Assembly (NCBI RefSeq): GCF_007830435.1
Contig: NZ_VLLC01000002.1
Location: forward strand, 183,549-247,548
Reading direction: 5' to 3'
DNA length: 64,000 bases
From: Desulfobotulus alkaliphilus
GTDB taxonomy: Bacteria; Desulfobacterota; Desulfobacteria; Desulfobacterales; ASO4-4
Shown here: positions 1-64,000 of the stretch, piece by piece
Numbering within the stretch: the first letter of the stretch is position 1
Layout: each line of letters opens with the position of its first letter
Notes under the pieces: generated by a model
Databases searched by the model: none
What the model was told of the DNA's origin: nothing
Seen by the model: the letters and a program-made list of their open reading frames with translations, nothing else
Position numbers and translations under genes: made by a program

Positions 1-55
1 GCCTGTGCATCTGTCTTGCAGGTATGGTACTTGGAAAACTGTGCTGAACAGTTAC
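1..55 (+). repeat. Probable right end of a family-2 MITE-like element, cut by the window edge
   Basis: Positions 41-55 read GTGCTGAACAGTTAC. This is identical, in the same orientation relative to the downstream gene, to the gene-proximal terminal repeat of the element at 60553-60905. The preceding 40 bases resemble that element loosely (AGGTAT and GGAAAA stretches). The rest would lie left of the window, so the assignment rests mostly on a 15/15 match. Confidence 0.4.
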
Positions 56-144
56 ACTTTTATATGATCGTTTAGCCTGTATTCTGGTTTTTTTATGAAC
101 AGGATGTGTGTGGATTGCTTTTTAACTTTTTCAAGGAGGTTTCT

Positions 145-1314
145 ATGTCGAAAAAAAAATGTTTTTCTTATTTTCTGGGGATTCTCCTTGTCATGGGGGG
201 AATGTCATCTGCCCATGCAGAGGCTTTTCAGAAAGAGGTGATCCTCAGCCCCATGCTGGGGGTGCATCACTTCCATCATGATCAGGATCTGGATACGGGT
301 TTCAGCCTTGGGGCAGGTCTGGGGTATCGTTTTGATCCCCGCTGGATGGCGGAAATCATGGTCCATGGTTCAAAAACAGAACATAAGAAAACAGCTGTGG
401 ATACCAGGGCATTGCATGTTTCCGCCAATGCTCTGCATATTTTCCGGCCGGACAAGACCTTTCGTCCCTATGGTGCTGCCGGTATGGGGGTTCTTTCCAG
501 AGATCCCGAAGGCGGTAAGGCAGATCGGGATTTTGCCCTGAACGCAGGCGGCGGTTTTTTTGTGGATATCGTAAAGGATCTGGCTTTCCGCATGGATTTT
601 CGGGGGATTCTGCCCCCGGATGGCATGGAGTGGAATCTGGCTGCCCATACCGGTCTTGCATGGACCTTTGGCCGTACGCCTGCTGTAGCTCCCATTCTTA
701 CGCCACCGAAACCCCTGGATTCCGATGGCGATGGTGTGCCGGATTACCGGGACCGTTGCCCGGACACACCTCCGGGAGTTCCTGTGGATCAATGGGGATG
801 CCCCATAGACAGTGACGGTGATGGTGTGCCGGATTACCGGGACCGTTGTCCGGACACCCCCCCGGGAGTTCCCGTGGATCAATGGGGATGCCCCCTGGAC
901 AGTGATGGGGATGGTGTGCCGGATTATCTGGACCATTGCCCCGGAACCCCTGTCGGTGCAAGGGTTAATGCATTGGGATGCTGGGAGATTCAGGGCCTTA
1001 CCTTTGGTACGGCAAGCAATGTCATAGAATCGCAATACCATGGCATTCTGGATGAAGTCGTGGCTGTTCTTCGCCGGAATCCGGATTTAAAAATTGAAGT
1101 GGCCGGATATACGGACAGTCGTGGTAGTGATGCCTATAACCGTCGCCTTTCCCGGGAGAGGGCCACAGCGGTGCGGGATTATTTTGTCCGAAAAGGGATT
1201 GATGGCGCTCGGCTTCGGGTGGTGGGGTATGGACCGGACAACCCCATAGCAGATAATGATACGGCAGAAGGCCGTGCGCGGAACAGGCGGGTGGAGCTGA
1301 CCCCTGCTCCCTGA
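145..1314 (+). CDS. OmpA-family outer-membrane protein with three thrombospondin type-3 repeats
   Basis: Outer-membrane protein of 389 aa that probably anchors the envelope to peptidoglycan. The ATG at 145 is chosen over an in-frame GTG at 106 because AAGGAGGT lies at 133-140 and a signal peptide (MSKKKCFSYF, hydrophobic stretch, AHAEA) follows. An N-terminal eight-strand OmpA-like barrel spans about residues 30-180. Three Ca-binding thrombospondin type-3 repeats (DSDGDGVPDY...DRCPDTP) follow at about 192-280 with a 30-residue period. A C-terminal OmpA/MotB domain has the peptidoglycan-binding pattern (AGYTDSRGSDAYNRRLSRERA and NRRVEL, about 285-389). The gene appears monocistronic and ends in a terminator. 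Confidence 0.93.
   Translation: MSKKKCFSYFLGILLVMGGMSSAHAEAFQKEVILSPMLGVHHFHHDQDLDTGFSLGAGLGYRFDPRWMAEIMVHGSKTEHKKTAVDTRALHVSANALHIFRPDKTFRPYGAAGMGVLSRDPEGGKADRDFALNAGGGFFVDIVKDLAFRMDFRGILPPDGMEWNLAAHTGLAWTFGRTPAVAPILTPPKPLDSDGDGVPDYRDRCPDTPPGVPVDQWGCPIDSDGDGVPDYRDRCPDTPPGVPVDQWGCPLDSDGDGVPDYLDHCPGTPVGARVNALGCWEIQGLTFGTASNVIESQYHGILDEVVAVLRRNPDLKIEVAGYTDSRGSDAYNRRLSRERATAVRDYFVRKGIDGARLRVVGYGPDNPIADNDTAEGRARNRRVELTPAP
718..987 (+). repeat. Three tandem 90-bp coding repeats (TSP3 units)
   Basis: Units begin at 718, 808 and 898. Units 1 and 2 are nearly identical in DNA (about 85 of 90 bases by eye), while unit 3 diverges after DYLDHCPGTP. The high identity suggests recent duplication or gene conversion, and copy number could vary between strains. 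Confidence 0.85.
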
Positions 1315-1343
1315 TTTTTTGAATGATCTTTTCAAGATGCATG

Positions 1344-1389
1344 TCCCTGTCCGAAAAGGCTTTTAAGCTTTCTGGGCAGGGATTTTTTT
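1344..1389 (+). terminator. Rho-independent terminator after the OmpA-family gene
   Basis: The stem TCCCTGTCC...GGGCAGGGA encloses an AAAAGGCTTTTAAGCTTTCT loop and is followed by seven T. It lies 30 bases past the stop at 1314. Confidence 0.75.
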
Positions 1390-1502
1390 GTCTGCACATG
1401 CAGCAAGAGAAAAGAGAGGTGTCAGGGCTTTAGGCTTTAGCACTGGCAGGGTTTAAAAAAACCGGATTTGCAGAGCCTGTTTTTTGACAGGGAAAGCCGG
1501 GT

Positions 1503-2039
1503 TTATGGCGATAAAGGAGGAAAAATCTGCCGGATGCGGCAGAGAAGATCATCCATGGAAAGGCCGTCGCAGGTAATTTCCGCATCTGCCCATTTTCTGT
1601 AAAGGGGCATGCGTTCGTGGAAAAGTGCTTCAAGGCTCTGGCCCGGCTTTCTCACCACCCCCCTTTCATCGAGATTTCCAAGGCGTTTTGCAAGTTCTGG
1701 CAGGGAAAGTGCAAGGTGGAGAATGGGGCCCTGAGAGGCAAGATTTTCCATGGCCTTTTCGCTGTAGATGACACTCCCCCCTGTGGCAATGACGGTGTGG
1801 GAAACCTTAAGGGCTGCCACATGACGGGCTTCGATTTCCCTGAAGGCATCAAGGCCCTTTTGTTCTATGATTTCTGAAAGCCTCATTTTTTCATGGGACT
1901 GGATGAGAAGGTCTGTATCCATAAAATCCATGCCAAGGATTTTGGCGGCAAGAACCCCCAAGGTGCTTTTGCCTGCTCCGGGCATGCCGGTGAGGGTGAG
2001 GGTGGTTTTTTGGGGTTGGGGTGAAGGGGTTGTTTTCAT
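1503..2039 (-). CDS. aroK: Shikimate kinase
   Basis: Cytosolic enzyme of 178 aa that phosphorylates shikimate at the 3-OH with ATP, step five of chorismate synthesis. The P-loop GMPGAGKST lies at residues 18-26. The shikimate-binding aspartates are in FMDTD, and the arginines in FREIE and ERGVVRKPG. The GGS motif of the family lies near residue 86. The length is normal. The start has only a weak Shine-Dalgarno (AGGG). The gene stands alone, head to head with the pilin-like operon. ADH synthase, another enzyme of the same pathway, lies in this window at 35.4 kb. Confidence 0.93.
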   Translation of the reverse strand: MKTTPSPQPQKTTLTLTGMPGAGKSTLGVLAAKILGMDFMDTDLLIQSHEKMRLSEIIEQKGLDAFREIEARHVAALKVSHTVIATGGSVIYSEKAMENLASQGPILHLALSLPELAKRLGNLDERGVVRKPGQSLEALFHERMPLYRKWADAEITCDGLSMDDLLCRIRQIFPPLSP

Positions 2040-2224
2040 TTTGAAAGCCCTTTTTCTATTGTCCTGACGGAAATTTATTTTCGATAATGATAAAATATAG
2101 ATTTAAGTTGCTATCAATTCAATCCGATAATAAGAATATTATCAAAGGAATGTTGCTTAAAAAAATGTGATGGATGGCGTTTGATTCCCGATGGTCGGAT
2201 GGGTTTTAAAAAAGGAGGGTGGAA

Positions 2225-2779
2225 ATGAAAAAAAAGTGGATCGTTTTTGCTGCTGCGTTAGCGTGGATCTTGTTGCCATGTATGGCTTATTCTGATCCGA
2301 GCGAAGCTTCTGTGGATGTAGAGGTAAAAGCAAGTGTAGTGCCATTCAGTCTTGGAGCCGTAAAAGATCCTTTGGATTTTGGTGAAATTATACCGGGTGG
2401 CGAAGAATTTACTATAAGGATTAACGCAAGAAATGGAACCAGCACAGATTCTTCTGATAGAGTAACAACAGCTATATTTAATTCTTCTAAAGGCTATGTA
2501 AGTGGTGTTGAGTCTGGGCTGATTACGGTTAACACCAATTCTGTTGGGGCGTATGAAATTGATTATGGAGGAGCTATAACTTTAGCGCTTTTAACAGATC
2601 CAACTACAACAATGGCATTATCTCAAATTGAAGAGAACTCTACTTTAGAAGCAGACATTGTTTTTCCCGACAATGATGATCCGTTTTATATCCATATTGG
2701 TGGTCTGCTTACAGTTGCCGCCAACCAGGAACCAGGTGATTATGAAGGAACTGTGACCGTGACAATATCAAGACCGTGA
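2225..2779 (+). CDS. Secreted pilin-like protein (DUF4402-like)
   Basis: Exported protein of 184 aa. The ATG at 2225 is preferred to GTG 2219 because AAGGAGGG ends just before it. A signal peptide (MKKKWIVFAAALAWILLPCMAYS) is followed by a beta-rich domain. The C-terminus reads HIGGLLTVAANQEPGDYEGT then VTV, which is the typical end of DUF4402 proteins; these often sit in chaperone/usher-type surface loci. It is more AT-rich than its neighbours. Its stop overlaps the next start (GTGA), and a PapD-like chaperone follows, so it is probably the main exported subunit. A pilus function is inferred from context. Confidence 0.72.
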   Translation: MKKKWIVFAAALAWILLPCMAYSDPSEASVDVEVKASVVPFSLGAVKDPLDFGEIIPGGEEFTIRINARNGTSTDSSDRVTTAIFNSSKGYVSGVESGLITVNTNSVGAYEIDYGGAITLALLTDPTTTMALSQIEENSTLEADIVFPDNDDPFYIHIGGLLTVAANQEPGDYEGTVTVTISRP

Positions 2780-3246
2780 AGTTTTTATTCATACAGAATA
2801 TCATAATTTTTGCTTTGCTTCTCAGCACTCATGCTGTAGCCATGGGTGCGGAAGCAAGGCTTGAGCATTCTTTTCGTCTGGAAGGTCTTGTTGTTCTTCC
2901 TGCGGGCGGGACCCTGATTATGGATGCAAAAAATCCGGGTGCTACGGTACTGATTCCCTCAGGAATTTTTAACATACAGTCTGTGCTTTTTCCCCGCATC
3001 CGTATAGTCCCGGACAGGGCAGGGCAGGAGATTAGGCTGTCTTTTTCTCCGGATGAGGTAAAAGATACCAATGGTAATCTTATGTTAAGGGATATGGAAA
3101 AATATACCATAACCCGATTTACTGCTTCTGGCACGGAGCCTCATTTTGTGACCATAGGCGGCAAATTAGTATTGAGTTCAGGTGCTGTAGGTGAGTTGAC
3201 TGGTAGTTTTGTTATCGGTGTTGAATTCATTGATAATCATCCATAA
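2776..3246 (+). CDS. Second small secreted pilin-like protein
   Basis: A 156-aa exported protein starting with GTG at 2776, overlapping the previous stop by four bases (GTGA), which implies translational coupling. The signal peptide is MKFLFIQNIIIFALLLSTHAVAMGA. The mature part is beta-rich, with HFVTIGGKLVLSSGAVGEL then TGSFVIGVEF near the end. This echoes the terminal G-x-L...G.y.Gt...v pattern of the preceding protein, suggesting a divergent second subunit, perhaps a tip or minor one. No catalytic motif is visible. A chaperone gene follows nine bases later. Confidence 0.65.
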   Translation: MKFLFIQNIIIFALLLSTHAVAMGAEARLEHSFRLEGLVVLPAGGTLIMDAKNPGATVLIPSGIFNIQSVLFPRIRIVPDRAGQEIRLSFSPDEVKDTNGNLMLRDMEKYTITRFTASGTEPHFVTIGGKLVLSSGAVGELTGSFVIGVEFIDNHP

Positions 3247-3255
3247 AGGTGATGT

Positions 3256-4074
3256 ATGTTGCGCAATCTGCTTTTTCCCGCTTTTTTTCTGGCAGCCTTT
3301 TTTTTCTGCTTACCAGCTCCTTCTTTGGCAACGGGTGCACTGGTAACGCCTTTGCGTTTTGTTCTGGAAGACCGTGAACGTTCTGCCACCATGCGGATTG
3401 TTAACACCAATGACAGAAGTGTTTCATATAGAATTGAAACAGTACTTATGGAACAGGACATGAGTGGCCGGACGAGGGAAATAAAAAATCTGGAAGACCA
3501 TGGGGATCTGTTGAGAATGGTACGTTTTTCTCCTCGGCAGATTCGTCTGGAACCCCATGAAATGCAGGCGGTTCGCATCATGGTAAGAAAGCCTGCTGAC
3601 CTTCAGGATGGTGAATACAGGGTTCATATGAAAGTATCCCCCTTGCCCGAAACTCCGGACCGGGTACAGATGCCTGGGAAGGATGAACCGGCCAGCTCAA
3701 CTACCATTACCATTCATACGCTGGTATCGACAATTTTACCCCTGATTATCCGCCACGGAGAAACCAGCGTAAGCCTTGATGCCAGAGGCCTTGAGCTGGA
3801 GAGCCTGCCCGGAGACAGAAAAGCCCTGAAAACTCTCCTTATTGCCGAGGGAAACCGATCTGCGTTTATGGATGCCGCTTTTTTCTGGGAAGATACTCTA
3901 ATTGCGGAAAGAAAAGGATTTGCCATTTATCAACCCAATGGAAAATTGAATATAAGTTTTCCCTTGCAGGAAGATCTTCCCCCTTCCGGCAGCACCCTGC
4001 GTCTTGTTCTCCATGACAGGGAAAAGGAAGGGAATCCCCTTTTAAAGGAAATTCCCCTTGTTCTGAACTACTGA
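3256..4074 (+). CDS. Periplasmic pilus-assembly chaperone (PapD-like)
   Basis: Periplasmic chaperone of 272 aa expected to donate a beta strand to pilin subunits. It has a signal peptide (MLRNLLFPAFFLAAFFFCLPAPSLA), then an immunoglobulin-like domain with the family pattern: TPLRFVLEDRERSATMRIVN, later FSPRQIRLEPHEMQAVRIMV and DGEYRVHMKVSP. A second domain spans about residues 150-272. AAAGGTG precedes the ATG. It is the third gene of a tight operon with the two pilin-like genes. The usher-like partner is encoded convergently on the other strand, an unusual arrangement. Confidence 0.82.
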   Translation: MLRNLLFPAFFLAAFFFCLPAPSLATGALVTPLRFVLEDRERSATMRIVNTNDRSVSYRIETVLMEQDMSGRTREIKNLEDHGDLLRMVRFSPRQIRLEPHEMQAVRIMVRKPADLQDGEYRVHMKVSPLPETPDRVQMPGKDEPASSTTITIHTLVSTILPLIIRHGETSVSLDARGLELESLPGDRKALKTLLIAEGNRSAFMDAAFFWEDTLIAERKGFAIYQPNGKLNISFPLQEDLPPSGSTLRLVLHDREKEGNPLLKEIPLVLNY

Positions 4075-4097
4075 AAAATGAACTCTAGGGATTCAAG

Positions 4098-4139
4098 CAC
4101 CCCTGCAAAGCATAGCAGCCCTTTGGAGGGTGTTTTTTT
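4098..4139 (+). terminator. Terminator after the chaperone gene
   Basis: Imperfect stem CACCCCTGCAAAG / CTTTGGAGGGTG with loop CATAGCAGCC, followed by TTTTTTT. It lies between two convergent genes. Confidence 0.7.
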
Positions 4140-4163
4140 CTGTTTTGCCTAGCCCTTGATGTA

Positions 4164-7100
4164 TTAGAGAGCCCTCGCATAGCCTCCCATTTCTGCCACC
4201 TTTTCCCTGAACTGCTCCGCATCTTCCATGGCTTTAAAATTCTGAACCAGTGCCCTGAAGGTATTGCCTTCTTTCGCAATGGCCATGGAAAGCTCTTTTC
4301 CCATGAGGGAGCGGAACTGTCTTTCAAGGTTGATAATGCCCTTTTCTGCATCTTCAATATTGCCGTAGCTTGCCAGATGCACGGCCCTTTCTTCTCTGTT
4401 TAGCGAGTTTAAGACCCTGCCGTATCCGGTTTTTTCTGCCATCATGGCAGCCAGTCTGTCCGCATCTGTCCTGTTTTCAAAATTGCCCAGAATCACCCTG
4501 TACCAGAGGCCCTTCTCCCCAAGATCCACGGGCTGAATTTTTGCTCCTTCAAGGTCTTTCAATTCCGGCATCTGTGCTTTGGCCCATTGTATGCCTTTGA
4601 GGGCCTTTTCCCTGCTTTTGTAAGAACCCGCATGGACCCCGTAGGAGGAAGTTCTGCCCTTCAGAGGGGTTTTGTGGGGTATCTTGTGGGTGGCAGTGGT
4701 TTTTGTTGCTTTGCTGTCTCCGGTTTTAAGTATATGGGCATCATAAAGAACCCTGTCTTCCTTTAGTACAGGCCGCTGTTCAGGAAGGGCCCTTCCCAAA
4801 GCACCGGAAACCCACTGACCATTTTGATAAAGCACCGCTTCCGGACCTTCAAAGACAGCTCTTGTTGAATCAGGTCTTTTTTCCTCAGGCATCTCAGTCC
4901 ACCTGCCATCGCTGAAGAGTACCATTTCATCCCTTGCCAGTACCGATGTCTTTATGCCTGCCCTGTCTTCATCAGCCATTACCATATCAAGGCCGCTTTC
5001 TATGCTGCCCGTTTCATCCACGGTGGTGTTCAGGCTTTTGGACATAAAGGTGCCGTCATCCTGGGGCAACAGGGCTTCCACAGTATAATTTCCGGGTTTT
5101 ACCCGCTCAAAGAGGTAAAAACCATCGTATTCAGAAAGAACCCTGTCCACCACTTCACCGTCCTCATTTTTCAGCAGCACCTCCACCTGCCTGAGGGGGA
5201 CAGAATCCCCTGAGCTGTTTATACCATAGAGGGTGCCATCAATTTCACCCGTGCGAATGACGGCAAAGGAAAGGGGCCGCACATCTCCCGGCCTTGGGGT
5301 GACGGCCTCTCCGGGATGCAGGGGATAAAGGGCCGGGTCTTCAAGGCTTTCTTCTTCAATCACAATATCGGTTTTTCTGTGGGGAGAAAGCTGGAGAAAG
5401 GCAATGCCGTCCTTGTCCGTCACTGCCCTGCTCCCCGACTGCACCGCCCGAACCCTTACCCCCGCAAGCCCCTTTTCATTGCCGTCCATAACTCCATTGA
5501 CATTGCTGTCCTCAAATACCCGTACGGCAGCAAGGCCCTGGGTACTGCTGTTTCTGGGCAGGGGACGAAGGGCTTTTCTGTGGGGATCAGGGCCTAAAGC
5601 CATGTTCATGTTCAGGGAAACACTCCAGTCTCCCTTGTCATCGGCGGCAAGCTTTGGACTGATGCTGAGTTTTTCCTTTCGCATATTGAGCTGAATATCT
5701 GCTGCCGTTCGCTCTGTTCCCGTAAAGCTTTTATTGAGGCTTCCCTGTATATCGAGGTCTTTTTTCAGATTCCGGTTTGCGGTGAGGCCTGCTCCCGTGA
5801 AGCCTTTTTCGTAATCATCCAGACGGTAATCTCCATGGGTGCGGATATGGGTGTTTTTTAACCGGGTGGAGGCACGGATGCTGCCCCGGATGCTTTCCGG
5901 GTTTGTGCTGGCACTGTTGTAGTCATGGCTGATTCTGTGGTTCCAGTGAACCCTCCCTGTGCGGAGGCTGTTTAAAAGGCTGATGCGGGATTCGTAGCTG
6001 TCCTCCCTGTCCGTGTAGCGGCCGGACAGGGTATAGGGAAGGCGGAAGCCATCCTCTTTGCCAAGGGTTCCAGAAAGGGAAAGGTCTGTGATGCTGCGGA
6101 CAGGGTTGTTTCGCTGTCTGCCATCCAGCCTGTCCTGAAGCTCAAAGCTGGCCCGGATGCGCTGATCCCTGAGAGCCGTCTGGCTGCCAAGGCGAAGGGC
6201 GGACCCGCCTTCCGTATTGTGCACTGCATCCATGCGGAGGGATGCCCCCCTCAGGGCCGTTTCCATACCCGCATGGAGCTGTGTCCGCCTGTTTTCATTG
6301 AGGGTATCGCTGATAAAACCTGTGGAAAGGGTGGTCCGTTCCCCAAGGCCGTATTCAAACACCCCGACGGCCACAGCATTTCCCGCATCCGGGTTCCGGG
6401 ACGGGTTTTCTTCATAACTGACCCTGTCCTGACGGGTGAGGCTTGCGCTGTAGCTCATCTTTCCCTTGGGCAGCATGTCTGTGCCCACCTCAAGCCTTTG
6501 GTTTTCTTCCCTGCGCTGGCCTTCGGGACCATAGAAAATCAGTTTGAAATCGTTGATACCGTAGTAGAGGGATACATCGTCAAAAAGATAACGGCCATCT
6601 TCACCCACCCTTTGAACATCCATGAGGGCCGTTCCCCGGTAAAGTTCCACCTCCCAGCCCGGTGCCAGATTGCCTTCAAAACGGGTACTGTCAAATTCCC
6701 TTTCCCTGTAGAGGGAGCGGTTTTCCAGAAGCAGGCCCTGGGCAGTTGCAGGTCTGCCCAGTATGGGGACGGAAGGTGAGGGCACATCCCCAAGGGCAAA
6801 GCGGGTGGCCCCCAGTGGCATAGAGCCTGATGCATCTGTTTTTTCAAAGCGGGCTTCCACCCTCCTTGGGTTATGGCTGTCATCCCCCCTTACATAGAGA
6901 TGGCTTGTTCCGCCTCCAAGGTTGCCTGCGCCGGAAAGGGTATAGCTTGCCTGTCTTGGATTGTTGCTGCGGCTGTGTTGGGATGCGGAAAGGGAAAGAT
7001 CCACCACGGGCAGGCTGGCAAAGGGAGGACTCGTTTTTTCTTCCAGCACGGAAGGCCCCACAGATCCCTGAAAAGAGCCAAGCCGGTTCCATCGCTGCTG

Positions 7101-7988
7101 TCTTTCAATGCGTTCTTGGAAAGGGAAGCTGTCTTTGGGCTGAAGCCTTACGGCCATTTCCCTGTAGCTGAAATCAAAATCAAGGGGCAGCCACTCCTTC
7201 AGTACCCTGGCATCCACATGAATATCCTCTTCATTATGGATGATGGCATTGTCCGGGATGGTCAGTGTTCTCCTGCCAAGGGTGATGGCATTATTTTCAA
7301 GATTCAGATCAAAATTCTGCCCCAGAACTTCGCCTGTGGCCCTGCCCGTCTGGGGACTGACCCGCAGAGGCACTTCCAGAATGGCAGCCAGCGCCCCAAG
7401 GGGCATGAAAAGCTGATCCTTGCTTCCGTAGGCCCCAAGGCCGGAGGCAAGGGTGTAACGATCCCAGGTGGCATTGAGCACAAGAAAGTCAGGCTCTTTT
7501 GGTGAAGAAAATCTTTCTTCCGGCGTGGGCATCTGGGACATCCCGTGAAGATGCAGGCCATCAAGGGGAGGCAGGGAAGGGCTGTTTTCATCCATCTGCC
7601 CTGAAGATGCCGCACCGCCTTCATGTATAAGGGGAGGGGGGTTTTTAAATTTTTTGGCCCATCCCGAAGCCATAAGGGCTTTTTGATCCCAGAGATGAAT
7701 GCCTTCCCTGCCAAGCTGGCTGGTAAGGGCGTCAAAGGCATCCCAGCTGATCTTTTCCCCGGCTTCAGCCCTTTTCATGAGGGCATTTCTTTCCATGACC
7801 AGAGAAGCCAGTTTTCTGGCAAGGGTGTCATTAACCTGACGGATCTGCTGCCACCTTTGCCACTGGCCTGTGTTTTTAAGGAGCCTGTCTGCGCCTGCCA
7901 GAGCGTAGCTGTCCCTGTCCCCCTTACCGGTAATATTGCCGGAGGGGGCGGGTGCTGTGGCTGCAATGACACGCATCGGAGATACCAT
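4164..7988 (-). CDS. Usher-like outer-membrane protein with SdrD/Cna-B-like and SPOR domains
   Basis: A 1274-aa protein, probably the outer-membrane translocation pore for the convergent pilin/chaperone operon. Residues 35-110 look helical. Residues 170-310 resemble the N-terminal region of alternative ushers (LFMPLGALAAILEVPLRVSP). Residues about 325-800 are a long beta-barrel-like stretch that includes an inserted domain (GWEVELYRG...DGRYLFDDVSLYYGIN, FYGPEGQRREE). From about 815 come two prealbumin-like domains (VFEDSNVNGVMDGNEKGLAG; YDGFYLFERVKPGNYTVEAL). Two SPOR-like peptidoglycan-binding repeats lie from about 1110 to 1274. The start is firm (AAAGGAG five bases upstream; in-frame stop just before), yet no signal peptide is visible. 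That is odd for an outer-membrane protein. Confidence 0.7.
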   Translation of the reverse strand: MVSPMRVIAATAPAPSGNITGKGDRDSYALAGADRLLKNTGQWQRWQQIRQVNDTLARKLASLVMERNALMKRAEAGEKISWDAFDALTSQLGREGIHLWDQKALMASGWAKKFKNPPPLIHEGGAASSGQMDENSPSLPPLDGLHLHGMSQMPTPEERFSSPKEPDFLVLNATWDRYTLASGLGAYGSKDQLFMPLGALAAILEVPLRVSPQTGRATGEVLGQNFDLNLENNAITLGRRTLTIPDNAIIHNEEDIHVDARVLKEWLPLDFDFSYREMAVRLQPKDSFPFQERIERQQRWNRLGSFQGSVGPSVLEEKTSPPFASLPVVDLSLSASQHSRSNNPRQASYTLSGAGNLGGGTSHLYVRGDDSHNPRRVEARFEKTDASGSMPLGATRFALGDVPSPSVPILGRPATAQGLLLENRSLYREREFDSTRFEGNLAPGWEVELYRGTALMDVQRVGEDGRYLFDDVSLYYGINDFKLIFYGPEGQRREENQRLEVGTDMLPKGKMSYSASLTRQDRVSYEENPSRNPDAGNAVAVGVFEYGLGERTTLSTGFISDTLNENRRTQLHAGMETALRGASLRMDAVHNTEGGSALRLGSQTALRDQRIRASFELQDRLDGRQRNNPVRSITDLSLSGTLGKEDGFRLPYTLSGRYTDREDSYESRISLLNSLRTGRVHWNHRISHDYNSASTNPESIRGSIRASTRLKNTHIRTHGDYRLDDYEKGFTGAGLTANRNLKKDLDIQGSLNKSFTGTERTAADIQLNMRKEKLSISPKLAADDKGDWSVSLNMNMALGPDPHRKALRPLPRNSSTQGLAAVRVFEDSNVNGVMDGNEKGLAGVRVRAVQSGSRAVTDKDGIAFLQLSPHRKTDIVIEEESLEDPALYPLHPGEAVTPRPGDVRPLSFAVIRTGEIDGTLYGINSSGDSVPLRQVEVLLKNEDGEVVDRVLSEYDGFYLFERVKPGNYTVEALLPQDDGTFMSKSLNTTVDETGSIESGLDMVMADEDRAGIKTSVLARDEMVLFSDGRWTEMPEEKRPDSTRAVFEGPEAVLYQNGQWVSGALGRALPEQRPVLKEDRVLYDAHILKTGDSKATKTTATHKIPHKTPLKGRTSSYGVHAGSYKSREKALKGIQWAKAQMPELKDLEGAKIQPVDLGEKGLWYRVILGNFENRTDADRLAAMMAEKTGYGRVLNSLNREERAVHLASYGNIEDAEKGIINLERQFRSLMGKELSMAIAKEGNTFRALVQNFKAMEDAEQFREKVAEMGGYARAL

Positions 7989-8153
7989 AAAGCTCCTTTG
8001 TTCTGGTCCTTTTAATTACAGAGACTTAAAAGGTCCGATGAAACACTGCACATGGGAATAGCAATATGAGTGCCATGTAATGGGCAGCATGGATTGGTGC
8101 TTGAAAACGGTTTTGCTTTGTCAAAAAAAGTAGTGGCTTTCTCTATTTTTGAC

Positions 8154-8182
8154 TTGACCCGTAAGATGGGCGGTTGTATAGA
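8154..8182 (+). promoter_or_regulatory. Candidate sigma-70 promoter of the TonB operon
   Basis: TTGACC at 8154-8159 and TATAGA at 8177-8182 are separated by 17 bases. A transcript would start near 8189, about 40 bases before the first ATG at 8231. No experimental support. Confidence 0.5.
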
Positions 8183-8230
8183 GGCCGAAAATAAAGTGAT
8201 GACTTATAAAAATTTAGAAAAGACTAAAAA

Positions 8231-9007
8231 ATGATGATTTTAAAGGGTACGCAAAAGCTTGTTTTGGCAGGATTTCTGGTGCTGATGCTCCATACGCCAG
8301 TTCCTGCCCAGACGGATGTCAGGCCGCAGGCCGTGATGGAAGATCATGAAAAGGGCATGGAAGCAGAGGCCCGGACCCAGAAGGCCCGTGAGGCATGGGC
8401 CAGGGAGCGGCGGGATCTTTTAGCCCGTCTGGAAAGCCTTGAGGAGGAAAACCGGCGTCTGGAAAGGGACCGGGACAGGCTTTCCCGGTCCAGAGACCAT
8501 CTGGAGCGGGATGTGGCTGCCATTGAGCGGGAGCTGATGGAAGCAAAGAGGCTGGAAGAGGAACTGGACGGCAGGCTGGATGAGGTCTTGCTTCGCCTTG
8601 GGGAGAGTATGGCATCGGACATCCCTTTTCTTGAGGATGAGCGGAACCAGAGACTTTCCATGCTCCATGATCTTATGGTGGATCCGGATGCGGGGCTTGC
8701 GGAACGCCTTCGCCGCATTATGGAAGCCCTCCGCATAGAAGCGGACTATGGGTTTACGGTGGAGCTTCGCAGGATTCCCCTTGCGCTGGATGGGAATGAG
8801 GTCCTGGCTCAGGTGCTGCGTCTTGGTCGGCTGGGGCTTTTTTACCGGACGGGGGACGGCAGGGTTGGTTTTTATGACGCAGGCCAAAAGAGATGGCAGC
8901 CCCTGGATGCATCCTGGGATGCCGCCTTTGTCAGGGCCTTTGACGTGGCTACCCGTAAGCGGGCGCCGGAACTGGTGACCCTGCCCGTGGGGAGGATTCT
9001 GCCATGA
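8231..9007 (+). CDS. DUF3450-type periplasmic coiled-coil protein
   Basis: Exported protein of 258 aa, first gene of a TonB/ExbB/ExbD operon. After a signal peptide (LVLAGFLVLMLHTPVPAQ) comes a long charged coiled coil (about residues 40-120, rich in E, R and L). A globular C-terminal part follows, with FYRTGDGRVGFYD and RKRAPELVTLPVG. This layout matches DUF3450 proteins, which regularly precede ExbB in such operons; their exact role is not established. The start lacks a strong Shine-Dalgarno, and ATG 8231 or the adjacent ATG 8234 could be used. Its stop overlaps the next start (ATGA). Confidence 0.8.
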   Translation: MMILKGTQKLVLAGFLVLMLHTPVPAQTDVRPQAVMEDHEKGMEAEARTQKAREAWARERRDLLARLESLEEENRRLERDRDRLSRSRDHLERDVAAIERELMEAKRLEEELDGRLDEVLLRLGESMASDIPFLEDERNQRLSMLHDLMVDPDAGLAERLRRIMEALRIEADYGFTVELRRIPLALDGNEVLAQVLRLGRLGLFYRTGDGRVGFYDAGQKRWQPLDASWDAAFVRAFDVATRKRAPELVTLPVGRILP

Positions 9008-10545
9008 GTAAGATAAAGAAGGGGTCAGCCCCCTTTTATGCGCCGGGGTCGTTTCAGGCTCGGTTTTCCTTTACCCCCGTGCCCTCTCTCCGAGGGAGAG
9101 GGGACAAGGACTTATCTCCATTCGGGCTGTTTTTTTGCCTGCTGCTTCTGTTGTTTTTGCTTTTTCCCGTGGCGGCCATTTCTTCGGACATGCGTGCCAT
9201 ATCCGTAAAGGCCAGGGAAGCACGTCTTGCTGCGGAAAGCGAAGCCATAGAAACCAGAAGGGCAATTCTTGCGGACCGGGAGAAGCTTGCTGAGAGAATC
9301 GCAGAGCTGACAGCAGCAAAAAACAGGCTGGCGGAGGAAAGGACAGCGCTGGAAAGTTCCGTGGAAGCCCTGATGGAAAAAAGGGAAGCCATGGCCGGAG
9401 AGCGGGATCTTACCGTATCTGCCATGAAAGCCGTTTCCGGCACCCTGCGTTCTGCCGCACGGGAGCTGGATGCCATGCTGAGCGAGTCTCCCTTTACGGC
9501 CAGCGAACCTGCCCGACTGGAACCGGTGCGCCGTATTCTGGATGCCGGTCGCTTTGCCGGTATGGAAGATTTTGATGTAATTGTGGATGGGTATTTTGGC
9601 GAAATGGCAAAAACAGGGGCTGTCCGTCTGGAAAGGGGAGAGATCCTTGGGGCAGACGGACAGATGATGGCCTCGGAAATTCTGAGCATCGGACCCTTTA
9701 CCGCAGCTTTCCGTGCGGAGGACGGAACCCTTGGCTATCTGCAGTATCTGCCGGAAAACCGCAGGTTTCAGATGCTGGGCCGGGAGCCTTCCCGTTCTGC
9801 CCGGAAAAGTCTTGCTGCCTATATGGATGGCAGGAGTGATTCCCTTGCCATGGATATCTCCCAGGGGGCCGCCCTGCAGCAGGTGCTGCACCGGTCCACC
9901 CTGAAAAGTCAGGTGGAGAGCGGCGGTTTTCTGGTCTGGCCCATTCTCTTCATTGCCCTTGTGGCACTTCTGGTCACTTTAGAGAGGCTCTGGTTTCTGC
10001 ACAGGGTTCACACCAATGCGGATAAGGTCATGGGCCGGGTTAACGAGCTGGCTGCGGAAAAAAACTGGGAAGCCTGTGACGCTACGGTGCAGCCCGGAAA
10101 GGGTAAGCCCGTGTTCAATATCCTGATTGCCGGTCTGGGAGGACGCAGGGAAGACAGGCAGACACTGGAGAGCATTCTTCAGGAAGCCATTCTGCGGGAG
10201 CTCCCCCGTCTGGAACGTTTCCTTCCCATGCTCAATGTCATGGCGGGCATTGCTCCCCTGATCGGCCTGCTGGGGACGGTTACGGGTATGATCCGGACCT
10301 TCCATACCATCACGCTCTTTGGCACGGGAGATCCGCGCATGATGTCCGGCGGTATATCCGAGGCCCTTGCCACCACCATGTTCGGTCTGGCCGTGGCCAT
10401 TCCCATCACCCTGATCCATACCTTCCTCACCCGCAGGGTGGAACATATTGTGGGCGATATGGAGGAAAAGGCCGTGGCCCTTTGCAATATTCTTACCCGT
10501 GAACACAGCCTGCCCGCCTGCTGTAAAGGGAGGATACAGGGATGA
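9004..10545 (+). CDS. exbB: ExbB/TolQ-type proton channel with an N-terminal periplasmic coiled-coil extension
   Basis: Inner-membrane subunit of 513 aa that would use proton flow to energise TonB. The N-terminal half is an exported region (hydrophobic stretch about residues 40-57, then a coiled coil at 60-140) resembling the upstream DUF3450 protein. The C-terminal half is MotA/TolQ/ExbB, with a transmembrane helix at WPILFIALVALLVTLERLWFL and the conserved pair of helices MLNVMAGIAPLIGLLGTVTG and GISEALATTMFGLAVAIPIT. The first 40 codons hold two palindromic sequences that lengthen the N-terminus before the hydrophobic segment. ATGA overlaps join it to both neighbours. Confidence 0.88.
   Translation: MSKIKKGSAPFYAPGSFQARFSFTPVPSLRGRGDKDLSPFGLFFCLLLLLFLLFPVAAISSDMRAISVKAREARLAAESEAIETRRAILADREKLAERIAELTAAKNRLAEERTALESSVEALMEKREAMAGERDLTVSAMKAVSGTLRSAARELDAMLSESPFTASEPARLEPVRRILDAGRFAGMEDFDVIVDGYFGEMAKTGAVRLERGEILGADGQMMASEILSIGPFTAAFRAEDGTLGYLQYLPENRRFQMLGREPSRSARKSLAAYMDGRSDSLAMDISQGAALQQVLHRSTLKSQVESGGFLVWPILFIALVALLVTLERLWFLHRVHTNADKVMGRVNELAAEKNWEACDATVQPGKGKPVFNILIAGLGGRREDRQTLESILQEAILRELPRLERFLPMLNVMAGIAPLIGLLGTVTGMIRTFHTITLFGTGDPRMMSGGISEALATTMFGLAVAIPITLIHTFLTRRVEHIVGDMEEKAVALCNILTREHSLPACCKGRIQG
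9016..9037 (+). repeat. In-frame palindrome, copy 1 (K-G-S-A-P-F)
   Basis: AAGGGGTCAGCCCCCTTT near the start of the first exbB gene reads K-G-S-A-P-F in frame. It belongs with the related copies at 11566, 12240 and 12269. Confidence 0.65.
9081..9103 (+). repeat. Second type of in-frame palindrome in exbB
   Basis: CCCTCTCTCCGAGGGAGAGG is a near-perfect inverted repeat inside codons reading P-S-L-R-G-R-G. It lies between the first palindrome and the hydrophobic segment of the same gene. Confidence 0.5.
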
Positions 10546-11141
10546 TGGCGGGTTTTCAGGACATCCTGAGCCATCTTTCCGCAGGCGGAGGCATTCTCTG
10601 GCCCCTGGCTCTGGTCTGCTTTCTCATGTGGGCGGGAATTTTTGAGAGACTGCTTTTTTTCCGTCGCCTTCTGACAAGGGATCTGCCACCGGATACGGCT
10701 GTGGCCATGGCACTGGACAGCACCCGCTCCCTTCCTTTGGGTCAGGGGCTTTCCCTTCGGCTGATTCAGGATTTCAGGAGCCGGAGAAGCGGCATCTGCA
10801 TGCTGGACAGGAGCATTCTCCGGGAGTGCGGCCTCCGTATCCGGCGGGATCTGAACCGGGGAATCCCCCAGATTCAGGTGCTGGCAGCGGTTTCTCCCCT
10901 TTTTGGTCTTTTGGGAACGGTGAAGGGAATGATTGTCACCTTTGATGTCATGGCCCTTGCCGGGACCGGGGATGCCCGTGGCATGGCCGCTGGTATTTCC
11001 GAGGCCCTTGTCACTACCCAGTGCGGTCTTATGGTGGCCATTCCCGGCATTATCATGGCCATGTATCTGACAAGGCAGGCCAGAAGGGCCACCTTTCGTC
11101 TGGACCGTCTGTACGCCATGCTGGAAAGGCAGCTTCGATGA
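10542..11141 (+). CDS. exbB: Second ExbB/TolQ-type proton channel subunit
   Basis: Inner-membrane protein of 199 aa of the MotA/TolQ/ExbB family. A first helix lies at ILWPLALVCFLMWAGIFERLLFF. The paired family helices are at QVLAAVSPLFGLLGTVKGMI and GISEALVTTQCGLMVAIPGI. This is the usual ExbB size, without the long N-terminal extension of the upstream paralogue. The start overlaps the previous stop (ATGATGG), and its own stop overlaps exbD (ATGATT). Two ExbB genes in a row are common in DUF3450-containing operons; the second probably partners ExbD directly. Confidence 0.9.
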   Translation: MMAGFQDILSHLSAGGGILWPLALVCFLMWAGIFERLLFFRRLLTRDLPPDTAVAMALDSTRSLPLGQGLSLRLIQDFRSRRSGICMLDRSILRECGLRIRRDLNRGIPQIQVLAAVSPLFGLLGTVKGMIVTFDVMALAGTGDARGMAAGISEALVTTQCGLMVAIPGIIMAMYLTRQARRATFRLDRLYAMLERQLR

Positions 11142-11548
11142 TTAACGTACGTCAGAGCCTCCGGGCCAGAAATCAGGGAAGTGATATCAATATTGCGCCC
11201 CTGATCGACCTGATTTTTCTTCTTCTGATTTTTTTTATTGTTACCACAAGTTTTGTAAAGGAAACGGGCATTGATGTGGACCGTCCCACGGCCAGTACCG
11301 GTGACCTGAAAGAGCAGGGCAGTATTCTCATCGGCGTGGATGCCGCAGGCGGAATTTTCATGGACAAGGAAGCCATAGACATGCGGAGTGTTCGGGCCCG
11401 GGTGGAAAGGGCGCTGGCAGAGATGCCGGAAGCTTCCGTGGTCATTGTGGCGGATAAAAAAACGGACACGGGGATTGTGGTGGAAATTCTGGACCACTGC
11501 CGGTTGGCCCGGGCAAAGGATGTGAGCATTGCCACCAAAAGCCCATAA
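11138..11548 (+). CDS. exbD: Biopolymer transport protein ExbD
   Basis: Inner-membrane protein of 136 aa with one N-terminal helix and a periplasmic domain. The start at ATG 11138 (MINVRQSLRARNQGSDINIA) is supported by the ATGA overlap with exbB and the family N-terminus; a longer frame to 11021 is rejected. The key helix PLIDLIFLLLIFFIVTTSF carries the conserved proton-pathway aspartate. The periplasmic part (DKEAIDMRSVRARVERAL...VVIVADKKT) is typical. It overlaps the tonB frame if tonB starts at TTG 11529. Confidence 0.92.
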   Translation: MINVRQSLRARNQGSDINIAPLIDLIFLLLIFFIVTTSFVKETGIDVDRPTASTGDLKEQGSILIGVDAAGGIFMDKEAIDMRSVRARVERALAEMPEASVVIVADKKTDTGIVVEILDHCRLARAKDVSIATKSP

Positions 11549-12218
11549 CAGCGGAGGAAAAGCACAAAAGGGGGCAGACCCCTTTTTCATTGTAGCTGCC
11601 ATGGGGCTGGCCCTCCTTGTTACTTTAGGGATTTTTGCCATGGTTCCATGGATGATCGGTCCGCCACCGAGTGCATCGGATCTGGACCGCATGGTGTCTG
11701 TGCAGCTGAAAGACCTGCGTCCGCCTGAGCCTGAACCTGAGCCTGAGCCGCTCAAACCTCCGGAAGAAAAGCCTCCGGAACCCGATGTGCCCATGGAGCA
11801 GATCATGCAGCGGCCCCTGCCTGAGGTACCGCAGATGGAACCCATTCCCTTTACTCCGGATCTCAGTCTTTCTGCCGTAGCAGGGCCTGCCATTGCACCG
11901 CCGCCGCCTGCCGGTCCCATGACCTTTGAAGCCGGGGAGGTGGATGTTGCGCCAAGGACCATGGTGCAGACGCCTCCGGTTTATCCATTCCGGGCCCGGC
12001 GCATGGGCATTGAGGGCTGGGTACGGGTACGGTTTCTCGTGGGTACGGATGGTGTACCCCGGAATATTCATGTGCTTGAAGCCGATCCTGAAGGGGTTTT
12101 TGAGGATGCGGTCATTCAGGCCATATCCAACTGGCGCTTTGAAGCCGCCGTGCTGGAAGGCCGCAGGGTGGCCTCATGGGTGGTGACGCCAGTTCGTTTT
12201 CAGCTGGGAGGGAATTAA
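11529..12218 (+). CDS. tonB: TonB-family energy transducer
   Basis: Inner-membrane-anchored periplasm-spanning protein (229 aa from TTG 11529; 205 aa from ATG 11601). It has an N-terminal helix (MGLALLVTLGIFAMVPWM) and a Pro/Glu-rich spacer (PPEPEPEPEPLKPPEEKPPEP). The C-terminal TonB domain reads YPFRARRMGIEGWVRVRFLV...AISNWRF...VTPVRFQL. The start is uncertain. GGAGGA at 11552-11557 has no start codon at proper distance because a palindrome encoding K-G-A-D-P-F (11566-11587) follows it. TTG 11529 overlaps exbD, and ATG 11601 lacks a ribosome-binding site. No TonB-dependent receptor is visible nearby. Confidence 0.85.
   Translation: MPPKAHNSGGKAQKGADPFFIVAAMGLALLVTLGIFAMVPWMIGPPPSASDLDRMVSVQLKDLRPPEPEPEPEPLKPPEEKPPEPDVPMEQIMQRPLPEVPQMEPIPFTPDLSLSAVAGPAIAPPPPAGPMTFEAGEVDVAPRTMVQTPPVYPFRARRMGIEGWVRVRFLVGTDGVPRNIHVLEADPEGVFEDAVIQAISNWRFEAAVLEGRRVASWVVTPVRFQLGGN
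11566..11587 (+). repeat. In-frame palindrome, copy 2 (K-G-A-D-P-F)
   Basis: AAAAGGGGGCAGACCCCTTT followed by TT, read as K-G-A-D-P-F in the tonB frame. It sits between a good Shine-Dalgarno sequence (11552-11557) and the hydrophobic segment. Confidence 0.65.
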
Positions 12219-12219
12219 G

Positions 12220-13476
12220 ATGAAAAAAGCAAAAGAAGCAAAGGGGGTCAAACCCCTTTTATGCCCACAAAAGGGGTCTGACCCCTTTTGCTATCTCCTG
12301 ATTCTGTTTTTTTTGATCTTTGGCCTGCAGGGCCTTGCTGACGCATCTTCGGAAATGCCCCTGCCCCGTTCTCTCCAGCAGGTACTGGCAGATGCGGGGC
12401 AGGATATGGGAGAAGGGCGGTCTGGGGAAGCCCTTGCAAAGCTGGAAACTTTTTACGAAAAAAATCCGGAAATGGAGCATCCTCTCCTTTTCTTCTGGCT
12501 GGGCAATGTGAGACTGCAGATGGAGGACAGTGCTGCTGCCCTCATCGCTTACAGGAAGGCGGTGAAACTGGCCCCTGAAGACAGCCGGATCTGGCAGAAT
12601 CTTGCCATTGCAGCCCATGATACAAAGGCCTATGGCGAAGCGGCCCATGCCATGGAAAGGGCATGGGAAACCTGCAGGGAGAAAAATGGCGCCCTTTTAT
12701 ACCACAGTGGCCTTTTCCATCTGATGGATAAGAATGCTACTGCGGCCTGGCAGCGTCTGGATCGTCTCATGCAGCTTGATGCCAGCCCGAGGGTGGAGTG
12801 GGTCCGTGCCCATGCCCAGGCGGCCATGGAAACGGGCAATGAAAAAAAATCCATCGCCCTTCTGGAGACGGTACTGGACCGGGAACCTGAAAACAGGGGA
12901 ATGTGGGAGCTGGCCACCCACATGTATCTCCGGATGAAAGACTATGGAAAAGCCATCGCAGCACTGGAAATCCGACTGGCTCTGGAGGCAGATCCAAAGG
13001 CATCGGATTTCCGTTTACTGGGGGATCTCTATGCCAATGTGAACCTTCCGGCCCGGGCAGCCGCAGCCTATGCCACTGCGCAGGAAAAGGGCGACGGGTG
13101 TCCAGGGCTTCTTGTGCGGGAAGTGCAGATGCTGCAGGCGGCCCAGATGAATGAAAAAGCACTGCAGCGCATTGAGGAGGCCGGCAGGCAGGGCAGGGAT
13201 CCGGCCCTTTTTGAGCTGGCCATGGCCATTCACATGGGAGAAAACCGTTACAGGGAAGCCATGGATGCGGGGGAACGCTACCTGCACGGGCATAAGGGAC
13301 AGGGCCACAACAGCCGTATGCTGCTGACCCTCGGCTATTGCGCCTATAAGGCCGGAGAGCCGGAAAAGGCCAGAAAGTTTTTAGAGCGTATTCCACAAAG
13401 GGATAAGAAGGCCCGCAAGGAGGCTGGACGGCTGCTGGCTTACCTCAATACCCTTCAGGAAGAACCGCCGATGTAG
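12220..13476 (+). CDS. TPR-repeat protein of the TonB operon
   Basis: Exported or membrane-anchored protein of 418 aa, last gene of the operon. The start is ATG 12220 with GGGAGGGA just upstream. After an n-region enlarged by two palindromes (K-G-V-K-P-L and K-G-S-D-P-F) comes a hydrophobic segment (CYLLILFFLIFGLQGLADA). Tandem tetratricopeptide helices then fill residues about 60-410 (for example FFWLGNVRLQMEDSAAALIA; MWELATHMYLRMKDYGKAIA; MLLTLGYCAYKAGEPEKARK). TPR proteins commonly close DUF3450/ExbB operons, probably as scaffolds. A strong terminator follows. Confidence 0.85.
   Translation: MKKAKEAKGVKPLLCPQKGSDPFCYLLILFFLIFGLQGLADASSEMPLPRSLQQVLADAGQDMGEGRSGEALAKLETFYEKNPEMEHPLLFFWLGNVRLQMEDSAAALIAYRKAVKLAPEDSRIWQNLAIAAHDTKAYGEAAHAMERAWETCREKNGALLYHSGLFHLMDKNATAAWQRLDRLMQLDASPRVEWVRAHAQAAMETGNEKKSIALLETVLDREPENRGMWELATHMYLRMKDYGKAIAALEIRLALEADPKASDFRLLGDLYANVNLPARAAAAYATAQEKGDGCPGLLVREVQMLQAAQMNEKALQRIEEAGRQGRDPALFELAMAIHMGENRYREAMDAGERYLHGHKGQGHNSRMLLTLGYCAYKAGEPEKARKFLERIPQRDKKARKEAGRLLAYLNTLQEEPPM
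12240..12260 (+). repeat. In-frame palindrome, copy 3 (K-G-V-K-P-L)
   Basis: AAGGGGGTCAAACCCCTTTT near codon 8 of the TPR gene, in the same reading frame as the other three copies. Confidence 0.65.
12269..12289 (+). repeat. In-frame palindrome, copy 4 (K-G-S-D-P-F)
   Basis: AAAGGGGTCTGACCCCTTT is a near-perfect palindrome eight bases after copy 3, read K-G-S-D-P-F at about codon 18. Confidence 0.7.
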
Positions 13477-13551
13477 GGTGTGTTTGGCGGAAGCAACTGC
13501 AGAGCTGATGTATGACTGTCTGGCAGCATCCTGCTGGCTGTCCGTAATAGA

Positions 13552-13583
13552 CAAAGGCCCTGTCCGATGGGGCAGGGCCTTTG
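13552..13583 (+). terminator. Strong hairpin after the TonB operon
   Basis: CAAAGGCCCTGTCC and GGGCAGGGCCTTTG form a long GC-rich stem around GATG. It ends in TTTG rather than a long T run, so termination is probable but not certain. The region 13477-13709 holds no recognisable gene. Confidence 0.6.
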
Positions 13584-13709
13584 TAATCAGAGCTTGTCAA
13601 TTATGGAAATTCGTAATGGAATTTTACCGGGCAGTTAACGTGTTCGAAACCATTGCCTGCACCGCGCCATCCATCGTCGATCAGATGCCGAAAAAGAGAC
13701 TCTGTTTTT

Positions 13710-15809
13710 CTACCTTCTGCTGTGGGTTCGTTGCGGATTCTGTCCTGTTATGGGCCAGGCAGCCTGGGCATCAAGGCCACCATAGGCGCTTAAATCAACT
13801 GCATCGATGGAGTGGGATGTTGAGGAGCGGCTTATACAGAAAATTGCCAGACCCTCATAGTTCATATTAAGACAGTCGCCCAGCATGCCCTGTTGCGTGG
13901 CAAGAATCTGCTCAGGTTCAATATCCGGGAAATAACTCAGAAGGATGGATTTGGACGCTTCATCTATCACCCAGGCATTGGTGGCATCCTGTACATCACC
14001 CAGTACAACAAGCAGTCTGTTGTTTTCTAAAACCGCGATGGAGGCCCGGCGGGCTTCCGTCTGGTCAATGCTGTCGCCTGCAGGTAATGGCATCTGCCAT
14101 AGGGTCTGGCCTGTTGCAGTATCAACTGCAAAAAGCGTTGTTCCCATAACAAGGTAAAGGGAGTCTTTTCTGATTACAACTCCCCTGCTATTAATTCTTG
14201 CATATGGAATATTGCCGGTCCAGGTCCATAAAACTTCACCGTTAATATGAGATACCTTATGCAGACGATGACGGCCACGTTCTGCATTTTTATCACCCCA
14301 CCCGGTTACGACTGCTCCGCCAATAATATAAAGATCATTGTTCAGGTCATAAGCAATCGGTGCCTGGAAGCCATCAGTGGATCTCCAGCGGCTGATATAC
14401 TGCGGATCATCATAATTGGTACCACTGAAACGATTGTCCCATTCCATTAAACCATCCTGAATCAGCTTCATGCTCATTTTTTCACGGGAATCTGGAAGGG
14501 GGTGGCCAGGAAAGGTGAAACCATAAATGCCTCCACTGGGAGAAGCGGCTATGTAAGAGAGGTCGTTTCCAGTAAAGAAGTCTGTTTTTTGACTGTCTCC
14601 CGGATTTTTGCCATCATACACCCACTGCTCAATACCATTTTCAAATACCATCAGCAAAGGATCATCACTATGCCTTGTACGTTTTGCAATCATTGCAACC
14701 TTGCCATCGGGCATAATGGCAGGTTCAGACCGATGCCGGTAAAGACTTGCATTCTCCCATATTACATCGCCATCAATGGCACTGAGTGCTCCAAGCCATC
14801 CTCTGGTGTTTTGGTCTGTACTGGAACGATGCTGAGCCAGAACCGAGCCGTCAGGCAATACGCCAAGATAGTCAATATCAACAATAGAAGTTGTGATATC
14901 CCGGTTGCTGAGTTCTGTAAGATCGAAACGCCACTGTTCTTCACCATCAGAGATATTAACAGCAACGACAAGACCATCCCACAGATCTCCAATAAATAAT
15001 CCGCCATCAGAGCTGAGAGCTGTTTGGGGCATGGGGCGGTTTATGGTGGGCCACGCATAACTCCATACACGGCCTCCCATTTTTGAAGTGGTAAAATACC
15101 AGTGGGCATCATCATAGGCCCCAACCGCACGAGTTAATATGTCGTTTCCTGAACGAACCTGTAAAAACCAGAAATATTTGGTCTCTTCATCCAGTGCTTC
15201 AGAAGGTATCCATTTTGTCTCTGTTAAGCCTGTGGCCACTTTTTTGTAATTAGTCAGTGGATTGCTTATTCTGCAGTGGCCATCAATAGAATCATTCGTA
15301 TCCGGTGCGGCGCACAGATAAATGTCATACTCGACAGCATTTCCATCTGCGTGTTCACAAGCACTCCATTCAAAAACAGGTGTCAGTGATACACTTTGTT
15401 GTCCGAACAGCGGTGATACAGGAAGCGCTGTGGAACAGCTTATTGGGTTTGGCAGCTCGGTGAAGTTAACAGTTAAATAGCATGTCTCAGTAACCGGGGC
15501 CGTGGTAAACACCTGCCCTTCAAGGGTTCCACCACAACCGCTTGCATTTTCAATTCTGTAGCCCGTATTCGCTGTGATGGTAAAAACAGCTTTTTCTCCT
15601 GTATTAATTCGATAAACTCCGCTACTAATTTGATCATAAGGACCACTAACTGTACCACCTCCAACCGGAGATCTTGTTACAATGACTCCAAGCTGTTCCC
15701 CTCCTCCGGTATCACCTCCACCCGGATCAGGACTGCCTGAAGAACTGCTGCTGTTGCATCCCGCAACCACAAAAAGTGCCAGAAATAAAAAAATCAGCAA
15801 ACGTTTCAT
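13710..15809 (-). CDS. Lipoprotein with PQQ-like beta-propeller
   Basis: Exported lipoprotein of 699 aa. ATG 15809 is chosen because GGAGG precedes it. The signal peptide ends in a lipobox (LFVVAGC) followed by a Ser/Gly linker. Residues about 45-120 resemble a bacterial repeat domain (NTGYRIENASGCGGTLEGQV). A fibronectin-like segment follows at about 125-240 (PLFGQQSVSLTPVFEWSACE). The rest is a PQQ-like propeller: repeated strands such as GLVVAVNISDGEEQWRFDL, WLGALSAIDGDVIWENAS and LFAVDTATGQTLWQMPL. No catalytic cluster is obvious; such propellers often serve as scaffolds. The ligand and partners are unknown. Confidence 0.8.
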   Translation of the reverse strand: MKRLLIFLFLALFVVAGCNSSSSSGSPDPGGGDTGGGEQLGVIVTRSPVGGGTVSGPYDQISSGVYRINTGEKAVFTITANTGYRIENASGCGGTLEGQVFTTAPVTETCYLTVNFTELPNPISCSTALPVSPLFGQQSVSLTPVFEWSACEHADGNAVEYDIYLCAAPDTNDSIDGHCRISNPLTNYKKVATGLTETKWIPSEALDEETKYFWFLQVRSGNDILTRAVGAYDDAHWYFTTSKMGGRVWSYAWPTINRPMPQTALSSDGGLFIGDLWDGLVVAVNISDGEEQWRFDLTELSNRDITTSIVDIDYLGVLPDGSVLAQHRSSTDQNTRGWLGALSAIDGDVIWENASLYRHRSEPAIMPDGKVAMIAKRTRHSDDPLLMVFENGIEQWVYDGKNPGDSQKTDFFTGNDLSYIAASPSGGIYGFTFPGHPLPDSREKMSMKLIQDGLMEWDNRFSGTNYDDPQYISRWRSTDGFQAPIAYDLNNDLYIIGGAVVTGWGDKNAERGRHRLHKVSHINGEVLWTWTGNIPYARINSRGVVIRKDSLYLVMGTTLFAVDTATGQTLWQMPLPAGDSIDQTEARRASIAVLENNRLLVVLGDVQDATNAWVIDEASKSILLSYFPDIEPEQILATQQGMLGDCLNMNYEGLAIFCISRSSTSHSIDAVDLSAYGGLDAQAAWPITGQNPQRTHSRR

Positions 15810-16108
15810 ACTGCCTCCAGTCAAAATCTTTAAGTCAGTTTTTAAAACAACGTCCCTTGAAAGTGTTTTTGATGCTGTTTACTGCTTACAAAATAAACTG
15901 AATTTCCTGTTGCTGAGATGAAGTATTAGGCCAAAACAGCTTTCAGGGCATCTGACATATTTCTGACTCAATATCCGGGGAAATGAAGGTTTAAAAAAAT
16001 CAGCCCTTTGATACCCGGAGGAGGTTCACAATATCTTGCAGGCATCTTGATGTTTTGTATTAAAATATCAGAGGTATGGTGTTTTGTTGGCAAGGGGACA
16101 GGAGGACT
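15810..16108. other. Intergenic region without recognisable genes
   Basis: This AT-rich stretch separates the lipoprotein start (15809) from the regulator stop (16109), both on the minus strand. It should hold the lipoprotein promoter and the regulator terminator, but no convincing motif was identified. Confidence 0.5.
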
Positions 16109-19075
16109 TTATGTACAATCCATAAGAATTCTGCGGGCTGCAGCAATGCGTTTTCCAAGGATGGCTGCCCCTTCAATTCCAAGAATTTCTCCGCTGTAAT
16201 CTCCCCTGTCCAGGGCAGCGGCCTGGGCTGCATGGGCCTCGGCCATCCATGGATAGCCTGAGGATCTGCTTTTTTCCGCTGCATCCACTTCTTCAAGAAA
16301 AGCAAAGGCATCCACATCAAGGGGGCTCAGGGAAAGGATTCCGTTGCTGAGTACAAGGCTGCTAACCGCAGCTTTTCCCAGTTTTTCCGAAAGGAGCTTT
16401 CTGAGACGCAGCAGGGCGGTATCCAGGGATGTCCGGGCAGATTCCGCCATCACATGGGGCCAGAGTTTTTCCTGAATCGTGGAGACGGCCACGCTGTGGC
16501 CCGGAGCAAGGATGAGCAGTCCGAGAAGACTGCGGTGAAGGGGAGAAAAATCCGATGCAGTCATGCATTTTTCACCGTAGCAGAGTGTGAAACTTCCCAT
16601 CAGGCGTATTTTCATCAGGGGAGCTGCTTTATTTTTGGCATCAAAGGCCATGCCCAGTACTTCTTTAGCCAGAATGGCTGTTCTTTGTCTCAGGATGCCC
16701 TGTTCCATGGCCAGCTCCAGAAGTTCCGGCAACCAGCAGGGGGTAAAAATAAAGTGGGGTGCATTCCGAATTTCCGACAGTTTCAGGGCTTCTTCAAGAT
16801 GAAGGCATGCTTTGTCCTTTCTTCCTTTGCGCAAATGCAGGAGACTCAGCATCCAGAAGGCCCCTTCCCGGAGGCAGACTTCTTCTGGTACGAGCCTTTG
16901 TTTAAGAATCCTGTGCAGCCTGCCCAGGGCATCTTCTTCTCTGCCGCAAAGTACGGAGACGGTTCCGGTCATAAGAAGATTCATCATTTGAAAAAAGGCA
17001 TTGCCACCTTCTGTCTGGGCTTTTTCCGAAAGCGCCGCCACTCTGAGGGCCTCTTCCTTTTTTCCGCCAAGGGCGAGGGCCCATGCCCTGTACTGGAGAA
17101 ATTCTCCCCCCAGGGAGGCTTGCCCTGCCATACGGGGATCCTGCAGCCTTACGGCAGCCAGTGCTTCTGCCTGATCATAAAGTCCTTTTTGTACAAGGAA
17201 GCTGATTTCCCGGATACGGATGAAGGGTACTGCCAGCGTCTGCTCCAGAAGGGGAGGGGGCATGCGGAGAATATGGCTGCTTTCCCGGGCAAAGGCTGCT
17301 TCCATACCACAGAGTCCAAGGGTATTGGCCCTTGCAAATCGCAGGGAGAAGGCACTCCAGGTGGAAATTCCCGGATCAGCCAGAAGGGCATGTCCCCTTT
17401 CGGAGATATCAAGGGCGGTTCTGTGTCTTCCGGTCATGGCTTCGCCATGGGTAAGGATGGCGGTGAGTTCGGCTTCTATGGAGACAAGGGAGGCTGGCAG
17501 TTTCCGGTCAAGGACAGGGGCTACCTTTTCCTGAACCATTTTTCGTGAAAAGGCATGGAGGATGGCAAACTGCCCCCATCCCAGTGCCACAAGGAGATGA
17601 TCCACTTCTGACAGACAGAGGTCCGGATGCCTCAGAAGTTCCTTCATGCGGAGAAAAAGTTTGTCTGGATGGTCATAAAGGGGATCACCGAAAAGGCGTT
17701 TTCGTATCATGAGTATCAGTGTCCGCAGCTCTCCTGTGGGGTGCTCTTTGTCGGCAAAGCCCTTTTCTGATGTATGAAGAAGTCGCGCCGTTGTTTCAGG
17801 GGGGGATTCCGCCATGGAGAAAAAAGCCAGCGCCAGCGCCAGTGTGGGGTATTCTTCGGATGTTTCAAATGCGGCCAGATGGGATGCAATGCGGGCATCC
17901 TGCCGCAGCTCCATAAATCTTTGGAAGCAGGTGTCCATAAGTCGTTCAGCACCTTCTCCATCCCCTGTCAGGGTAAAACATCTCAATGCTTCGGTAAGAA
18001 GCCCTTTTTCTTCATGCCAGCGGGCCATGGCCGCAAAAAAACTTCTTCGGATGCCAAGAGGTTCTTCAAGGTCTCTTTTATTCTGAAGAAAATCCCGGAT
18101 AAGATGGTGAAAGGCGCAGGTGTCCGTTCCCGTTTGCTGCAGCAGAAGGCCTTCTTCTCCAAGTTCTTGAAAGATGGCAGGAAATTCATTGTCCGGAGCC
18201 AGTTCTTCAACCATGGCAAGGGGGATACGTTCTAAAGCACTGAGGCAGAGGACAAAACTTCTGCGCAGGCCCGTGAGACGGCCAAGGAAGGTGTCGTGGA
18301 AAAAACGCTGAAGATCGGTATCCCGAAAGATTTCTTCCCTGAGAAAAGGGCTGCCTTTGACCCTCTGCCGTGCAGAGGCAACGGCCATGGCCCATCCCCG
18401 GGTGGTTTTAAAGATATGCTCAGCGGTTTCCGGAGTGATGGGGATGCCGTAAACATTTTTGTAGAGTCTGTGTATTTCGCTCTGGGCCATGGAAAGCCGG
18501 TCCATGGAAAGCCGTGGAAAATCTCCTGCATCAAGTCCTGCGGCCAGAGGTTCCGGAAGGGTGCGGGAAAGCCAGAGCAGCCGGATATGCCGGGGTCTCT
18601 GTGCAGCCATGGCTTCCAAAAGGGGCTGGCTGGCGGCATGGGCAGCAAGGTGCAGGTCATCCAGCACAATGAGGATATCCGGGGTGTGGCGGGTAAGGGC
18701 GGCATAATAGGAAAGGGCAAATTTTTCTGGCCCCTGCAGCATCAGTTCGGCTCTCTGGGCCCGTGTGCGCAGCCCTTCGTCCTGCCAGTCCCTGAGGGTG
18801 GCATGGGTGGCAAGGAGAAGATCGGTGGCCAGCACCGAAGGATCTGCATCCTCAGAATCGCAGGAAAGCCAGATAACGGGATCCGCATTGGCAATCTGGG
18901 CGGCAAAGGTGGTTTTTCCCTGACCTGCCGGAGCCACAGCCGCAAGTCTTCCGGTTTCCTGAAGTACAGAACGGCCAAAATAAACCAGATCTTTTCTGAA
19001 AAGATACTGGTCCTGCCTGAGAACGGGAGGGGTGAACCGGCCTGATTCCATCGGGACAATACTCCGGACAGTCAT
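16109..19075 (-). CDS. Large ATPase transcriptional regulator (MalT/SARP-like)
   Basis: Cytosolic regulator of 988 aa. The N-terminus carries an STAND-type ATPase: Walker A APAGQGKTTFAAQ near residue 50, Walker B ILIVLDDLHLA near 135. The middle 600 residues are helical repeats. The C-terminus has an OmpR/SARP-type winged helix (KIRLMGSFTLCYGEKCMTAS to LLRLRKLLSEKLG, about residues 830-920). Only about 65 residues of a possible BTAD domain follow, shorter than usual. The stop is clear, with no evidence of frameshift. ATG 19075 has GGAGG 12 bases upstream; ATG 19051 is an alternative. Target genes are unknown; the neighbouring lipoprotein is a candidate. Confidence 0.78.
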   Translation of the reverse strand: MTVRSIVPMESGRFTPPVLRQDQYLFRKDLVYFGRSVLQETGRLAAVAPAGQGKTTFAAQIANADPVIWLSCDSEDADPSVLATDLLLATHATLRDWQDEGLRTRAQRAELMLQGPEKFALSYYAALTRHTPDILIVLDDLHLAAHAASQPLLEAMAAQRPRHIRLLWLSRTLPEPLAAGLDAGDFPRLSMDRLSMAQSEIHRLYKNVYGIPITPETAEHIFKTTRGWAMAVASARQRVKGSPFLREEIFRDTDLQRFFHDTFLGRLTGLRRSFVLCLSALERIPLAMVEELAPDNEFPAIFQELGEEGLLLQQTGTDTCAFHHLIRDFLQNKRDLEEPLGIRRSFFAAMARWHEEKGLLTEALRCFTLTGDGEGAERLMDTCFQRFMELRQDARIASHLAAFETSEEYPTLALALAFFSMAESPPETTARLLHTSEKGFADKEHPTGELRTLILMIRKRLFGDPLYDHPDKLFLRMKELLRHPDLCLSEVDHLLVALGWGQFAILHAFSRKMVQEKVAPVLDRKLPASLVSIEAELTAILTHGEAMTGRHRTALDISERGHALLADPGISTWSAFSLRFARANTLGLCGMEAAFARESSHILRMPPPLLEQTLAVPFIRIREISFLVQKGLYDQAEALAAVRLQDPRMAGQASLGGEFLQYRAWALALGGKKEEALRVAALSEKAQTEGGNAFFQMMNLLMTGTVSVLCGREEDALGRLHRILKQRLVPEEVCLREGAFWMLSLLHLRKGRKDKACLHLEEALKLSEIRNAPHFIFTPCWLPELLELAMEQGILRQRTAILAKEVLGMAFDAKNKAAPLMKIRLMGSFTLCYGEKCMTASDFSPLHRSLLGLLILAPGHSVAVSTIQEKLWPHVMAESARTSLDTALLRLRKLLSEKLGKAAVSSLVLSNGILSLSPLDVDAFAFLEEVDAAEKSRSSGYPWMAEAHAAQAAALDRGDYSGEILGIEGAAILGKRIAAARRILMDCT

Positions 19076-19249
19076 GATTCGGGGAAGCCTCCGGAAAAGT
19101 TATTTTGTTGTTTAGCAAGTCATTTGCAGGATTCTGATTTTATCGTGTGGAGGTTTGTGTCACTTGAAAACTGACTGAAAGCTTACTCGAAATGGGGTGA
19201 CATGTAAAATCAATATGTTGAATTGGGGGGAGAAGGGGGCATGAACAGC

Positions 19250-19310
19250 AGGAAACACCATCGGATTAAAGAAGAAACAGCGATGGGTGTTTCCTGTGTT
19301 TTTTTATTTC
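19250..19310. terminator. Hairpin downstream of the nitroreductase
   Basis: AGGAAACACCATCG and CGATGGGTGTTTCCT form a 14-bp stem with one bulge. A TGTGTTTTTTTATTT run follows on the plus strand only. It sits just past the minus-strand stop at 19304 and may stabilise or end that transcript. Confidence 0.45.
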
Positions 19311-20134
19311 CAGGTAATGGCCGCAGCCTCTCTGGGCGGGATGCGGTGATATCTGAAGCGGGGAGTTCCCACAAGTACGGCCCCATGGTTGTTGACACCC
19401 TTGGGCAGTGCCAGTGCTTCTTTCAGCGGGGGCCAGAAGGTGGCAGCGATGTTGAAGAATCCGGCCCAGCAGGTCCCAAGGCCCATGGAAGGTGCTGCCA
19501 CTTCCAGATAGGCAAGGGCGGTGGCACAGTCGATGGCCGCTGTGGGGGCGGCCTTGTGGGCGCAGGCAATGACAATATGGGGGGCATCCCTGCAGATCAC
19601 GTCCAGCCCCAGATCAAAACCGGCAACGGTTTCTTCCAGATGAAAGGCCTTGGCCATGGCGGGCTGTTCCTTGATCATGTAGCGCATCCAGTCTGCGACC
19701 ATGGCGGTGAGGCGACGGACCTCATCCGTATCATAAATGACCTGCCATTGAACGCAGCGGCTGTTATGGCCCGTGGGCGCACAACTGGCCGTCTGAAGCA
19801 GCTCTTCCAGACGGGCTTTGTCCACGCTTTCTTTTTTGTAGTTACGGATGGACCGGCGGGTGGCCAGCAGATGTTTTGTGGCTTTTTCACCGGGAAGCAG
19901 CTCCCTGTCCACGGGAATGCAGTCTTCGGGCGCCAGAAAATTCAGGCGGATGGCGGCTGTCGGGCATACGGAGACACAGTGACCGCAGCGGATGCACAGG
20001 GCTTCCCCCCCCGGCACCAGTGCGGGCATTTCTCCTTTTTTGGGAAAGCCCAGGATTTTAACGGGGCATTCTGCGGCGCAGATGCCGTCTTTGTTGCAGA
20101 GATCCGGATCAATGGTGACAAAAGCAGTGCTCAT
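19304..20134 (-). CDS. Nitroreductase-family flavoprotein with N-terminal ferredoxin domain
   Basis: Cytosolic oxidoreductase of 276 aa. Residues 1-65 form a two-cluster ferredoxin. The second cluster motif is complete (CIRCGHCVSVCP). The first reads CNKDGICAAECP, with Asp16 where the second cysteine normally stands, a CxxDxxC pattern known from Asp-ligated clusters such as Pyrococcus furiosus ferredoxin. Residues about 85-276 are an FMN nitroreductase fold (ATRRSIRNYKKESVDK; SCAPTGHNSRCVQWQVI; AAPSMGLGTCWAGFF; LVGTPRFRYHRIPPRE). The electron donor would be the internal clusters rather than NAD(P)H. The physiological substrate is unknown. Element A lies 99 bases upstream. Confidence 0.88.
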   Translation of the reverse strand: MSTAFVTIDPDLCNKDGICAAECPVKILGFPKKGEMPALVPGGEALCIRCGHCVSVCPTAAIRLNFLAPEDCIPVDRELLPGEKATKHLLATRRSIRNYKKESVDKARLEELLQTASCAPTGHNSRCVQWQVIYDTDEVRRLTAMVADWMRYMIKEQPAMAKAFHLEETVAGFDLGLDVICRDAPHIVIACAHKAAPTAAIDCATALAYLEVAAPSMGLGTCWAGFFNIAATFWPPLKEALALPKGVNNHGAVLVGTPRFRYHRIPPREAAAITWK

Positions 20135-20232
20135 GGTTTTCCTTTCCAGTGGTTTCGGGAACAGAAGGAAGGATTTTAAAAGCCAACCTTAATTGAATAT
20201 GTATATAATATGGTTTTTTCACATAGGCAAAT

Positions 20233-20457
20233 CTGATTACTACCCTGACTCAGCCACAGCTTGCTGGTCTGGTTGTTGTCAGGCCCATGGTAGCGAGCTT
20301 TAATGCGGGCAGGCGCAAGGCCTGCCCTTAACGCTTGGTTTTTACGGCCCTGTTTTTTGTAGGGGCACCCTTTACGGGTGCCCGCAAACAAGCGTAAAAT
20401 CTGGTCATATAATTTCTATGATTAAGGTTCATATGGCTAAAAGACAGTGGTAATCAC
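20233..20457 (+). mobile_element. MITE-like element, family 1, copy A
   Basis: A 225-bp non-coding element. The left end CTGATTACTACCCTGACTCA mirrors the right end (reverse complement GTGATTACCACTGTCTTT), giving imperfect terminal inverted repeats. It is flanked by exact 10-bp direct repeats ATAGGCAAAT at 20223-20232 and 20458-20467, extending to 13 bp (CACATAGGCAAAT) by overlap with the end. Inside are GC hairpins (GGGCAGGCGCAAGGCCTGCCC region; GGGGCACCCTTTACGGGTGCCC region). Copies B and C lie at 57.5 and 58.7 kb. Confidence 0.82.
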
Positions 20458-20504
20458 ATAGGCAAATAAAGGCTTTTAATGCTGACCTTTAAAGATCGCA
20501 GGCA

Positions 20505-20711
20505 TCAGGAGATACGCTGCTGCATTTTCCTTTTCATATCATGGAAAATATAGGCCATCATGCCCAGAATAAAGGTGCTGCCCGGTGTAAAGGTACAGAT
20601 GGCCCTGTATCCGAACAGGCATTCTTTGGATGCCTCGGCGCGGGGAATCAGGGTGAGGACGGCAAGGATTCCGCAGAGGACAGCGGCAAGGGTAAAAAGA
20701 CGGGGGATCAT
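20505..20711 (-). CDS. Small membrane protein, 68 aa
   Basis: Unrecognised protein, supported by AAGGAGA six bases before ATG 20711 and by composition. A hydrophobic helix lies at residues 5-24 (LFTLAAVLCGILAVLTLIPR), followed by a loop with two cysteines (KECLFGYRAICTFTPG). A second helix (STFILGMMAYIFHD) leads to a basic tail (MKRKMQQRIS). It lies 12 bases downstream of the HAD phosphatase on the same strand, so the two are probably cotranscribed. Confidence 0.65.
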   Translation of the reverse strand: MIPRLFTLAAVLCGILAVLTLIPRAEASKECLFGYRAICTFTPGSTFILGMMAYIFHDMKRKMQQRIS

Positions 20712-20723
20712 GGGGGTCTCCTT

Positions 20724-21194
20724 TTAATCTCTCAAGGTTGCCGTAAGACGTAAGGGATGCAGAAGCAGGTCCAGGGCATCGCAGATATGGGTACTTGTGA
20801 GGTCTGCATGCAGCAGGGCCTGACTGCTTGCCCCTTCCTTCATCAAAATGGCGATGCCGATACGGGCGGTCTGCAGCATGGCAGCGTCATTGCGGCCGTT
20901 GCCCATGGCAATGACGCTGTCCTTTCCAAGACTTTCCACATACTCTTTTTTGGCCTGCCCCTGATTTCCCGGCGGGATGGGAACAATGCTGAGGGGCAGG
21001 CCATCAAGGGCCTTTTCCACAGAACCGAAGGTGTCTGCGGTGACCACATGGATTCTGATGCTTTCGGAGAGCTGTTGCAGGCGTTCTTTTACGCCGTTGA
21101 GGAGTTTTCCATCCTGGGCCAGCGTACCATTATAATCAAGGACAAGGTGAAAGGCTTTTACTTTTCCAAAGCCTGGGATATCAATGGTAAACAT
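20724..21194 (-). CDS. HAD-family phosphatase, soluble P-type-ATPase-like
   Basis: Cytosolic hydrolase of 156 aa. ATG 21194 is chosen over GTG 21212 because AAGGA sits six bases upstream. It keeps HAD motifs: motif I LVLDYNGTLAQDG, where the usual DxD is DxN, motif II HVVTADTFG, and motif IV GNGRNDAAML. The small size without a cap domain, and the DYNGTLA motif with asparagine in the +2 position, resemble the P-type ATPase phosphorylation core (DKTGT) and the archaeal soluble proteins related to it. The substrate is unknown. The region upstream contains an inverted repeat and a 9-bp tandem array. Confidence 0.82.
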   Translation of the reverse strand: MFTIDIPGFGKVKAFHLVLDYNGTLAQDGKLLNGVKERLQQLSESIRIHVVTADTFGSVEKALDGLPLSIVPIPPGNQGQAKKEYVESLGKDSVIAMGNGRNDAAMLQTARIGIAILMKEGASSQALLHADLTSTHICDALDLLLHPLRLTATLRD

Positions 21195-21247
21195 TTTTTT
21201 CCTTGAAGGCACAAAGGCCTTTTTAAAGTTGTGAAGTTTTTAAGGTT

Positions 21248-21343
21248 ATTAAGGGCCTGTAAAATAATAACAGGGCTATTTTACCTGGGTTTTGGAATAA
21301 TTGAATATAAATAATTGGCCATGTTATTGTATTACAGGCCTTA
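21248..21343. repeat. Long inverted repeat (about 21-bp arms)
   Basis: AAGGGCCTGTAAAATAATAA at 21248 and its near reverse complement TTATTGTATTACAGGCCTT ending at 21343 face each other across about 50 bases of AT-rich DNA. It could act as a bidirectional terminator or be a small MITE relic between the HAD gene and menA. Confidence 0.6.
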
Positions 21344-21354
21344 AGGTCATTAAA

Positions 21355-21403
21355 GTCCTTAGGGTCCTTAAAGACCTTAAAGACCTTAAAGACCTTAGAT
21401 CTT
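21355..21403. repeat. Short tandem array of CCTTAAAGA
   Basis: Three perfect copies of the 9-mer CCTTAAAGA follow two degenerate ones (CCTTAGGGT type), immediately after the inverted repeat. A variable-number repeat is possible. Confidence 0.7.
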
Positions 21404-21423
21404 AGGCACAGGCAGGAGAGATA

Positions 21424-22305
21424 CTATCCTGCCACCATGGCGGTTGCGTAAAGAAGGCAGAAGAAAAAGGACAGTTTTGCCGTGTCTGCCAGCACCTCGT
21501 TTAAAAGTCTGCCATCCATGTGCCACAGGGACTGAATGACAAAAATGGCCTTGGGAAAGGAGAGGAAGACCAGCAGCATCCAGGTGTTGGTTTTCAGGGC
21601 AAGGACGAGGGGGAAGACATAGGCCCCTGTCACAAGGGCTGTGAAAAAATAGCGGCTTGGAATGGCTCCCATGCGCACGGCAAGGGTGCGTTTTCCCGTG
21701 GCCGCATCGCTGTCAATATCCCGGATGTTGTTCACCGACAAAATGGCGGCAATGAGAAGTCCCGCAGGCAGGGAAGCGACAAAGGCCTGCGCAGAGAATT
21801 CAAGGGCCATAACCCAGGTGGTGCCGCAGACGGCCACGGGTCCGAAGAAAAGAAAGGCTGCGGCTTCCCCAAGGCCCTTTTCCGTCATGGGAAAGGGGCC
21901 TGCGGAATAGCCCAGCACACCGATAAAAGAAAAAACAGCGATGAAAAAAGCCGGAGTGCCGCCCCGGAAAATCAGATAGAGTCCGGAAAAAAGGGCCAGA
22001 ACCATACACAGGACCATGGCCGCCAGAACTTTTTTTCCATCGATCAGACCGCTCTGGGTGACCCGCAGGGGGCCTAAGCGGTTTTCATTGTCATGGCCTG
22101 CCTTTGCATCAAAATAGTCGTTGGCAAGATTGACGGCAATCTGCAGCAGCAGGGCCGTTGTCAGGGCAAGAAGGCCGGATATGAAATGGCATTTTTCCAT
22201 GCCGTATGCAGCGGCAATGCCAAGGATGACAGGACCTAAGGCTGCGGGCAGGGTTTTGGGTCTTGTGGCCAGAATCCAGGCCTCTTTTTCAGAAATGGTA
22301 TTCAT
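21424..22305 (-). CDS. menA: 1,4-dihydroxy-2-naphthoate polyprenyltransferase
   Basis: Inner-membrane UbiA-family enzyme of 293 aa that prenylates DHNA in menaquinone synthesis. Start ATG 22305 overlaps the upstream permease stop (ATGA). The first prenyl-diphosphate motif is NLANDYFDAKAGHD; the second is RDIDSDAATGKRTLAVRMG. The N-terminus AWILATRPKTLPAALGPVIL is diagnostic of MenA. About nine helices are present. It is the last gene of an operon with an ABC transporter, an unexplained pairing: the transporter might bring in a precursor or be unrelated. Confidence 0.92.
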   Translation of the reverse strand: MNTISEKEAWILATRPKTLPAALGPVILGIAAAYGMEKCHFISGLLALTTALLLQIAVNLANDYFDAKAGHDNENRLGPLRVTQSGLIDGKKVLAAMVLCMVLALFSGLYLIFRGGTPAFFIAVFSFIGVLGYSAGPFPMTEKGLGEAAAFLFFGPVAVCGTTWVMALEFSAQAFVASLPAGLLIAAILSVNNIRDIDSDAATGKRTLAVRMGAIPSRYFFTALVTGAYVFPLVLALKTNTWMLLVFLSFPKAIFVIQSLWHMDGRLLNEVLADTAKLSFFFCLLYATAMVAG

Positions 22306-23066
22306 CCCGTGTCCTTGATGAAAAGATGGGGGGCAAATTTTCTTTCGATGATGCGGATGAGACCGTAAAGAAGGCTGCCCAGCAGCCCCATGGCAAGGAT
22401 GCCTGTGTACATCTCCGGATAGCGCAGCACCTGATAGGTTTCCACCACAATATAGTAACCAAGGCCCCACTGGGTCAGGGCCTGTTCTGCAATGAAAAGA
22501 ACGGCCACGGCCGTTCCCACGGAAACCCGAAGGGCCGTGAGAATGGCGGGAAGTGTGGCGGGCAGATAAACAAAGCGGAAAAGCGCCCGCCTTCCGGCCC
22601 CAAGGGATCGCACCGATGCAATGAGTTCCGGCGTGAGTCCGGCGGCTTCATCCCTGACCACCACAAGGATCTGGAAAAAAAGAATTAAAGAGATGAGAAA
22701 AATTTTGGAAAAATCCGTAATGCCCATGAGCACATAGATAACCGGCAGAAAAACGATTTTGGGTACGGGATATAAAATGGTGATTACAGGGGAAAAAAAG
22801 CGGTTGATGTGGGGAGACTGGCCCAGTACCAGCCCCAGAGGGGCGGCAGTACATACGGCAATGAGGATGGCAAGGATGACCCGGCCCGCACTGGCCATGA
22901 AGTGCAGGCCCAGATCTCCCCACAGGTGCTGAAAAAAAAGGGGCAGAACCGTTACCGGGCCGGGAAGAATGGGCCGGTCCAGTGCCATGGCCCCGGCCTG
23001 CCAGAAAAGAAGAAGGGCGGCAAGACCTGCGGCAGGTTCCAGTATGCCTTTTGTGCAGGATCTCAT
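22302..23066 (-). CDS. NitT/TauT-type ABC transporter permease
   Basis: Inner-membrane permease of 254 aa. ATG 23066 overlaps the ATPase stop by four bases (ATGA), so a longer frame is not used. It has six predicted helices. The ATPase-contact EAA loop reads DEAAGLTPELIASVRSLGAG, and FRFVYLPATLPAILTALRVS follows, as in permeases of the nitrate/sulfonate/taurine/thiamine-precursor group. Substrate cannot be read from sequence. Confidence 0.88.
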   Translation of the reverse strand: MRSCTKGILEPAAGLAALLLFWQAGAMALDRPILPGPVTVLPLFFQHLWGDLGLHFMASAGRVILAILIAVCTAAPLGLVLGQSPHINRFFSPVITILYPVPKIVFLPVIYVLMGITDFSKIFLISLILFFQILVVVRDEAAGLTPELIASVRSLGAGRRALFRFVYLPATLPAILTALRVSVGTAVAVLFIAEQALTQWGLGYYIVVETYQVLRYPEMYTGILAMGLLGSLLYGLIRIIERKFAPHLFIKDTG

Positions 23067-23848
23067 TGGAGGCCTCCCATGGCCTGACGCACCCCTTTGC
23101 ACATGGCATTGAAATCCTTATGGGTTCGGGGATCTTTTTCCAGTGCCACAGGGTTTTTAAGAATCTGTGGTTTGTGGTTGGTTCCTGCTCTGGCCACAAG
23201 GATTTTTTCTCCGAGGATGACGGCTTCAGCAATATCATGGGTAACGGTGATGCGGGTGATGGATTCCCTTCGGCCAAGCCGTATCATCAGGCCCTGAAGT
23301 TCTTCCCTGATGGGGGGATCCAGTGCGGAGAAGGGCTCGTCCATGAGCAGCAGGTCGGGTTTCATGACCATGGTCCGGGCAATGGCGGCCCGCTGGCGCT
23401 GTCCTCTGGAAAGCTGGGCCGGATACAGCGCTTCTTTTCCCTCAAGCCCGAGGCGCTGTATCCACCGGGATACGGTTTTTTTCTGTTTTTCCCCATCGTG
23501 CTCCCATCCTCTGGGGGCATGCCTGCCATCGGCACCGTAATAGCGGCGGATGTTCAGGCCCAAGGCCACATTGTCTGCCACCGTAGCCCATGGCAGCAGG
23601 CCATGATCCTGAAATACCAGCCCGCTTTCCGGCCTTGGTCGTTGCAGTGGTCGGCCTTCAATCTCAATACTTCCCCTGCGGGGTTTCTGCAGCCCTGCCA
23701 TGAGAGAAAGCAGGGTGGATTTACCGCAGCCCGAAGGCCCGATGAGGGTCCAGGATTCCCCTCTGGGTATGGTCAGGGAAAAATTCTCAAAAAGAAGGGG
23801 TTTCCCGGAGTATCCGAAGAAAAGCTGATGAATGCGGATCATGCTCAT
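23063..23848 (-). CDS. ABC transporter ATP-binding protein (NitT/TauT type)
   Basis: Cytosolic ATPase subunit of 261 aa. Walker A GPSGCGKST (about residue 38), Q-loop LVFQDHGLLPWATV, signature LSRGQRQRAAIARTM, Walker B DLLLMDEPFSALD and the switch histidine ITVTHDIAEA are all present. An insertion near residues 95-120 (YYGADGRHAPRGWEHDGEKQ) is longer than usual. The start lies two bases after the binding-protein stop. The order binding protein, ATPase, permease, menA is compact. Confidence 0.9.
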   Translation of the reverse strand: MSMIRIHQLFFGYSGKPLLFENFSLTIPRGESWTLIGPSGCGKSTLLSLMAGLQKPRRGSIEIEGRPLQRPRPESGLVFQDHGLLPWATVADNVALGLNIRRYYGADGRHAPRGWEHDGEKQKKTVSRWIQRLGLEGKEALYPAQLSRGQRQRAAIARTMVMKPDLLLMDEPFSALDPPIREELQGLMIRLGRRESITRITVTHDIAEAVILGEKILVARAGTNHKPQILKNPVALEKDPRTHKDFNAMCKGVRQAMGGLQ

Positions 23849-23850
23849 GG

Positions 23851-24780
23851 TCAGGGAGTGATCCCTTCGGGGAAAGCCATGTTGTCTTCATATTTCATGG
23901 CCTGATTTACAAGGCCCTGCCCAAGCATCCAGTTCATCATGTCCTGCCACTGTTCCTGTGAAGGGAGCTCCGCCACGGGAAAGGGCGGGATGGGATAGCT
24001 TTTCTGCACCTGCGGCGGTGTCCGTACCTTCTGGATGAAAAGTTCCCTGAAGGCTTCGGGATTCTGGTTGATGTCTTCTGCCGCCCTGTTCCAGGCCGAA
24101 AGAAAGGCTTGGGTTTTGGCCCTGTTTTCCCGGATGATAGCTGTGCCAAAGCTGAGAACGCTGGCGCTGTAAAAGGGGGCCGAAAGATCGTTGGCAATTT
24201 CAACGGCTCCCTGATCCATGGCGGCAAAGGCCAGGGGATCGGGCATGACGGCCGCTTCCAGCCGGCCCTGCATCAGAAGCTGAAAACGTTCCGGTATGGC
24301 AGGAACGGAGCGTTTGAGGATATCTTCTTCTTTCAGTCCGGCATTCTGCAGCATGCGGTCTGTGAGGTATTCAATGATGGTATGGCGGCTGATGCCTGTG
24401 GGAACGCCCTTCAGGTCTTCGGGGCCTGTGTGGGAGCTGCCCGGCCGGGCCAGAATGCGGAAGAGGGGGGAGGCGTCCATGGGCTTTCTTGCAATCTGAA
24501 GCACCTGCATGCGGATGCCATCCCGGTTGAAGATGGCAGTCCCGGCCATTTCATTGATCATGCCGTGGATGCGGCCCGCCTGCATGAGCTGATCCCGTTC
24601 CAGGGCACTGGCAACGGGTATGGCCTGCACACTTACTCCGGCCTCTTTGAAATAGCCTCTGCTTTCCGCCACATGGAAGGGGAGGGCATCGGGGATGGGC
24701 AGCAGGGCCACCCTGAGGGGCTTTGCCTGAACCATGGTGCAGAGGAAAAGGCCTGTGGCAAAAAACAGAAAAAAACGCAT
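23851..24780 (-). CDS. ABC transporter substrate-binding protein (NMT1/THI5-like)
   Basis: Periplasmic binding protein of 309 aa. ATG 24780 is chosen because AGGAG precedes it and a signal peptide (MRFFLFFATGLFLCTMVQA) follows. The mature fold reads LRVALLPIPDALPFHVAESR then GYFKEAGVSV, the usual start of NitT/TauT and NMT1 proteins, with FQLLMQGRLEAAVMPDP later. Two direct repeats of TTATACAAT lie just upstream (24797-24830). The ligand is unknown; proximity to menA hints at quinone or cofactor metabolism, but this is inference. Confidence 0.85.
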   Translation of the reverse strand: MRFFLFFATGLFLCTMVQAKPLRVALLPIPDALPFHVAESRGYFKEAGVSVQAIPVASALERDQLMQAGRIHGMINEMAGTAIFNRDGIRMQVLQIARKPMDASPLFRILARPGSSHTGPEDLKGVPTGISRHTIIEYLTDRMLQNAGLKEEDILKRSVPAIPERFQLLMQGRLEAAVMPDPLAFAAMDQGAVEIANDLSAPFYSASVLSFGTAIIRENRAKTQAFLSAWNRAAEDINQNPEAFRELFIQKVRTPPQVQKSYPIPPFPVAELPSQEQWQDMMNWMLGQGLVNQAMKYEDNMAFPEGITP

Positions 24781-24796
24781 GGCAGAAAAACTCCTG

Positions 24797-24830
24797 ATTG
24801 TATAATCTGAATAAAAATAGTATTGTATAA
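24797..24830 (-). promoter_or_regulatory. Direct repeats upstream of the ABC/menA operon
   Basis: On the minus strand TTATACAAT occurs twice, 25 bases apart, directly before the Shine-Dalgarno of the binding-protein gene. One copy may be a -10 region (TATACA), or the pair may be an operator. No matching regulator gene is adjacent. Confidence 0.4.
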
Positions 24831-24988
24831 CCTTATATTTTTGAATGGGAAGACAGCAAAAGAAAAAAGGTAACGGCTTGTGTAGCAGCATTTCCGTTGG
24901 CAAACCATAGGTAAAAGCTGTTTTTCTGTCAATCAAATGGAAAAAAAGAAGCCCTTTGCCGTTAAAGATTTAAAAGGGGAGGTTAAGG

Positions 24989-25096
24989 ATGACCAAGGTA
25001 ATCATAATGGCAGTGGCGGCCATGATAAAAATGGGTCTGGCAGGCAGTTTTCTTGCAAAGCTTTATAAGAAGCAGAACCGGAATTCCCTGCCCTGA
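24989..25096 (+). CDS. Very small membrane protein, 35 aa
   Basis: A short frame starting at ATG 24989 with GGGGAGG six bases upstream. It encodes MTKVIIMAVAAMIKMGLAGS followed by FLAKLYKKQNRNSLP: one hydrophobic helix and a basic C-terminal tail, typical of single-pass small membrane proteins. It sits between two divergent minus-strand units and would be transcribed alone. No family is recognised. Support is ribosome-binding site plus composition only. Confidence 0.5.
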   Translation: MTKVIIMAVAAMIKMGLAGSFLAKLYKKQNRNSLP

Positions 25097-25127
25097 ACAG
25101 GGAGGAAGGGTGCCCATCCGGTAGGGT

Positions 25128-26693
25128 TCAGCCCGTATCCCCTTCCTGCTTGATCTGCAGATACTGCACCTGACTTTCCAGTTGATCCGCAATGCGGTTT
25201 AAGGCCTGGGAGGCAAGGTTCATCTGTTCTGCGGATCTGGCATTTTCCTGCACCACGCTTTCAAGCCCCCCCAGAATATCCGTGGCCTGGCCAATGGCAT
25301 CGGCCTGCTGGTCGCTGGCGGTCCGGATTTCCATGACCCTGTCCGCATTGCCCCGGATTTCCGGAACCAGGGATTCAAGGTGCTCTCTGGCATCCTTTGC
25401 CATGGTGCTGCCCTCCCTTGCCATCTTACCGATGGCCACGGCAGATTCCCTGCTTTTTTCCGCAAGCTTGCGGATTTCATCGGCCACCACGGCAAAGCCC
25501 CGGCCATGTTCTCCGGCACGGGCGGCTTCAATGGCTGCGTTCAGTGCCAGCAGATGGGTCTGCCTTGCAATTTCTTCCACAATCCCAATGCGCCTGATGA
25601 TATCAAACATGGCCCGGGCAGCGTCTTCCACGGCCTTGCTGCTGGCATCGGCCATTTCCGAGGCCTTCATGGCACCGTTTTCCGTATTTCTGGCCGTGGC
25701 CAGATTGCGGGATACGGCAAGGCTGACTTCCCGCATCCGTGAGCTCAGATGCTCTGCGGATTCCGCCTGGGTCAGGGTGCCCCGGCGCAGACGGTTGGAG
25801 ATGGTCAGCACATCCCGGCTGGCCTCCACGCTGTGGCGGGCTGCGATGCGTACTTCCGATGCGGCCCTCGCCAGTCTGCGGATCATAGTGGCCAGTGCCT
25901 GACCCAGCGTATCCTGATCCGAGAGAACGGGTATGGTGACGGTCAGATCCCCGTCGGCTACCTTGCGGGCAATTTTTGCCTTGGTTTCCAGTGCATCCAC
26001 AAAGGTGTTCATCCAGTGGGAAAGCAGGGCCATTTCATCTTTGGATACAATGGGAATGCGCCGGGTAAGATCCCCCTTGCCCTGTGCCACATCCTGAACC
26101 GCTGCGGTGAGGCGGTGCAGGGGCATGACCACCACCCGCCTGAGGGTGAACACAAGGGTAATGAAAAGCAGAAGATCCAGAATCAGAACAATGAGGATCA
26201 GATCAAAAAAAATCTGTCTGAGTCCCTCTTTGAAAAAGGCGGGGTCCATGATCAGGGTAACGGTGCCTATGGTTTCGCCTCTGTATGTCACTGCCATATT
26301 CCGCAGGAAATTGCGTGTATCCGGGAGCTTTTCCATGGAGACCACTTCCCCCCTGTGGTTTCTTCCTATACAGATATCCGGCTCTTTTTCCATATCTTCT
26401 CCATGAATTCCTATGGAAAGGATACGGGTATCCTTCATTTCCGAATGCAGGGCGGCATATACCTGCGACATGTCAAAATTATACAGGGGATCCTGAAGGG
26501 TCTGTACCAGCCTTTCTATGATGAGGTCTGCATCCGCCTCAAGGCGCATTTCAAATCTCTGCTTTGCGCTCAGATACTGCCAGCTTCCCAGAAGAATGAG
26601 AAGCCCCGTGGTCAGCATCAGTACAAGGATGCTGATGCGAAAAAGCATGGAGTGAAAAAAAGGCATACGTAGGGTAAAGGCTTGCGTTGGCAT
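25128..26693 (-). CDS. Methyl-accepting chemotaxis protein
   Basis: Inner-membrane chemoreceptor of 521 aa. Helix one at about residues 16-40 ([20 protein letters not shown]) and helix two at about 165-190 ([20 protein letters not shown]) enclose a periplasmic domain of about 120 residues. A HAMP domain follows ([20 protein letters not shown]). The signalling tip reads [20 protein letters not shown] then [26 protein letters not shown] precedes the ATG. It lies 33 bases from the hybrid sensor kinase gene, so the two are probably cotranscribed. The ligand is unknown. The C-terminus lacks a CheR-binding pentapeptide. Confidence 0.93.
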
Positions 26694-26726
26694 GGCAGGC
26701 TCCTTGGAAGGTGTTGCCGGTGGTTT

Positions 26727-29204
26727 TCAGCGGGCCATGGTTTCCCGTATTTTTTCCGCAAGATCTTTCATGGAAAAGGGTTTTTGAAGAAAATGGATGC
26801 CCGGCTTCAGCACGCCGTGGTGGGCAATGACATTGGCTGTGTAACCGGACATGAAAAGGCTCCGGATGCCGGGGCAGCGGTTTTCAATGCGCAGGCTGAG
26901 TTCCTGTCCGTTCATTTGCGGCATGACCACATCCGTGAGCAGCAGATGGATTTTATTGCCGTGCTGCTCAGCCAGGGACAGGGCCTCCTCGGGCGTGGCT
27001 GCGGCCATAACCTCATAGCCGAGCTTTTCCAGTATCCGGCCTGTCAGCTGAAGAAGGGCAGGCTCATCTTCCACCAGAAGGATACACTCTTTTCCCCGGG
27101 GAAGGGATGTTTTTTCTGCATCGGGTGCACTGCAGCTTTCTTCATCCGTTGCTGGCAGGTAGATGCGGAAGGTGCTGCCCTTTCCCGGCTCACTGTACAC
27201 ATTGATAAAACCCTGATTCTGGCGGACAATGCCATAGATCATGGAAAGGCCGAGACCCGTACCGCTGCCTTGGGGCTTGGTTGTGAAAAATGGCTCAAAA
27301 AGCTGGGGCAGATGCTCTTTTTCTATGCCGCATCCGTTGTCACTCACGGCCAGCATGACATAGTCGCCGGGGATGAAATCCCCGTGAGTTTCTCCGTAGC
27401 CCTCTTCAAAGGAGGCATTGGCCGTTTCAATGGTCATCATCCCCACGCCGGCAATGGCATCCTTGGCATTGACGGTAAGATTCACAAGGATCTGGTCCAG
27501 CTGACTGCTGTCCATTCTCACGTACCTGAGATTTTCTTCGGGATGCCACCGGAGCTCAATGCCTTCACCGATCAGGCGGTGCAGCATTTTGAGCATGCCC
27601 TCAATGGTCTGGTTGAGGTTGAGTACCCGGGGGGCGATGGTCTGTCTGCGGGCAAAGGCCAGCAGTTGTTTTGTGAGTTCCGTGGAGCGTTCTGCTGCCT
27701 TTTTTATTTCCCCGAGTTCAGCCATGGCCGGGTGTCTGGCATCCAGCCTTGTTTCCATGAGTTCCGCATTGCCCATGATGATACCCAGCATATTGTTGAA
27801 GTCGTGGGCCACACCTCCGGCCAGCCTGCCGATGGATTCCATTTTCTGGGACTGAATAAGCTGGGCTTCCAGGCGTTTGCGCTGGCTGATGTCATGGATG
27901 ATGGAGTGCAGGTATTCTTTGTTTTTCAGGCGGATGACACTGGAAAGTACGGCCACATCCCGGATGGAGCCGTCTGCTCTCCTGTGGCGGAATTCAAAGT
28001 GGATGCGTTTTTCTTTTTTTACCTTTTCGATTTCTGCGGCGATTTCTTCCGGGGAGAGGGTATTGATGTCCTGAATGCGTTTTTTCTTCAGTGTTTCCCT
28101 GGACCATCCGTAATAATCTGCTGCCGCCTGATTGGCATCAACCACAGCCCCCGTTTCTGGATCTAAAATGAGCTTGACCGCAGCATGCTCTTCAAACAGC
28201 CTGCGGTAATCCTCTTCGCTTTCCTTCAGGTTTTCAAGGATTCTGTATTCTTCGCTGACATCCCTGAACACCAGTACAACACCGGTAAGAATACCTTCTT
28301 CCTGAAAAATGGGGGCTGCGCTGTCTGCGATCTGGCACTCCCTTCCATCCCTTGCAATGAGCAGGGTGTGGTTGGCAAGGCCTTCTGTTCTGCCGGAGGC
28401 AATGACCTTTTCCACAGGGTTATCAGGGGTTTTTCTGCTTTCTGCATTGACGATGCGGAAAACCTCGGTGAGGGGTTTTTGCAGGGCTTCCTTCAGGGGC
28501 CAGCCCGTGAGATTTTCTGCCACCGGGTTCATCAGGGTGATATGGCCTTTTCTGTCTGTGGCAATGACGGCATCTCCGATGGATTTTAAGGTGGTATCCA
28601 GATTTTTCATGGCGTTTTTAAGTTTTTCAAGGGCGTCTGCAGCATACTCCTGTTCCGTCAGTACCCGGCCCGCCAGAACCGTGGCCAGGGGATAAATGAT
28701 GAGAATGGGAAAGGCCATCTTCCGTATGACCAGCCAGAGGGATTCGCCGGGGAGGGTGAGCATGAGTGCCAGCATGGCCAGATGGACGACAAGGCCGAAA
28801 AGAAAGAGATCCTTTGTGGAGGGGATGTTCTGCCGGGGTTTGAGGTAAAAATGGGCGGCAAGGCCGATGGCAAGGGAGGAAAGAATTACCAGAATGCCCG
28901 TGAAGGCCCCCACCCCCCCCAGTTGAATGCGGCAGAGGGTGGGCATAAGGGCCGCAATGATGCCCGCAAGGGGACCGTGGAAGAGGGCGCAGAGGCTGAC
29001 CATGAGGGATCTGCCGTCAAAAATGAGGCCCGGCCCCAGAACCAGGGGTTTCAGCATCCCGAAAACAGCGGCACTGCCAAAGAGAAGGCCCTGTAGCCAT
29101 GGGCCTGTACGGCTTTTCTTCGGCCACCTTCGGGAGATGAAGCCGGAAACAACACTTAGGGCTATCAGGAGGGCAAGGTTCAGGACAAGGTCCAGATACA
29201 TCAT
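26727..29204 (-). CDS. Hybrid sensor histidine kinase with 5TM, two PAS and a receiver domain
   Basis: Inner-membrane kinase of 825 aa. ATG 29204 is selected (AAGGA upstream). A five-to-six-helix 5TMR-LYT-like sensor fills residues 1-190. PAS1 (about 210-330) and PAS2 (about 345-460) follow. The H-box is [20 protein letters not shown]. The kinase boxes are [10 protein letters not shown] (N), [19 protein letters not shown] (G1/F) and [13 protein letters not shown] (G2). The C-terminal receiver has LLVEDEP, phospho-acceptor Asp in [13 protein letters not shown] and the lysine in FLQKPFS. No output regulator is adjacent; phosphotransfer may stay internal or go to a distant partner. Confidence 0.92.
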
Positions 29205-29378
29205 GGGCGTTTCCTTGGGATGCGGTGGCAATGTTGTGGTCTGTACTTACTGGAATCTTCTATATCCATAGCATGGTAGGCGCAAAAGAAAAAGAATTCT
29301 TCCCTTCCGTCGGGTGTTCGTTTTTCTCGAAGAAAAAGAAATCCATAGATCAAAAGATCCGGATATGTTAATTCTTTG

Positions 29379-29730
29379 GTGATTATTCAGTACGTTTTAT
29401 CTTGAAAAATTGTTCTTTAATTTCAGTATCTTAGTTTCAACAAAAGACAATCGGGCTCTTTGTGAGTGACATTGCAATCGTTTCGGATCAGAGCTTTGCA
29501 GGCCTGTGCGAAAGAAGCGGCAAACTGTCTGAGCCGCCACAAGGGCAGCGTACCAAGGCCTGCTATGGTAATCAAAAAGCTTATCCTGCCTGTGGCGGCG
29601 AGTTTTTGCCGCTTCCGCACAGGGCAAGAAGCTCCCGAATAAGATTGCGTCACGAACAAATGGCTCGGTTGTCTGTGTGTTTGATTATAGGTGTTTGATT
29701 TATAGGATAAAAATTCTGCTGGGTGGTTGC
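29379..29730 (+). mobile_element. MITE-like element, family 2, copy D (upstream of metH)
   Basis: A 352-bp element homologous over most of its length to the inverted copy at 60553-60905. The left end GTGATTATTCAGTAC matches the family end (GTAATTATTCAGCAC) at 13 of 15. The right end is degenerate (CTGCTGGGTGGTTGC). Flanks AATTCTTTG and GTTCTTTCT share TTCTTT, a decayed target duplication. It ends 57 bases before the metH start and carries no convincing gene. Confidence 0.7.
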
Positions 29731-29787
29731 GTTCTTTCTGGATTTTTAAAAAGATTTTTCTGCCATTTTATCTGTAAAGGAAAGCCC

Positions 29788-32700
29788 ATGACATTTCTTG
29801 AAGCCCTGAAATCCCACATCCTTGTTTTAGACGGTGCCATGGGTACCATGATCCAGAACCTTGGCCTGACCGCAGCGGATTTTGGCGGTGAATCCTATGA
29901 AATGCTTTCGGATATGCTGGTTTTTTCAAGGCCTGAGGCCTTGCGGGATATTCATCTGGCCTATTTTGAGGCCGGAGCCCACGCAGTGGAAACCAATACC
30001 TTCGGAGCCAGTCCCCTACGCCTTGAGGAATTTGATTTCTCCGGCCTTGATACGGCTGCCTTTGAAGGCATTCCCGAAAAGATCCAGCTGAATACCCTCT
30101 CTTCGGAAGAGATGGCCTACTGGATGAGCCTTAAAGGGGCTTCCATTGCCAAGGAGGCCAAAGAGCTTTATGCCGCCTCGCCTGATTATGATGGCCGTCC
30201 CCTTTTTGTGATGGGTTCCATGGGGCCTTCCAACTTTGTGCTTTCCCCCACGGAAGCGGATCTTCACCGGGGGAGCTGGGAAAGCATAGAGGAAAATTTC
30301 CGGGTGCAGGTGAAGGGCCTTGTGGACGGGGGCGTGGATGTGCTGCTCTTTGAAACCCAGCAGGATATGCTGGAGCTGAAGGCCGCCGTGTCCGGAGCAA
30401 AAAAGGCCATGGCTGAAAGGGGGGTTGCCCTTCCCATTATCTGTCAGGTGACGGTGGATGCCCACAGCCGCATGCAGATTTTCGGAACAGACATCCATGC
30501 GGTCATTGTCACCCTTTCGGGCATTGGTATTGATGTTTTGGGTATCAACTGCTCCATCGGCCCGGATCTCATGGAGCCAACGGTGGCAAAGCTTTCCCGT
30601 TTCAGCCCTCTGCCCCTTTCCGTGCTGCCCAATGCGGGCCTGCCGGAAAACATAGACGGCAAAACCGTATTCCCCCAGTCTCCCGAAGATCTGGCGGCCC
30701 ATCTGTCCCGTTTCATGGATACCTATGGTGTGAACATTGTGGGCGGGTGCTGCGGCACTACGCCGGACCATATCCGGGCCGTTGCTCAGGAGGCCGCCCG
30801 AAGAAAGCCGCAGGAGAGAAAGCCCGAAGGCGGTGTCTGGCTGGCTGGCCCTTCCAAAGCCGTACTGCTGGACAGTGATTCCCGGCTGATTCGCATTGGT
30901 GAACGCCTCAATGTGCGGGGTTCCAAAAAGGTGAGGGATGCGGTGGAGCATGATGGCCTTCTGGATATGGATGCGCTGGATGAGGTGGTGCGGGAGCAGA
31001 TCGAGGATCTGGGCTGTGAAGTGCTGGATGTGTGCATGGATTCCAATATTGTGGACACAAAAACCGTGCTGCCCAAAGTGATTCAGGGTGTCTGCGTGGA
31101 TTTTCCGGGGGCTTTGTGTATCGATTCCTTTGATGCGGATGCGCTGATAGCCGCAGTGAAGGCCTATCCCGGCAGGCCGCTCATCAACTCCATTTCCATG
31201 GAAGGCCATGAAGGCATGTCCAAGGCTGCTTTTATTTGCAGCCATACGGCCTTTCACAACCCCCTTTACATCGCCCTTGCGGCGGATGACAAGGGGCCTG
31301 CCCAGACAAGGGAGGAAAAAAAGGCCATTGCCGACCGCCTTGTGGAGGCTGCAGCCCCCCATGGTGTGGGGGCGGATCAGCTGCTCATTGACATCAATGC
31401 CTTTCCCATTGGATCGGAATCCGTGGAAGGCATGAATTTCGCTCTGGAATCCTTAGAATCCATTCCCCTGATTAAAAATGCCCATCCCGGTATCATGACC
31501 ACCATCGGTGTGAGCAATCTCACCAACGGCCTTGCCAAGAAGCCCTACATGCGTCTGGTGCTGACCTCGGTCTTTCTGGATGAGGGCAGAAAAAAGGGGC
31601 TGGATGCGGCCATTGTCAACCCGAACCACTATGCGCCGGTGGAAAGTCTGGATGCCTCAGACTATGCCCTTGGCCTGAAGGTGGTACTGGACAGGGACAT
31701 GGATGCCTATGCCCTCCTTGAGGATATTGCCGAGCGTAAGCAGGGCCGGAGGGTGGAAAGGCGTTCTTCCTATGAAGGCCTTTCCCCTGCGGAAACCCTC
31801 AGTGAAAAGATCAAGGACGGCTTTAAAAAACGGGAGGCCGGAACGGTAACATGGAAGGGTATGGAGATTGCCTATCAGGACAGCATTGTGCTGGATGCGG
31901 TGAAAGCTCTGGAAGACCATGAACCTCTGGCACTGATCAGCGATTATCTCATGGAAGCCATGAATGTACTGGGAGACCGCTTTGCGGCAGGAGAGGCTTC
32001 GTTGCCCCATCTTCTGAAGGCTGCGGATGTCATGAAGGCGGTTATGGGTTTTCTGGAAAGCGTTATGGCCGAAGGGGCTGTGCAGGAGGCCTACAAGGCC
32101 ACCATTGTCATGGGAACGGTTTATCAGGATGTGCATTCCATTGGAAAGGATCTTACCAAAACCCTGCTGGAAAACTACGGCTTCCGGGTGATTGACCTTG
32201 GGGTGCAGGTTCCTGTGGATGCCTTTGTGGAAACGGCCATCCGGGAAAAGGCCGATGCCATTGGTATGAGTGCCCTTCTGGTGCAGACGGCCAATCACAT
32301 GATTTCTGTGGTGAAACGCATGGATGAGGCGGGCCTTTCCATTCCGGTTTTTGTGGGGGGTGCGCCTGTGAATCTGCGCCATGCCGCCACCGTGGCCCTG
32401 CGGGGCGGGGATCATGGGGATAATATCAAGCCCGATGTCTTTTATTGCCAGACCGCCATGGACAGTGTGAATCTCATGGAAGGTCTGATTTCCGCCAGAA
32501 GGGAAGCGGTGATTGCTGAAAATCGGGAAAAGCTTCTTGCTGCATGGCGTTCCGGGCAGGAAAAATCCAAAGAAAAGTCGGGTCTTCTGGCAAGTCTTCC
32601 AAGGCGCAGGGTCTTTTTTGATGCACACCCTGCGGTTTCATCTTTTTTCTCCGAAACCCTGAGCCCTTCCCCTTTAGCCATGGATATACGCAAAAAAAGT

Positions 32701-33345
32701 CTTTTTTCCCTGAACTGGAAGATGGGAAAGGACCGGCAGGATGCGGATGCTTTGTATGAAAAATGGATAACAAAGGCCGAGGACGAAGGCCTTGTCAACC
32801 CTCATGGCCGTGTGGCCCTCTTTCCTGCCAACAGCGAGGGGCAGGATCTTGTACTCTTTGATCCGGAAAATCCTGAGAGGGAGGTGGCCCGCATTCATAC
32901 AGAAATGCAGGCAGGCTCCGGTAAAAGGGATATTTTCTGTGTGGCGGATTTTGTAAGGCCCCTGTCAGATGGTGTTAAAGACTGTGTGGGGCTGCAGATT
33001 GCCACGGCAGGACGGGCATCTTCGGAAGCTGCGGAGGCCTTTAAGGCTTCAGGGGATACGGAAAGCGCCCATCTTTTGCAGGGACTTTCCGACCGCATTG
33101 CAGAAGACCTTGCGGGGCTTTTGCACCAAAGGCTGAAGGCCCTTTCCGGTCTGGATGCAGGGTGCCGCTATTCTCCGGGCTATCCCGGCATTCCTTTAGA
33201 GGAAAACGGGGTGCTGCACCGTCTTCTTAAGGCCCAAGAGCTGGGAATTACCCTGACGGAGGCGGGGGAATTTCACCCCACCTCCACCACGGCGGCTCTG
33301 GTTGTTTTTCATAAAGATGCGGGTTATGCCACACCGGAAATCTGA
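29788..33345 (+). CDS. metH: Cobalamin-dependent methionine synthase
   Basis: Cytosolic enzyme of 1185 aa, full length, that methylates homocysteine from methyltetrahydrofolate through methylcobalamin. ATG 29788 ([20 protein letters not shown]) follows AAAGGA; an upstream 37-codon extension lies partly in a repeat and is rejected. Zinc ligands are Cys255 (INCSIGP) and Cys321/Cys322 (GGCCGT). The pterin domain spans about 355-630. The cobalamin domain has axial His783 in YQDVHSIG. The activation domain (about 920-1185) keeps the S-adenosylmethionine motif RYSPGYP. No cobalamin riboswitch was seen upstream, where a mobile element lies instead. The 3' end overlaps the convergent MCP gene by 22 bp. 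Confidence 0.96.
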
Positions 33346-35114
33346 AGACGGGGCAGGGCGGAAACAGAATATTCCATGGGGGCCGCACATTCGGCCCCCC
33401 TTCCGTTGCAGGTGAAGGCAAGGGCTGCGGCAATGGCCCTTAGCTGTTCCGCCTGAGCATTCATCTCTTCGGATGCCGCAGCGGATTCTTCGGCATTGGC
33501 GGCATTTTCCGCTGTGCTTTTTTCGATATCCCGGATGTGCTGTGCTGTCTTTTCAAGGCTGTCTGCATTTTCTTTCGCATTTTCCCTGAGTTCTGCAACG
33601 ATGCTGCTTACCTTTTTCATCTTTTCCTGCAGCCGGTTCATTCCCTGCCCTGTGGTATGCACCTTTTTCATTCCTTCTTCCACATCCCTCACCGTCGCAT
33701 GGATCAGTTCCGTGGTATTTTTTGCGGCTTCCGCAGACTTCATGGCAAGGCTTCTCACTTCTTCGGCCACCACGGCAAAGCCTGCTCCGGCTTCTCCGGC
33801 ACGGGCAGCCTCAACGGCAGCATTCAGGGAAAGAAGGTTGGTCTGAAAGGCAATTTCATCGATGGTTTTTATGATTTTCACGGTGTTCTGACTTGCCGAT
33901 GCAATGCCTTCCATGGCAGCAACTAAAGAATCCATGGAGCCGTGTGCTGCGCTGAGTTCCCTTGTGGCATCTTCCACATGGCGGTTGCCTTCATCCGTAT
34001 GTGCTGCAACGGTACGGGTACGGGCGCTGACGTCATCAAGGGAGCGGGTGATGGCCTGGGCGCTGCTGATCTGTCGGCTGGCACCGTCGGAAAGGCTCTG
34101 GGCTGCGGCGGAAAGTTCGGCGGAAGCCTCAGCCACATGCAAAGACGTTTCATTCAGGGTATTGATGCTTTCGTTGAGCTGACGGATCAGGGGCGCTGTG
34201 AGGATGAAAAGCAGGATGGATGCCGTGAGCAGGGCAAAAAAGGTTAAAAGGCCAGACCAGAGTCCGAGCCGGTTGACCTCTGCAAGGAGGCTGCTTGTGG
34301 GAGCCGATGCCACCAGCATCCAGTCTTGATCCGGGATATGGAAAAAACCTGCCATCTCAGTAGTTTCCCCGTTTATGTATTCCATAACACCTTTTTTTTC
34401 CCGGTTCATGCGGAGGAAAAAAGCCTGATCACTCACATTCTCTTTTAAGATTTTTTCCCTGTCCGGATGCACGAGGATATCTCCTTTGCTGTTGGCTACC
34501 CAGATGTGTCCTTCAGCTCCGGTTTCCACGGGACGGATAAAGGTGCTGTCCATGACGGCAAGGCTGATGGCAGAAAGAACTGTTCCGGTGATTCTGCCGC
34601 CCTGAAGCACGGGGCTGGATATGACAAAAATGGCATTGCCCGATGCCATGGATATAATGGCATCGGAAACGGCCGGTTCTCCCCTCATGTTCTGCTGAAA
34701 ATAGGCCCTGTCTGATATGTCTATCCCCCGCTCATGGCTGCCATCGGAGGAGGCCAGTACTCTGCCGCTGTTATCGGCAAGGGCAATGAGTTCATATTGT
34801 CCGTCCATACTTGCCTTGATGGATTTCAGATAGGCTGAACTTTCCTTTATCAGCTCCGGATTGGACTGATTCTGCAGAATGGTCTGCTGCAGAAGGGGGT
34901 TGATACTGTAGTTTGACACATCCCTCTGTCTTTCCGTAACCCACTGGCTGATCTGGGTGGCTGTGCTGCGGGCAACAAAGGAAAGGTGTTCTTCCGTTTG
35001 AAAAACCATGGCTTTTCTGGCCATGGCATAGGCAATGGCAGAAAGGATGATAAGGGCAAGGGTGAAGAGAATCAGTGTTGGAAACATAAATTTCTGACGC
35101 AGGGAAAGGGACAT
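33324..35114 (-). CDS. Methyl-accepting chemotaxis protein with dCache-type sensor
   Basis: Chemoreceptor of 596 aa. Helices at residues 10-32 ([20 protein letters not shown]) and about 278-300 ([20 protein letters not shown]) flank a periplasmic domain of about 245 residues. Its sequence ([57 protein letters not shown]) is a double Cache fold, which often binds amino or organic acids. The signalling tip is [20 protein letters not shown]. The last seven codons overlap the end of metH, an unusual tail-to-tail arrangement. GGAGG lies upstream of the start. Confidence 0.92.
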
Positions 35115-35359
35115 GGCAACCTCCTGTGTTTCCTGGAAGAGGGTAGGGGTGACCGGGGGGCATCATGATGGGGGCGGTGAGCATATTTGCCACTACCTGC
35201 CAGCTTTTACGGGTGATTTTGTGCGTATATACGGTGCTGAAGGCAGACTGAAAAAAGAAGGACAGGAATAATGAAATCAGTATAGGGAGCTGGAATAAAA
35301 AGGTAAAGCTTTTTGTTGCGGCGCATGAAGGAGGTGTGGAAAAAACAGGAAAGGGTTCG

Positions 35360-35387
35360 CCAGCCCGGTTTCTGTGGTCCGGGCCAG
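35360..35387 (-). terminator. Possible terminator after ADH synthase
   Basis: Minus strand: CTGGCCCGG, loop ACCACAGAAA, CCGGGCTGG, then a T-rich stretch (TTTCCTGTTTTTT) slightly further on. It lies 16 bases past the stop at 35403. Confidence 0.4.
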
Positions 35388-35402
35388 CGGTGTTTTCATT
35401 CG

Positions 35403-36200
35403 TCAGCTGAGATATTGATTCATGGCTGTTGTGGTATTCAGGCCATCATTGACTATACCGTGCAGGGCGCGGAGCAGGGCCGTGGGATTTTCGTGCTGAA
35501 ACACGTTTCTCCCAAGGGAAAGGCCTGCGGCGCCTGCCTGCATGGCATCAAAGGCCATCTGCAGAATCTGTGCATCATTTTCCATTTTGGGGCCTCCGGC
35601 AATAACTACGGGAATGCAGCACCCGTCCACCACCTGGCGGAAGGTTTCCGGGCTGCCCGTATAGGCCACCTTCACCACGTCTGCGCCCAGTTCTTCTCCT
35701 AAGCGGGCGCAGTGCTTGACCACATCCACATGGTTTTCATCGGCAATGCGGGGGCCTCTGGCATAGACCATGGCAAGAACGGGCATGCCCCATTCATTGG
35801 CCCTTGTGCTGACTTCACCGAAGTCCCTGAGCATGGCCCTTTCGTTTTCATCCCCCACATTGACATGGACGGATACGGCATCGGCCCCTAAGCGCAGGCC
35901 GTCTTCTACCGTGGCCACAAGGGTTTTGGTGTTGGAAAAGGGAGAAAGGCTGGTACTTGCGGAAAGATGGAGGATGAGGCCGATGTCCCGGCCATGGCCC
36001 CTGTGGGTGCGGCGGGGAAGACCCTTGTGCATGAGAACGGCATTGGCGCCGCCTTCTGCCACTTTATCCACGGCTCCCCTGAGATCTATCATTCCGGGGA
36101 TGGGACCGACGGTGACCCCGTGGTCCATGGGTACAATGATGGTTTTTTTTGTGTTGCGGTCAAAAATCCGTTCCAGTCGAACCTGTTTGCCAAGCTGCAT
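35403..36200 (-). CDS. 2-amino-3,7-dideoxy-D-threo-hept-6-ulosonate synthase (ADH synthase, aroA')
   Basis: Cytosolic class-I aldolase-fold enzyme of 265 aa. In the archaeal-type route it condenses a deoxyketohexose phosphate with aspartate semialdehyde, feeding dehydroquinate synthesis without DAHP. ATG 36200 has AAAGGAG upstream; the longer frame is rejected. Asp26 (VPMDHG), Tyr146 (AMVYARG) and Lys177 (VVKVAYTG, Schiff base) are all offset by seven from the catalytic residues of the Methanocaldococcus enzyme as I recall them. No aroB'-type DHQ synthase II is adjacent. Upstream is a Phe-rich leader peptide and attenuator, fitting end-product control by aromatic amino acids. Confidence 0.9.
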
Positions 36201-36246
36201 GGTCTGCTCCTTTGGGTGGGTGTCGGCAGGCTGGCGGAACCGGAAT

Positions 36247-36282
36247 AAAAAAAGGACCACCAGCGTGATGCCTGCGGTCCTT
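36247..36282 (-). terminator. Attenuator terminator before ADH synthase
   Basis: On the minus strand AAGGACC and GGTCCTT form a stem with inner CAG/CTG pairs, followed by TTTTTTT. It lies between the leader peptide stop (36310) and the gene start (36200), so it would stop transcription before the gene. Confidence 0.8.
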
Positions 36283-36342
36283 GAAAGTTTCGGGATGGAT
36301 GCTTTTTTTTCAGGCCATTCCACCTTCACAAGAACCCCAGGC
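36270..36342 (-). promoter_or_regulatory. Antiterminator pairing in the ADH synthase leader
   Basis: Leader bases GCCTGGGGTTCTT (36342-36330) can pair with AAGGACCGCAGGC (36282-36270), which is the 5' arm of the terminator: 11 Watson-Crick pairs plus a G-U. The first segment lies inside the leader codons just after the Phe run. A ribosome stalled on Phe/Tyr codons would leave it free to block the terminator. Confidence 0.72.
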
Positions 36343-36408
36343 GCAGCTAAAGCCGCCAAAAAAGTTCTTAAAGTAAAAAAAGAAGGTATGGAAAGGGTTC
36401 ATGCTCAT
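36310..36408 (-). CDS. Phe/Tyr-rich leader peptide of the ADH synthase attenuator
   Basis: A 32-codon frame with eight Phe, one Tyr and one Trp, concentrated as [15 protein letters not shown], then CAWGSC and stop at 36310. Composition and position match the leader peptides of pheA and pheST attenuators in enterobacteria. The start is ATG 36408, or ATG 36402 two codons later. The first coincides with the predicted transcript start, so translation may be leaderless or begin at the second. The peptide itself probably has no function beyond sensing charged Phe/Tyr tRNA. Confidence 0.78.
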
Positions 36409-36414
36409 GTCCAG

Positions 36415-36443
36415 CTTATCGGATAAAAAGAAATCTTTGTCAA
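36415..36443 (-). promoter_or_regulatory. Candidate promoter of the ADH synthase leader transcript
   Basis: Minus strand TTGACA (36443-36438) and GATAAG (36420-36415) are separated by 17 bases. The -35 is perfect; the -10 matches four of six. Confidence 0.6.
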
Positions 36444-36503
36444 GTATTGATGCAAAGCAGCAGGGATTGAGTTCGGTTTTTGCCCTGCATCGGCGCAATG
36501 TTT

Positions 36504-37367
36504 TTAAAAAACGTAGAAGTAGCGAAGGCCGAACTGATGGGTAAGAAAGCCGTTTTCAACCTCAATATCCCGCCTGTACTGGGTGAGGAGCTGATGTTTG
36601 GGTGCCAGCCGGAAACCAAGGGTAAGCTGCATGGCATGGGTTTCGGTTTCATTGTCCAGCTTATTGCCAGCGAGCTCTGTTTCTCCGCCCTTGAAATAGT
36701 AATGGCTTAAGGCCATCATGAATGATGAGGTCAGATCATAGGATACATGTGAAGCAAGGCCGAAAAGGGGATCTTTAGCTTCTTTCTGGCCTCCTTTGTT
36801 ATTGTTGTCCGTATAGAACTCAATGCTGGGGACCAGATCGAAGTAAAGGGGGCCAAAACCTTTGGTGATGGAGGCTTCAGTTTTAAATGCCCAGCGGTTA
36901 TCACCTAAGTTAATAGGTCTGTATGCATCATAGTCGCCTAGGGGAGCTTTAATCCACTGGGCTAAGGCTATCCAGAGCTGATTTTCCCGGTTGTTTACAG
37001 GCCATACGCCAAGAATTAAGGTTGGGTCGAAAAGCCCGGAGGTTGAAAGGGGTCCTGCTTGAAGGTTGCCAAAGGGAAGCAGGGCCTGAACGGAAGTGGT
37101 AATCCCGGCAATTTCTTTATAGTAAACGGGACGGATGATCTGTACGTTCATGTCAAGATTTTCTGTGTCGTCTTTTTTTCCATTATCATAGCTTTCGTTA
37201 CTCGTTCTGTGCCGGGAATAGACCAGTATACCTGTGGTGCCGTCCGGTGCGGCAATATACCCCCTTGCATCCCCTCCTGCCATGGATGCCGCAGGCAGAC
37301 AAAGGCTCAGGGTAAGCAATAAAAGAAAGGGCAGGTGGCGGGTTGCAAAAAAAGAAGATTTGTTCAT
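36504..37367 (-). CDS. Outer-membrane channel-like protein (phenol MetA/SphA-type)
   Basis: Exported beta-barrel of 287 aa. A signal peptide (FLLLLTLSLCLPAASMAGG) is followed by GYIAAPDGTTGILVYSRHRT, then alternating strands such as QIIRPVYYKEIAGITTSVQA and DPTLILGVWPVNNRENQLWI, ending in an aromatic strand (HQFGLRYFYVF). This matches the MetA-pathway outer-membrane family often annotated as a transporter of aromatic or hydrophobic compounds. AAAGGAA lies upstream of the start. The neighbour downstream is the aromatic-pathway attenuator, but a functional link is not shown. Confidence 0.78.
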   Translation of the reverse strand: MNKSSFFATRHLPFLLLLTLSLCLPAASMAGGDARGYIAAPDGTTGILVYSRHRTSNESYDNGKKDDTENLDMNVQIIRPVYYKEIAGITTSVQALLPFGNLQAGPLSTSGLFDPTLILGVWPVNNRENQLWIALAQWIKAPLGDYDAYRPINLGDNRWAFKTEASITKGFGPLYFDLVPSIEFYTDNNNKGGQKEAKDPLFGLASHVSYDLTSSFMMALSHYYFKGGETELAGNKLDNETETHAMQLTLGFRLAPKHQLLTQYRRDIEVENGFLTHQFGLRYFYVF

Positions 37368-37617
37368 GGGGGGTTCCTTTCGTTGTTTTTAGATTCAGGC
37401 GCTTGCCAATGGTCTTTGTTAGCCGCAGAGAACGGTGTTTTGTCGTTGCCGACTAAAAAAATAATATCAAGATGGGTGGCAATATACGTGCATGCTTTTA
37501 AAAAAGCCAGAAAAAAATGAGAAGTTATTCATTTTTGAAAAGGCGCAAGAGTAATACAGCCCAGTTTCAGATGGTCACTGATCTGCAGATGAAATTTTTA
37601 AAAAATTGATGAGGCAC

Positions 37618-38778
37618 TTATTTTTTCTTCATGCGAAAACATATTGCCATGGGAAGGAGGCTGGTAACAAGGAAAAAGGCAGCCATGGGAAAGGCTGAGG
37701 AAAGATTCATATGGTCCATGGCAAGGCCTGCCCCCAGCGAACCCACCAGCATTCCCATGCTGTGGGCCATGGTCAGAAGGGACATGGCACCGCCCATGGC
37801 CTTCAAACTTTTTCCCGTTTCCACGGCCATGGCCGTCATGGCGGGTACGGAGATGCCGCCGCCTGTGCCAAAAAGGATACAGCCTGTCAGAAGCCCTGAA
37901 AACCCTTCAGCCATTCCTATGGCGGCCATTCCTGCGGCCACAAGGACTCCGCCAATAAAGACCATGGCTTTTCTGTTCCAGCGGTCCGCCAGCCAGCCCA
38001 TGGGAATATTGAGAAGGCCACTGACAAAGATTCCCGACATCACCAGAATACCGATGGCATCGCTCTCCATGGCAAAGCGGGTATGGGCCAGCACGGGAAG
38101 GAAGCACCAGATCATACCGATGCCGCAGGTGTAGGCAAAACGGTAGAGGAAAATTCCCGAGAAGACCGGGTCCGTGATCAGGGCTTTCCATGGGTAGTGA
38201 TCCGGTGTGCGGTCTCTGCCGCTTTCCATGGAGCGGGGCGGAAGGAAGAAAAGGCTGGCCATACAGCCCGTAAAGGCCATGATGCCCATGGTGGCAAAGG
38301 CCCAGTGCATGCCCATCCTTGCGCTGAGTATGCCCCCCATCAGGGGCCCGAGGCTCAGGCTGATGAACATGGACATGTTGAACATGCCCATGAAAAGGCC
38401 TTCCTTTCCCTTGGGCGTGATGTCTCCGATATAGGCCTGGGCCACGGGCATGACCATGGCCGAGGCGGCACCGTGGAGAAAGCGGATGAGAATCAGATCG
38501 CTGACCCCTCTGGCAGCGATGAACAAAAAGGAGATCAGGCCATAGGCAAAAAGGCCTGCCAGAATAAAGGGTTTTCTGCCCTTTTCATCGGACATCCTGC
38601 CGAAAAAAGGCAGCAGAAAGGTCCTTGATATGGAAAAAGCGCCGAAAATCAGGCCGATGGCCAGCCCGGAGGCTCCGAGGTCATGGGCATATACGGGAAG
38701 CAGGGGCACCACAATTCCGACACCTGTCACGGCAATGAATATGGAAAAAAAGAGGGTGACAAATACAGGGCTCAACAT
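37618..38778 (-). CDS. MFS efflux-type transporter
   Basis: Inner-membrane transporter of 386 aa with 12 predicted helices. The family loop motif between helices 2 and 3 reads GRMSDEKGRKPFILAG. Helix 1 is PVFVTLFFSIFIAVTGVGIV, and the second half repeats the pattern with GWLADRWNRKAMVFIGG. Size and motifs fit drug/H+ antiporters of the DHA1 type; the substrate is unknown. A weak Shine-Dalgarno precedes ATG 38778. The helicase gene ends 55 bases upstream. Confidence 0.88.
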   Translation of the reverse strand: MLSPVFVTLFFSIFIAVTGVGIVVPLLPVYAHDLGASGLAIGLIFGAFSISRTFLLPFFGRMSDEKGRKPFILAGLFAYGLISFLFIAARGVSDLILIRFLHGAASAMVMPVAQAYIGDITPKGKEGLFMGMFNMSMFISLSLGPLMGGILSARMGMHWAFATMGIMAFTGCMASLFFLPPRSMESGRDRTPDHYPWKALITDPVFSGIFLYRFAYTCGIGMIWCFLPVLAHTRFAMESDAIGILVMSGIFVSGLLNIPMGWLADRWNRKAMVFIGGVLVAAGMAAIGMAEGFSGLLTGCILFGTGGGISVPAMTAMAVETGKSLKAMGGAMSLLTMAHSMGMLVGSLGAGLAMDHMNLSSAFPMAAFFLVTSLLPMAICFRMKKK

Positions 38779-38833
38779 GAAGGCCTGCTTCTCCGCATGC
38801 AGCGGCTGTCTGTTGACCGGTCATTTGCCGGAC

Positions 38834-40690
38834 TTAAAGGGCAATGGCACTCTGCACTTCCCCGAGAAAACGGCTGGCTTCAGAAGGCCTGCCCCTCCTG
38901 AATTCCGAAGCAGAGAGAAAAAGGCAGCGTTCCGCCCTGGTCATGGCCACATACATGAGCCGTCTTTCTTCTTCCAGCTCCGCAGCGGACTGCATGGACT
39001 TCCAGTGGGGGAAAAGCTCTTCTTCGCAGGCCACCACAAATACGGAGTGGAACTCTAAACCCTTGCTTGCATGGACCGTGGCAAGATTGACGCCCCGCCC
39101 CTTTTTTTCTTCGTCCTCTTCCCTGTCTTCCCGTACAAGGGCAGCTTCTTCCAGATAGGAAAGGAGGTTTTCCTTCTGGCCTGCCGTGTAGATCAGCTCA
39201 TCGATGTTCTCCTGACGGGCTGTGAAATCTCCCTTGTCTGCCTTGGAAAGCTGCTCCAGATAATCCATGTAGCCCGTTTTAGAGAGTACTTCCCGTATGG
39301 CAGCGTCCGGGGTCATGTCCCGGATGCTGTCCAGTACGCCAATGAGGTTTTCCAGAGCGTTGTGAACTTTGGGGCTGAGCATGCGTTTTCCCAGCATGTG
39401 CCGGGCCGCATCCTGCAGGCTGTCTCCGGCAGAGCGGACCTGCTGCATTTTTTTGACCATGGCAGGTCCGATGCCCCGCTTGGGCGTGTTGAGGATACGT
39501 TCAAAGCTGGCATCATCCTTTGCAAAGGCCGATGCCGTGAGGTAGGCGTTGATGTCGAGGATTTCCATGCGCTCAAAAAAGCCCTTGGAGCCCAGCATGC
39601 GGTAGGGGATGTTCATGGCCCGGAATATTTTTTCAAAGGCAAGGGAGCAGAATTTGGTGCGGTAGATGACGGCAATGCGGTCAAGGGGCACGCCGCTCTG
39701 GACAAGTTTGGCAATTTTTCTTCCCGTCCACTTGGCTTCTTCGTTTTCATTATAGAAATAATACAGTTCAACGGTTCCGCCGAATTTTCCGGAATAGCAG
39801 CGTTTTTCCATGCGGTGGGGGTTGTTTTGGATCAGGGCACCGGCAGCCTGAACAATTTCATCGGCACTTCTGTAATTTTCTTCCAGCCTGAAAAGCCTTG
39901 CCTCAGGATAGGTTTTCTGGAAACGCAGGAAGTGATTCACATTGCTGCCCCGGAATCCGTAAACCGCCTGCCAGTCATCTCCGACGCAGAAGAGATTGCC
40001 ATGTCCCAGAAGAAGCCGCGTCAGCTCTTCCTGGAGATTGTTGGAGTCCTGATACTCATCCACAAGGATAAACCGGAAAAGCTCCCTGTAATGGTCCCGG
40101 ATATCCTTTTCATCCCGCAGCATGTCCCGGACCTTAAGAAGAATATTATCAAAATCCACGGCATTGATGGATTTCAGGGCTTTTTCATACTGTCGGAAAA
40201 CTTCTAAGGTCTGTACCCTTTCAATTTCAGGCAGGGTCTGGATAAAGGCTTCAGGATTTCCGTGGTTTTTGGCCATGGATATTTTATATTGCAGCCGTGA
40301 CGTTTCTTTTTTGTCGATGTTCAGCCGGACAACGATTTCCTGGAGGGTTTTTTGCTGCTGGTATCCCGCAAGAATCTGGATCGGTGTTGTGTATCCTGCC
40401 CTGTCCGTATGTTTTTTGAGAATCTGCAGGCAGGCGGAATGGTAGGTGCGGACCCAGGGGAAGCTGTCCGAAGAAAGGCCCGTTTGCTGTACAAGCCGGG
40501 TTTTCATTTCTTCGGCAGCCTTGTTGGTAAAGGTGATGGCAAGGATGCTCTCCGGAGAAAAACCCTTTTCCAGCAGATGGGCTATTTTTGCGGTGAGTGT
40601 GCGGGTTTTACCGGAACCGGCTCCGGCAATGACAAGGGCAGGGCTGTCCATGTGGATGACAGCCTCCTGCTGGGCCTTGGAAAGATCCAT
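38834..40690 (-). CDS. UvrD/Rep-family DNA helicase
   Basis: Cytosolic superfamily-1A helicase of 618 aa, moving 3'-5' on DNA. Motifs in order: I GAGSGKTRTLT, Ia ITFTNKAAEEMK, II ILVDEYQDSN, III VGDDWQAVYGFRGSN, IV LEENYRS, V ATVHASKGLEFHSV, VI RRLMYVAMTRAE. It is about 100 residues shorter than E. coli UvrD or Rep because the C-terminal tail is missing. AAGGA precedes the ATG. It may act in repair or replication restart; UvrD, Rep and PcrA cannot be told apart here. Confidence 0.93.
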   Translation of the reverse strand: MDLSKAQQEAVIHMDSPALVIAGAGSGKTRTLTAKIAHLLEKGFSPESILAITFTNKAAEEMKTRLVQQTGLSSDSFPWVRTYHSACLQILKKHTDRAGYTTPIQILAGYQQQKTLQEIVVRLNIDKKETSRLQYKISMAKNHGNPEAFIQTLPEIERVQTLEVFRQYEKALKSINAVDFDNILLKVRDMLRDEKDIRDHYRELFRFILVDEYQDSNNLQEELTRLLLGHGNLFCVGDDWQAVYGFRGSNVNHFLRFQKTYPEARLFRLEENYRSADEIVQAAGALIQNNPHRMEKRCYSGKFGGTVELYYFYNENEEAKWTGRKIAKLVQSGVPLDRIAVIYRTKFCSLAFEKIFRAMNIPYRMLGSKGFFERMEILDINAYLTASAFAKDDASFERILNTPKRGIGPAMVKKMQQVRSAGDSLQDAARHMLGKRMLSPKVHNALENLIGVLDSIRDMTPDAAIREVLSKTGYMDYLEQLSKADKGDFTARQENIDELIYTAGQKENLLSYLEEAALVREDREEDEEKKGRGVNLATVHASKGLEFHSVFVVACEEELFPHWKSMQSAAELEEERRLMYVAMTRAERCLFLSASEFRRGRPSEASRFLGEVQSAIAL

Positions 40691-41211
40691 GAAAATAAGT
40701 CCTTGTAGAAGTTGGTGGCTCCGGGCAGAGGGCTGGGTACAGGTTCATGCCCCGGAAAAAAAGGCATGGTATCAGCAGCAGGCTTTCCTGACAAGGCAGG
40801 GGCAGGCCCCAAATCCTCCATCAAATTCAGCTACACCTCTCCTATGGTGTTTCGGGAGGCTTTTTTCAGCCTTTAACAGGAGATATTCACAAATTATGTT
40901 TTCATTGTTAGCGATGCTGGAAACATCGTTGCGCGTGCCCAGAGATCCTGAGCTGTAAAAATTTGCCTGCGCCCCTGAACGGACATGGTCTGGGTGCAGG
41001 TGACCTTCAAAAATATTACACTGTCTTTGAGCCGTAAGATCGTGTAAAGTTTTTTCTGTATGCGCACGGATTGCTCCATAAATTTTTTGCTTACGATACT
41101 GTTGAAATCCAGACAACACGATACTTGCAATCCCGGTGGGTGTGGCTTAATTTTTGTTTTCAACAGGCTCTGATCTTATTTCTTATGCAAGGCTTTAGGC
41201 GGAATTTATTC
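40691..41211. other. Intergenic region between divergent helicase and polysaccharide genes
   Basis: About 520 bases without a convincing gene. It must contain promoters for both directions. No ops/JUMPstart element (GGCGGTAG) was found ahead of the polysaccharide cluster on either strand. Short frames in this region overlap mutually and lack ribosome-binding sites. Confidence 0.5.
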
Positions 41212-43269
41212 ATGTTATCAATAAGAAAAGTAGTGGATTATCTGATAGGCATTCCCCGGTGGCAAAAGAGAATGCTTTGCCTTGCCGCAGATGTTTTTTT
41301 TACGTTTTTTGCCCTCTGGCTTGCCTTTGTAATCCGTATAGGCTATGGCGCTGTTCAAATAAATGATCTCTTCTGGGTTTTTTTTGCGGCACCAATTCTT
41401 GCTATTCCTGTTTTTATTCGTATGGGGCTCTACCGGGCCATTATCCGATACATCGGATCCGATGCCCTGAAAACCATCCTGCATGCGGTTACCCTGTCCT
41501 CTCTTTTGCTGGCCCTGTTTTTCTTTTGGTTCAAGGAGTATTCTTTTTTTGTTCCTGAAGGGGTTGTTATTCCAAGGTCTGTAGTTGTTAATTATTGGTT
41601 TTTATCCGTGCTTTTTATCGGGGGAAGCCGTTTTCTTGCAAGGAATATTGTAAATCGGAATATGGAGGTCCGGGGACTTTTTCTTACGGTAAAAAAAAGA
41701 AGCAAAATACATGCTTCTCCTGTGGTGGTGTATGGAGCAGGGGCGGCAGGTTTTGAGGTTATGGGAGCTCTGGTGCGTAGCAGGGAATTTCTTCCTGTGG
41801 CTTTTATTGATGATGATACAAAGCTGCATGGGCGGATTATGGCGGGTTTCCGGGTCTTTTCACCCTCCAGTCTTCCAGCGCTTATTGAAAAATATGATCT
41901 GCGTTATGTGCTTCTGGCTATGCCTTCGGTCTCAAGGTCCAGAAAACAACAGATCATTGCTATGCTTGAGCCTTTGAATATACATGTTAAAACCCTGCCC
42001 AGTGTGAATGAGGTAACCGAAGGCCGGGTGGCGGTTCATGATATCCAGGATGTGGATATTGCCGACCTGCTCGGTCGAGATCCTGTTTCCGCTCAAAAGC
42101 AGCTTTTGTCCCGTTGTATCACCGCAAAAAAGGTGATGATTACCGGCGCAGGGGGATCCATTGGTTCGGAACTCTGCCGTCAGGTGCTGAGGCAGAACCC
42201 TGAGGTGCTGGTTCTCTTTGAACATTCGGAGTTTGCTCTTTATCAAATAGAAAGGGAGCTCATTCAGATTCGAACCAGAGAATCCATTGCAACCCTTATC
42301 GTGCCGGTTCTGGCATCGGTTTGTGCATGGGGGCGGGTGCTGGCGGCACTCCGGGCTTTTGATGTTCATACCGTTTATCATGCAGCTGCATATAAACATG
42401 TACCCCTGGTGGAACAGAATATGGCTGAAGGGGTACGGAATAACGTTTTTGGTACACTGGTTGTGGCTCAGGCGGCCCTTGTCGCCGGGGTAGAAAATTT
42501 CATTCTTATTTCATCGGATAAAGCCGTACGTCCTGCCAATGTCATGGGGGCCACAAAACGGATGGCAGAGATGTTGCTTCAGGCTTTAAGTCAGGTCGCT
42601 GTGCTGGATCATCCCCTTCTGGTACCCCAGGATGAAGCCTTTGGTGCGGAAAACAAAACCTGCTTCAGCATGGTGCGGTTTGGCAATGTGCTGGGATCTT
42701 CGGGATCTGTGATTCCCCTTTTCAGAAAACAGATAGAAGATGGTGGTCCTGTAACCGTTACGCACCCGGATATGACCCGATATTTTATGACTATTCCCGA
42801 AGCTGCAGAACTGGTGATTCAGGCTGGTGCCCTGGCTGGAGATGGAGATGTTTTTCTGTTGGATATGGGAGAACCTGTTTCCATTATGGCCCTTGCACGC
42901 AGGATGATTCTTCTGTCGGGCAGCAGCATAAGGGACGGTGAGAATCCCGATGGGGATATAGAAATCGTTTTTACAGGACTACGGCCCGGAGAAAAACTGT
43001 TTGAAGAGCTCCTTCTTGATACAAAAGGCAAGGAGGCTACACCCCATCCTAAGATCTTCCGAGCCCGAGAAGAACATCCCGACTGGAATGGTTTTTCCCT
43101 TTGCCTGGACCGCATTCATGGGGCTATGAATTATTGCTTTCCCCATGGAGCCCCAGCCTTTTGTGATTGTGATGCAATCCGAAGTATTCTTATGGAAAGC
43201 GTGGATGGATACAGCCCGCAGTGTGATATTTCTGACTTGATATGGAAAAAAGTTGTTTCTGATAGATAG
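41212..43269 (+). CDS. Membrane-bound nucleotide-sugar 4,6-dehydratase (CapD/WbpM/PglF-like)
   Basis: Enzyme of 685 aa that makes 4-keto-6-deoxy UDP-sugars for surface glycans. Four N-terminal helices (about residues 20-150) anchor it. A first Rossmann motif VVVYGAGAAGFEVMGA lies near 165; the catalytic SDR domain starts at VMITGAGGSIGSELCRQ near 305. Further family motifs are YHAAAYKHVPLVEQN and SSDKAVRPANVMGATKRMAE, where the family usually has STDKAVNPTN. The start at ATG 41212 is chosen for the N-terminus; ATG 41185 is possible. It is the only plus-strand gene of the cluster. Confidence 0.9.
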   Translation: MLSIRKVVDYLIGIPRWQKRMLCLAADVFFTFFALWLAFVIRIGYGAVQINDLFWVFFAAPILAIPVFIRMGLYRAIIRYIGSDALKTILHAVTLSSLLLALFFFWFKEYSFFVPEGVVIPRSVVVNYWFLSVLFIGGSRFLARNIVNRNMEVRGLFLTVKKRSKIHASPVVVYGAGAAGFEVMGALVRSREFLPVAFIDDDTKLHGRIMAGFRVFSPSSLPALIEKYDLRYVLLAMPSVSRSRKQQIIAMLEPLNIHVKTLPSVNEVTEGRVAVHDIQDVDIADLLGRDPVSAQKQLLSRCITAKKVMITGAGGSIGSELCRQVLRQNPEVLVLFEHSEFALYQIERELIQIRTRESIATLIVPVLASVCAWGRVLAALRAFDVHTVYHAAAYKHVPLVEQNMAEGVRNNVFGTLVVAQAALVAGVENFILISSDKAVRPANVMGATKRMAEMLLQALSQVAVLDHPLLVPQDEAFGAENKTCFSMVRFGNVLGSSGSVIPLFRKQIEDGGPVTVTHPDMTRYFMTIPEAAELVIQAGALAGDGDVFLLDMGEPVSIMALARRMILLSGSSIRDGENPDGDIEIVFTGLRPGEKLFEELLLDTKGKEATPHPKIFRAREEHPDWNGFSLCLDRIHGAMNYCFPHGAPAFCDCDAIRSILMESVDGYSPQCDISDLIWKKVVSDR

Positions 43270-43356
43270 TATTCTGATTTAAAGATCAATATCTTGCTTA
43301 AAAGGCAGGGGCTTTATGAAGTGCCATCCAGATATCCCGAACTTTTCAAAAATGGA

Positions 43357-43382
43357 GACCTGCTTTTCAGGTCAATATTTTT
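43357..43382 (+). terminator. Possible terminator after the dehydratase gene
   Basis: GACCTG, loop CTTTT, CAGGTC, then AATATTTTT. It lies 88 bases past the stop, between convergent genes. Confidence 0.45.
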
Positions 43383-43476
43383 GTGGGCGAGGCTGCCATG
43401 TTTCAAGGTTTGGCAAAGATGCGAATACAATGTTTGATCATATCCGGCATCAGGGGCAAGAATGCAAACGTCTGGA

Positions 43477-44049
43477 TCAACTACCCTTGTTTGGCTGGCC
43501 GACTTTAACCCTGTCTCCAGCACCATGACCCGATAATGTCAAAAAAATATAATAAAAATAATTCTTAATCCTGAAATCCCGTATCATTCTGGCATCTGTT
43601 TCAGCAAGCAGGGCAGGATCAGACATATCTATTCCATTCACCTGAGCGAGACCAGTAATACCCGGGAGAACGTCAAAAACCTTGTGCTTTGACCGTTCCA
43701 GACTCAGTTCTTTTTGATTGAACAGCCCCGGACGCGGACCCACAAGGCTCATGTCTCCTTTCAGAACATTCCACAGCTGGGGTAACTCATCCAGCTTTGT
43801 CCTGCGGAGGAAGTGTCCAAACGGTGTAATGGCGTCAGTGCTGGCCAGATGGGTGGCAACGGAAGGCGTATCCGGCTTCATGGTACGAAATTTAACCAGA
43901 GTAAAGGGCTTCTGATGCCGTCCCACCCTTTGCTGTCTGAAAAGCGGTGAGCCTGTGTCATAGTATCCGATGGCAGCCAGCATCAGCAATAGGGGGAAAC
44001 CAAACACCAGGCCTGTCAGAGAAAACACAAAATCGAAAAAACGGATCAT
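43477..44049 (-). CDS. Undecaprenyl-phosphate sugar phosphotransferase (initiating transferase)
   Basis: Membrane enzyme of 190 aa that loads the first sugar phosphate onto undecaprenyl phosphate. ATG 44049 overlaps the upstream stop (ATGA) and has GGAGG eight bases before it. Helix: FFDFVFSLTGLVFGFPLLLM. Family motifs: FRQQRVGRHQKPFTLVKFRT, RRTKLDELPQLWNVLKGDMS, LVGPRPG and LPGITGLAQVNG. This is the short monotopic form (PglC/WecP-like), with no extra N-terminal helices. It works with the upstream epimerase gene product, with which it is coupled. Confidence 0.93.
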   Translation of the reverse strand: MIRFFDFVFSLTGLVFGFPLLLMLAAIGYYDTGSPLFRQQRVGRHQKPFTLVKFRTMKPDTPSVATHLASTDAITPFGHFLRRTKLDELPQLWNVLKGDMSLVGPRPGLFNQKELSLERSKHKVFDVLPGITGLAQVNGIDMSDPALLAETDARMIRDFRIKNYFYYIFLTLSGHGAGDRVKVGQPNKGS

Positions 44050-44984
44050 CTGAAACACCTCCTCAGGCCTTCTTCCACAGACAGGGGGGGAGTCCATCCC
44101 AGCAGTTCCTTATTTTTGCCAATATCCACCCGGAGTGACCCCAAAAGGCGATGTGCCATTTTTTTCTTCCCTGTCAGCACAGCGCAGAAATAAAGCCAGC
44201 TTTCAGGGACAGGAATCAGGCGGGCAGTTTTTCCCATGGCCTTGCCAGTGCTACGGAGCAGATCCGTTGTGGAAAGGTCTTCTCCGTCGCTGACCAGAAA
44301 AACCTCATTGGCTGCTGCAGGATGCTCCGCACAAAGCGAAATAAAATCGGTAAGATTTTCCAGAGAAATCATGCTGCGCAGATTCTTTATTGAGCCTAAA
44401 GGTAAAGGCAGACCCTTTTCCAGCCACAAAGCCATTTTTCTGAAATTACCCTTTACTCCAGATCCGTAAACAAGCACTGGCCGAATAATAACCAGCTCCA
44501 TTCCTGTGGCTGAAGCAATTTCCCAAAGGCCTTTTTCTGCCTCCATTTTGGAAATGCCATAGGGGTCCTGAGGAAAGGGTATGTCGTCAGGCTTAAAAGG
44601 TGCGAAACGGGTGGTTTTCTCTCCGTTTACCTTTATGGAGCTTAAAAAAACAAAGCGCCTGACACCCGCTTCAGCAGCCTGCCGTGCAAGATTCAGGGTC
44701 CCTTCCACATTCACTTGCCGAAACGCTTTCAAGGGGTCTTCCGCATTGTCCTGCATCATATGCACACGGGCGGCACAGTGAATCACAATATCCTGACCTT
44801 TTAGTATTTCCCGCCAGTTCTGATGCGTATCCAGACCATCAATTATTTTTCTGATACAATCACCCGGACAGGATTCCATGCCCGTTGAACGCATGACTGC
44901 AGTAAGTCTGTGACCTGACGCAGAAAGTACGCCAAGAAGGTGGCTGCCGATAAAACCATTTGCACCTGTGACAGTTATAATCAC
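44046..44984 (-). CDS. NAD-dependent sugar epimerase/dehydratase
   Basis: SDR-family enzyme of 312 aa starting with GTG 44984. The nucleotide-binding motif is VTGANGFIGSHL; the catalytic Ser is in FLSSIKVNGE and the Tyr/Lys pair in YGISKMEAE. It resembles WbpK/WbpV-type 4-reductases or 4-epimerases that act on UDP-N-acetylhexosamine and often pair with a priming transferase, as here (ATGA overlap with the next gene). With the 4,6-dehydratase at 41.2 kb, it could complete UDP-FucNAc-type or UDP-QuiNAc-type synthesis. Confidence 0.88.
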   Translation of the reverse strand: MIITVTGANGFIGSHLLGVLSASGHRLTAVMRSTGMESCPGDCIRKIIDGLDTHQNWREILKGQDIVIHCAARVHMMQDNAEDPLKAFRQVNVEGTLNLARQAAEAGVRRFVFLSSIKVNGEKTTRFAPFKPDDIPFPQDPYGISKMEAEKGLWEIASATGMELVIIRPVLVYGSGVKGNFRKMALWLEKGLPLPLGSIKNLRSMISLENLTDFISLCAEHPAAANEVFLVSDGEDLSTTDLLRSTGKAMGKTARLIPVPESWLYFCAVLTGKKKMAHRLLGSLRVDIGKNKELLGWTPPLSVEEGLRRCFR

Positions 44985-45116
44985 TTTTCTTCTTTCTTAA
45001 AAAGGGAAAAAATTTCATTATTCTATATCTCAATAAGATTTCTATTGGCCTGATGGATTTTGATTGTGTTAGAATCTCCTGTTACAAGAAACATGCATAT
45101 TTTTTCCTGAAAAACC

Positions 45117-46103
45117 CTACTCCGTAAAAAATACCGCAGCATTCCTGTTGTCTTCCAGAAACTCGTAGTGAAGGGTGCGCTCAAGGCCTTCATGCAGAGA
45201 GCAGGGCGGAGCAAAGCCGGATTTTATGATGGACGTATCAAACTGGGTGGTGGCGCAGAATTTTTTGACCCGAATGCTGCTGATGGGAAAGGTTTTTCCC
45301 GTGATACGGGCAAGAAGATCAAAGACCAGCCCTGCCATCATGCCCAAAGTGTAGGGCAGGCGTAGCATTATGCTGGAACCTCTGCCAAGTTTTTTTCGCA
45401 CACTGGCGACGAGGGTATTCATGTCGAAATCCGGCTTATCCACATAATTGTACACATGTACACCCGGCCCGAAGCCAAGGCTGTGCTCCAGAAAGGCCGC
45501 AATGTTTTCCACATAGGCCATGGATTTGCGGTTTCTGCCGCTGCCGATCATGACAAATCTGCCGTTGCTGATCTGACGCAGAAGATTGTATACATTGCCC
45601 CGGTTTTGCTCACCAAAAACCACGGTGGGACGGATAATGACAAGGGTTCTGTTTGCGGGGTCTTCTTCTTGCCACTTCTGGAAAACCCCTTCGGCCAGCC
45701 ACTTGGTGCGACCATAATCATTGAAATATTTGATTATACCGGTTTCATCGGTGCCCGGAGCTGCAAAACCATAAACAGCCACCGTGCTGGTAAAGATGAT
45801 TTTCTGAACACCCTTTTCCCGGGCCACGGTGCAGATGTTTTCCGCCCCCCTCACATTCACATCATCATAAAGGCTGAGGGGTCGCACATCATCCCTGTGC
45901 TCTGCTGCAAGATTGATGAGAACGGAATTTTCAGGGATGGATGCCCTCAGGGATTGAAGATCCCGGACATCGGCAATAACGGCCTGATCCGGGAAGGTAA
46001 GGCTTGGGGCCTTGTCCTGTATGGAAAAGGCTGAAGATTGGAATTGCAGCCTTTTACAAAAACGGGTGCCGATGAAACCACTGCCGCCGATGACACAAAT
46101 CAT
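45117..46103 (-). CDS. NAD-dependent epimerase/dehydratase, second copy
   Basis: SDR-family sugar enzyme of 328 aa. Rossmann motif VIGGSGFIGTRF; active-site Ser/Thr in FTSTVAVYG and YxxxK in YGRTKWLAE. The C-terminal third (SIMLRLPYTLGMMAGLVFDL) includes a hydrophobic helix found in membrane-associated members. It ends before a 130-base AT-rich gap and lies seven bases downstream of a glycosyltransferase. The exact substrate is unknown. Confidence 0.85.
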   Translation of the reverse strand: MICVIGGSGFIGTRFCKRLQFQSSAFSIQDKAPSLTFPDQAVIADVRDLQSLRASIPENSVLINLAAEHRDDVRPLSLYDDVNVRGAENICTVAREKGVQKIIFTSTVAVYGFAAPGTDETGIIKYFNDYGRTKWLAEGVFQKWQEEDPANRTLVIIRPTVVFGEQNRGNVYNLLRQISNGRFVMIGSGRNRKSMAYVENIAAFLEHSLGFGPGVHVYNYVDKPDFDMNTLVASVRKKLGRGSSIMLRLPYTLGMMAGLVFDLLARITGKTFPISSIRVKKFCATTQFDTSIIKSGFAPPCSLHEGLERTLHYEFLEDNRNAAVFFTE

Positions 46104-46110
46104 TTTATTT

Positions 46111-46917
46111 TTATTTCCTTGCGTATTTGTAAATTAATTTTTTTATAAATTCAGGAGATAGTCTTGCCACAGAACGAATCAAAATATTTAGTATATAAGT
46201 AGGATCGCTAATAAAACCAATTTTACGCTGATAACCAAGCATCTGAAGCTCATTCAACAGGTATTCAAATCCACGACGATAAAAAAATGCATCACCAGTG
46301 CGCACTCTGACTAAAACCTCTTGAAGGTTATGGAAGATCGCATTCTGGACAAATAATTTTGCCCAAAGACAATAATCCTGAGCTTTTTTTATTTCAGCAG
46401 GATAACCACCGACACCAAGAATGTTAGACTTCCTGAACATAACAGCTACATGGTTAATTTGATTTTGCGATTTGAATTTCTGTCCAATACTAGCATGTGA
46501 TTGAGGAACTCTACGCGTAAAAATTACATTTTCCATATTTTCATCAAATTCTTCAATCCATCCGCTCATCACGATTACATGGGGATTCTCCTGCATAAAA
46601 GGCACCTGCTTTTCAAAACGATGGGGCAAAGAAATATCATCGCTGTCCATGCGGGCCACAAGCTCATGGTTGCAATGCTTCAAACCCTCATTCAAGGCAG
46701 CGGCAAGACCCTGATTGGTTGTAAGGGCTACGGATTTAATATTTAAAATTTCACAAAAATCTTCAATAACAGCTTTAAGCCCTTCACCAAGTGGGCCATC
46801 TTCCACAAGAACAACTTCATTTGCTTTCAAAGTTTGGTCAGCAAGGCTTTGCAGAGCTTCACGCAGATATTCCGGGCGTTCTTTGGCATATACGGACATT
46901 AGAACAGAAAAATTCAT
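46111..46917 (-). CDS. Family 2 glycosyltransferase
   Basis: Inverting GT-A glycosyltransferase of 268 aa. The N-terminus MNFSVLMSVYAKERPEYLRE and the nucleotide-sugar/metal motif VARMDSDDISLPHRFE (DxD-like DSDD) mark the family. The region VGGYPAEIKKAQDYCLWAKL contains the acceptor-side acidic residues. ATGA overlap joins it to the upstream propeller protein. It is AT-rich compared with the window flanks, as usual in horizontally exchanged O-antigen genes. Confidence 0.9.
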   Translation of the reverse strand: MNFSVLMSVYAKERPEYLREALQSLADQTLKANEVVLVEDGPLGEGLKAVIEDFCEILNIKSVALTTNQGLAAALNEGLKHCNHELVARMDSDDISLPHRFEKQVPFMQENPHVIVMSGWIEEFDENMENVIFTRRVPQSHASIGQKFKSQNQINHVAVMFRKSNILGVGGYPAEIKKAQDYCLWAKLFVQNAIFHNLQEVLVRVRTGDAFFYRRGFEYLLNELQMLGYQRKIGFISDPTYILNILIRSVARLSPEFIKKLIYKYARK

Positions 46918-48185
46918 GATTCAAGATCCAATTTGTAAAGTCTTCTTTTACCGTCAAAAACAGAATCAAAATAAATACTTTTCCCATCGGGAGAAAATCT
47001 TGGGTGAAGATCACACCGGGTTTCTCCATCATATTTAAAACCATGGAAAAACTCACCCAGCTCTTTGACTTCACCGGTTTTCCAGTTGGCAAGGATCAGG
47101 CGCTGCATACGGGCCTTATCCGGATAAGTATCTGTAACAAACCAATCCCCATGGACATGGGGATGACCATCACCATATTTATCCAGCACACCATTTCCAA
47201 AATGAGAAAATTTGCCGGTATGGATATCAATAAGCCAATAGGCATCTTTATTCCCTGGACCCCGCAGATAACCCAAAACAGTATTCTCATCCGCCCAGAA
47301 ACAGTGGCTGACCATACCATAATCCGCAAGACAGCTTAATTTGCCACTTTCAGAGTCCGCAAGCATCAGGCGGTCAAAACGCTGCTTACTTTTATTAAAG
47401 AAACGGTGCATAAAAATAAATTTATCTCCTGCAGGAGATATCATTACATGGTTGGTTTTATGCACAGCCGTATCAAATTCAGACCTGTAATTCACAGCAC
47501 ACATATCATTTAAAGAAACAAGAAGCCTGCTTTTCCCGGTTTCATATTCTATACGCCAGATACCATCATTTGTAGTATCCGCAAGCTCAGTATCATTCAA
47601 TACTGGAAGATTGCTGTAGCCATAATCCGGGCGCAGTGCCATGAGTCGACGGTAATTCAGGGAAAGAAAGAACTCTGTACCATAAGAATCCTGAACAGGG
47701 AAATCAAAAGCTCTTACTTCCTGCAAAGAATCCTTTGAAAAAACAAGACTGATATATTTTTTGTTTTCCGCATCAAAATCATTAAAAAAAAACAGATCCT
47801 CATTCAGCCAATGCGCCCTGCAGCCCTGTTGCCAATTGTAGGCTTTAGAAAAAAAAACTTTTACTATAGCTGCGTTGTTCACAGCTTGCAGAACTATTTC
47901 TACCTGCTTATTATAGGATGGCTTCCCTGTTGTTTCTTCCTGAGTACAGCAAAACAAATAGTGGTTTAAACTGCTGTTCAAAGGGGATTTATCATAATAA
48001 CCAAAATAAGATTCCTTTTCATTATGTAAGCTATAAAAAGAACAGCTTGATTTAAAATAAAATGGTTTCTTATAAAAAAGAAAAGTTATTCTCTGGTATA
48101 TTATTTTTATTGTTTTTTTTAAAACTGGAAAAGACGATAAAAACTTTGACGCACTTCTCTCAAAAAAATTATAGTTTTCTGCCAT
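46914..48185 (-). CDS. Beta-propeller protein of the polysaccharide cluster
   Basis: Cytosolic protein of 423 aa of uncertain function. ATG 48185 overlaps the glycosyltransferase stop by 17 bases; a longer frame is less likely. The C-terminal half has WD40/TolB-like blades: VMISPAGDKFIFMHRFFNKS, DGHPHVHGDWFVTDTYPDKA, and CDLHPRFSPDGKSIYFDS near the end. The GDWFVTDTYP and HPRFSPDG blocks resemble the oligogalacturonate-lyase propeller fold. Such proteins recur in glycan clusters, often mislabelled as glycosyltransferases. No signal peptide is seen. Confidence 0.7.
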   Translation of the reverse strand: MAENYNFFERSASKFLSSFPVLKKTIKIIYQRITFLFYKKPFYFKSSCSFYSLHNEKESYFGYYDKSPLNSSLNHYLFCCTQEETTGKPSYNKQVEIVLQAVNNAAIVKVFFSKAYNWQQGCRAHWLNEDLFFFNDFDAENKKYISLVFSKDSLQEVRAFDFPVQDSYGTEFFLSLNYRRLMALRPDYGYSNLPVLNDTELADTTNDGIWRIEYETGKSRLLVSLNDMCAVNYRSEFDTAVHKTNHVMISPAGDKFIFMHRFFNKSKQRFDRLMLADSESGKLSCLADYGMVSHCFWADENTVLGYLRGPGNKDAYWLIDIHTGKFSHFGNGVLDKYGDGHPHVHGDWFVTDTYPDKARMQRLILANWKTGEVKELGEFFHGFKYDGETRCDLHPRFSPDGKSIYFDSVFDGKRRLYKLDLES

Positions 48186-49293
48186 TATGAAACGACCCCA
48201 TTTCCATATAAAGATTCTGATATTTTTGAGACATTTTATCCGCAGCAAATTTAATATTTAAGGTCTCATATGCTTTCATCCCAGCTTTTTTCGTCTCAGA
48301 TTGTTTCATTACTTCAAATAAGGAAGCTAACTTGCCAACATCCTTACATGGGAAAAAAAAGGCCCCCCCATCCTCAAAAAGCTCCCTGTGGGGTGGGATA
48401 TCTGAAAGGATACTAGGAAGTCCACAGGCCATTGCTTCCAGGACTGTATTGGGCAAACCTTCCGATAATGCAGAAGATACAAAGACATCCGCTGCGCCCA
48501 AATAATCCCTTACATTATCTACACTCCCCGCAAGAAGAATCATTTCTTTATCTACCATTCCCTGCAATTGCTCCATTAACGGGCCATCACCAAGAACCAC
48601 CAGATACTTTATTAAATCGTCCGTCATAGTCTTTTTAAATGCAGCAATTATTGTTTGCATATCCTTACGTGGAATCAGGCTGCCCACAGAAAGAAAAATC
48701 CTCGCATCTCCGGGCAAAGAAAGCTTATTTCTGAGTGCACTCTTTTGATCGGCACTGACAGGACTAAAGTTATCAGTATCCACACCATTTTGTATTGTTA
48801 CAGCCTTAATGCCATGCCTTTTTAGTCTTTTCTGGATAGCGCTTGAGCAGGCCGCAACTTGCAATTTTCGAAATGCCATGAAATGCTGCCATGCCATCAA
48901 AACCCCAGGAAAGCGGCCAAATTTTGAAGGATAATCTTCATAAGGGTAATTACGGGAAGTACAAAGACATGAATAATCACCCAAAGCGGCGGAAGAAAGA
49001 CTATCTGCACGAATACCTTGGGTATGAACAACATCTGGCCTTATCTTATCTACTAAAACTTTTAGACGCCGCTTTGAGAAAAAAAAACCTTTAATGCGCG
49101 ACAAACCTAAGGACTGCATACTTACCCCTAAGTCATTAAACGCCTGCCATGCACTTCCATGCTCCGGTTCCGGGGAAAGTGTTATCAGATAAGGCTCAAA
49201 CTCATTGCGGTCAAGATACTTTATAAGATTATAAAGCTGGTTTGTGGGACCGCTTCTTTGGAGCGTACTCACAATATATAATATTTTTTTCAT
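48169..49293 (-). CDS. Family 4 glycosyltransferase
   Basis: Retaining GT-B glycosyltransferase of 374 aa. The N-terminus reads KILYIVSTLQRSGPTNQLYN, typical for GT4. The C-terminal donor domain has ARIFLSVGSLIPRKDMQTII, VLGDGPLMEQL and the E-x7-E motif in SALSEGLPNTVLEAMACGLP. The gene is AT-rich. A gap of 244 bases separates it from asnB upstream, in which no gene is evident, so a separate promoter may exist. Confidence 0.92.
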   Translation of the reverse strand: MKKILYIVSTLQRSGPTNQLYNLIKYLDRNEFEPYLITLSPEPEHGSAWQAFNDLGVSMQSLGLSRIKGFFFSKRRLKVLVDKIRPDVVHTQGIRADSLSSAALGDYSCLCTSRNYPYEDYPSKFGRFPGVLMAWQHFMAFRKLQVAACSSAIQKRLKRHGIKAVTIQNGVDTDNFSPVSADQKSALRNKLSLPGDARIFLSVGSLIPRKDMQTIIAAFKKTMTDDLIKYLVVLGDGPLMEQLQGMVDKEMILLAGSVDNVRDYLGAADVFVSSALSEGLPNTVLEAMACGLPSILSDIPPHRELFEDGGAFFFPCKDVGKLASLFEVMKQSETKKAGMKAYETLNIKFAADKMSQKYQNLYMEMGSFHNGRKL

Positions 49294-49537
49294 GATTCTC
49301 CATAAATTTGTGGCTGTTGCTAAAGAGTTTAAAATTCACTCGACAAAACCATCTCGTTTTCAATTCCTATAAAAAGAACCAAGGCTTTATCTATGTCGAG
49401 TGGGAAATTCCTTGGTAGCAGCATTTTGAAACATGAACAAATAGCGCAAAACCAGCCGAATTATCTCATCCAAGCTCTGGGCATGATATGTTTTAATGCA
49501 TGTGTCCATAATCAAAGCACCGGGCAACGAAAACCAA

Positions 49538-51436
49538 TTATTTTAACCATTTTTCTCTCCACATTTCGAACATCAGCAAAAGCCAGATCTGGTTAATATT
49601 CAAATTGCTGCCAGCCAGATAGGTATCGCGCAACCTGGCAACCTTCAAGGGATTAAAAATGCCAGCTTCCCGAATTTTCTGTTCATCCAGATAGTGCAGC
49701 AAAAACTGTCTGAGTTCATTTTTAAACCAATAAAAAACAGGCACACTAAACCCTTTTTTGGGTCTGTCCATCATCTCTTTTGGCAAATACCTATGGACAA
49801 TTTCTTTGAGTAAGTATTTTTTATTACCCTTCTTAATCTTTAAGCAAGAATCTAAACGAGCTACATATTCAATAATCCGGTGATCCAACAGCGGCTCTCT
49901 GCCCTCTAAACTGACTGACATGGTAGCCCTGTCCACCTTGACTAAAATATCATCTAACTGGTAGGATTTATAATCAATAGCAAGCAGGCGGTCAAGAACG
50001 GACAGTTGCTTGTCCAGCAAAATAAAATCATCAAAAGCCGTACTGGCTGAAGACGATCCGGCTAACAGAAACTGCCTTATTTCTTTTGGTGTAAAAACAC
50101 TGCTTACAAGAGCCTGTATATTTCCAGCATGGCTGGATTCAAGAGCCTGTGTCACCTTTCTGAAGCGCCTGTCAAACCTTAGAATTTTATTTATAAAACC
50201 AAGGTTTTCCGGTTCAATATCAATTAAGGATGCAGAAATTACATTTTTTGCGGGAAGAAAGGAAAGAATTCTATTCACCTTTAAAGCCTGCTGATATTTT
50301 TCATAACCTCCAAAAACTTCATCCCCACCATCGGCACTAAGGCTAACCGTAACAGACTGCCTTGCAATACGGCTTACAAGGGTTGTGGGGATGGCGCTGC
50401 TGTCTCCAAAGGGTTCGTCATATATTTCCGGCAAAAGGGGGATGATATCCAAAGCATCTTTGGGTGTGCAATAGTATTCTGTGTGATCCGTCCCCAGCCA
50501 TGTGGCAACTTCCCTGGCATAATGGGCCTCATTGTATTTTTCCTCATGAAAGCCGATGGAAAAAGTTTTCAGCTTTTCCGTTCTGTCTTTTTGCAATAAC
50601 GCCGTCACCAAAGAACTGTCATACCCACCGCTTAAGAACATTCCCACTGGAACATCGGCAATCATACGGTATTCACAGGCGGACTTCAGGATTTTCTCTG
50701 TTTCTGTAATGGCATCGGCTTCGCTGATTTTAAGCTTGCGTTTCTGATAATAATCAAAAACATCCCAGTATTTTTCCTCCCGGATATGCTCACGACCAAG
50801 GTCAACTTCAAGAAAATGACCGGCTCTGAGCTTGTGGGTATGGCAAAAAATTGTGTGAGGCTGGGGGATGTAACCAAACTGAAGATACAAGGCCAGGCCA
50901 TCTGTATTCAGGTGTTTTTCAAAGGACGGATGCTGATGAAAACTTTTCAGCTCACTGCCAAAGAGGAAAAGCCCGTTTTTATGATACCAGAAAAGAGGCT
51001 TTACCCCGGCCCGATCCCGTATGAGGGTCAGCTTGCTTTTTATTCTGTCATAGATTGCCATGGCAAACATGCCATTAAACTTATCTACGGCCCGGATGCC
51101 CCACCTGTGAAAAGCCTTTAATGCCACCTCCGTATCACTGGAAGAAGTAAATGTATAATTTAAGTTTTCCAACTCTTTACGGATCTCTTTGAAATTGTAA
51201 ATTTCCCCGTTATAGACCATCACAAGATTTTCAAAGGCCATGGGCTGACTGCCATGGGATGAAAGATCAATGATGGAAAGCCTTCTGTGCCCTAATCCAA
51301 TATGGGCTTCGGGGGATGTTTCAAAAAAATACCCGCTATCATCCGGCCCCCTGTGGACCAGGGTATCGGTCATTTTTTTTAAATTCGCATGGGTGGATTT
51401 TTTTTTAAAATCCAGAAAACCTGAAATTCCGCACAT
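49538..51436 (-). CDS. asnB: Glutamine-hydrolysing asparagine synthase
   Basis: Enzyme of 632 aa. ATG 51436 exposes the catalytic Cys2 (MCGISGF), four bases after the previous stop. The glutaminase domain spans 1-210 (RGPDDSGYF, VMVYNGEIYNF). The synthase domain has the PPi loop FLSGGYDSSLVTALL and SLSADGGDEVFGGYEKYQQ. Within a glycan cluster this family often amidates uronic acids or other sugar acids rather than making free asparagine; that use here is inference. Confidence 0.9.
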   Translation of the reverse strand: MCGISGFLDFKKKSTHANLKKMTDTLVHRGPDDSGYFFETSPEAHIGLGHRRLSIIDLSSHGSQPMAFENLVMVYNGEIYNFKEIRKELENLNYTFTSSSDTEVALKAFHRWGIRAVDKFNGMFAMAIYDRIKSKLTLIRDRAGVKPLFWYHKNGLFLFGSELKSFHQHPSFEKHLNTDGLALYLQFGYIPQPHTIFCHTHKLRAGHFLEVDLGREHIREEKYWDVFDYYQKRKLKISEADAITETEKILKSACEYRMIADVPVGMFLSGGYDSSLVTALLQKDRTEKLKTFSIGFHEEKYNEAHYAREVATWLGTDHTEYYCTPKDALDIIPLLPEIYDEPFGDSSAIPTTLVSRIARQSVTVSLSADGGDEVFGGYEKYQQALKVNRILSFLPAKNVISASLIDIEPENLGFINKILRFDRRFRKVTQALESSHAGNIQALVSSVFTPKEIRQFLLAGSSSASTAFDDFILLDKQLSVLDRLLAIDYKSYQLDDILVKVDRATMSVSLEGREPLLDHRIIEYVARLDSCLKIKKGNKKYLLKEIVHRYLPKEMMDRPKKGFSVPVFYWFKNELRQFLLHYLDEQKIREAGIFNPLKVARLRDTYLAGSNLNINQIWLLLMFEMWREKWLK

Positions 51437-51440
51437 AAAA

Positions 51441-52349
51441 CTACAACCTGACTTTCCCAAGTGTAAGCCCATAAATAAACAAACCTGCAAGAGGTTTTAA
51501 GCCAGGTTTTAAGACGAAACTTCGCAGAAGGGCAGAAGGGTAGTTCAACTTATGACGCAATCCTTGCAACCTTTTAGCATAGATATAAAGTGCATCTGGA
51601 AAATAAGCAGCGTCTAATGACATTATTAAATTACAAGTATTAAGATGATCTAACTCATTCTGAGTTATATAGGTTTCAGGCCTTGTTACATTATTGGCAT
51701 GTTTTCGATAACGCCCTAACACTTCATCAATATAGTAAATTTTACCACCACCATAGTGCAAAATTTCTATCCAATACATCCAGTCGGATGCTACAGGAAG
51801 AGTTTCTCTGAATCCGTGCTCCGGCACCTTTGAAGCCCTGACCATATTGGAGCATGCACCATTAAAGGTGCTTTGCCGTATAGAAACACGAACATCACCC
51901 TCGAACTTATTTTTTGGGGTATTAAATAACCTGATCTTTTTTCCCGTATCAGAATCAAAAACTTCAAGATTATGGTAACAGATATCACAATCTTCACGGG
52001 CTTCCATAAAGTCAACCTGTTTGGATATTTTGCCTGGCAGCATCAGATCGTCTCCCCCCATCCAGGCTATATATTTTCCTGTGCATGCAAATTGTGCTTC
52101 GTTGGAGTTTTTGGTTATTCCCTGATTTTTTTCTGCCAGTTTCAAAATAAATCTGCCGGGATACTGCTTCTCATATTCCCTGAGCATATCCTGCGTGCTA
52201 TCCGTGGAACAGTCATCCGCCACAACAATTTCGATATTGGGATAGTCCTGGGCGAGAACAGACTCTATGCATTCACGCAGGTATTCCTTCTGATTGTATG
52301 TGATGATAGCAACACTTACAAGAGATTGTCTTTCAGTCACGCTGCTCAT
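51441..52349 (-). CDS. Family 2 glycosyltransferase
   Basis: GT-A glycosyltransferase of 302 aa. N-terminus VSVAIITYNQKEYLRECIES; metal motif IVVADDCSTDSTQDML and AWMGGDDLMLPGK. The acceptor region includes VASDWMYWIEILHYG. It starts 17 bases inside the end of the flippase gene and is followed after four bases by asnB, so these genes are cotranscribed. Confidence 0.92.
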   Translation of the reverse strand: MSSVTERQSLVSVAIITYNQKEYLRECIESVLAQDYPNIEIVVADDCSTDSTQDMLREYEKQYPGRFILKLAEKNQGITKNSNEAQFACTGKYIAWMGGDDLMLPGKISKQVDFMEAREDCDICYHNLEVFDSDTGKKIRLFNTPKNKFEGDVRVSIRQSTFNGACSNMVRASKVPEHGFRETLPVASDWMYWIEILHYGGGKIYYIDEVLGRYRKHANNVTRPETYITQNELDHLNTCNLIMSLDAAYFPDALYIYAKRLQGLRHKLNYPSALLRSFVLKPGLKPLAGLFIYGLTLGKVRL

Positions 52350-53589
52350 ATATTTCCCCTTTAACTATCCAGGCCATTATCAATAGATACAATATATAAT
52401 TCACAGCATACGCATATGTAACCCCAACCAGCCCATAAAAACTAACAAAATAGAATACTAAACCTACAAAAGAAGCTGAAAAAACAATCTCTGTAAGGAT
52501 AAATGCTTTAGTCATAGCCTTAGCCAGCATTAAATAAGCTAACAGCCAGGAGACTATCTTTACAACGTCCCCCACAAGCTGAATCAAAAACAGTTCCCGC
52601 ATGGGATAAAAATCCGGAGTAAACAGAAGCCAGATAATAAAATCTTTCAGAAAAAAAATTCCTGACGAAAGCAATATGACTATAGGGAGGATAATGGCGT
52701 ACCCATTCAGAATTTCTCTGCGGAGCTCGGCCTTTTCTTGAATCTCTGAAAGCCTTGGCAGGTAATAAATACTCAAAGATGTGGTCACAACCATGAGATA
52801 CATGGTGGAGATATACCAGATAGCCTGCCAGTAACCAGCCTGATCCCATCCAAGGGTTTCTCCCAGAAAATTTCGTATAAGCAGATGGGAGACGGGAACT
52901 GTTGCCGCAGAAGTCAGAGCCATGGCAGCGTAACCTAGGAGTTTTTTACCTTCCGGCCCGCTGAAGCCCTTGCGGAAATTATGAAGACGGATGGTGGAAT
53001 GTTTCCGCAGGAGGTATAATATCACAAAAAAAACAACGGACTGATTGGTTGCAAGGGCTAGCAAAGCACCGTGCAGCCCCATAAAAACGATAAGTAAAGA
53101 TGTAAAAACAAGACTGTAAAGGCTTTGTATTATATTGATGCTTACAAAGGTTTTTATCTCTTTAAGGCCGTTGATAATGGACAGCAGCAGATTATTCAAA
53201 ACAAAAAGCACAAGAGTAAAACCAAAAACCACAAAAACATACACATAATCAACTGATTTTAAAAACCATTCTGATGCCCATGGTGCTACTGCAATGATTA
53301 CACCCCCAACCACCACTGAGCAAACAATGCTTATTCTGGATGCAGTGCTGAACAGCAGTGGTATTTGAGGACTGTCTTTACCATATTCCGCAGTGTACTT
53401 TGTTACGCCATTATTGATGGCACCCTGGGCAAGGGTCAGCGTTAATTGCATAAAATTATGAAACTGGCCCACCAGTGCAAGTCCGGAAGGGCCGATATAG
53501 ATGGAAACCGCCTTGTTGATCACAAGTCCTGAAATCATTTTGATGGCTGTGGCAATAAAGGTAAGAAGGGAAGTCTTAATTAAATTCAT
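52333..53589 (-). CDS. wzx: O-antigen translocase (Wzx-like flippase)
   Basis: Inner-membrane protein of 418 aa with about 12 helices that would flip undecaprenyl-linked repeat units. It begins [20 protein letters not shown] then [20 protein letters not shown], closely like WzxE-type translocases. The gene overlaps the PIN-aminotransferase by 14 bases and the next glycosyltransferase by 17. No Wzy polymerase or Wzz was recognised in the window, so the glycan may be short or polymerised by genes elsewhere. Confidence 0.9.
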
Positions 53590-55102
53590 TGAGACCCTTT
53601 ATCACCTCAAATACTTCAGCATCAGGAATTGTCGGCCCCATGGGCAGGCTCAAAACCTCCTTATGAATCTGCTCCGTAAGGGGCAATTCCATCCCGTTCC
53701 ATGCGCCATAGGCGTTTTGTCTATGGGGGGGAATGGGATAATGAATCAGGGTCTGAATACCCTTTTCAGCAAGATATGCCTGCAAGGCATCCCGTTTTCG
53801 ACAACGCAGCACAAAAAGATGGAAGACATGGGAAGCATCTCCCTTCCAGGCAGGGAGTAAAATATCCGGGTGGGTAAGACCCTCCATGTACTGCCTCGCC
53901 ACAGCCTGTCTTTTTTCAATGTCCCGATCCAGATGGGGAAGCTTCACCCTCAAAAGGGCGGCCTGCATCTCATCCAGCCTGCTGTTTACTCCCTGATAAA
54001 GATTTTCATATTTTTTATGACTTCCGTAATTGCCAAGGGCACGGATGGTGAGGGCCAGCTCTTCATCAAGGGTGGTAACGGCTCCGGCATCGCCTAAGGC
54101 CCCAAGGTTTTTTCCCGGATAAAAACTGAATCCCGCAGCATGGCCCCAGCTCCCGGCTTTTTTACCGCAGATAAACGCACCGTGGGCCTGGGCCGCATCT
54201 TCCAGCACCAGAAGATCATGCTTTTTCGCAATGTCCATAATGGCTGACATATCCGCCATCTGTCCGTAAAGATGCACGGGCAGAATGGCCTTTGTTTTTG
54301 AATCCAGAGATTTAAGAATTTCTGAAGGGCTGATATTGAAAGTTGCAGGATCCGGCTCCACCAGTACGGGGATCATGCGGTTTTCCGTGATGGCAAGAAC
54401 ACTGGCAATGTAAGTATTGGCCGGCACAAGGATCTTATCCCCTTCCTTGAGCCTGCCCATTTCTTTCCAGGCCCTGAGGGTGAGGGTCAGGGCATCCAGC
54501 CCATTGGCAACGCCAATGCAGAAGGGAGTTCCACAATATGCGGCAAATTCTGTTTCAAAGGCTTTCACCTGCTGGCCCTGAATGTACCAGCCGCTGTGCA
54601 GCACCTCGTCAAAGGCCCTTTCAAGGCCTGATGCATGGGCTTGGTTGATGGCTTTCAGATCCAGAAAAGCAACGTTCTTTTCTTTCTGAACCGGAAGGGA
54701 TAAAAAATCATCTATGGAAACCGCATGCCCGGAAGCCCTGAGAAAAGCCGTATCACGGGTGATAATTTTTGCCCCGACAACCTTTGCGGATGCCTCAATG
54801 AGGTAAGCCCCGGTGTCCCTCTGGAACAGGGGATCATTCGTATCCAGACAGGCAGGGGTTTTTATCAGGGTAAAAAGTTTTAAAAAAAGCTGCCATTCCT
54901 TTTGAAGAATATACGAGGGCCTGCTCTTTTTACCTTCCTTAAAAAAAATAAAGGCTATGGTATGCAACTGGGAGGTGGATAGATAAATGGTTGGAAGGGA
55001 TTTCAGCCTTTGAAACAGCTCATAGGTTCTTGGAGATGCGTCCAGCCTGTCCAGCAGAATATCCAGTGCGATGTTCACATCTATGAGAAATTTATTTTCC
55101 AT
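53576..55102 (-). CDS. PIN-domain / DegT-family sugar 3-aminotransferase fusion
   Basis: A 508-aa protein of two parts. Residues 1-137 are a PIN (VapC-like) ribonuclease domain with acidic residues Asp8 ([10 protein letters not shown]), Asp96 (RDTG) and Asp117 (IITRDTAF). Residues about 143-508 are a DegT/DnrJ/EryC1 PLP aminotransferase beginning [12 protein letters not shown], with Lys331 in [14 protein letters not shown] and EDAAQAHGA (301-309). It most resembles FdtB/QdtB-type 3-aminotransferases, which fits adjacent fdtA. No internal start or stop separates the parts. The start overlaps the upstream small gene by 11 bases. Normal family members are about 365-370 aa. Confidence 0.88.
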
Positions 55103-55385
55103 ATTTTTCCATCAGGGCATCTGCAAGGATGTCGTCATCACTGCGGCTCGTGGTGTGGCTATAGTTTTCAGGAAGATGTTTCAGCTTGAAAGAAAGATAG
55201 TCATCCCCGCCCAGGGCATCATTCAGCTTCCTGAGTTTAACGAGGGTATCGCTACGGTCAATCCGGAGCAGCATAGCTTCAAGGGAAGGGTCAATCTCCA
55301 CATAAAAGGAATCCAGCTCCAGCTCCGTATTTTCCAGAATCGGAATAACGTAACTTGAACCCTGTCTTATGACTTTTACCTTCAT
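55092..55385 (-). CDS. Small protein upstream of the PIN fusion, possible antitoxin
   Basis: Unrecognised 97-aa protein starting [25 protein letters not shown] precedes ATG 55385. The N-terminus suggests a short beta hairpin; the C-terminus ([18 protein letters not shown]) is charged and helical, as often in antitoxins. It overlaps the PIN-aminotransferase start by 11 bases (translational coupling). Position immediately before a PIN domain suggests it belongs to a toxin-antitoxin pair, but no fold is identified with confidence. Confidence 0.65.
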
Positions 55386-55412
55386 CTTTCTGATTCCTTT
55401 TTTTACAAAGAA

Positions 55413-55637
55413 TTACCTTAATGCTTCGGAAGCAAATTTTTTCCAGTTTTTATGGAGTTCTTCATCGGAAATAACCCCAATATCTGTGGGAGAAAGGGGA
55501 TCTGCGTCTGAAACCGCAGGAATTTCTTCTGTACACAGGGCAATGACTTCAATGGTTCTGGATTCCAGATACTGATAGGCTTCAGGCACATCTATTCTGC
55601 CATTTTTTACCTGAGCCCTGAATTTTATGGCATGCAT
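55413..55637 (-). CDS. VapB-like small antitoxin-type protein
   Basis: A 74-aa protein starting MHAIKFRAQVKNGRIDVPEA, a pattern common in small AbrB/DUF104-like antitoxins preceding PIN toxins (beta strand, K-N-G-x-I-x-V-P). The C-terminal part (ISDEELHKNWKKFASEAL) is helical and could wrap a toxin. It lies 27 bases upstream of the 97-aa gene. The assignment is by pattern and context. Confidence 0.65.
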   Translation of the reverse strand: MHAIKFRAQVKNGRIDVPEAYQYLESRTIEVIALCTEEIPAVSDADPLSPTDIGVISDEELHKNWKKFASEALR

Positions 55638-55691
55638 GGTGTCTGTCTTTTTATTTTAAAGATGTTTTGATGTCAGTGCATCAAAAAAACA

Positions 55692-56213
55692 CTAAAAAAC
55701 TTTTCCTTTTAAAATTTTTCTCGCATCTTCAACCGCTTTTTCTGATATTTCAAAGTAAAAGTTTTGTTGGTCTTCCCCGGTCTCTAAGGCTCCCATTGCT
55801 CTATGAAAAGCAATAACCTTATTATTTTCCTTCATAACGTCAAAATGAGATTTACTATATCCTAATTTTTTAAAACCAAAATCATATACTAAAAAAGCAC
55901 TCTCCAAAGACGCATACCTCGTTTTATTTTCATTAAGAATCCAGCTTCCCCAACAAAAAGAATCTTCTCTTAAATCATAAACACGTACCGTTCCACAAGG
56001 AACACCATCAAGTCTTTCAATAATAAAGTAGAATTGCTTTCCTAGAACTTCTTCTTTTTTATAATTTCTGATCCATTTAATTTGAGCATCCAAATCCTGA
56101 TTTACAGGTGAAAGATGCTGATTATATTTCGGATCAATGCGTAATTTCAAAATAAAAGAAGCATCAGGCTCTTCCACAAATCTGAGTTGTATAGTTTTAC
56201 CTTTAAGATTCAT
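55692..56213 (-). CDS. GNAT-family sugar N-acetyltransferase
   Basis: Acetyltransferase of 173 aa, probably acetylating the amino group added by the neighbouring aminotransferase. ATG 56213 overlaps the fdtA stop (ATGA) with GAGG seven bases upstream; ATG 56219 is an alternative. Motifs: LRFVEEPDASFILKLRIDP near the N-terminus; GTVRVYDLREDSFCWGSWIL; HFDVMKENNKVIAFHRAMGA. These place it near PseH/RimL-type enzymes, whereas known FdtC/QdtC proteins are, to my knowledge, left-handed beta-helix proteins. The gene is markedly AT-rich compared with fdtA and rmlA. Confidence 0.85.
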   Translation of the reverse strand: MNLKGKTIQLRFVEEPDASFILKLRIDPKYNQHLSPVNQDLDAQIKWIRNYKKEEVLGKQFYFIIERLDGVPCGTVRVYDLREDSFCWGSWILNENKTRYASLESAFLVYDFGFKKLGYSKSHFDVMKENNKVIAFHRAMGALETGEDQQNFYFEISEKAVEDARKILKGKVF

Positions 56214-56611
56214 ATACATACCTCGGTTAAAAAAGTATCATAATCCCGAATATAATCACCCTCATCATAAAACTCACTGGCAAGCACCATCAGCACACAA
56301 TCCGGGCTGAAATCATGCATTTCACGCCAGATCATATTGCCGATGAAAAGCCCCTTTGAGGGCGAATCCAGCCAGGCTTCTTCACGGACTCTGCCATTAT
56401 CCAGAATCATTCTGCATTTCCCACGGACACAGACCGCTACCTGCTGCAAGGATTTATGGGCATGAAACCCTCTGGCAACGCCTTCTTTGGTTTCGAAGAT
56501 ATAATACACACGTTTTATCTCAAAGGGGATATTTTTTCCCCCCTCAATGGCCACAAGGGAGCCTCTTGCATCACCACGAACAGCAAAATCAATCCAATTC
56601 AGAAGCGTCAT
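56210..56611 (-). CDS. fdtA: dTDP-4-oxo-6-deoxyglucose 3,4-ketoisomerase (FdtA/QdtA-like)
   Basis: Cupin enzyme of 133 aa that shifts the keto group from C4 to C3 before amination. The active-site pair is His50 and His52 ([18 protein letters not shown]), as in FdtA. It ends with [18 protein letters not shown], a conserved family stretch. ATGA overlaps join it to rmlA upstream and to the acetyltransferase downstream. FdtA and QdtA products differ only in C4 configuration and cannot be told apart here. Confidence 0.9.
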
Positions 56612-57486
56612 GTTTTCTCCCTGCAGAGCCTCAGCAAATACTGACCATAGCCTGATTTTTTCAGTGCGTTTCCTGCTTTTAAAACATCTTCCCGGCTCAG
56701 CCAGCCATTGCTCAGGGCAATTTCTTCGAGGCAGGCAACCTTTAAGCCCTGCCGTGTTTCTATGGTCTGTACAAACATGCCCGCTTCCTGAAGACTTTCA
56801 TGGGTTCCCGTATCCAGCCATGCAAAGCCCCTGCCCAGAAGTTCCACATGCAGGGTTTTACGTTTCAGATATTCCTGATTGATGCTGGTGATCTCAAGCT
56901 CTCCCCTGTCCGATGGTTTTACCTCCTTTGCAATCTGAACGACCTCATTATCATAAAAATAAAGGCCGGTCACAGCATAATTTGATTTAGGGGTGGCTGG
57001 CTTTTCTTGTATGGAAACAGCCTGCCTGTTTTCATCAAAGGCCACCACGCCAAAACGTTCCGGATCTTTCACCTGATATCCGAATACTGTGGCCCCTTTT
57101 TTCCTTGCTGCGGCTTCTTGAAGTTTGGGAGTAAAGCCCTGCCCGTAAAAGATGTTGTCTCCTAACACAAGACAGACCCTGTCTTTTCCGATGAACTTCT
57201 CACCAATAATAAAAGCCTGGGCCAGACCATCCGGGCTGGGCTGCACGGCATAGCTCAAAGAGATACCAAAATCCGAGCCATACCCGAGGAGCCGCTGGTA
57301 GGAATACTGGTCTTCCGGGGTTGTGATCACAAGGATATCCCGGATACCCGCCAGCATGAGTACCGAGAGGGGGTAGTAGATCATGGGCTTATCATAGATG
57401 GGTAAAAGCTGCTTGGATACCCCCCTTGTGATGGGGTACAGCCTTGTGCCGGAGCCTCCGGCGAGGATGATACCTTTGGTTTGCAT
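56608..57486 (-). CDS. rmlA: Glucose-1-phosphate thymidylyltransferase
   Basis: Enzyme of 292 aa that makes dTDP-glucose, the entry to dTDP-deoxysugars. Family motifs: [45 protein letters not shown], and [27 protein letters not shown] lies just before the ATG. RmlB, needed for the next step, is not in the window. Element B lies 40 bases upstream, between this gene and any distal promoter. Confidence 0.95.
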
Positions 57487-57526
57487 GGATACCTCTTTCG
57501 GGGTTATTGTTGGGGTATTGTCTAAT

Positions 57527-57751
57527 CTGATTATTACCCTGACTCATCCAGAGCCTGCTGGTCAGATTGTTGTCAGGCCCATGGTGAGAGCTTTCATACG
57601 CGGGCAGGCGCAAGGCCTGCCCCTACGAATGTTTTTTACGACCCCTCTTTTGTAGGGGCCCCTTTACGGGTGCTAAGCCAACAATCGTAAAATCTGGTCA
57701 TGTAATTTCCATGGCTTAAGGTTCCTGTGGCTGAAAGACTGTGGTAATCAG
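57527..57751 (+). mobile_element. MITE-like element, family 1, copy B
   Basis: Exactly 225 bp, same length and orientation as copy A. The left end CTGATTATTACCCTGACTCA and the right end (reverse complement CTGATTACCACAGTCTTTC) are inverted repeats. Flanks ATTGTCTAAT (57517-57526) and ATTGCCTGAT (57752-57761) match 8 of 10, an ageing target duplication. Non-coding. Confidence 0.82.
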
Positions 57752-57761
57752 ATTGCCTGAT

Positions 57762-58160
57762 GTCTTATTCTTTTAATTCGGGTTGTTGTTGTTATTAAAA
57801 CTTTACATTGCGCTTATGCGCTAAATTCAGGACTTTTTAAATATAATTTTTGTGGCAGATTTGGGTTGGGACTGAACAAAAAAGAGGGGGAACAGGCCTG
57901 TATGGCTGTCTTCCCCCTCTCTATGGATGTTTTTTTATACTCCGAACGGTCTTTTTTAATACACGGGCCAGTCTTAAAACGATGTTGAAAAACTCCTGAA
58001 CAGCAGTCTGCACCGTATTGCTGTGTTTTGTAGATGCGCCATTCTGGCGCATTCTTTAAAGCGGCTGGAAGCCGCTTCTACCATTACAGTGACCTATGCA
58101 GTACATCGTAAGCCTGAAATTTTTAAATGTTTCAAGGCTGACCGTTTGGAGTATAATTGA
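57762..58160. other. Intergenic region downstream of the cold-shock gene
   Basis: No gene recognised. It holds a terminator (57880-57920) and a short perfect hairpin AAGCGGCTGGAAGCCGCTT at 58060-58078. Confidence 0.5.
57880..57920 (-). terminator. Terminator downstream of the cold-shock gene
   Basis: On the minus strand AGAGGGGGAAGACAG and CTGTTCCCCCTCT form a long stem followed by TTTTTT. It lies about 240 bases past the cold-shock stop. Confidence 0.65.
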
Positions 58161-58367
58161 TCAGACCCTGGAAACGTTTTTGGCGGCAGCCCCCCGATCG
58201 TTCTGCTCAATCTCAAAATCTACACGCTCACCCTCTGCAAGGGTACGGAAGCCCTGCATCATAATGGAAGAATGATGTACAAAAATATCACCTCCGCTGT
58301 CCTTTTCGATAAAACCATAGCCTTTTTTGTCGCTGAACCACTTGACGGTACCTTCAGACTTTTCCAA
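58161..58367 (-). CDS. Cold-shock domain protein
   Basis: Nucleic-acid chaperone of 68 aa. TTG 58367 is chosen: AAAGGAGG lies six bases upstream, and the product then has the family length; the longer ATG frame would place this Shine-Dalgarno inside the coding region. RNP1 is KGYGFI and RNP2 is DIFVHH, with the typical start [16 protein letters not shown]. It is bracketed by family-1 elements B and C in inverted orientation. Confidence 0.93.
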
Positions 58368-58726
58368 AACACTTCCTCCTTTGAACACGGTTGTGGCAGA
58401 GAATACAAATCGGTGGCATTGCCTGCCGGCCTTTTATCGGTTCGTCATGGACGTTCCGCTTTGTTTGCAAATGCCGCATGGAAAGGAAGTCCATGGAGAA
58501 AAATCTTAAAGACTGTGTACAGTGAAGGCCATGGATACCGTCTGTCGTGCTGAAGGGCTGAATAGCTGTCTTCCCGGGCATTTTTTTCTCAGAAAAAGTA
58601 TGGCTGATGATCGGGGTGTTTTTAAAGTGTAAACCGCTTTTGCCTGTCTTCTTTTCCTGAATGTATATAAGTTCTGTTTTTTTATCATGCAATGCATCAG
58701 AAATGCAAGGGGTGCCACACTTTTTT

Positions 58727-59065
58727 CTGATTCACACTGTCTTTCAGCCATACAGGCCTTGATTATGTAAATTATATGACCAGATTTTACGCATGTTAGC
58801 TTAGCACCCGTAATAAAGGGTGCCCCTACACAAAACAGGGCCAATCGTTTCCACAATCCACCGATTCTGAATCGGAAATGGGTTTTTTGTAGGGGCAGGC
58901 CCCCGTGGTTGCCCAAAACCAGGGCAGGCACGGGGGCCTGCCCCTGCAATATCGTTTCAAGACTGCCCCATGTATCAAGAATGACCACGCAGAGTATAAA
59001 GCCCGCACCATAGGCCTGACAACAATCTGACCAGCGGGCTTTGGCTGAGTCAGGGTAGTAATCAG
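58727..59065 (-). mobile_element. MITE-like element, family 1, copy C (inverted)
   Basis: Reverse-orientation copy, 339 bp. Its ends are CTGATTACTACCCTGACTCA (59065 side) and CTGATTCACACTGTCTTTC (58727 side). It is longer than A and B because of extra GC hairpins (GGGCAGGCCCCCGTGG region and GGCACGGGGGCCTGCCC region). Flanks do not show a clear duplication. The interval 58368-58726 before it should contain the cold-shock promoter and leader; no gene seen. Confidence 0.78.
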
Positions 59066-59119
59066 ATTTATTTTTGCACCGCAATATCTGTGCCTTGTCA
59101 TTTCTGATACAGTCAGTCT

Positions 59120-60493
59120 TTATGCACTTTTTGACTGAAGTGCTGCGGAGACGGCATGGACCTGCTTTTCCATCTCCACCCTTATGGCGTCTCTGGCTTC
59201 CGGGCTGTTTCCTTCAAAGCGCAGGACAAGGGCAGGCTGTGTGTTGGATGCCCGCACCAGCCCCCAGCCCTCATCGAAGAGCACTCTGGCACCGTCTATG
59301 TCAATCACCTTGTGGGTTTTCTGGTAGTGGGCGGTGATGGCCCGGACAATGTTAAACTTTATCTCATCTTCGCAGTCCACACGGATTTCAGGCGTGTTGA
59401 AGGTTTCGGGTACATCGGCGAGAAGGTCATTGAGGCTTTTTTTTGTGGAAGAAAGGATTTCCAGAAGCCTGCATGTGGCATAGATCGCATCATCGTAGCC
59501 ATAGTAACGATCTGCGAAGAACATGTGTCCGCTCATTTCCCCTGCCAGAACAGCACCGGTTTCCTTCATTTTCTGCTTGATCAGAGAGTGTCCCGTGCGC
59601 CACATGATGGGCTTGCCGCCCTTTGCCGCAATATCATCATACAGGGTCTGGGAACACTTGACTTCGGAGATGAAGGTGGCGCCGGGGCGGGTTTTGAGGA
59701 TTTCCCTTGAAAAGAGAATCATGAGCTGATCCCCGTGGAAAATACGGCCATCCGGCCCCACCACACCAATGCGATCCGCATCCCCGTCATAGCCGATGCC
59801 CACATCCGCACCTGTTTCCTTTACGGTACGGATAAGATCCGCAAGGTTTTCGGCAATGGTGGGGTCGGCTTCATGGTTGGGGAAAGAGCCGTCCATATCA
59901 CAGAAGAGGGGAATGACCTCGCATTCAAGGGCCTCAAGGAGGGGCAGGGCCACCACGCCGCCTGTGCCATTGCCCGCATCCACCACTACCTTCATGGGTT
60001 TTTTGATCTGAATATCCGTCCGAATGCGTTCCAGATAAGCGGGGATGGGATCTTTGGCTGAAATTTCTCCCGGTGTATCTGCCACAGAAAAGGCTTTTTC
60101 TGTGATGATTTTCCGGATGGTTTGCAATTCTTCACCAAAAAGGGAAGCGCCTGCCATGGTGGTTTTAAAGCCATTGTATTCAGGGGGGTTATGGCTGGCT
60201 GTGACAATGATGCCCGCATCGGTTTTCAGATGGTGGGTGGCAAAGTAAAGTACGGGTGTGGGGCAGATGCCGATTTTTACCACGTCCATACCCGTGGAGA
60301 TGAGACCCTCGACCAGAGCCTCTTCATAGATGTCGGAAGTGCTGCGGCAGTCCCGGCCCACGGCAATGGTTTTGCAGCCATTGGCGGTCATGTGGGTACC
60401 CATGGCCCTGCCAATGTCTTTGACATCAATCACTTTGAAATCTTTTTCTGCAATGCCTCTGATATCGTATTCCCTGAAAATACCGGGGTTCAT
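59120..60493 (-). CDS. Phosphomannomutase/phosphoglucomutase
   Basis: Enzyme of 457 aa of the alpha-D-phosphohexomutase family (AlgC/ManB-like), interconverting hexose 6- and 1-phosphates for nucleotide sugar synthesis. Catalytic Ser in IVTASHNPPEYNG; metal loop GYDGDADRIG; sugar loop GEMSGH; phosphate loop RASNTQPALVLRFEG. AAGGAG precedes the ATG. It supplies glucose-1-phosphate to rmlA or mannose-1-phosphate. Element E lies 59 bases upstream. Confidence 0.94.
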   Translation of the reverse strand: MNPGIFREYDIRGIAEKDFKVIDVKDIGRAMGTHMTANGCKTIAVGRDCRSTSDIYEEALVEGLISTGMDVVKIGICPTPVLYFATHHLKTDAGIIVTASHNPPEYNGFKTTMAGASLFGEELQTIRKIITEKAFSVADTPGEISAKDPIPAYLERIRTDIQIKKPMKVVVDAGNGTGGVVALPLLEALECEVIPLFCDMDGSFPNHEADPTIAENLADLIRTVKETGADVGIGYDGDADRIGVVGPDGRIFHGDQLMILFSREILKTRPGATFISEVKCSQTLYDDIAAKGGKPIMWRTGHSLIKQKMKETGAVLAGEMSGHMFFADRYYGYDDAIYATCRLLEILSSTKKSLNDLLADVPETFNTPEIRVDCEDEIKFNIVRAITAHYQKTHKVIDIDGARVLFDEGWGLVRASNTQPALVLRFEGNSPEARDAIRVEMEKQVHAVSAALQSKSA

Positions 60494-60552
60494 GTCTGCT
60501 CCTTATGTTTTTTTAAATGTGGAAATCCGTTATTCCTTATCTGCATTCTTTT

Positions 60553-60905
60553 GTAACTGTTCAGCACAATTTTCCTTTGGTAAATCGGATACCTTTAATC
60601 AGGTGCATAGACAACCGGACCATTTGTTCGTGACGCAATCTTATTCTTAGAGCTTCTTGCCCTGTGCGGAAGCGGAAAAAACCCCCCGCCACAGGCAGGA
60701 TAAGCTTTTTGATTACCATGGCAAGCTTCAGCACGCTGCCTTTGTGGCGGCTCAGACAGTTTGCCGCTTCTTTCGCACAGGCCTGCGAAGCTCTGATCCG
60801 AAACGATTGCAATGTCACTCACAAACAGCCCGATTGTCTTTTGCTGGAACCAAGATTTTGAAATTAAAGAACAATCTTTCAGGGAAAAATGTGCTGAATA
60901 ATTAC
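60553..60905 (-). mobile_element. MITE-like element, family 2, copy E
   Basis: A 353-bp element with terminal inverted repeats GTAACTGTTCAGCAC (60553-60567) and GTGCTGAATAATTAC (60891-60905), 13 of 15 complementary. Exact 9-bp direct repeats CATTCTTTT flank it at 60544-60552 and 60906-60914. The 5'-GTAA end resembles IS66-family ends, though that family makes 8-bp duplications. It is homologous to copy D in inverse orientation 31 kb away. Confidence 0.88.
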
Positions 60906-61013
60906 CATTCTTTTTTATCTGTTTCCTGCAGACAGGGATGGGGAATCAATTTTATCTTTAAATAAGATATTCTTTTTTCTTTTTGCCTTTTCACGCCAGA
61001 AAAATCAAGGGTT

Positions 61014-62945
61014 TCAACCCTGGCTCTTTTCAGGCCTTATGATGGTGCCTGTTTTTTTGGTGTCATAACCTCCGAGCTTTTCAAGGGCCTGTCTGAATGC
61101 TTCCGAGGAAAGAATTTTTATCACCGCCTGTATCCGGGGTGTTTCTTCCAGTTCTAGCGGAAAGATCAGTTCATAGGTTTCCGGGGTAAGGGGTACAAAG
61201 TCAAGGCCTAAGGCTCCGGCAGCGGCGGCAATACCGAGTCCTGTATCGGCACTGTTTCCAAGAACGGCTGCAGCAATGGCCATGTGGGTAGTTTCCTCAT
61301 TGTCATAGCCCCGGATGGTATGGGGAGCCATCTGATTTTTTTTCAGCTCATAATCCAGCAGAATACGGGTGCCGGAGCCCGGCTGGCGGTTGATGAAGCG
61401 GACCTCAGGTCTTGCAAGATCCTGCACATGAAGGATTTTAAGGGGATTGCCCTTTGCCACAATAAACCCCTGAATCCGGACGGCCAGATGGAGGCGGCAT
61501 ACGGGGGTATCCGGCAGAACCCGGCGGATGGCACTCTGGTTATAGCTGCCGTCTTCCGGGTCCAGGAGATGGGAGCCTGCCATGTGGCAGCTTCTGCTGC
61601 GGATGGCAAGGAGACCTCCCATGCTGCCCACATGGCTGGATGAAAGCCGGATGCCCATGGGTTTCAGTTCGTTGGCCAGCAGATCCAGGGCATTGTCATG
61701 GCTTCCCGTCACAAGGAGGGTGTTGTGGATTTCTTCCATGGGGCGCAGCAGTTCAGCCATGGCTTCGGAACCTGCGGCCATGCCTTCGCTGTGGGCGGGG
61801 ATACGGAGGATGGCATCGGCCTCTGTGATGGAGGTGATGCATCCGGCTCCCCTGGGAAGGGGGGCGGCTATGGTGCGTCCGTATACTTCCGCCAGCCTTA
61901 CCCGGACAAATTCTTCAAGGCCGAGTTTTGAGGGGATGGCTCTGGATAAAAAGACAGGGCAGCGGGGTCTTGGAATATCCGGCCTGCCCAGAAGGCTGCG
62001 GATCAGGGGTCTGACCAGTTCTTCAAAGGCAAGGATGGCGGATACGGGATAGCCGGGAATTCCGAATACGGGTTTTTCTGCCACTTTGCCCAGCACCACG
62101 GGTTTGCCCGGCATCATGGTGATGCCATGGAAAAGGATTTCTCCGATTTCTTCTACGGCAAGGCGGGTAAAATCATGGGAGCCTGCAGAAGATCCGCCAA
62201 CGGTGAGGATGATATCCACATCCTCCCGGCTGGCGGCTTCCTCAATGCATTTTGCCAGCAGCTGAACCTCATCCTTTATGGAAGGGGCAGGAATCCAGCG
62301 GCCTCCGCAGGCTTCGCTGAGCTTGCCCAGCACATGGCTGTTGGATTCAATGACCTCTCCGGGTTTAAGGAGGGCAGGATCCCGTTTGGCGTCAACCAGC
62401 TCGGAGCCGGTGGGAAGAATGAGAACACCGGGTGCTGCCAGAACCGGAACCTGACGCACACCGCCCGAGAGCAGGGCACCGATGCAGTAGGGGGTGATTT
62501 CGTGGGTGGCGGGAAAGAGCATTTCCGTTGCCACAATGTCTTCTCCGATTTTTCGGACATGCTGCCATGGGAAAACCGGAGCCTCAAGGCGCAGCCCCAT
62601 TTTTTCCGGTGTGACCTTTTCGATCATGACCACGGCATCACAGCTTTCCGGCAGAACCTGCCCCGTGTTCACGGCAAAGGCATTCTTTTCTTCCTGAAGG
62701 AATACGGGACTCTGTTCCGAGGCATGGAAGGTTTCTTCTGCCCGGATGGCATATCCGTCCATGGCGGCCACATGAAAGGGGGGGGAGGAGACAGCAGCAA
62801 AAACAGCCTTTGCCAGCACCCGGCCTGTGGCCTCTGATGCCTGAAGACTCTCATGCCTTTTTGTGGTGCGGCCAAAGGCTTCAAGGGTAAGCTGTCTGGC
62901 CTGTTCCAGGGGAATCATGGAAAGGTAGATATTGCGTAGGGACAT
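61014..62945 (-). CDS. moeA: MoeA-type molybdotransferase fused to a periplasmic-binding-like domain
   Basis: Molybdenum cofactor enzyme of 643 aa. Residues 1-405 are MoeA: AMDGYAIRAEETF, TVGGSSAGSHDF, GKPVVLGKVAEKPVFGIPGY then PVSA. Residues about 420-625 are a substrate-binding-like domain of the MoeA-PBP type (LVTGSHDNALDLLANEL, NRQPGSGTRILLDYEL, ADTGLGIAAAAGALGLDFVP), which may sense molybdate or cofactor. AAGGAG precedes ATG 62945. It is followed upstream by a second MoeA gene, 22 bases away. Such pairs are common in anaerobes with molybdenum and tungsten enzymes, where one MoeA may be metal-specific. Confidence 0.92.
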   Translation of the reverse strand: MSLRNIYLSMIPLEQARQLTLEAFGRTTKRHESLQASEATGRVLAKAVFAAVSSPPFHVAAMDGYAIRAEETFHASEQSPVFLQEEKNAFAVNTGQVLPESCDAVVMIEKVTPEKMGLRLEAPVFPWQHVRKIGEDIVATEMLFPATHEITPYCIGALLSGGVRQVPVLAAPGVLILPTGSELVDAKRDPALLKPGEVIESNSHVLGKLSEACGGRWIPAPSIKDEVQLLAKCIEEAASREDVDIILTVGGSSAGSHDFTRLAVEEIGEILFHGITMMPGKPVVLGKVAEKPVFGIPGYPVSAILAFEELVRPLIRSLLGRPDIPRPRCPVFLSRAIPSKLGLEEFVRVRLAEVYGRTIAAPLPRGAGCITSITEADAILRIPAHSEGMAAGSEAMAELLRPMEEIHNTLLVTGSHDNALDLLANELKPMGIRLSSSHVGSMGGLLAIRSRSCHMAGSHLLDPEDGSYNQSAIRRVLPDTPVCRLHLAVRIQGFIVAKGNPLKILHVQDLARPEVRFINRQPGSGTRILLDYELKKNQMAPHTIRGYDNEETTHMAIAAAVLGNSADTGLGIAAAAGALGLDFVPLTPETYELIFPLELEETPRIQAVIKILSSEAFRQALEKLGGYDTKKTGTIIRPEKSQG

Positions 62946-62967
62946 GGAGGCTCCTTGGGTGTGTATC

Positions 62968-64000
62968 TTAAAGGGGATAAACGGTGACGGGGCTGTCCTT
63001 TAGCAGACCTTCCGTATCTTTCGGGATACAGACAAGGCCTGAGGCTTCCACAAGGGTTCTTATCAGGCCTGCTTCACCGGGTACAGGTACAGCCACAGGC
63101 CCTTTGTTTTCTTCCTCAATGGCAACCCTGATATAATCCGCCCTGCCCATGACCGAAGCCATGTTGCGGGAGATGCGGGCGGAAAAGGGCCGTTCTTCCG
63201 GCCTGATTCCCTTTTCTCCGGTGATGTGACGGATCAGGGGTTTGACGAGAATCTGAAAAATGACGGCAGCAGAGGCCGCATGTCCGGGAAGTCCGATGAG
63301 GGGTTTTTCTCCGCACCGGGCGATCAGGGTGGGTTTGCCGGGACGGACAGCCAGACCATGGGCCAGAATTTCCGCATGGTCAAGACCGGCAATGGCACGG
63401 GGAGCAAAGTCCAGGGTGCCGACGGAAGATCCCCCTGACACAAGCACCATGTCCGCCCGGTTCAGGGCATCCGAAAGGGCCTTGCGCAGGGCCTTTTCAT
63501 CATCTGGCACAATGGGCATTTCCAGAGCGATACCCCCCTGTTCTTCGATCATGGCCGACAGGGTACGGGTATTGATATCCCGTATTTCTCCGGGCCTAAG
63601 AGGGCTTTCCGGAGGACGGATTTCATCGCCTGTGGACAGAACGGCAATGACAGGCTGTCTGTACACCATGATCTCTGTGGTGCCTGCTCCCGCAAGAAAT
63701 CCAAGATCCTGGGGGCGGAGTCTTTTTCCATGGGGCAGCAGCCTTTGTCCCGGACGGGCATCATCGCCCTGTCGGATCACATGGGTTCCCGGAGCCACAG
63801 ATCTGTGCACTTCCACAAGGCCTTCGTCTACGGGGCTTGTGTCTTCTATCATTATTACAGAGTCCGCACCTTCCGGAAGCATGGCACCTGTGGCAATGGC
63901 GGCGGCTTCTCCTGATTCTATAAAAAAATCCGGGGCTTCTCCCATACTGACCCTGCCCTTGATGATAAAAAGGGGAGAAGCACTTTCAGAAGCACCAAAG
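62968..64000 (-). CDS. moeA: MoeA-type molybdopterin molybdotransferase (5' end beyond the window)
   Basis: Partial gene; the frame stays open to the right edge, with 18 further codons before the internal ATG at 63945 (GASESASPLFIIKGRVS). Motifs: LVSGGSSVGTLDFAPRA, AVRPGKPTLIARCGEKPLIG then LPGHAASA, the MoeA nucleotide/MPT site, and TGDEIRPPESPLRPGEIRD. The C-terminal domain ends in a normal MoeA domain IV. It is probably cotranscribed with the MoeA-PBP gene. Confidence 0.93.
   Translation of the reverse strand, partial: FGASESASPLFIIKGRVSMGEAPDFFIESGEAAAIATGAMLPEGADSVIMIEDTSPVDEGLVEVHRSVAPGTHVIRQGDDARPGQRLLPHGKRLRPQDLGFLAGAGTTEIMVYRQPVIAVLSTGDEIRPPESPLRPGEIRDINTRTLSAMIEEQGGIALEMPIVPDDEKALRKALSDALNRADMVLVSGGSSVGTLDFAPRAIAGLDHAEILAHGLAVRPGKPTLIARCGEKPLIGLPGHAASAAVIFQILVKPLIRHITGEKGIRPEERPFSARISRNMASVMGRADYIRVAIEEENKGPVAVPVPGEAGLIRTLVEASGLVCIPKDTEGLLKDSPVTVYPL

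Follow-up and report, generated by a model that had tools for sequence, protein, structure and literature searches.

A phenylalanine-codon leader and a predicted transcription attenuator before an ADH synthase gene of Desulfobotulus alkaliphilus, with variants in related genomes

How is entry into aromatic biosynthesis controlled where the archaeal-type enzyme ADH synthase takes the first step? The question is raised by a gene for this enzyme in a stretch of 64,000 nucleotides from Desulfobotulus alkaliphilus (the window), since a short Phe-rich ORF and a terminator-like hairpin lie directly upstream of it. The assignment of the enzyme is firm on sequence grounds, as had been claimed when the locus was first noticed; the product scores 369.2 bits against the ADH synthase model TIGR01949 (cut-off 299.45) and 395 bits against PRK07226. 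The gene stands alone, the next gene encoding a chemotaxis receptor, and its start at 36200 is preceded by AAGGAG. Further upstream is a 287-aa ORF (36504-37367, minus strand) with no NCBIfam family match at E 0.001. The promoter box, the aromatic leader and the terminator with its seven T described in the original prediction all read as stated on the minus strand, and are listed with the other features in Table 1. The terminator hairpin consists of AAGGACCGCAGGC-ATCAC-GCTGGTGGTCCTT and ends 46 nt before the ATG of the gene. Generic scans missed both signals, the promoter because the rule demands T at the last base of the -10 box and the terminator because of a strict stem and loop rule. The fold z-score of the 5' region is -2.64.

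Table 1. Features of the ADH synthase locus, in window positions
Feature	Positions	Strand	Basis or remark
-35 box TTGACA	36438..36443	-	sequence reading
-10-like hexamer GATAAG, 17-nt spacer from TTGACA	36415..36420	-	sequence reading
Leader ORF, 32 codons (8 Phe, 1 Tyr, 1 Trp)	36310..36408	-	conserved in the sister genomes G001 and G002
Alternative in-frame ATG of the leader	36402	-	
Putative control codons FFFYFKNFF (leader codons 9-17)	36358..36384	-	sequence; modelled P(terminator) 0.00 with A site on codons 10-18
Segment 1, AAGAACUUU; partner 36338-36330 of segment 2 if ribosome-free	36361..36369	-	MFE fold
Segment 2, GCCUGGGGUUCUU; predicted antiterminator 5' strand, within leader ORF	36330..36342	-	duplex with segment 3
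Segment 3, AAGGACCGCAGGC; common to predicted antiterminator and terminator	36270..36282	-	
Intrinsic terminator, 3:4 hairpin and seven U	36247..36282	-	-17.7 kcal/mol
ADH synthase (2-amino-3,7-dideoxy-D-threo-hept-6-ulosonate synthase, AroA'), putatively controlled gene	35403..36200	-	TIGR01949, PRK07226

The leader is exceptional within the window. Among 1098 ORFs of 10-75 aa on both strands it alone reaches 8 aromatics per 12 residues; twelve ORFs, the leader included, reach at least 6, and just one of the others has a U-tailed hairpin downstream, a weak one. From its codons it is mainly a candidate Phe sensor, with one Tyr codon.

Three sets of related genomes supplied ADH synthase loci: named genomes, represented by the best 80 among 264 relatives; the window's own family, with three genomes; and 297 genomes drawn from its phylum, 158 of them with a match at E 1e-30. 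Many of these 158 matches, at 29-38% identity, were left out; the draw gave 29 new loci and 60 more fetched by place, with matches taken down to ~240 bits among the matches listed. Second copies of the gene were added before the distinct loci were counted. A fixed rule called a leader where at least 4 aromatics fall within 14 residues, the stop codon lies 35-220 nt before the gene, and a U-tailed hairpin below -12 kcal/mol starts no more than 110 nt after the stop. By this rule a leader and terminator are present at 146 of 210 loci and no call is made at 64; the controls gave 5/210 (shuffled), 1/210 (reverse strand) and 0/210 (in-gene stretches). The alignment of leaders across relatives proposed with the original prediction is in this way answered by leaders and terminators at most of the ADH synthase loci examined. 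Scored by aromatic content, the best small ORF in the 300 nt upstream has at least 6 aromatics in 12 residues at 119/171 loci, vs 30/1710 shuffles and 0/171 reverse strands. A U-tailed terminator hairpin follows in 110 of 117 distinct loci with such a score. It also follows in 17 of the 51 loci that score lower, several of which prove on reading to carry true leaders.

Some loci were treated separately in these counts. L001 and L002 (duplicates of the window genome's own loci) and L091 and L096 (upstream DNA identical to that of L028 and L059) were left out, L091 and L096 being still inside the 171-locus set and the 148-leader set used for folding below. Loci too near a contig end were also left out, 4 from the aromatic-score count and 2 from the fixed-rule count. 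L012 was called automatically in the wrong frame; its true tail is DFFNNSGGCFFGLFIFIRICGLDGMR, and it was corrected by hand only in the Phe-share pairing and in the register and context counts. L026 has a leader-like frame and failed the U-tail rule, while L053 has one and failed the aromatic rule. Tree labels derive from a stricter first rule, under which the true leaders L026, L049, L066, L068, L082, L167 and L168 are marked 'none'.

The core of the window leader is T-rich, and the Phe run might on that account be a low-complexity accident of a T-rich stretch. This explanation can be given almost no credence: shuffled sequences gave few leader calls, the leader has the top aromatic score of all small ORFs of the window, and Phe gives way to Tyr and Trp codons both in the second copy and among relatives. 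A chance T run was rejected as the source of the leader by the shuffle, reverse-strand and small-ORF controls.

The end of the leader ORF (segment 2) is complementary to the 5' arm of the terminator (segment 3). The pairing proposed originally, 36342-36330 with 36282-36270, holds with 11 Watson-Crick pairs and one G-U, and includes in addition a G.G mismatch that had gone unmentioned. The energy of this duplex is -24.8 kcal/mol vs a shuffled mean of -15.4, and 2 of 100 shuffles are as good. The mean energy of pairing between leader tail and terminator 5' arm is -24.1 kcal/mol over 110 loci, vs -15.0 for shuffled tails; 59 of the duplexes beat all 100 shuffles and 98 rank at 5 or fewer of 100. 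Co-ordinated change was counted in the 72 loci sharing a register, the remaining 38 of the 110 being left out; 12 loci have a differently built terminator arm. Segments 2, 3 and 4 change together at several positions. G-C-G becomes A-U-A in L013, L016, L022 and L045; U/C-G-C becomes U-A-U in the genus of the window (L083-L085); C-G-C becomes U-A-U at another position in L003-L005; and a change to U-A-U is seen at a third position in seven loci (L033, L043, L046, L051, L057, L062 and L089). The other cells of the comparison hold wobble pairs or have one side unpaired. Between lineages the competing pairing is kept through these co-ordinated base changes, and in the two sister genomes of the window (G001 and G002) the leader codons, the terminator and the competing pairing are all retained. 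Many leader peptides have 'ACGL' close to their C terminus, and this recurring sequence is probably the coding shadow of segment 2.

The effect of a ribosome on these alternatives was modelled by laying a 30-nt mask on the RNA, scanning the A site codon by codon, and folding at equilibrium. In the window the probability of the terminator is 0.68-0.86 with the A site on codons 1-9, falls to 0.00 on codons 10-18 (the Phe/Tyr run), rises to 0.28 at codon 19 and 0.74 at codon 20, and is 0.92-0.95 from codon 21 on. The modelled drop occurs because AAGAACUUU (codons 14-16) and GGGGUUCUU of segment 2 form a 1:2 hairpin that is covered by a ribosome on the Phe run. In G001 the dip is less sharp (0.05-0.58 on codons 10-18). 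When RNA behind the ribosome is allowed to pair, the zero zone of the window shrinks to codons 10-14 and the dip of G001 becomes 0.24-0.87. G002 shows no switching in the equilibrium model (0.82-0.95 at every codon) because its terminator is so stable. It does, however, carry AGGAAC and GUUCCU at the places of AAGAAC and GUUCUU in the window, a compensatory change in segments 1 and 2 by which the peptide has Arg in place of Lys, the leader being otherwise similar. The 1:2 hairpin within the aromatic run is suggested by the window fold together with this one compensatory change. A generic test of 1:2 pairing, confined to RNA ahead of the aromatic run, ranked at or below 0.05 in 54/136 loci, and above it in the window (0.44), G001 (0.68) and G002 (0.82); segment 1, which lies inside the run, is outside the reach of this test.

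Over 148 leaders, the mean equilibrium probability of the terminator is 0.76 with the ribosome mid-core vs 0.96 at the stop codon. Clean equilibrium switching was accordingly rejected as a general feature: the window shows it and G001 does so less sharply, whereas G002 and the mean of all loci do not. As the equilibrium probability stays high in G002 and in this mean, the switch there must be kinetic. Segment 3, when just transcribed, is sequestered with a mean probability of 0.77 with the ribosome mid-core vs 0.21 at the stop codon (30-nt mask). Shuffled tails sequester it at 0.58 with the ribosome mid-core, and part of the mid-core effect is therefore due to more free RNA.

The region combines a leader ORF rich in codons for a product of the pathway, an intrinsic terminator between leader and gene, an antiterminator that excludes the terminator, and a pathway gene downstream. 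The leader, the terminator, the mutually exclusive pairings with their conservation and co-ordinated change, and the link to the pathway can all be read from the sequences, and they support the earlier reading of the locus as attenuation of the pheA and pheST kind, with leaders, terminators and covarying pairing in relatives. Very probably the region is a ribosome-mediated transcription attenuator through which the supply of Phe-tRNA sets expression of the stand-alone ADH synthase. The start of transcription, translation of the leader, stalling and the response to Phe are deduced parts of this model. Polymerase would make the leader RNA, and a ribosome would begin on the leader at once. If Phe-tRNA were scarce, the ribosome would wait on codons 9-17 and cover segment 1; segment 2, left free, would pair with the emerging segment 3, the terminator would be blocked, and ADH synthase would be transcribed. 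If Phe were plentiful, the ribosome would pass through segment 2 and reach the stop codon, or would leave and allow 1:2 to form; segment 3 would then pair with segment 4, and transcription would stop at 36247.

A structured 5' region with a terminator, which the fold z-score indicates here, could also belong to a T-box, a metabolite riboswitch or the target of an RNA-binding protein, with the leader ORF incidental. Such control is very unlikely: in nine sources no match attained the gathering score of any Rfam family, the best Rfam match in this region of the window is 19.7 bits vs a threshold of 41 bits, and the element that recurs is the run of aromatic codons, with residues differing by copy.

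The promoter position bears on how the leader is translated. In 126 of the 146 leader-bearing loci an exact TTGACA occurs upstream of the aromatic run, at a distance of 25-140 nt. The first in-frame start follows it by 29-35 nt in 74/125 loci, and by exactly 31 nt in 36, a spacing at which transcription is expected to start at the ATG itself. When the in-frame start nearest to 31 nt is taken, 83 loci fall at 28-35 nt, a choice that favours this class. At a threshold of -5 kcal/mol, a Shine-Dalgarno sequence precedes 15 of these 83 leaderless-type leader starts, whereas it is present before ADH synthase itself in 80 of the 83. In 44 further loci the leader is preceded by a 5' UTR, and 33 of them have a Shine-Dalgarno sequence. 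In the window, the first leader ATG is 29 nt and the second in-frame ATG 35 nt from TTGACA, so that the transcript is predicted to start at, or a few bases from, the leader ATG. From the spacing, many leaders of relatives appear to start at the first base of the transcript. The palindrome TGACC-N3-GGTCA, a possible repressor site, is found near the promoter in 10 of the leader-bearing loci scanned (L086, L087, L088, L014, L024, L030, L036, L041, L214 and L217); these 10 include the second ADH synthase copy in all three genomes of the window genus.

This second copy is located on another contig of the window genome and is 61% identical to the window copy. It heads the gene row aroA'-aroB'-pheA-aroE-aroA-aroK/L-aroC-tyrA, and its leader, VNQSFAGSFYCYYWWYYFSIDLPAPALEQKKVK, is rich in Tyr and Trp (FYCYYWWYYF). 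No DAHP synthase was found in the 98%-complete draft, where the only PF00793 match is KDO-8-P synthase and PF01474 has none; both known entry genes of the draft thus carry leaders. The trpE gene of the same genome (L181, G000:C16) has a Trp leader, MNSQKKEKALRSLCTEKNISILWWWPVSFGHHGTG, with WWW, followed by a terminator-like hairpin by eye. Upstream of pheS, inspection by eye found no aromatic leader, and attenuation of the pheST type was not seen. Together, the Phe leader, the Tyr/Trp leader and the trpE leader would meter all three end products.

Copy number was counted in 50 named genomes. Where a single copy is present (17 genomes, at a limit of at least 50% identity), Phe, Tyr and Trp occur together in the 14-residue core in 14, for example FYFWYFYF; some of the 17 are small drafts that may be incomplete, and a second match at 40-47% identity is present in several. 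Two copies that both have leaders are present in 35 genomes, and in 30 of these (29 before the L012 correction) the Phe shares of their aromatic cores are at least 0.25 apart. The mean difference is 0.47 vs 0.34 for random pairing, a value as high being reached in 0 of 10,000 pairings, although the relatedness of the genomes overstates this evidence. By the tree and its labels, the division of residues involves several lineages: Desulfobacterales (the group of the window included), Pseudodesulfovibrio, Humidesulfovibrio and Solidesulfovibrio. The two leaders read FFFFFSF vs FYFGYWY in the Pseudodesulfovibrio group and FYFWFWF vs YYYYG in Solidesulfovibrio, while in the Humidesulfovibrio group FFFASVFFGF occurs in the sister clade of QYWYYWF copies. 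Five genomes of the Pseudodesulfovibrio group (L241, L244, L245, L246 and L247) have a third ADH synthase, at 57-60% identity, for which no leader was called, and one Halodesulfovibrio genome has two tandem ADH synthase genes (L242, G343:C145:11407-13015).

The genes downstream follow the leader residues in 82 leader-bearing loci with at least 1.6 kb of downstream sequence. Where the Phe share is below 0.5, aroB' is next in 32/32. At a share of at least 0.75 it is next in 1/18, pheA follows directly in 4, and neither gene is found in 13; intermediate shares (0.5 to <0.75) give aroB' in 25, pheA in 6 and neither in 1. In the clade around the window copy pheA follows directly in 14 loci (11 with a leader call). 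However, five second copies with Tyr-only or Tyr-rich leaders (L252-L256), which are outside these 82 loci, are exceptions: none of seven aro/phe/tyr genes was found in the 3-4 kb downstream, so that here leaders poor in Phe precede stand-alone genes and not operons. In L095 and L102, operon-type leaders are followed by two tandem hairpins, both with T runs in L102 (by eye).

These associations bear on a further alternative. The terminator might act constitutively, or be part of a trans-acting sRNA or leader peptide; ADH synthase would then be transcribed from a different promoter, and the aromatic ORF would encode an independent small protein. Trans-acting attenuator products are reported for S. 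meliloti rnTrpL/peTrpL in the accessible text of PMC7298713, and the terminators are strong, as their mean equilibrium probability with the ribosome mid-core shows. However, the peptides vary widely between lineages, yet complementarity between tail and terminator arm is kept, and an independent peptide would not explain why the residues track gene context. As for another promoter, the short interval between terminator and ATG leaves little room and the promoter scan found none there. We consider this alternative improbable. It seems rather probable, judging from the leaders, that Desulfobacterota using the ADH route tell their isozymes apart by leader codons, a single copy reading Phe, Tyr and Trp and duplicates dividing the residues (Phe vs Tyr/Trp, or mixed vs Tyr-only). 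Leader codons would then have the role that allostery and repressors have for enteric DAHP synthases, and many of the leaders would be translated on transcripts with the ATG at their 5' end.

In the E. coli pheL-pheA and pheST attenuators, a Phe leader ahead of a Phe-related gene makes transcription depend on the supply of Phe-tRNA. Both are named in PMC11802643 (accessible text). The window likewise has a Phe leader before a Phe-related gene and an attenuation reading. It differs in that the putatively controlled gene encodes the first enzyme of the ADH route, segment 2 is within the leader ORF, and the start is probably leaderless. Attenuation of C. glutamicum aroF by aroR was reportedly first studied by Neshat et al. 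in 2014. The aroR leader (Phe-Tyr-Phe) controls this DAHP synthase gene, whose expression goes up on Phe limitation (PMC11802643 and PMC4046766, accessible text). There too an aromatic leader precedes the pathway entry enzyme, but the enzyme, the pathway variant and the phylum are others, and the accessible text makes no mention of a division of residues between isozymes. In Acholeplasma, the uORFC-13-1 motif upstream of aroF is a predicted Phe uORF and terminator, known from 24 sequences with at least 1 Phe codon (PMC8632094, accessible text). It resembles the window in placing a Phe uORF and terminator before an aromatic entry enzyme, and differs in preceding a DAHP synthase and in being, in that text, a prediction only. 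For the S. meliloti trpL attenuator, the leader mRNA begins with the ATG itself (PMC7298713, accessible text). A leaderless start of this kind is suggested here for many leaders by their spacing, whereas trpL is the Trp leader of trpE(G). The entry isozymes AroF, AroG and AroH of E. coli each answer to a different aromatic end product, in part by allostery. They are also under TyrR/TrpR control (PMC11802643, accessible text). Isozymes of ADH synthase appear to be divided similarly between end products, here through the codons of leader peptides.

No description of a leader or of attenuation was found for ADH synthase, Desulfovibrio or deltaproteobacteria in the open-licence literature, in keeping with the novelty claimed for aroA'. 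The pattern now reaches beyond the single case first predicted, to a large number of relatives, to a second gene copy whose leader is rich in Tyr and Trp, and to leaders of leaderless appearance. We class the system as ribosome-mediated attenuation, of a variant form in which the leader codons seem to share out end-product sensing between the isozymes of ADH synthase. Control of archaeal-type aromatic entry in sulfate reducers is undescribed in the literature searched. The leaders would form a large set of probably leaderless peptides for studying the coupling of ribosome and polymerase from the first base. If the reading is true, leader codons in this bacterial group predict by their identity which amino acid each isozyme responds to, and duplications and re-specialisations that arose naturally can be compared.
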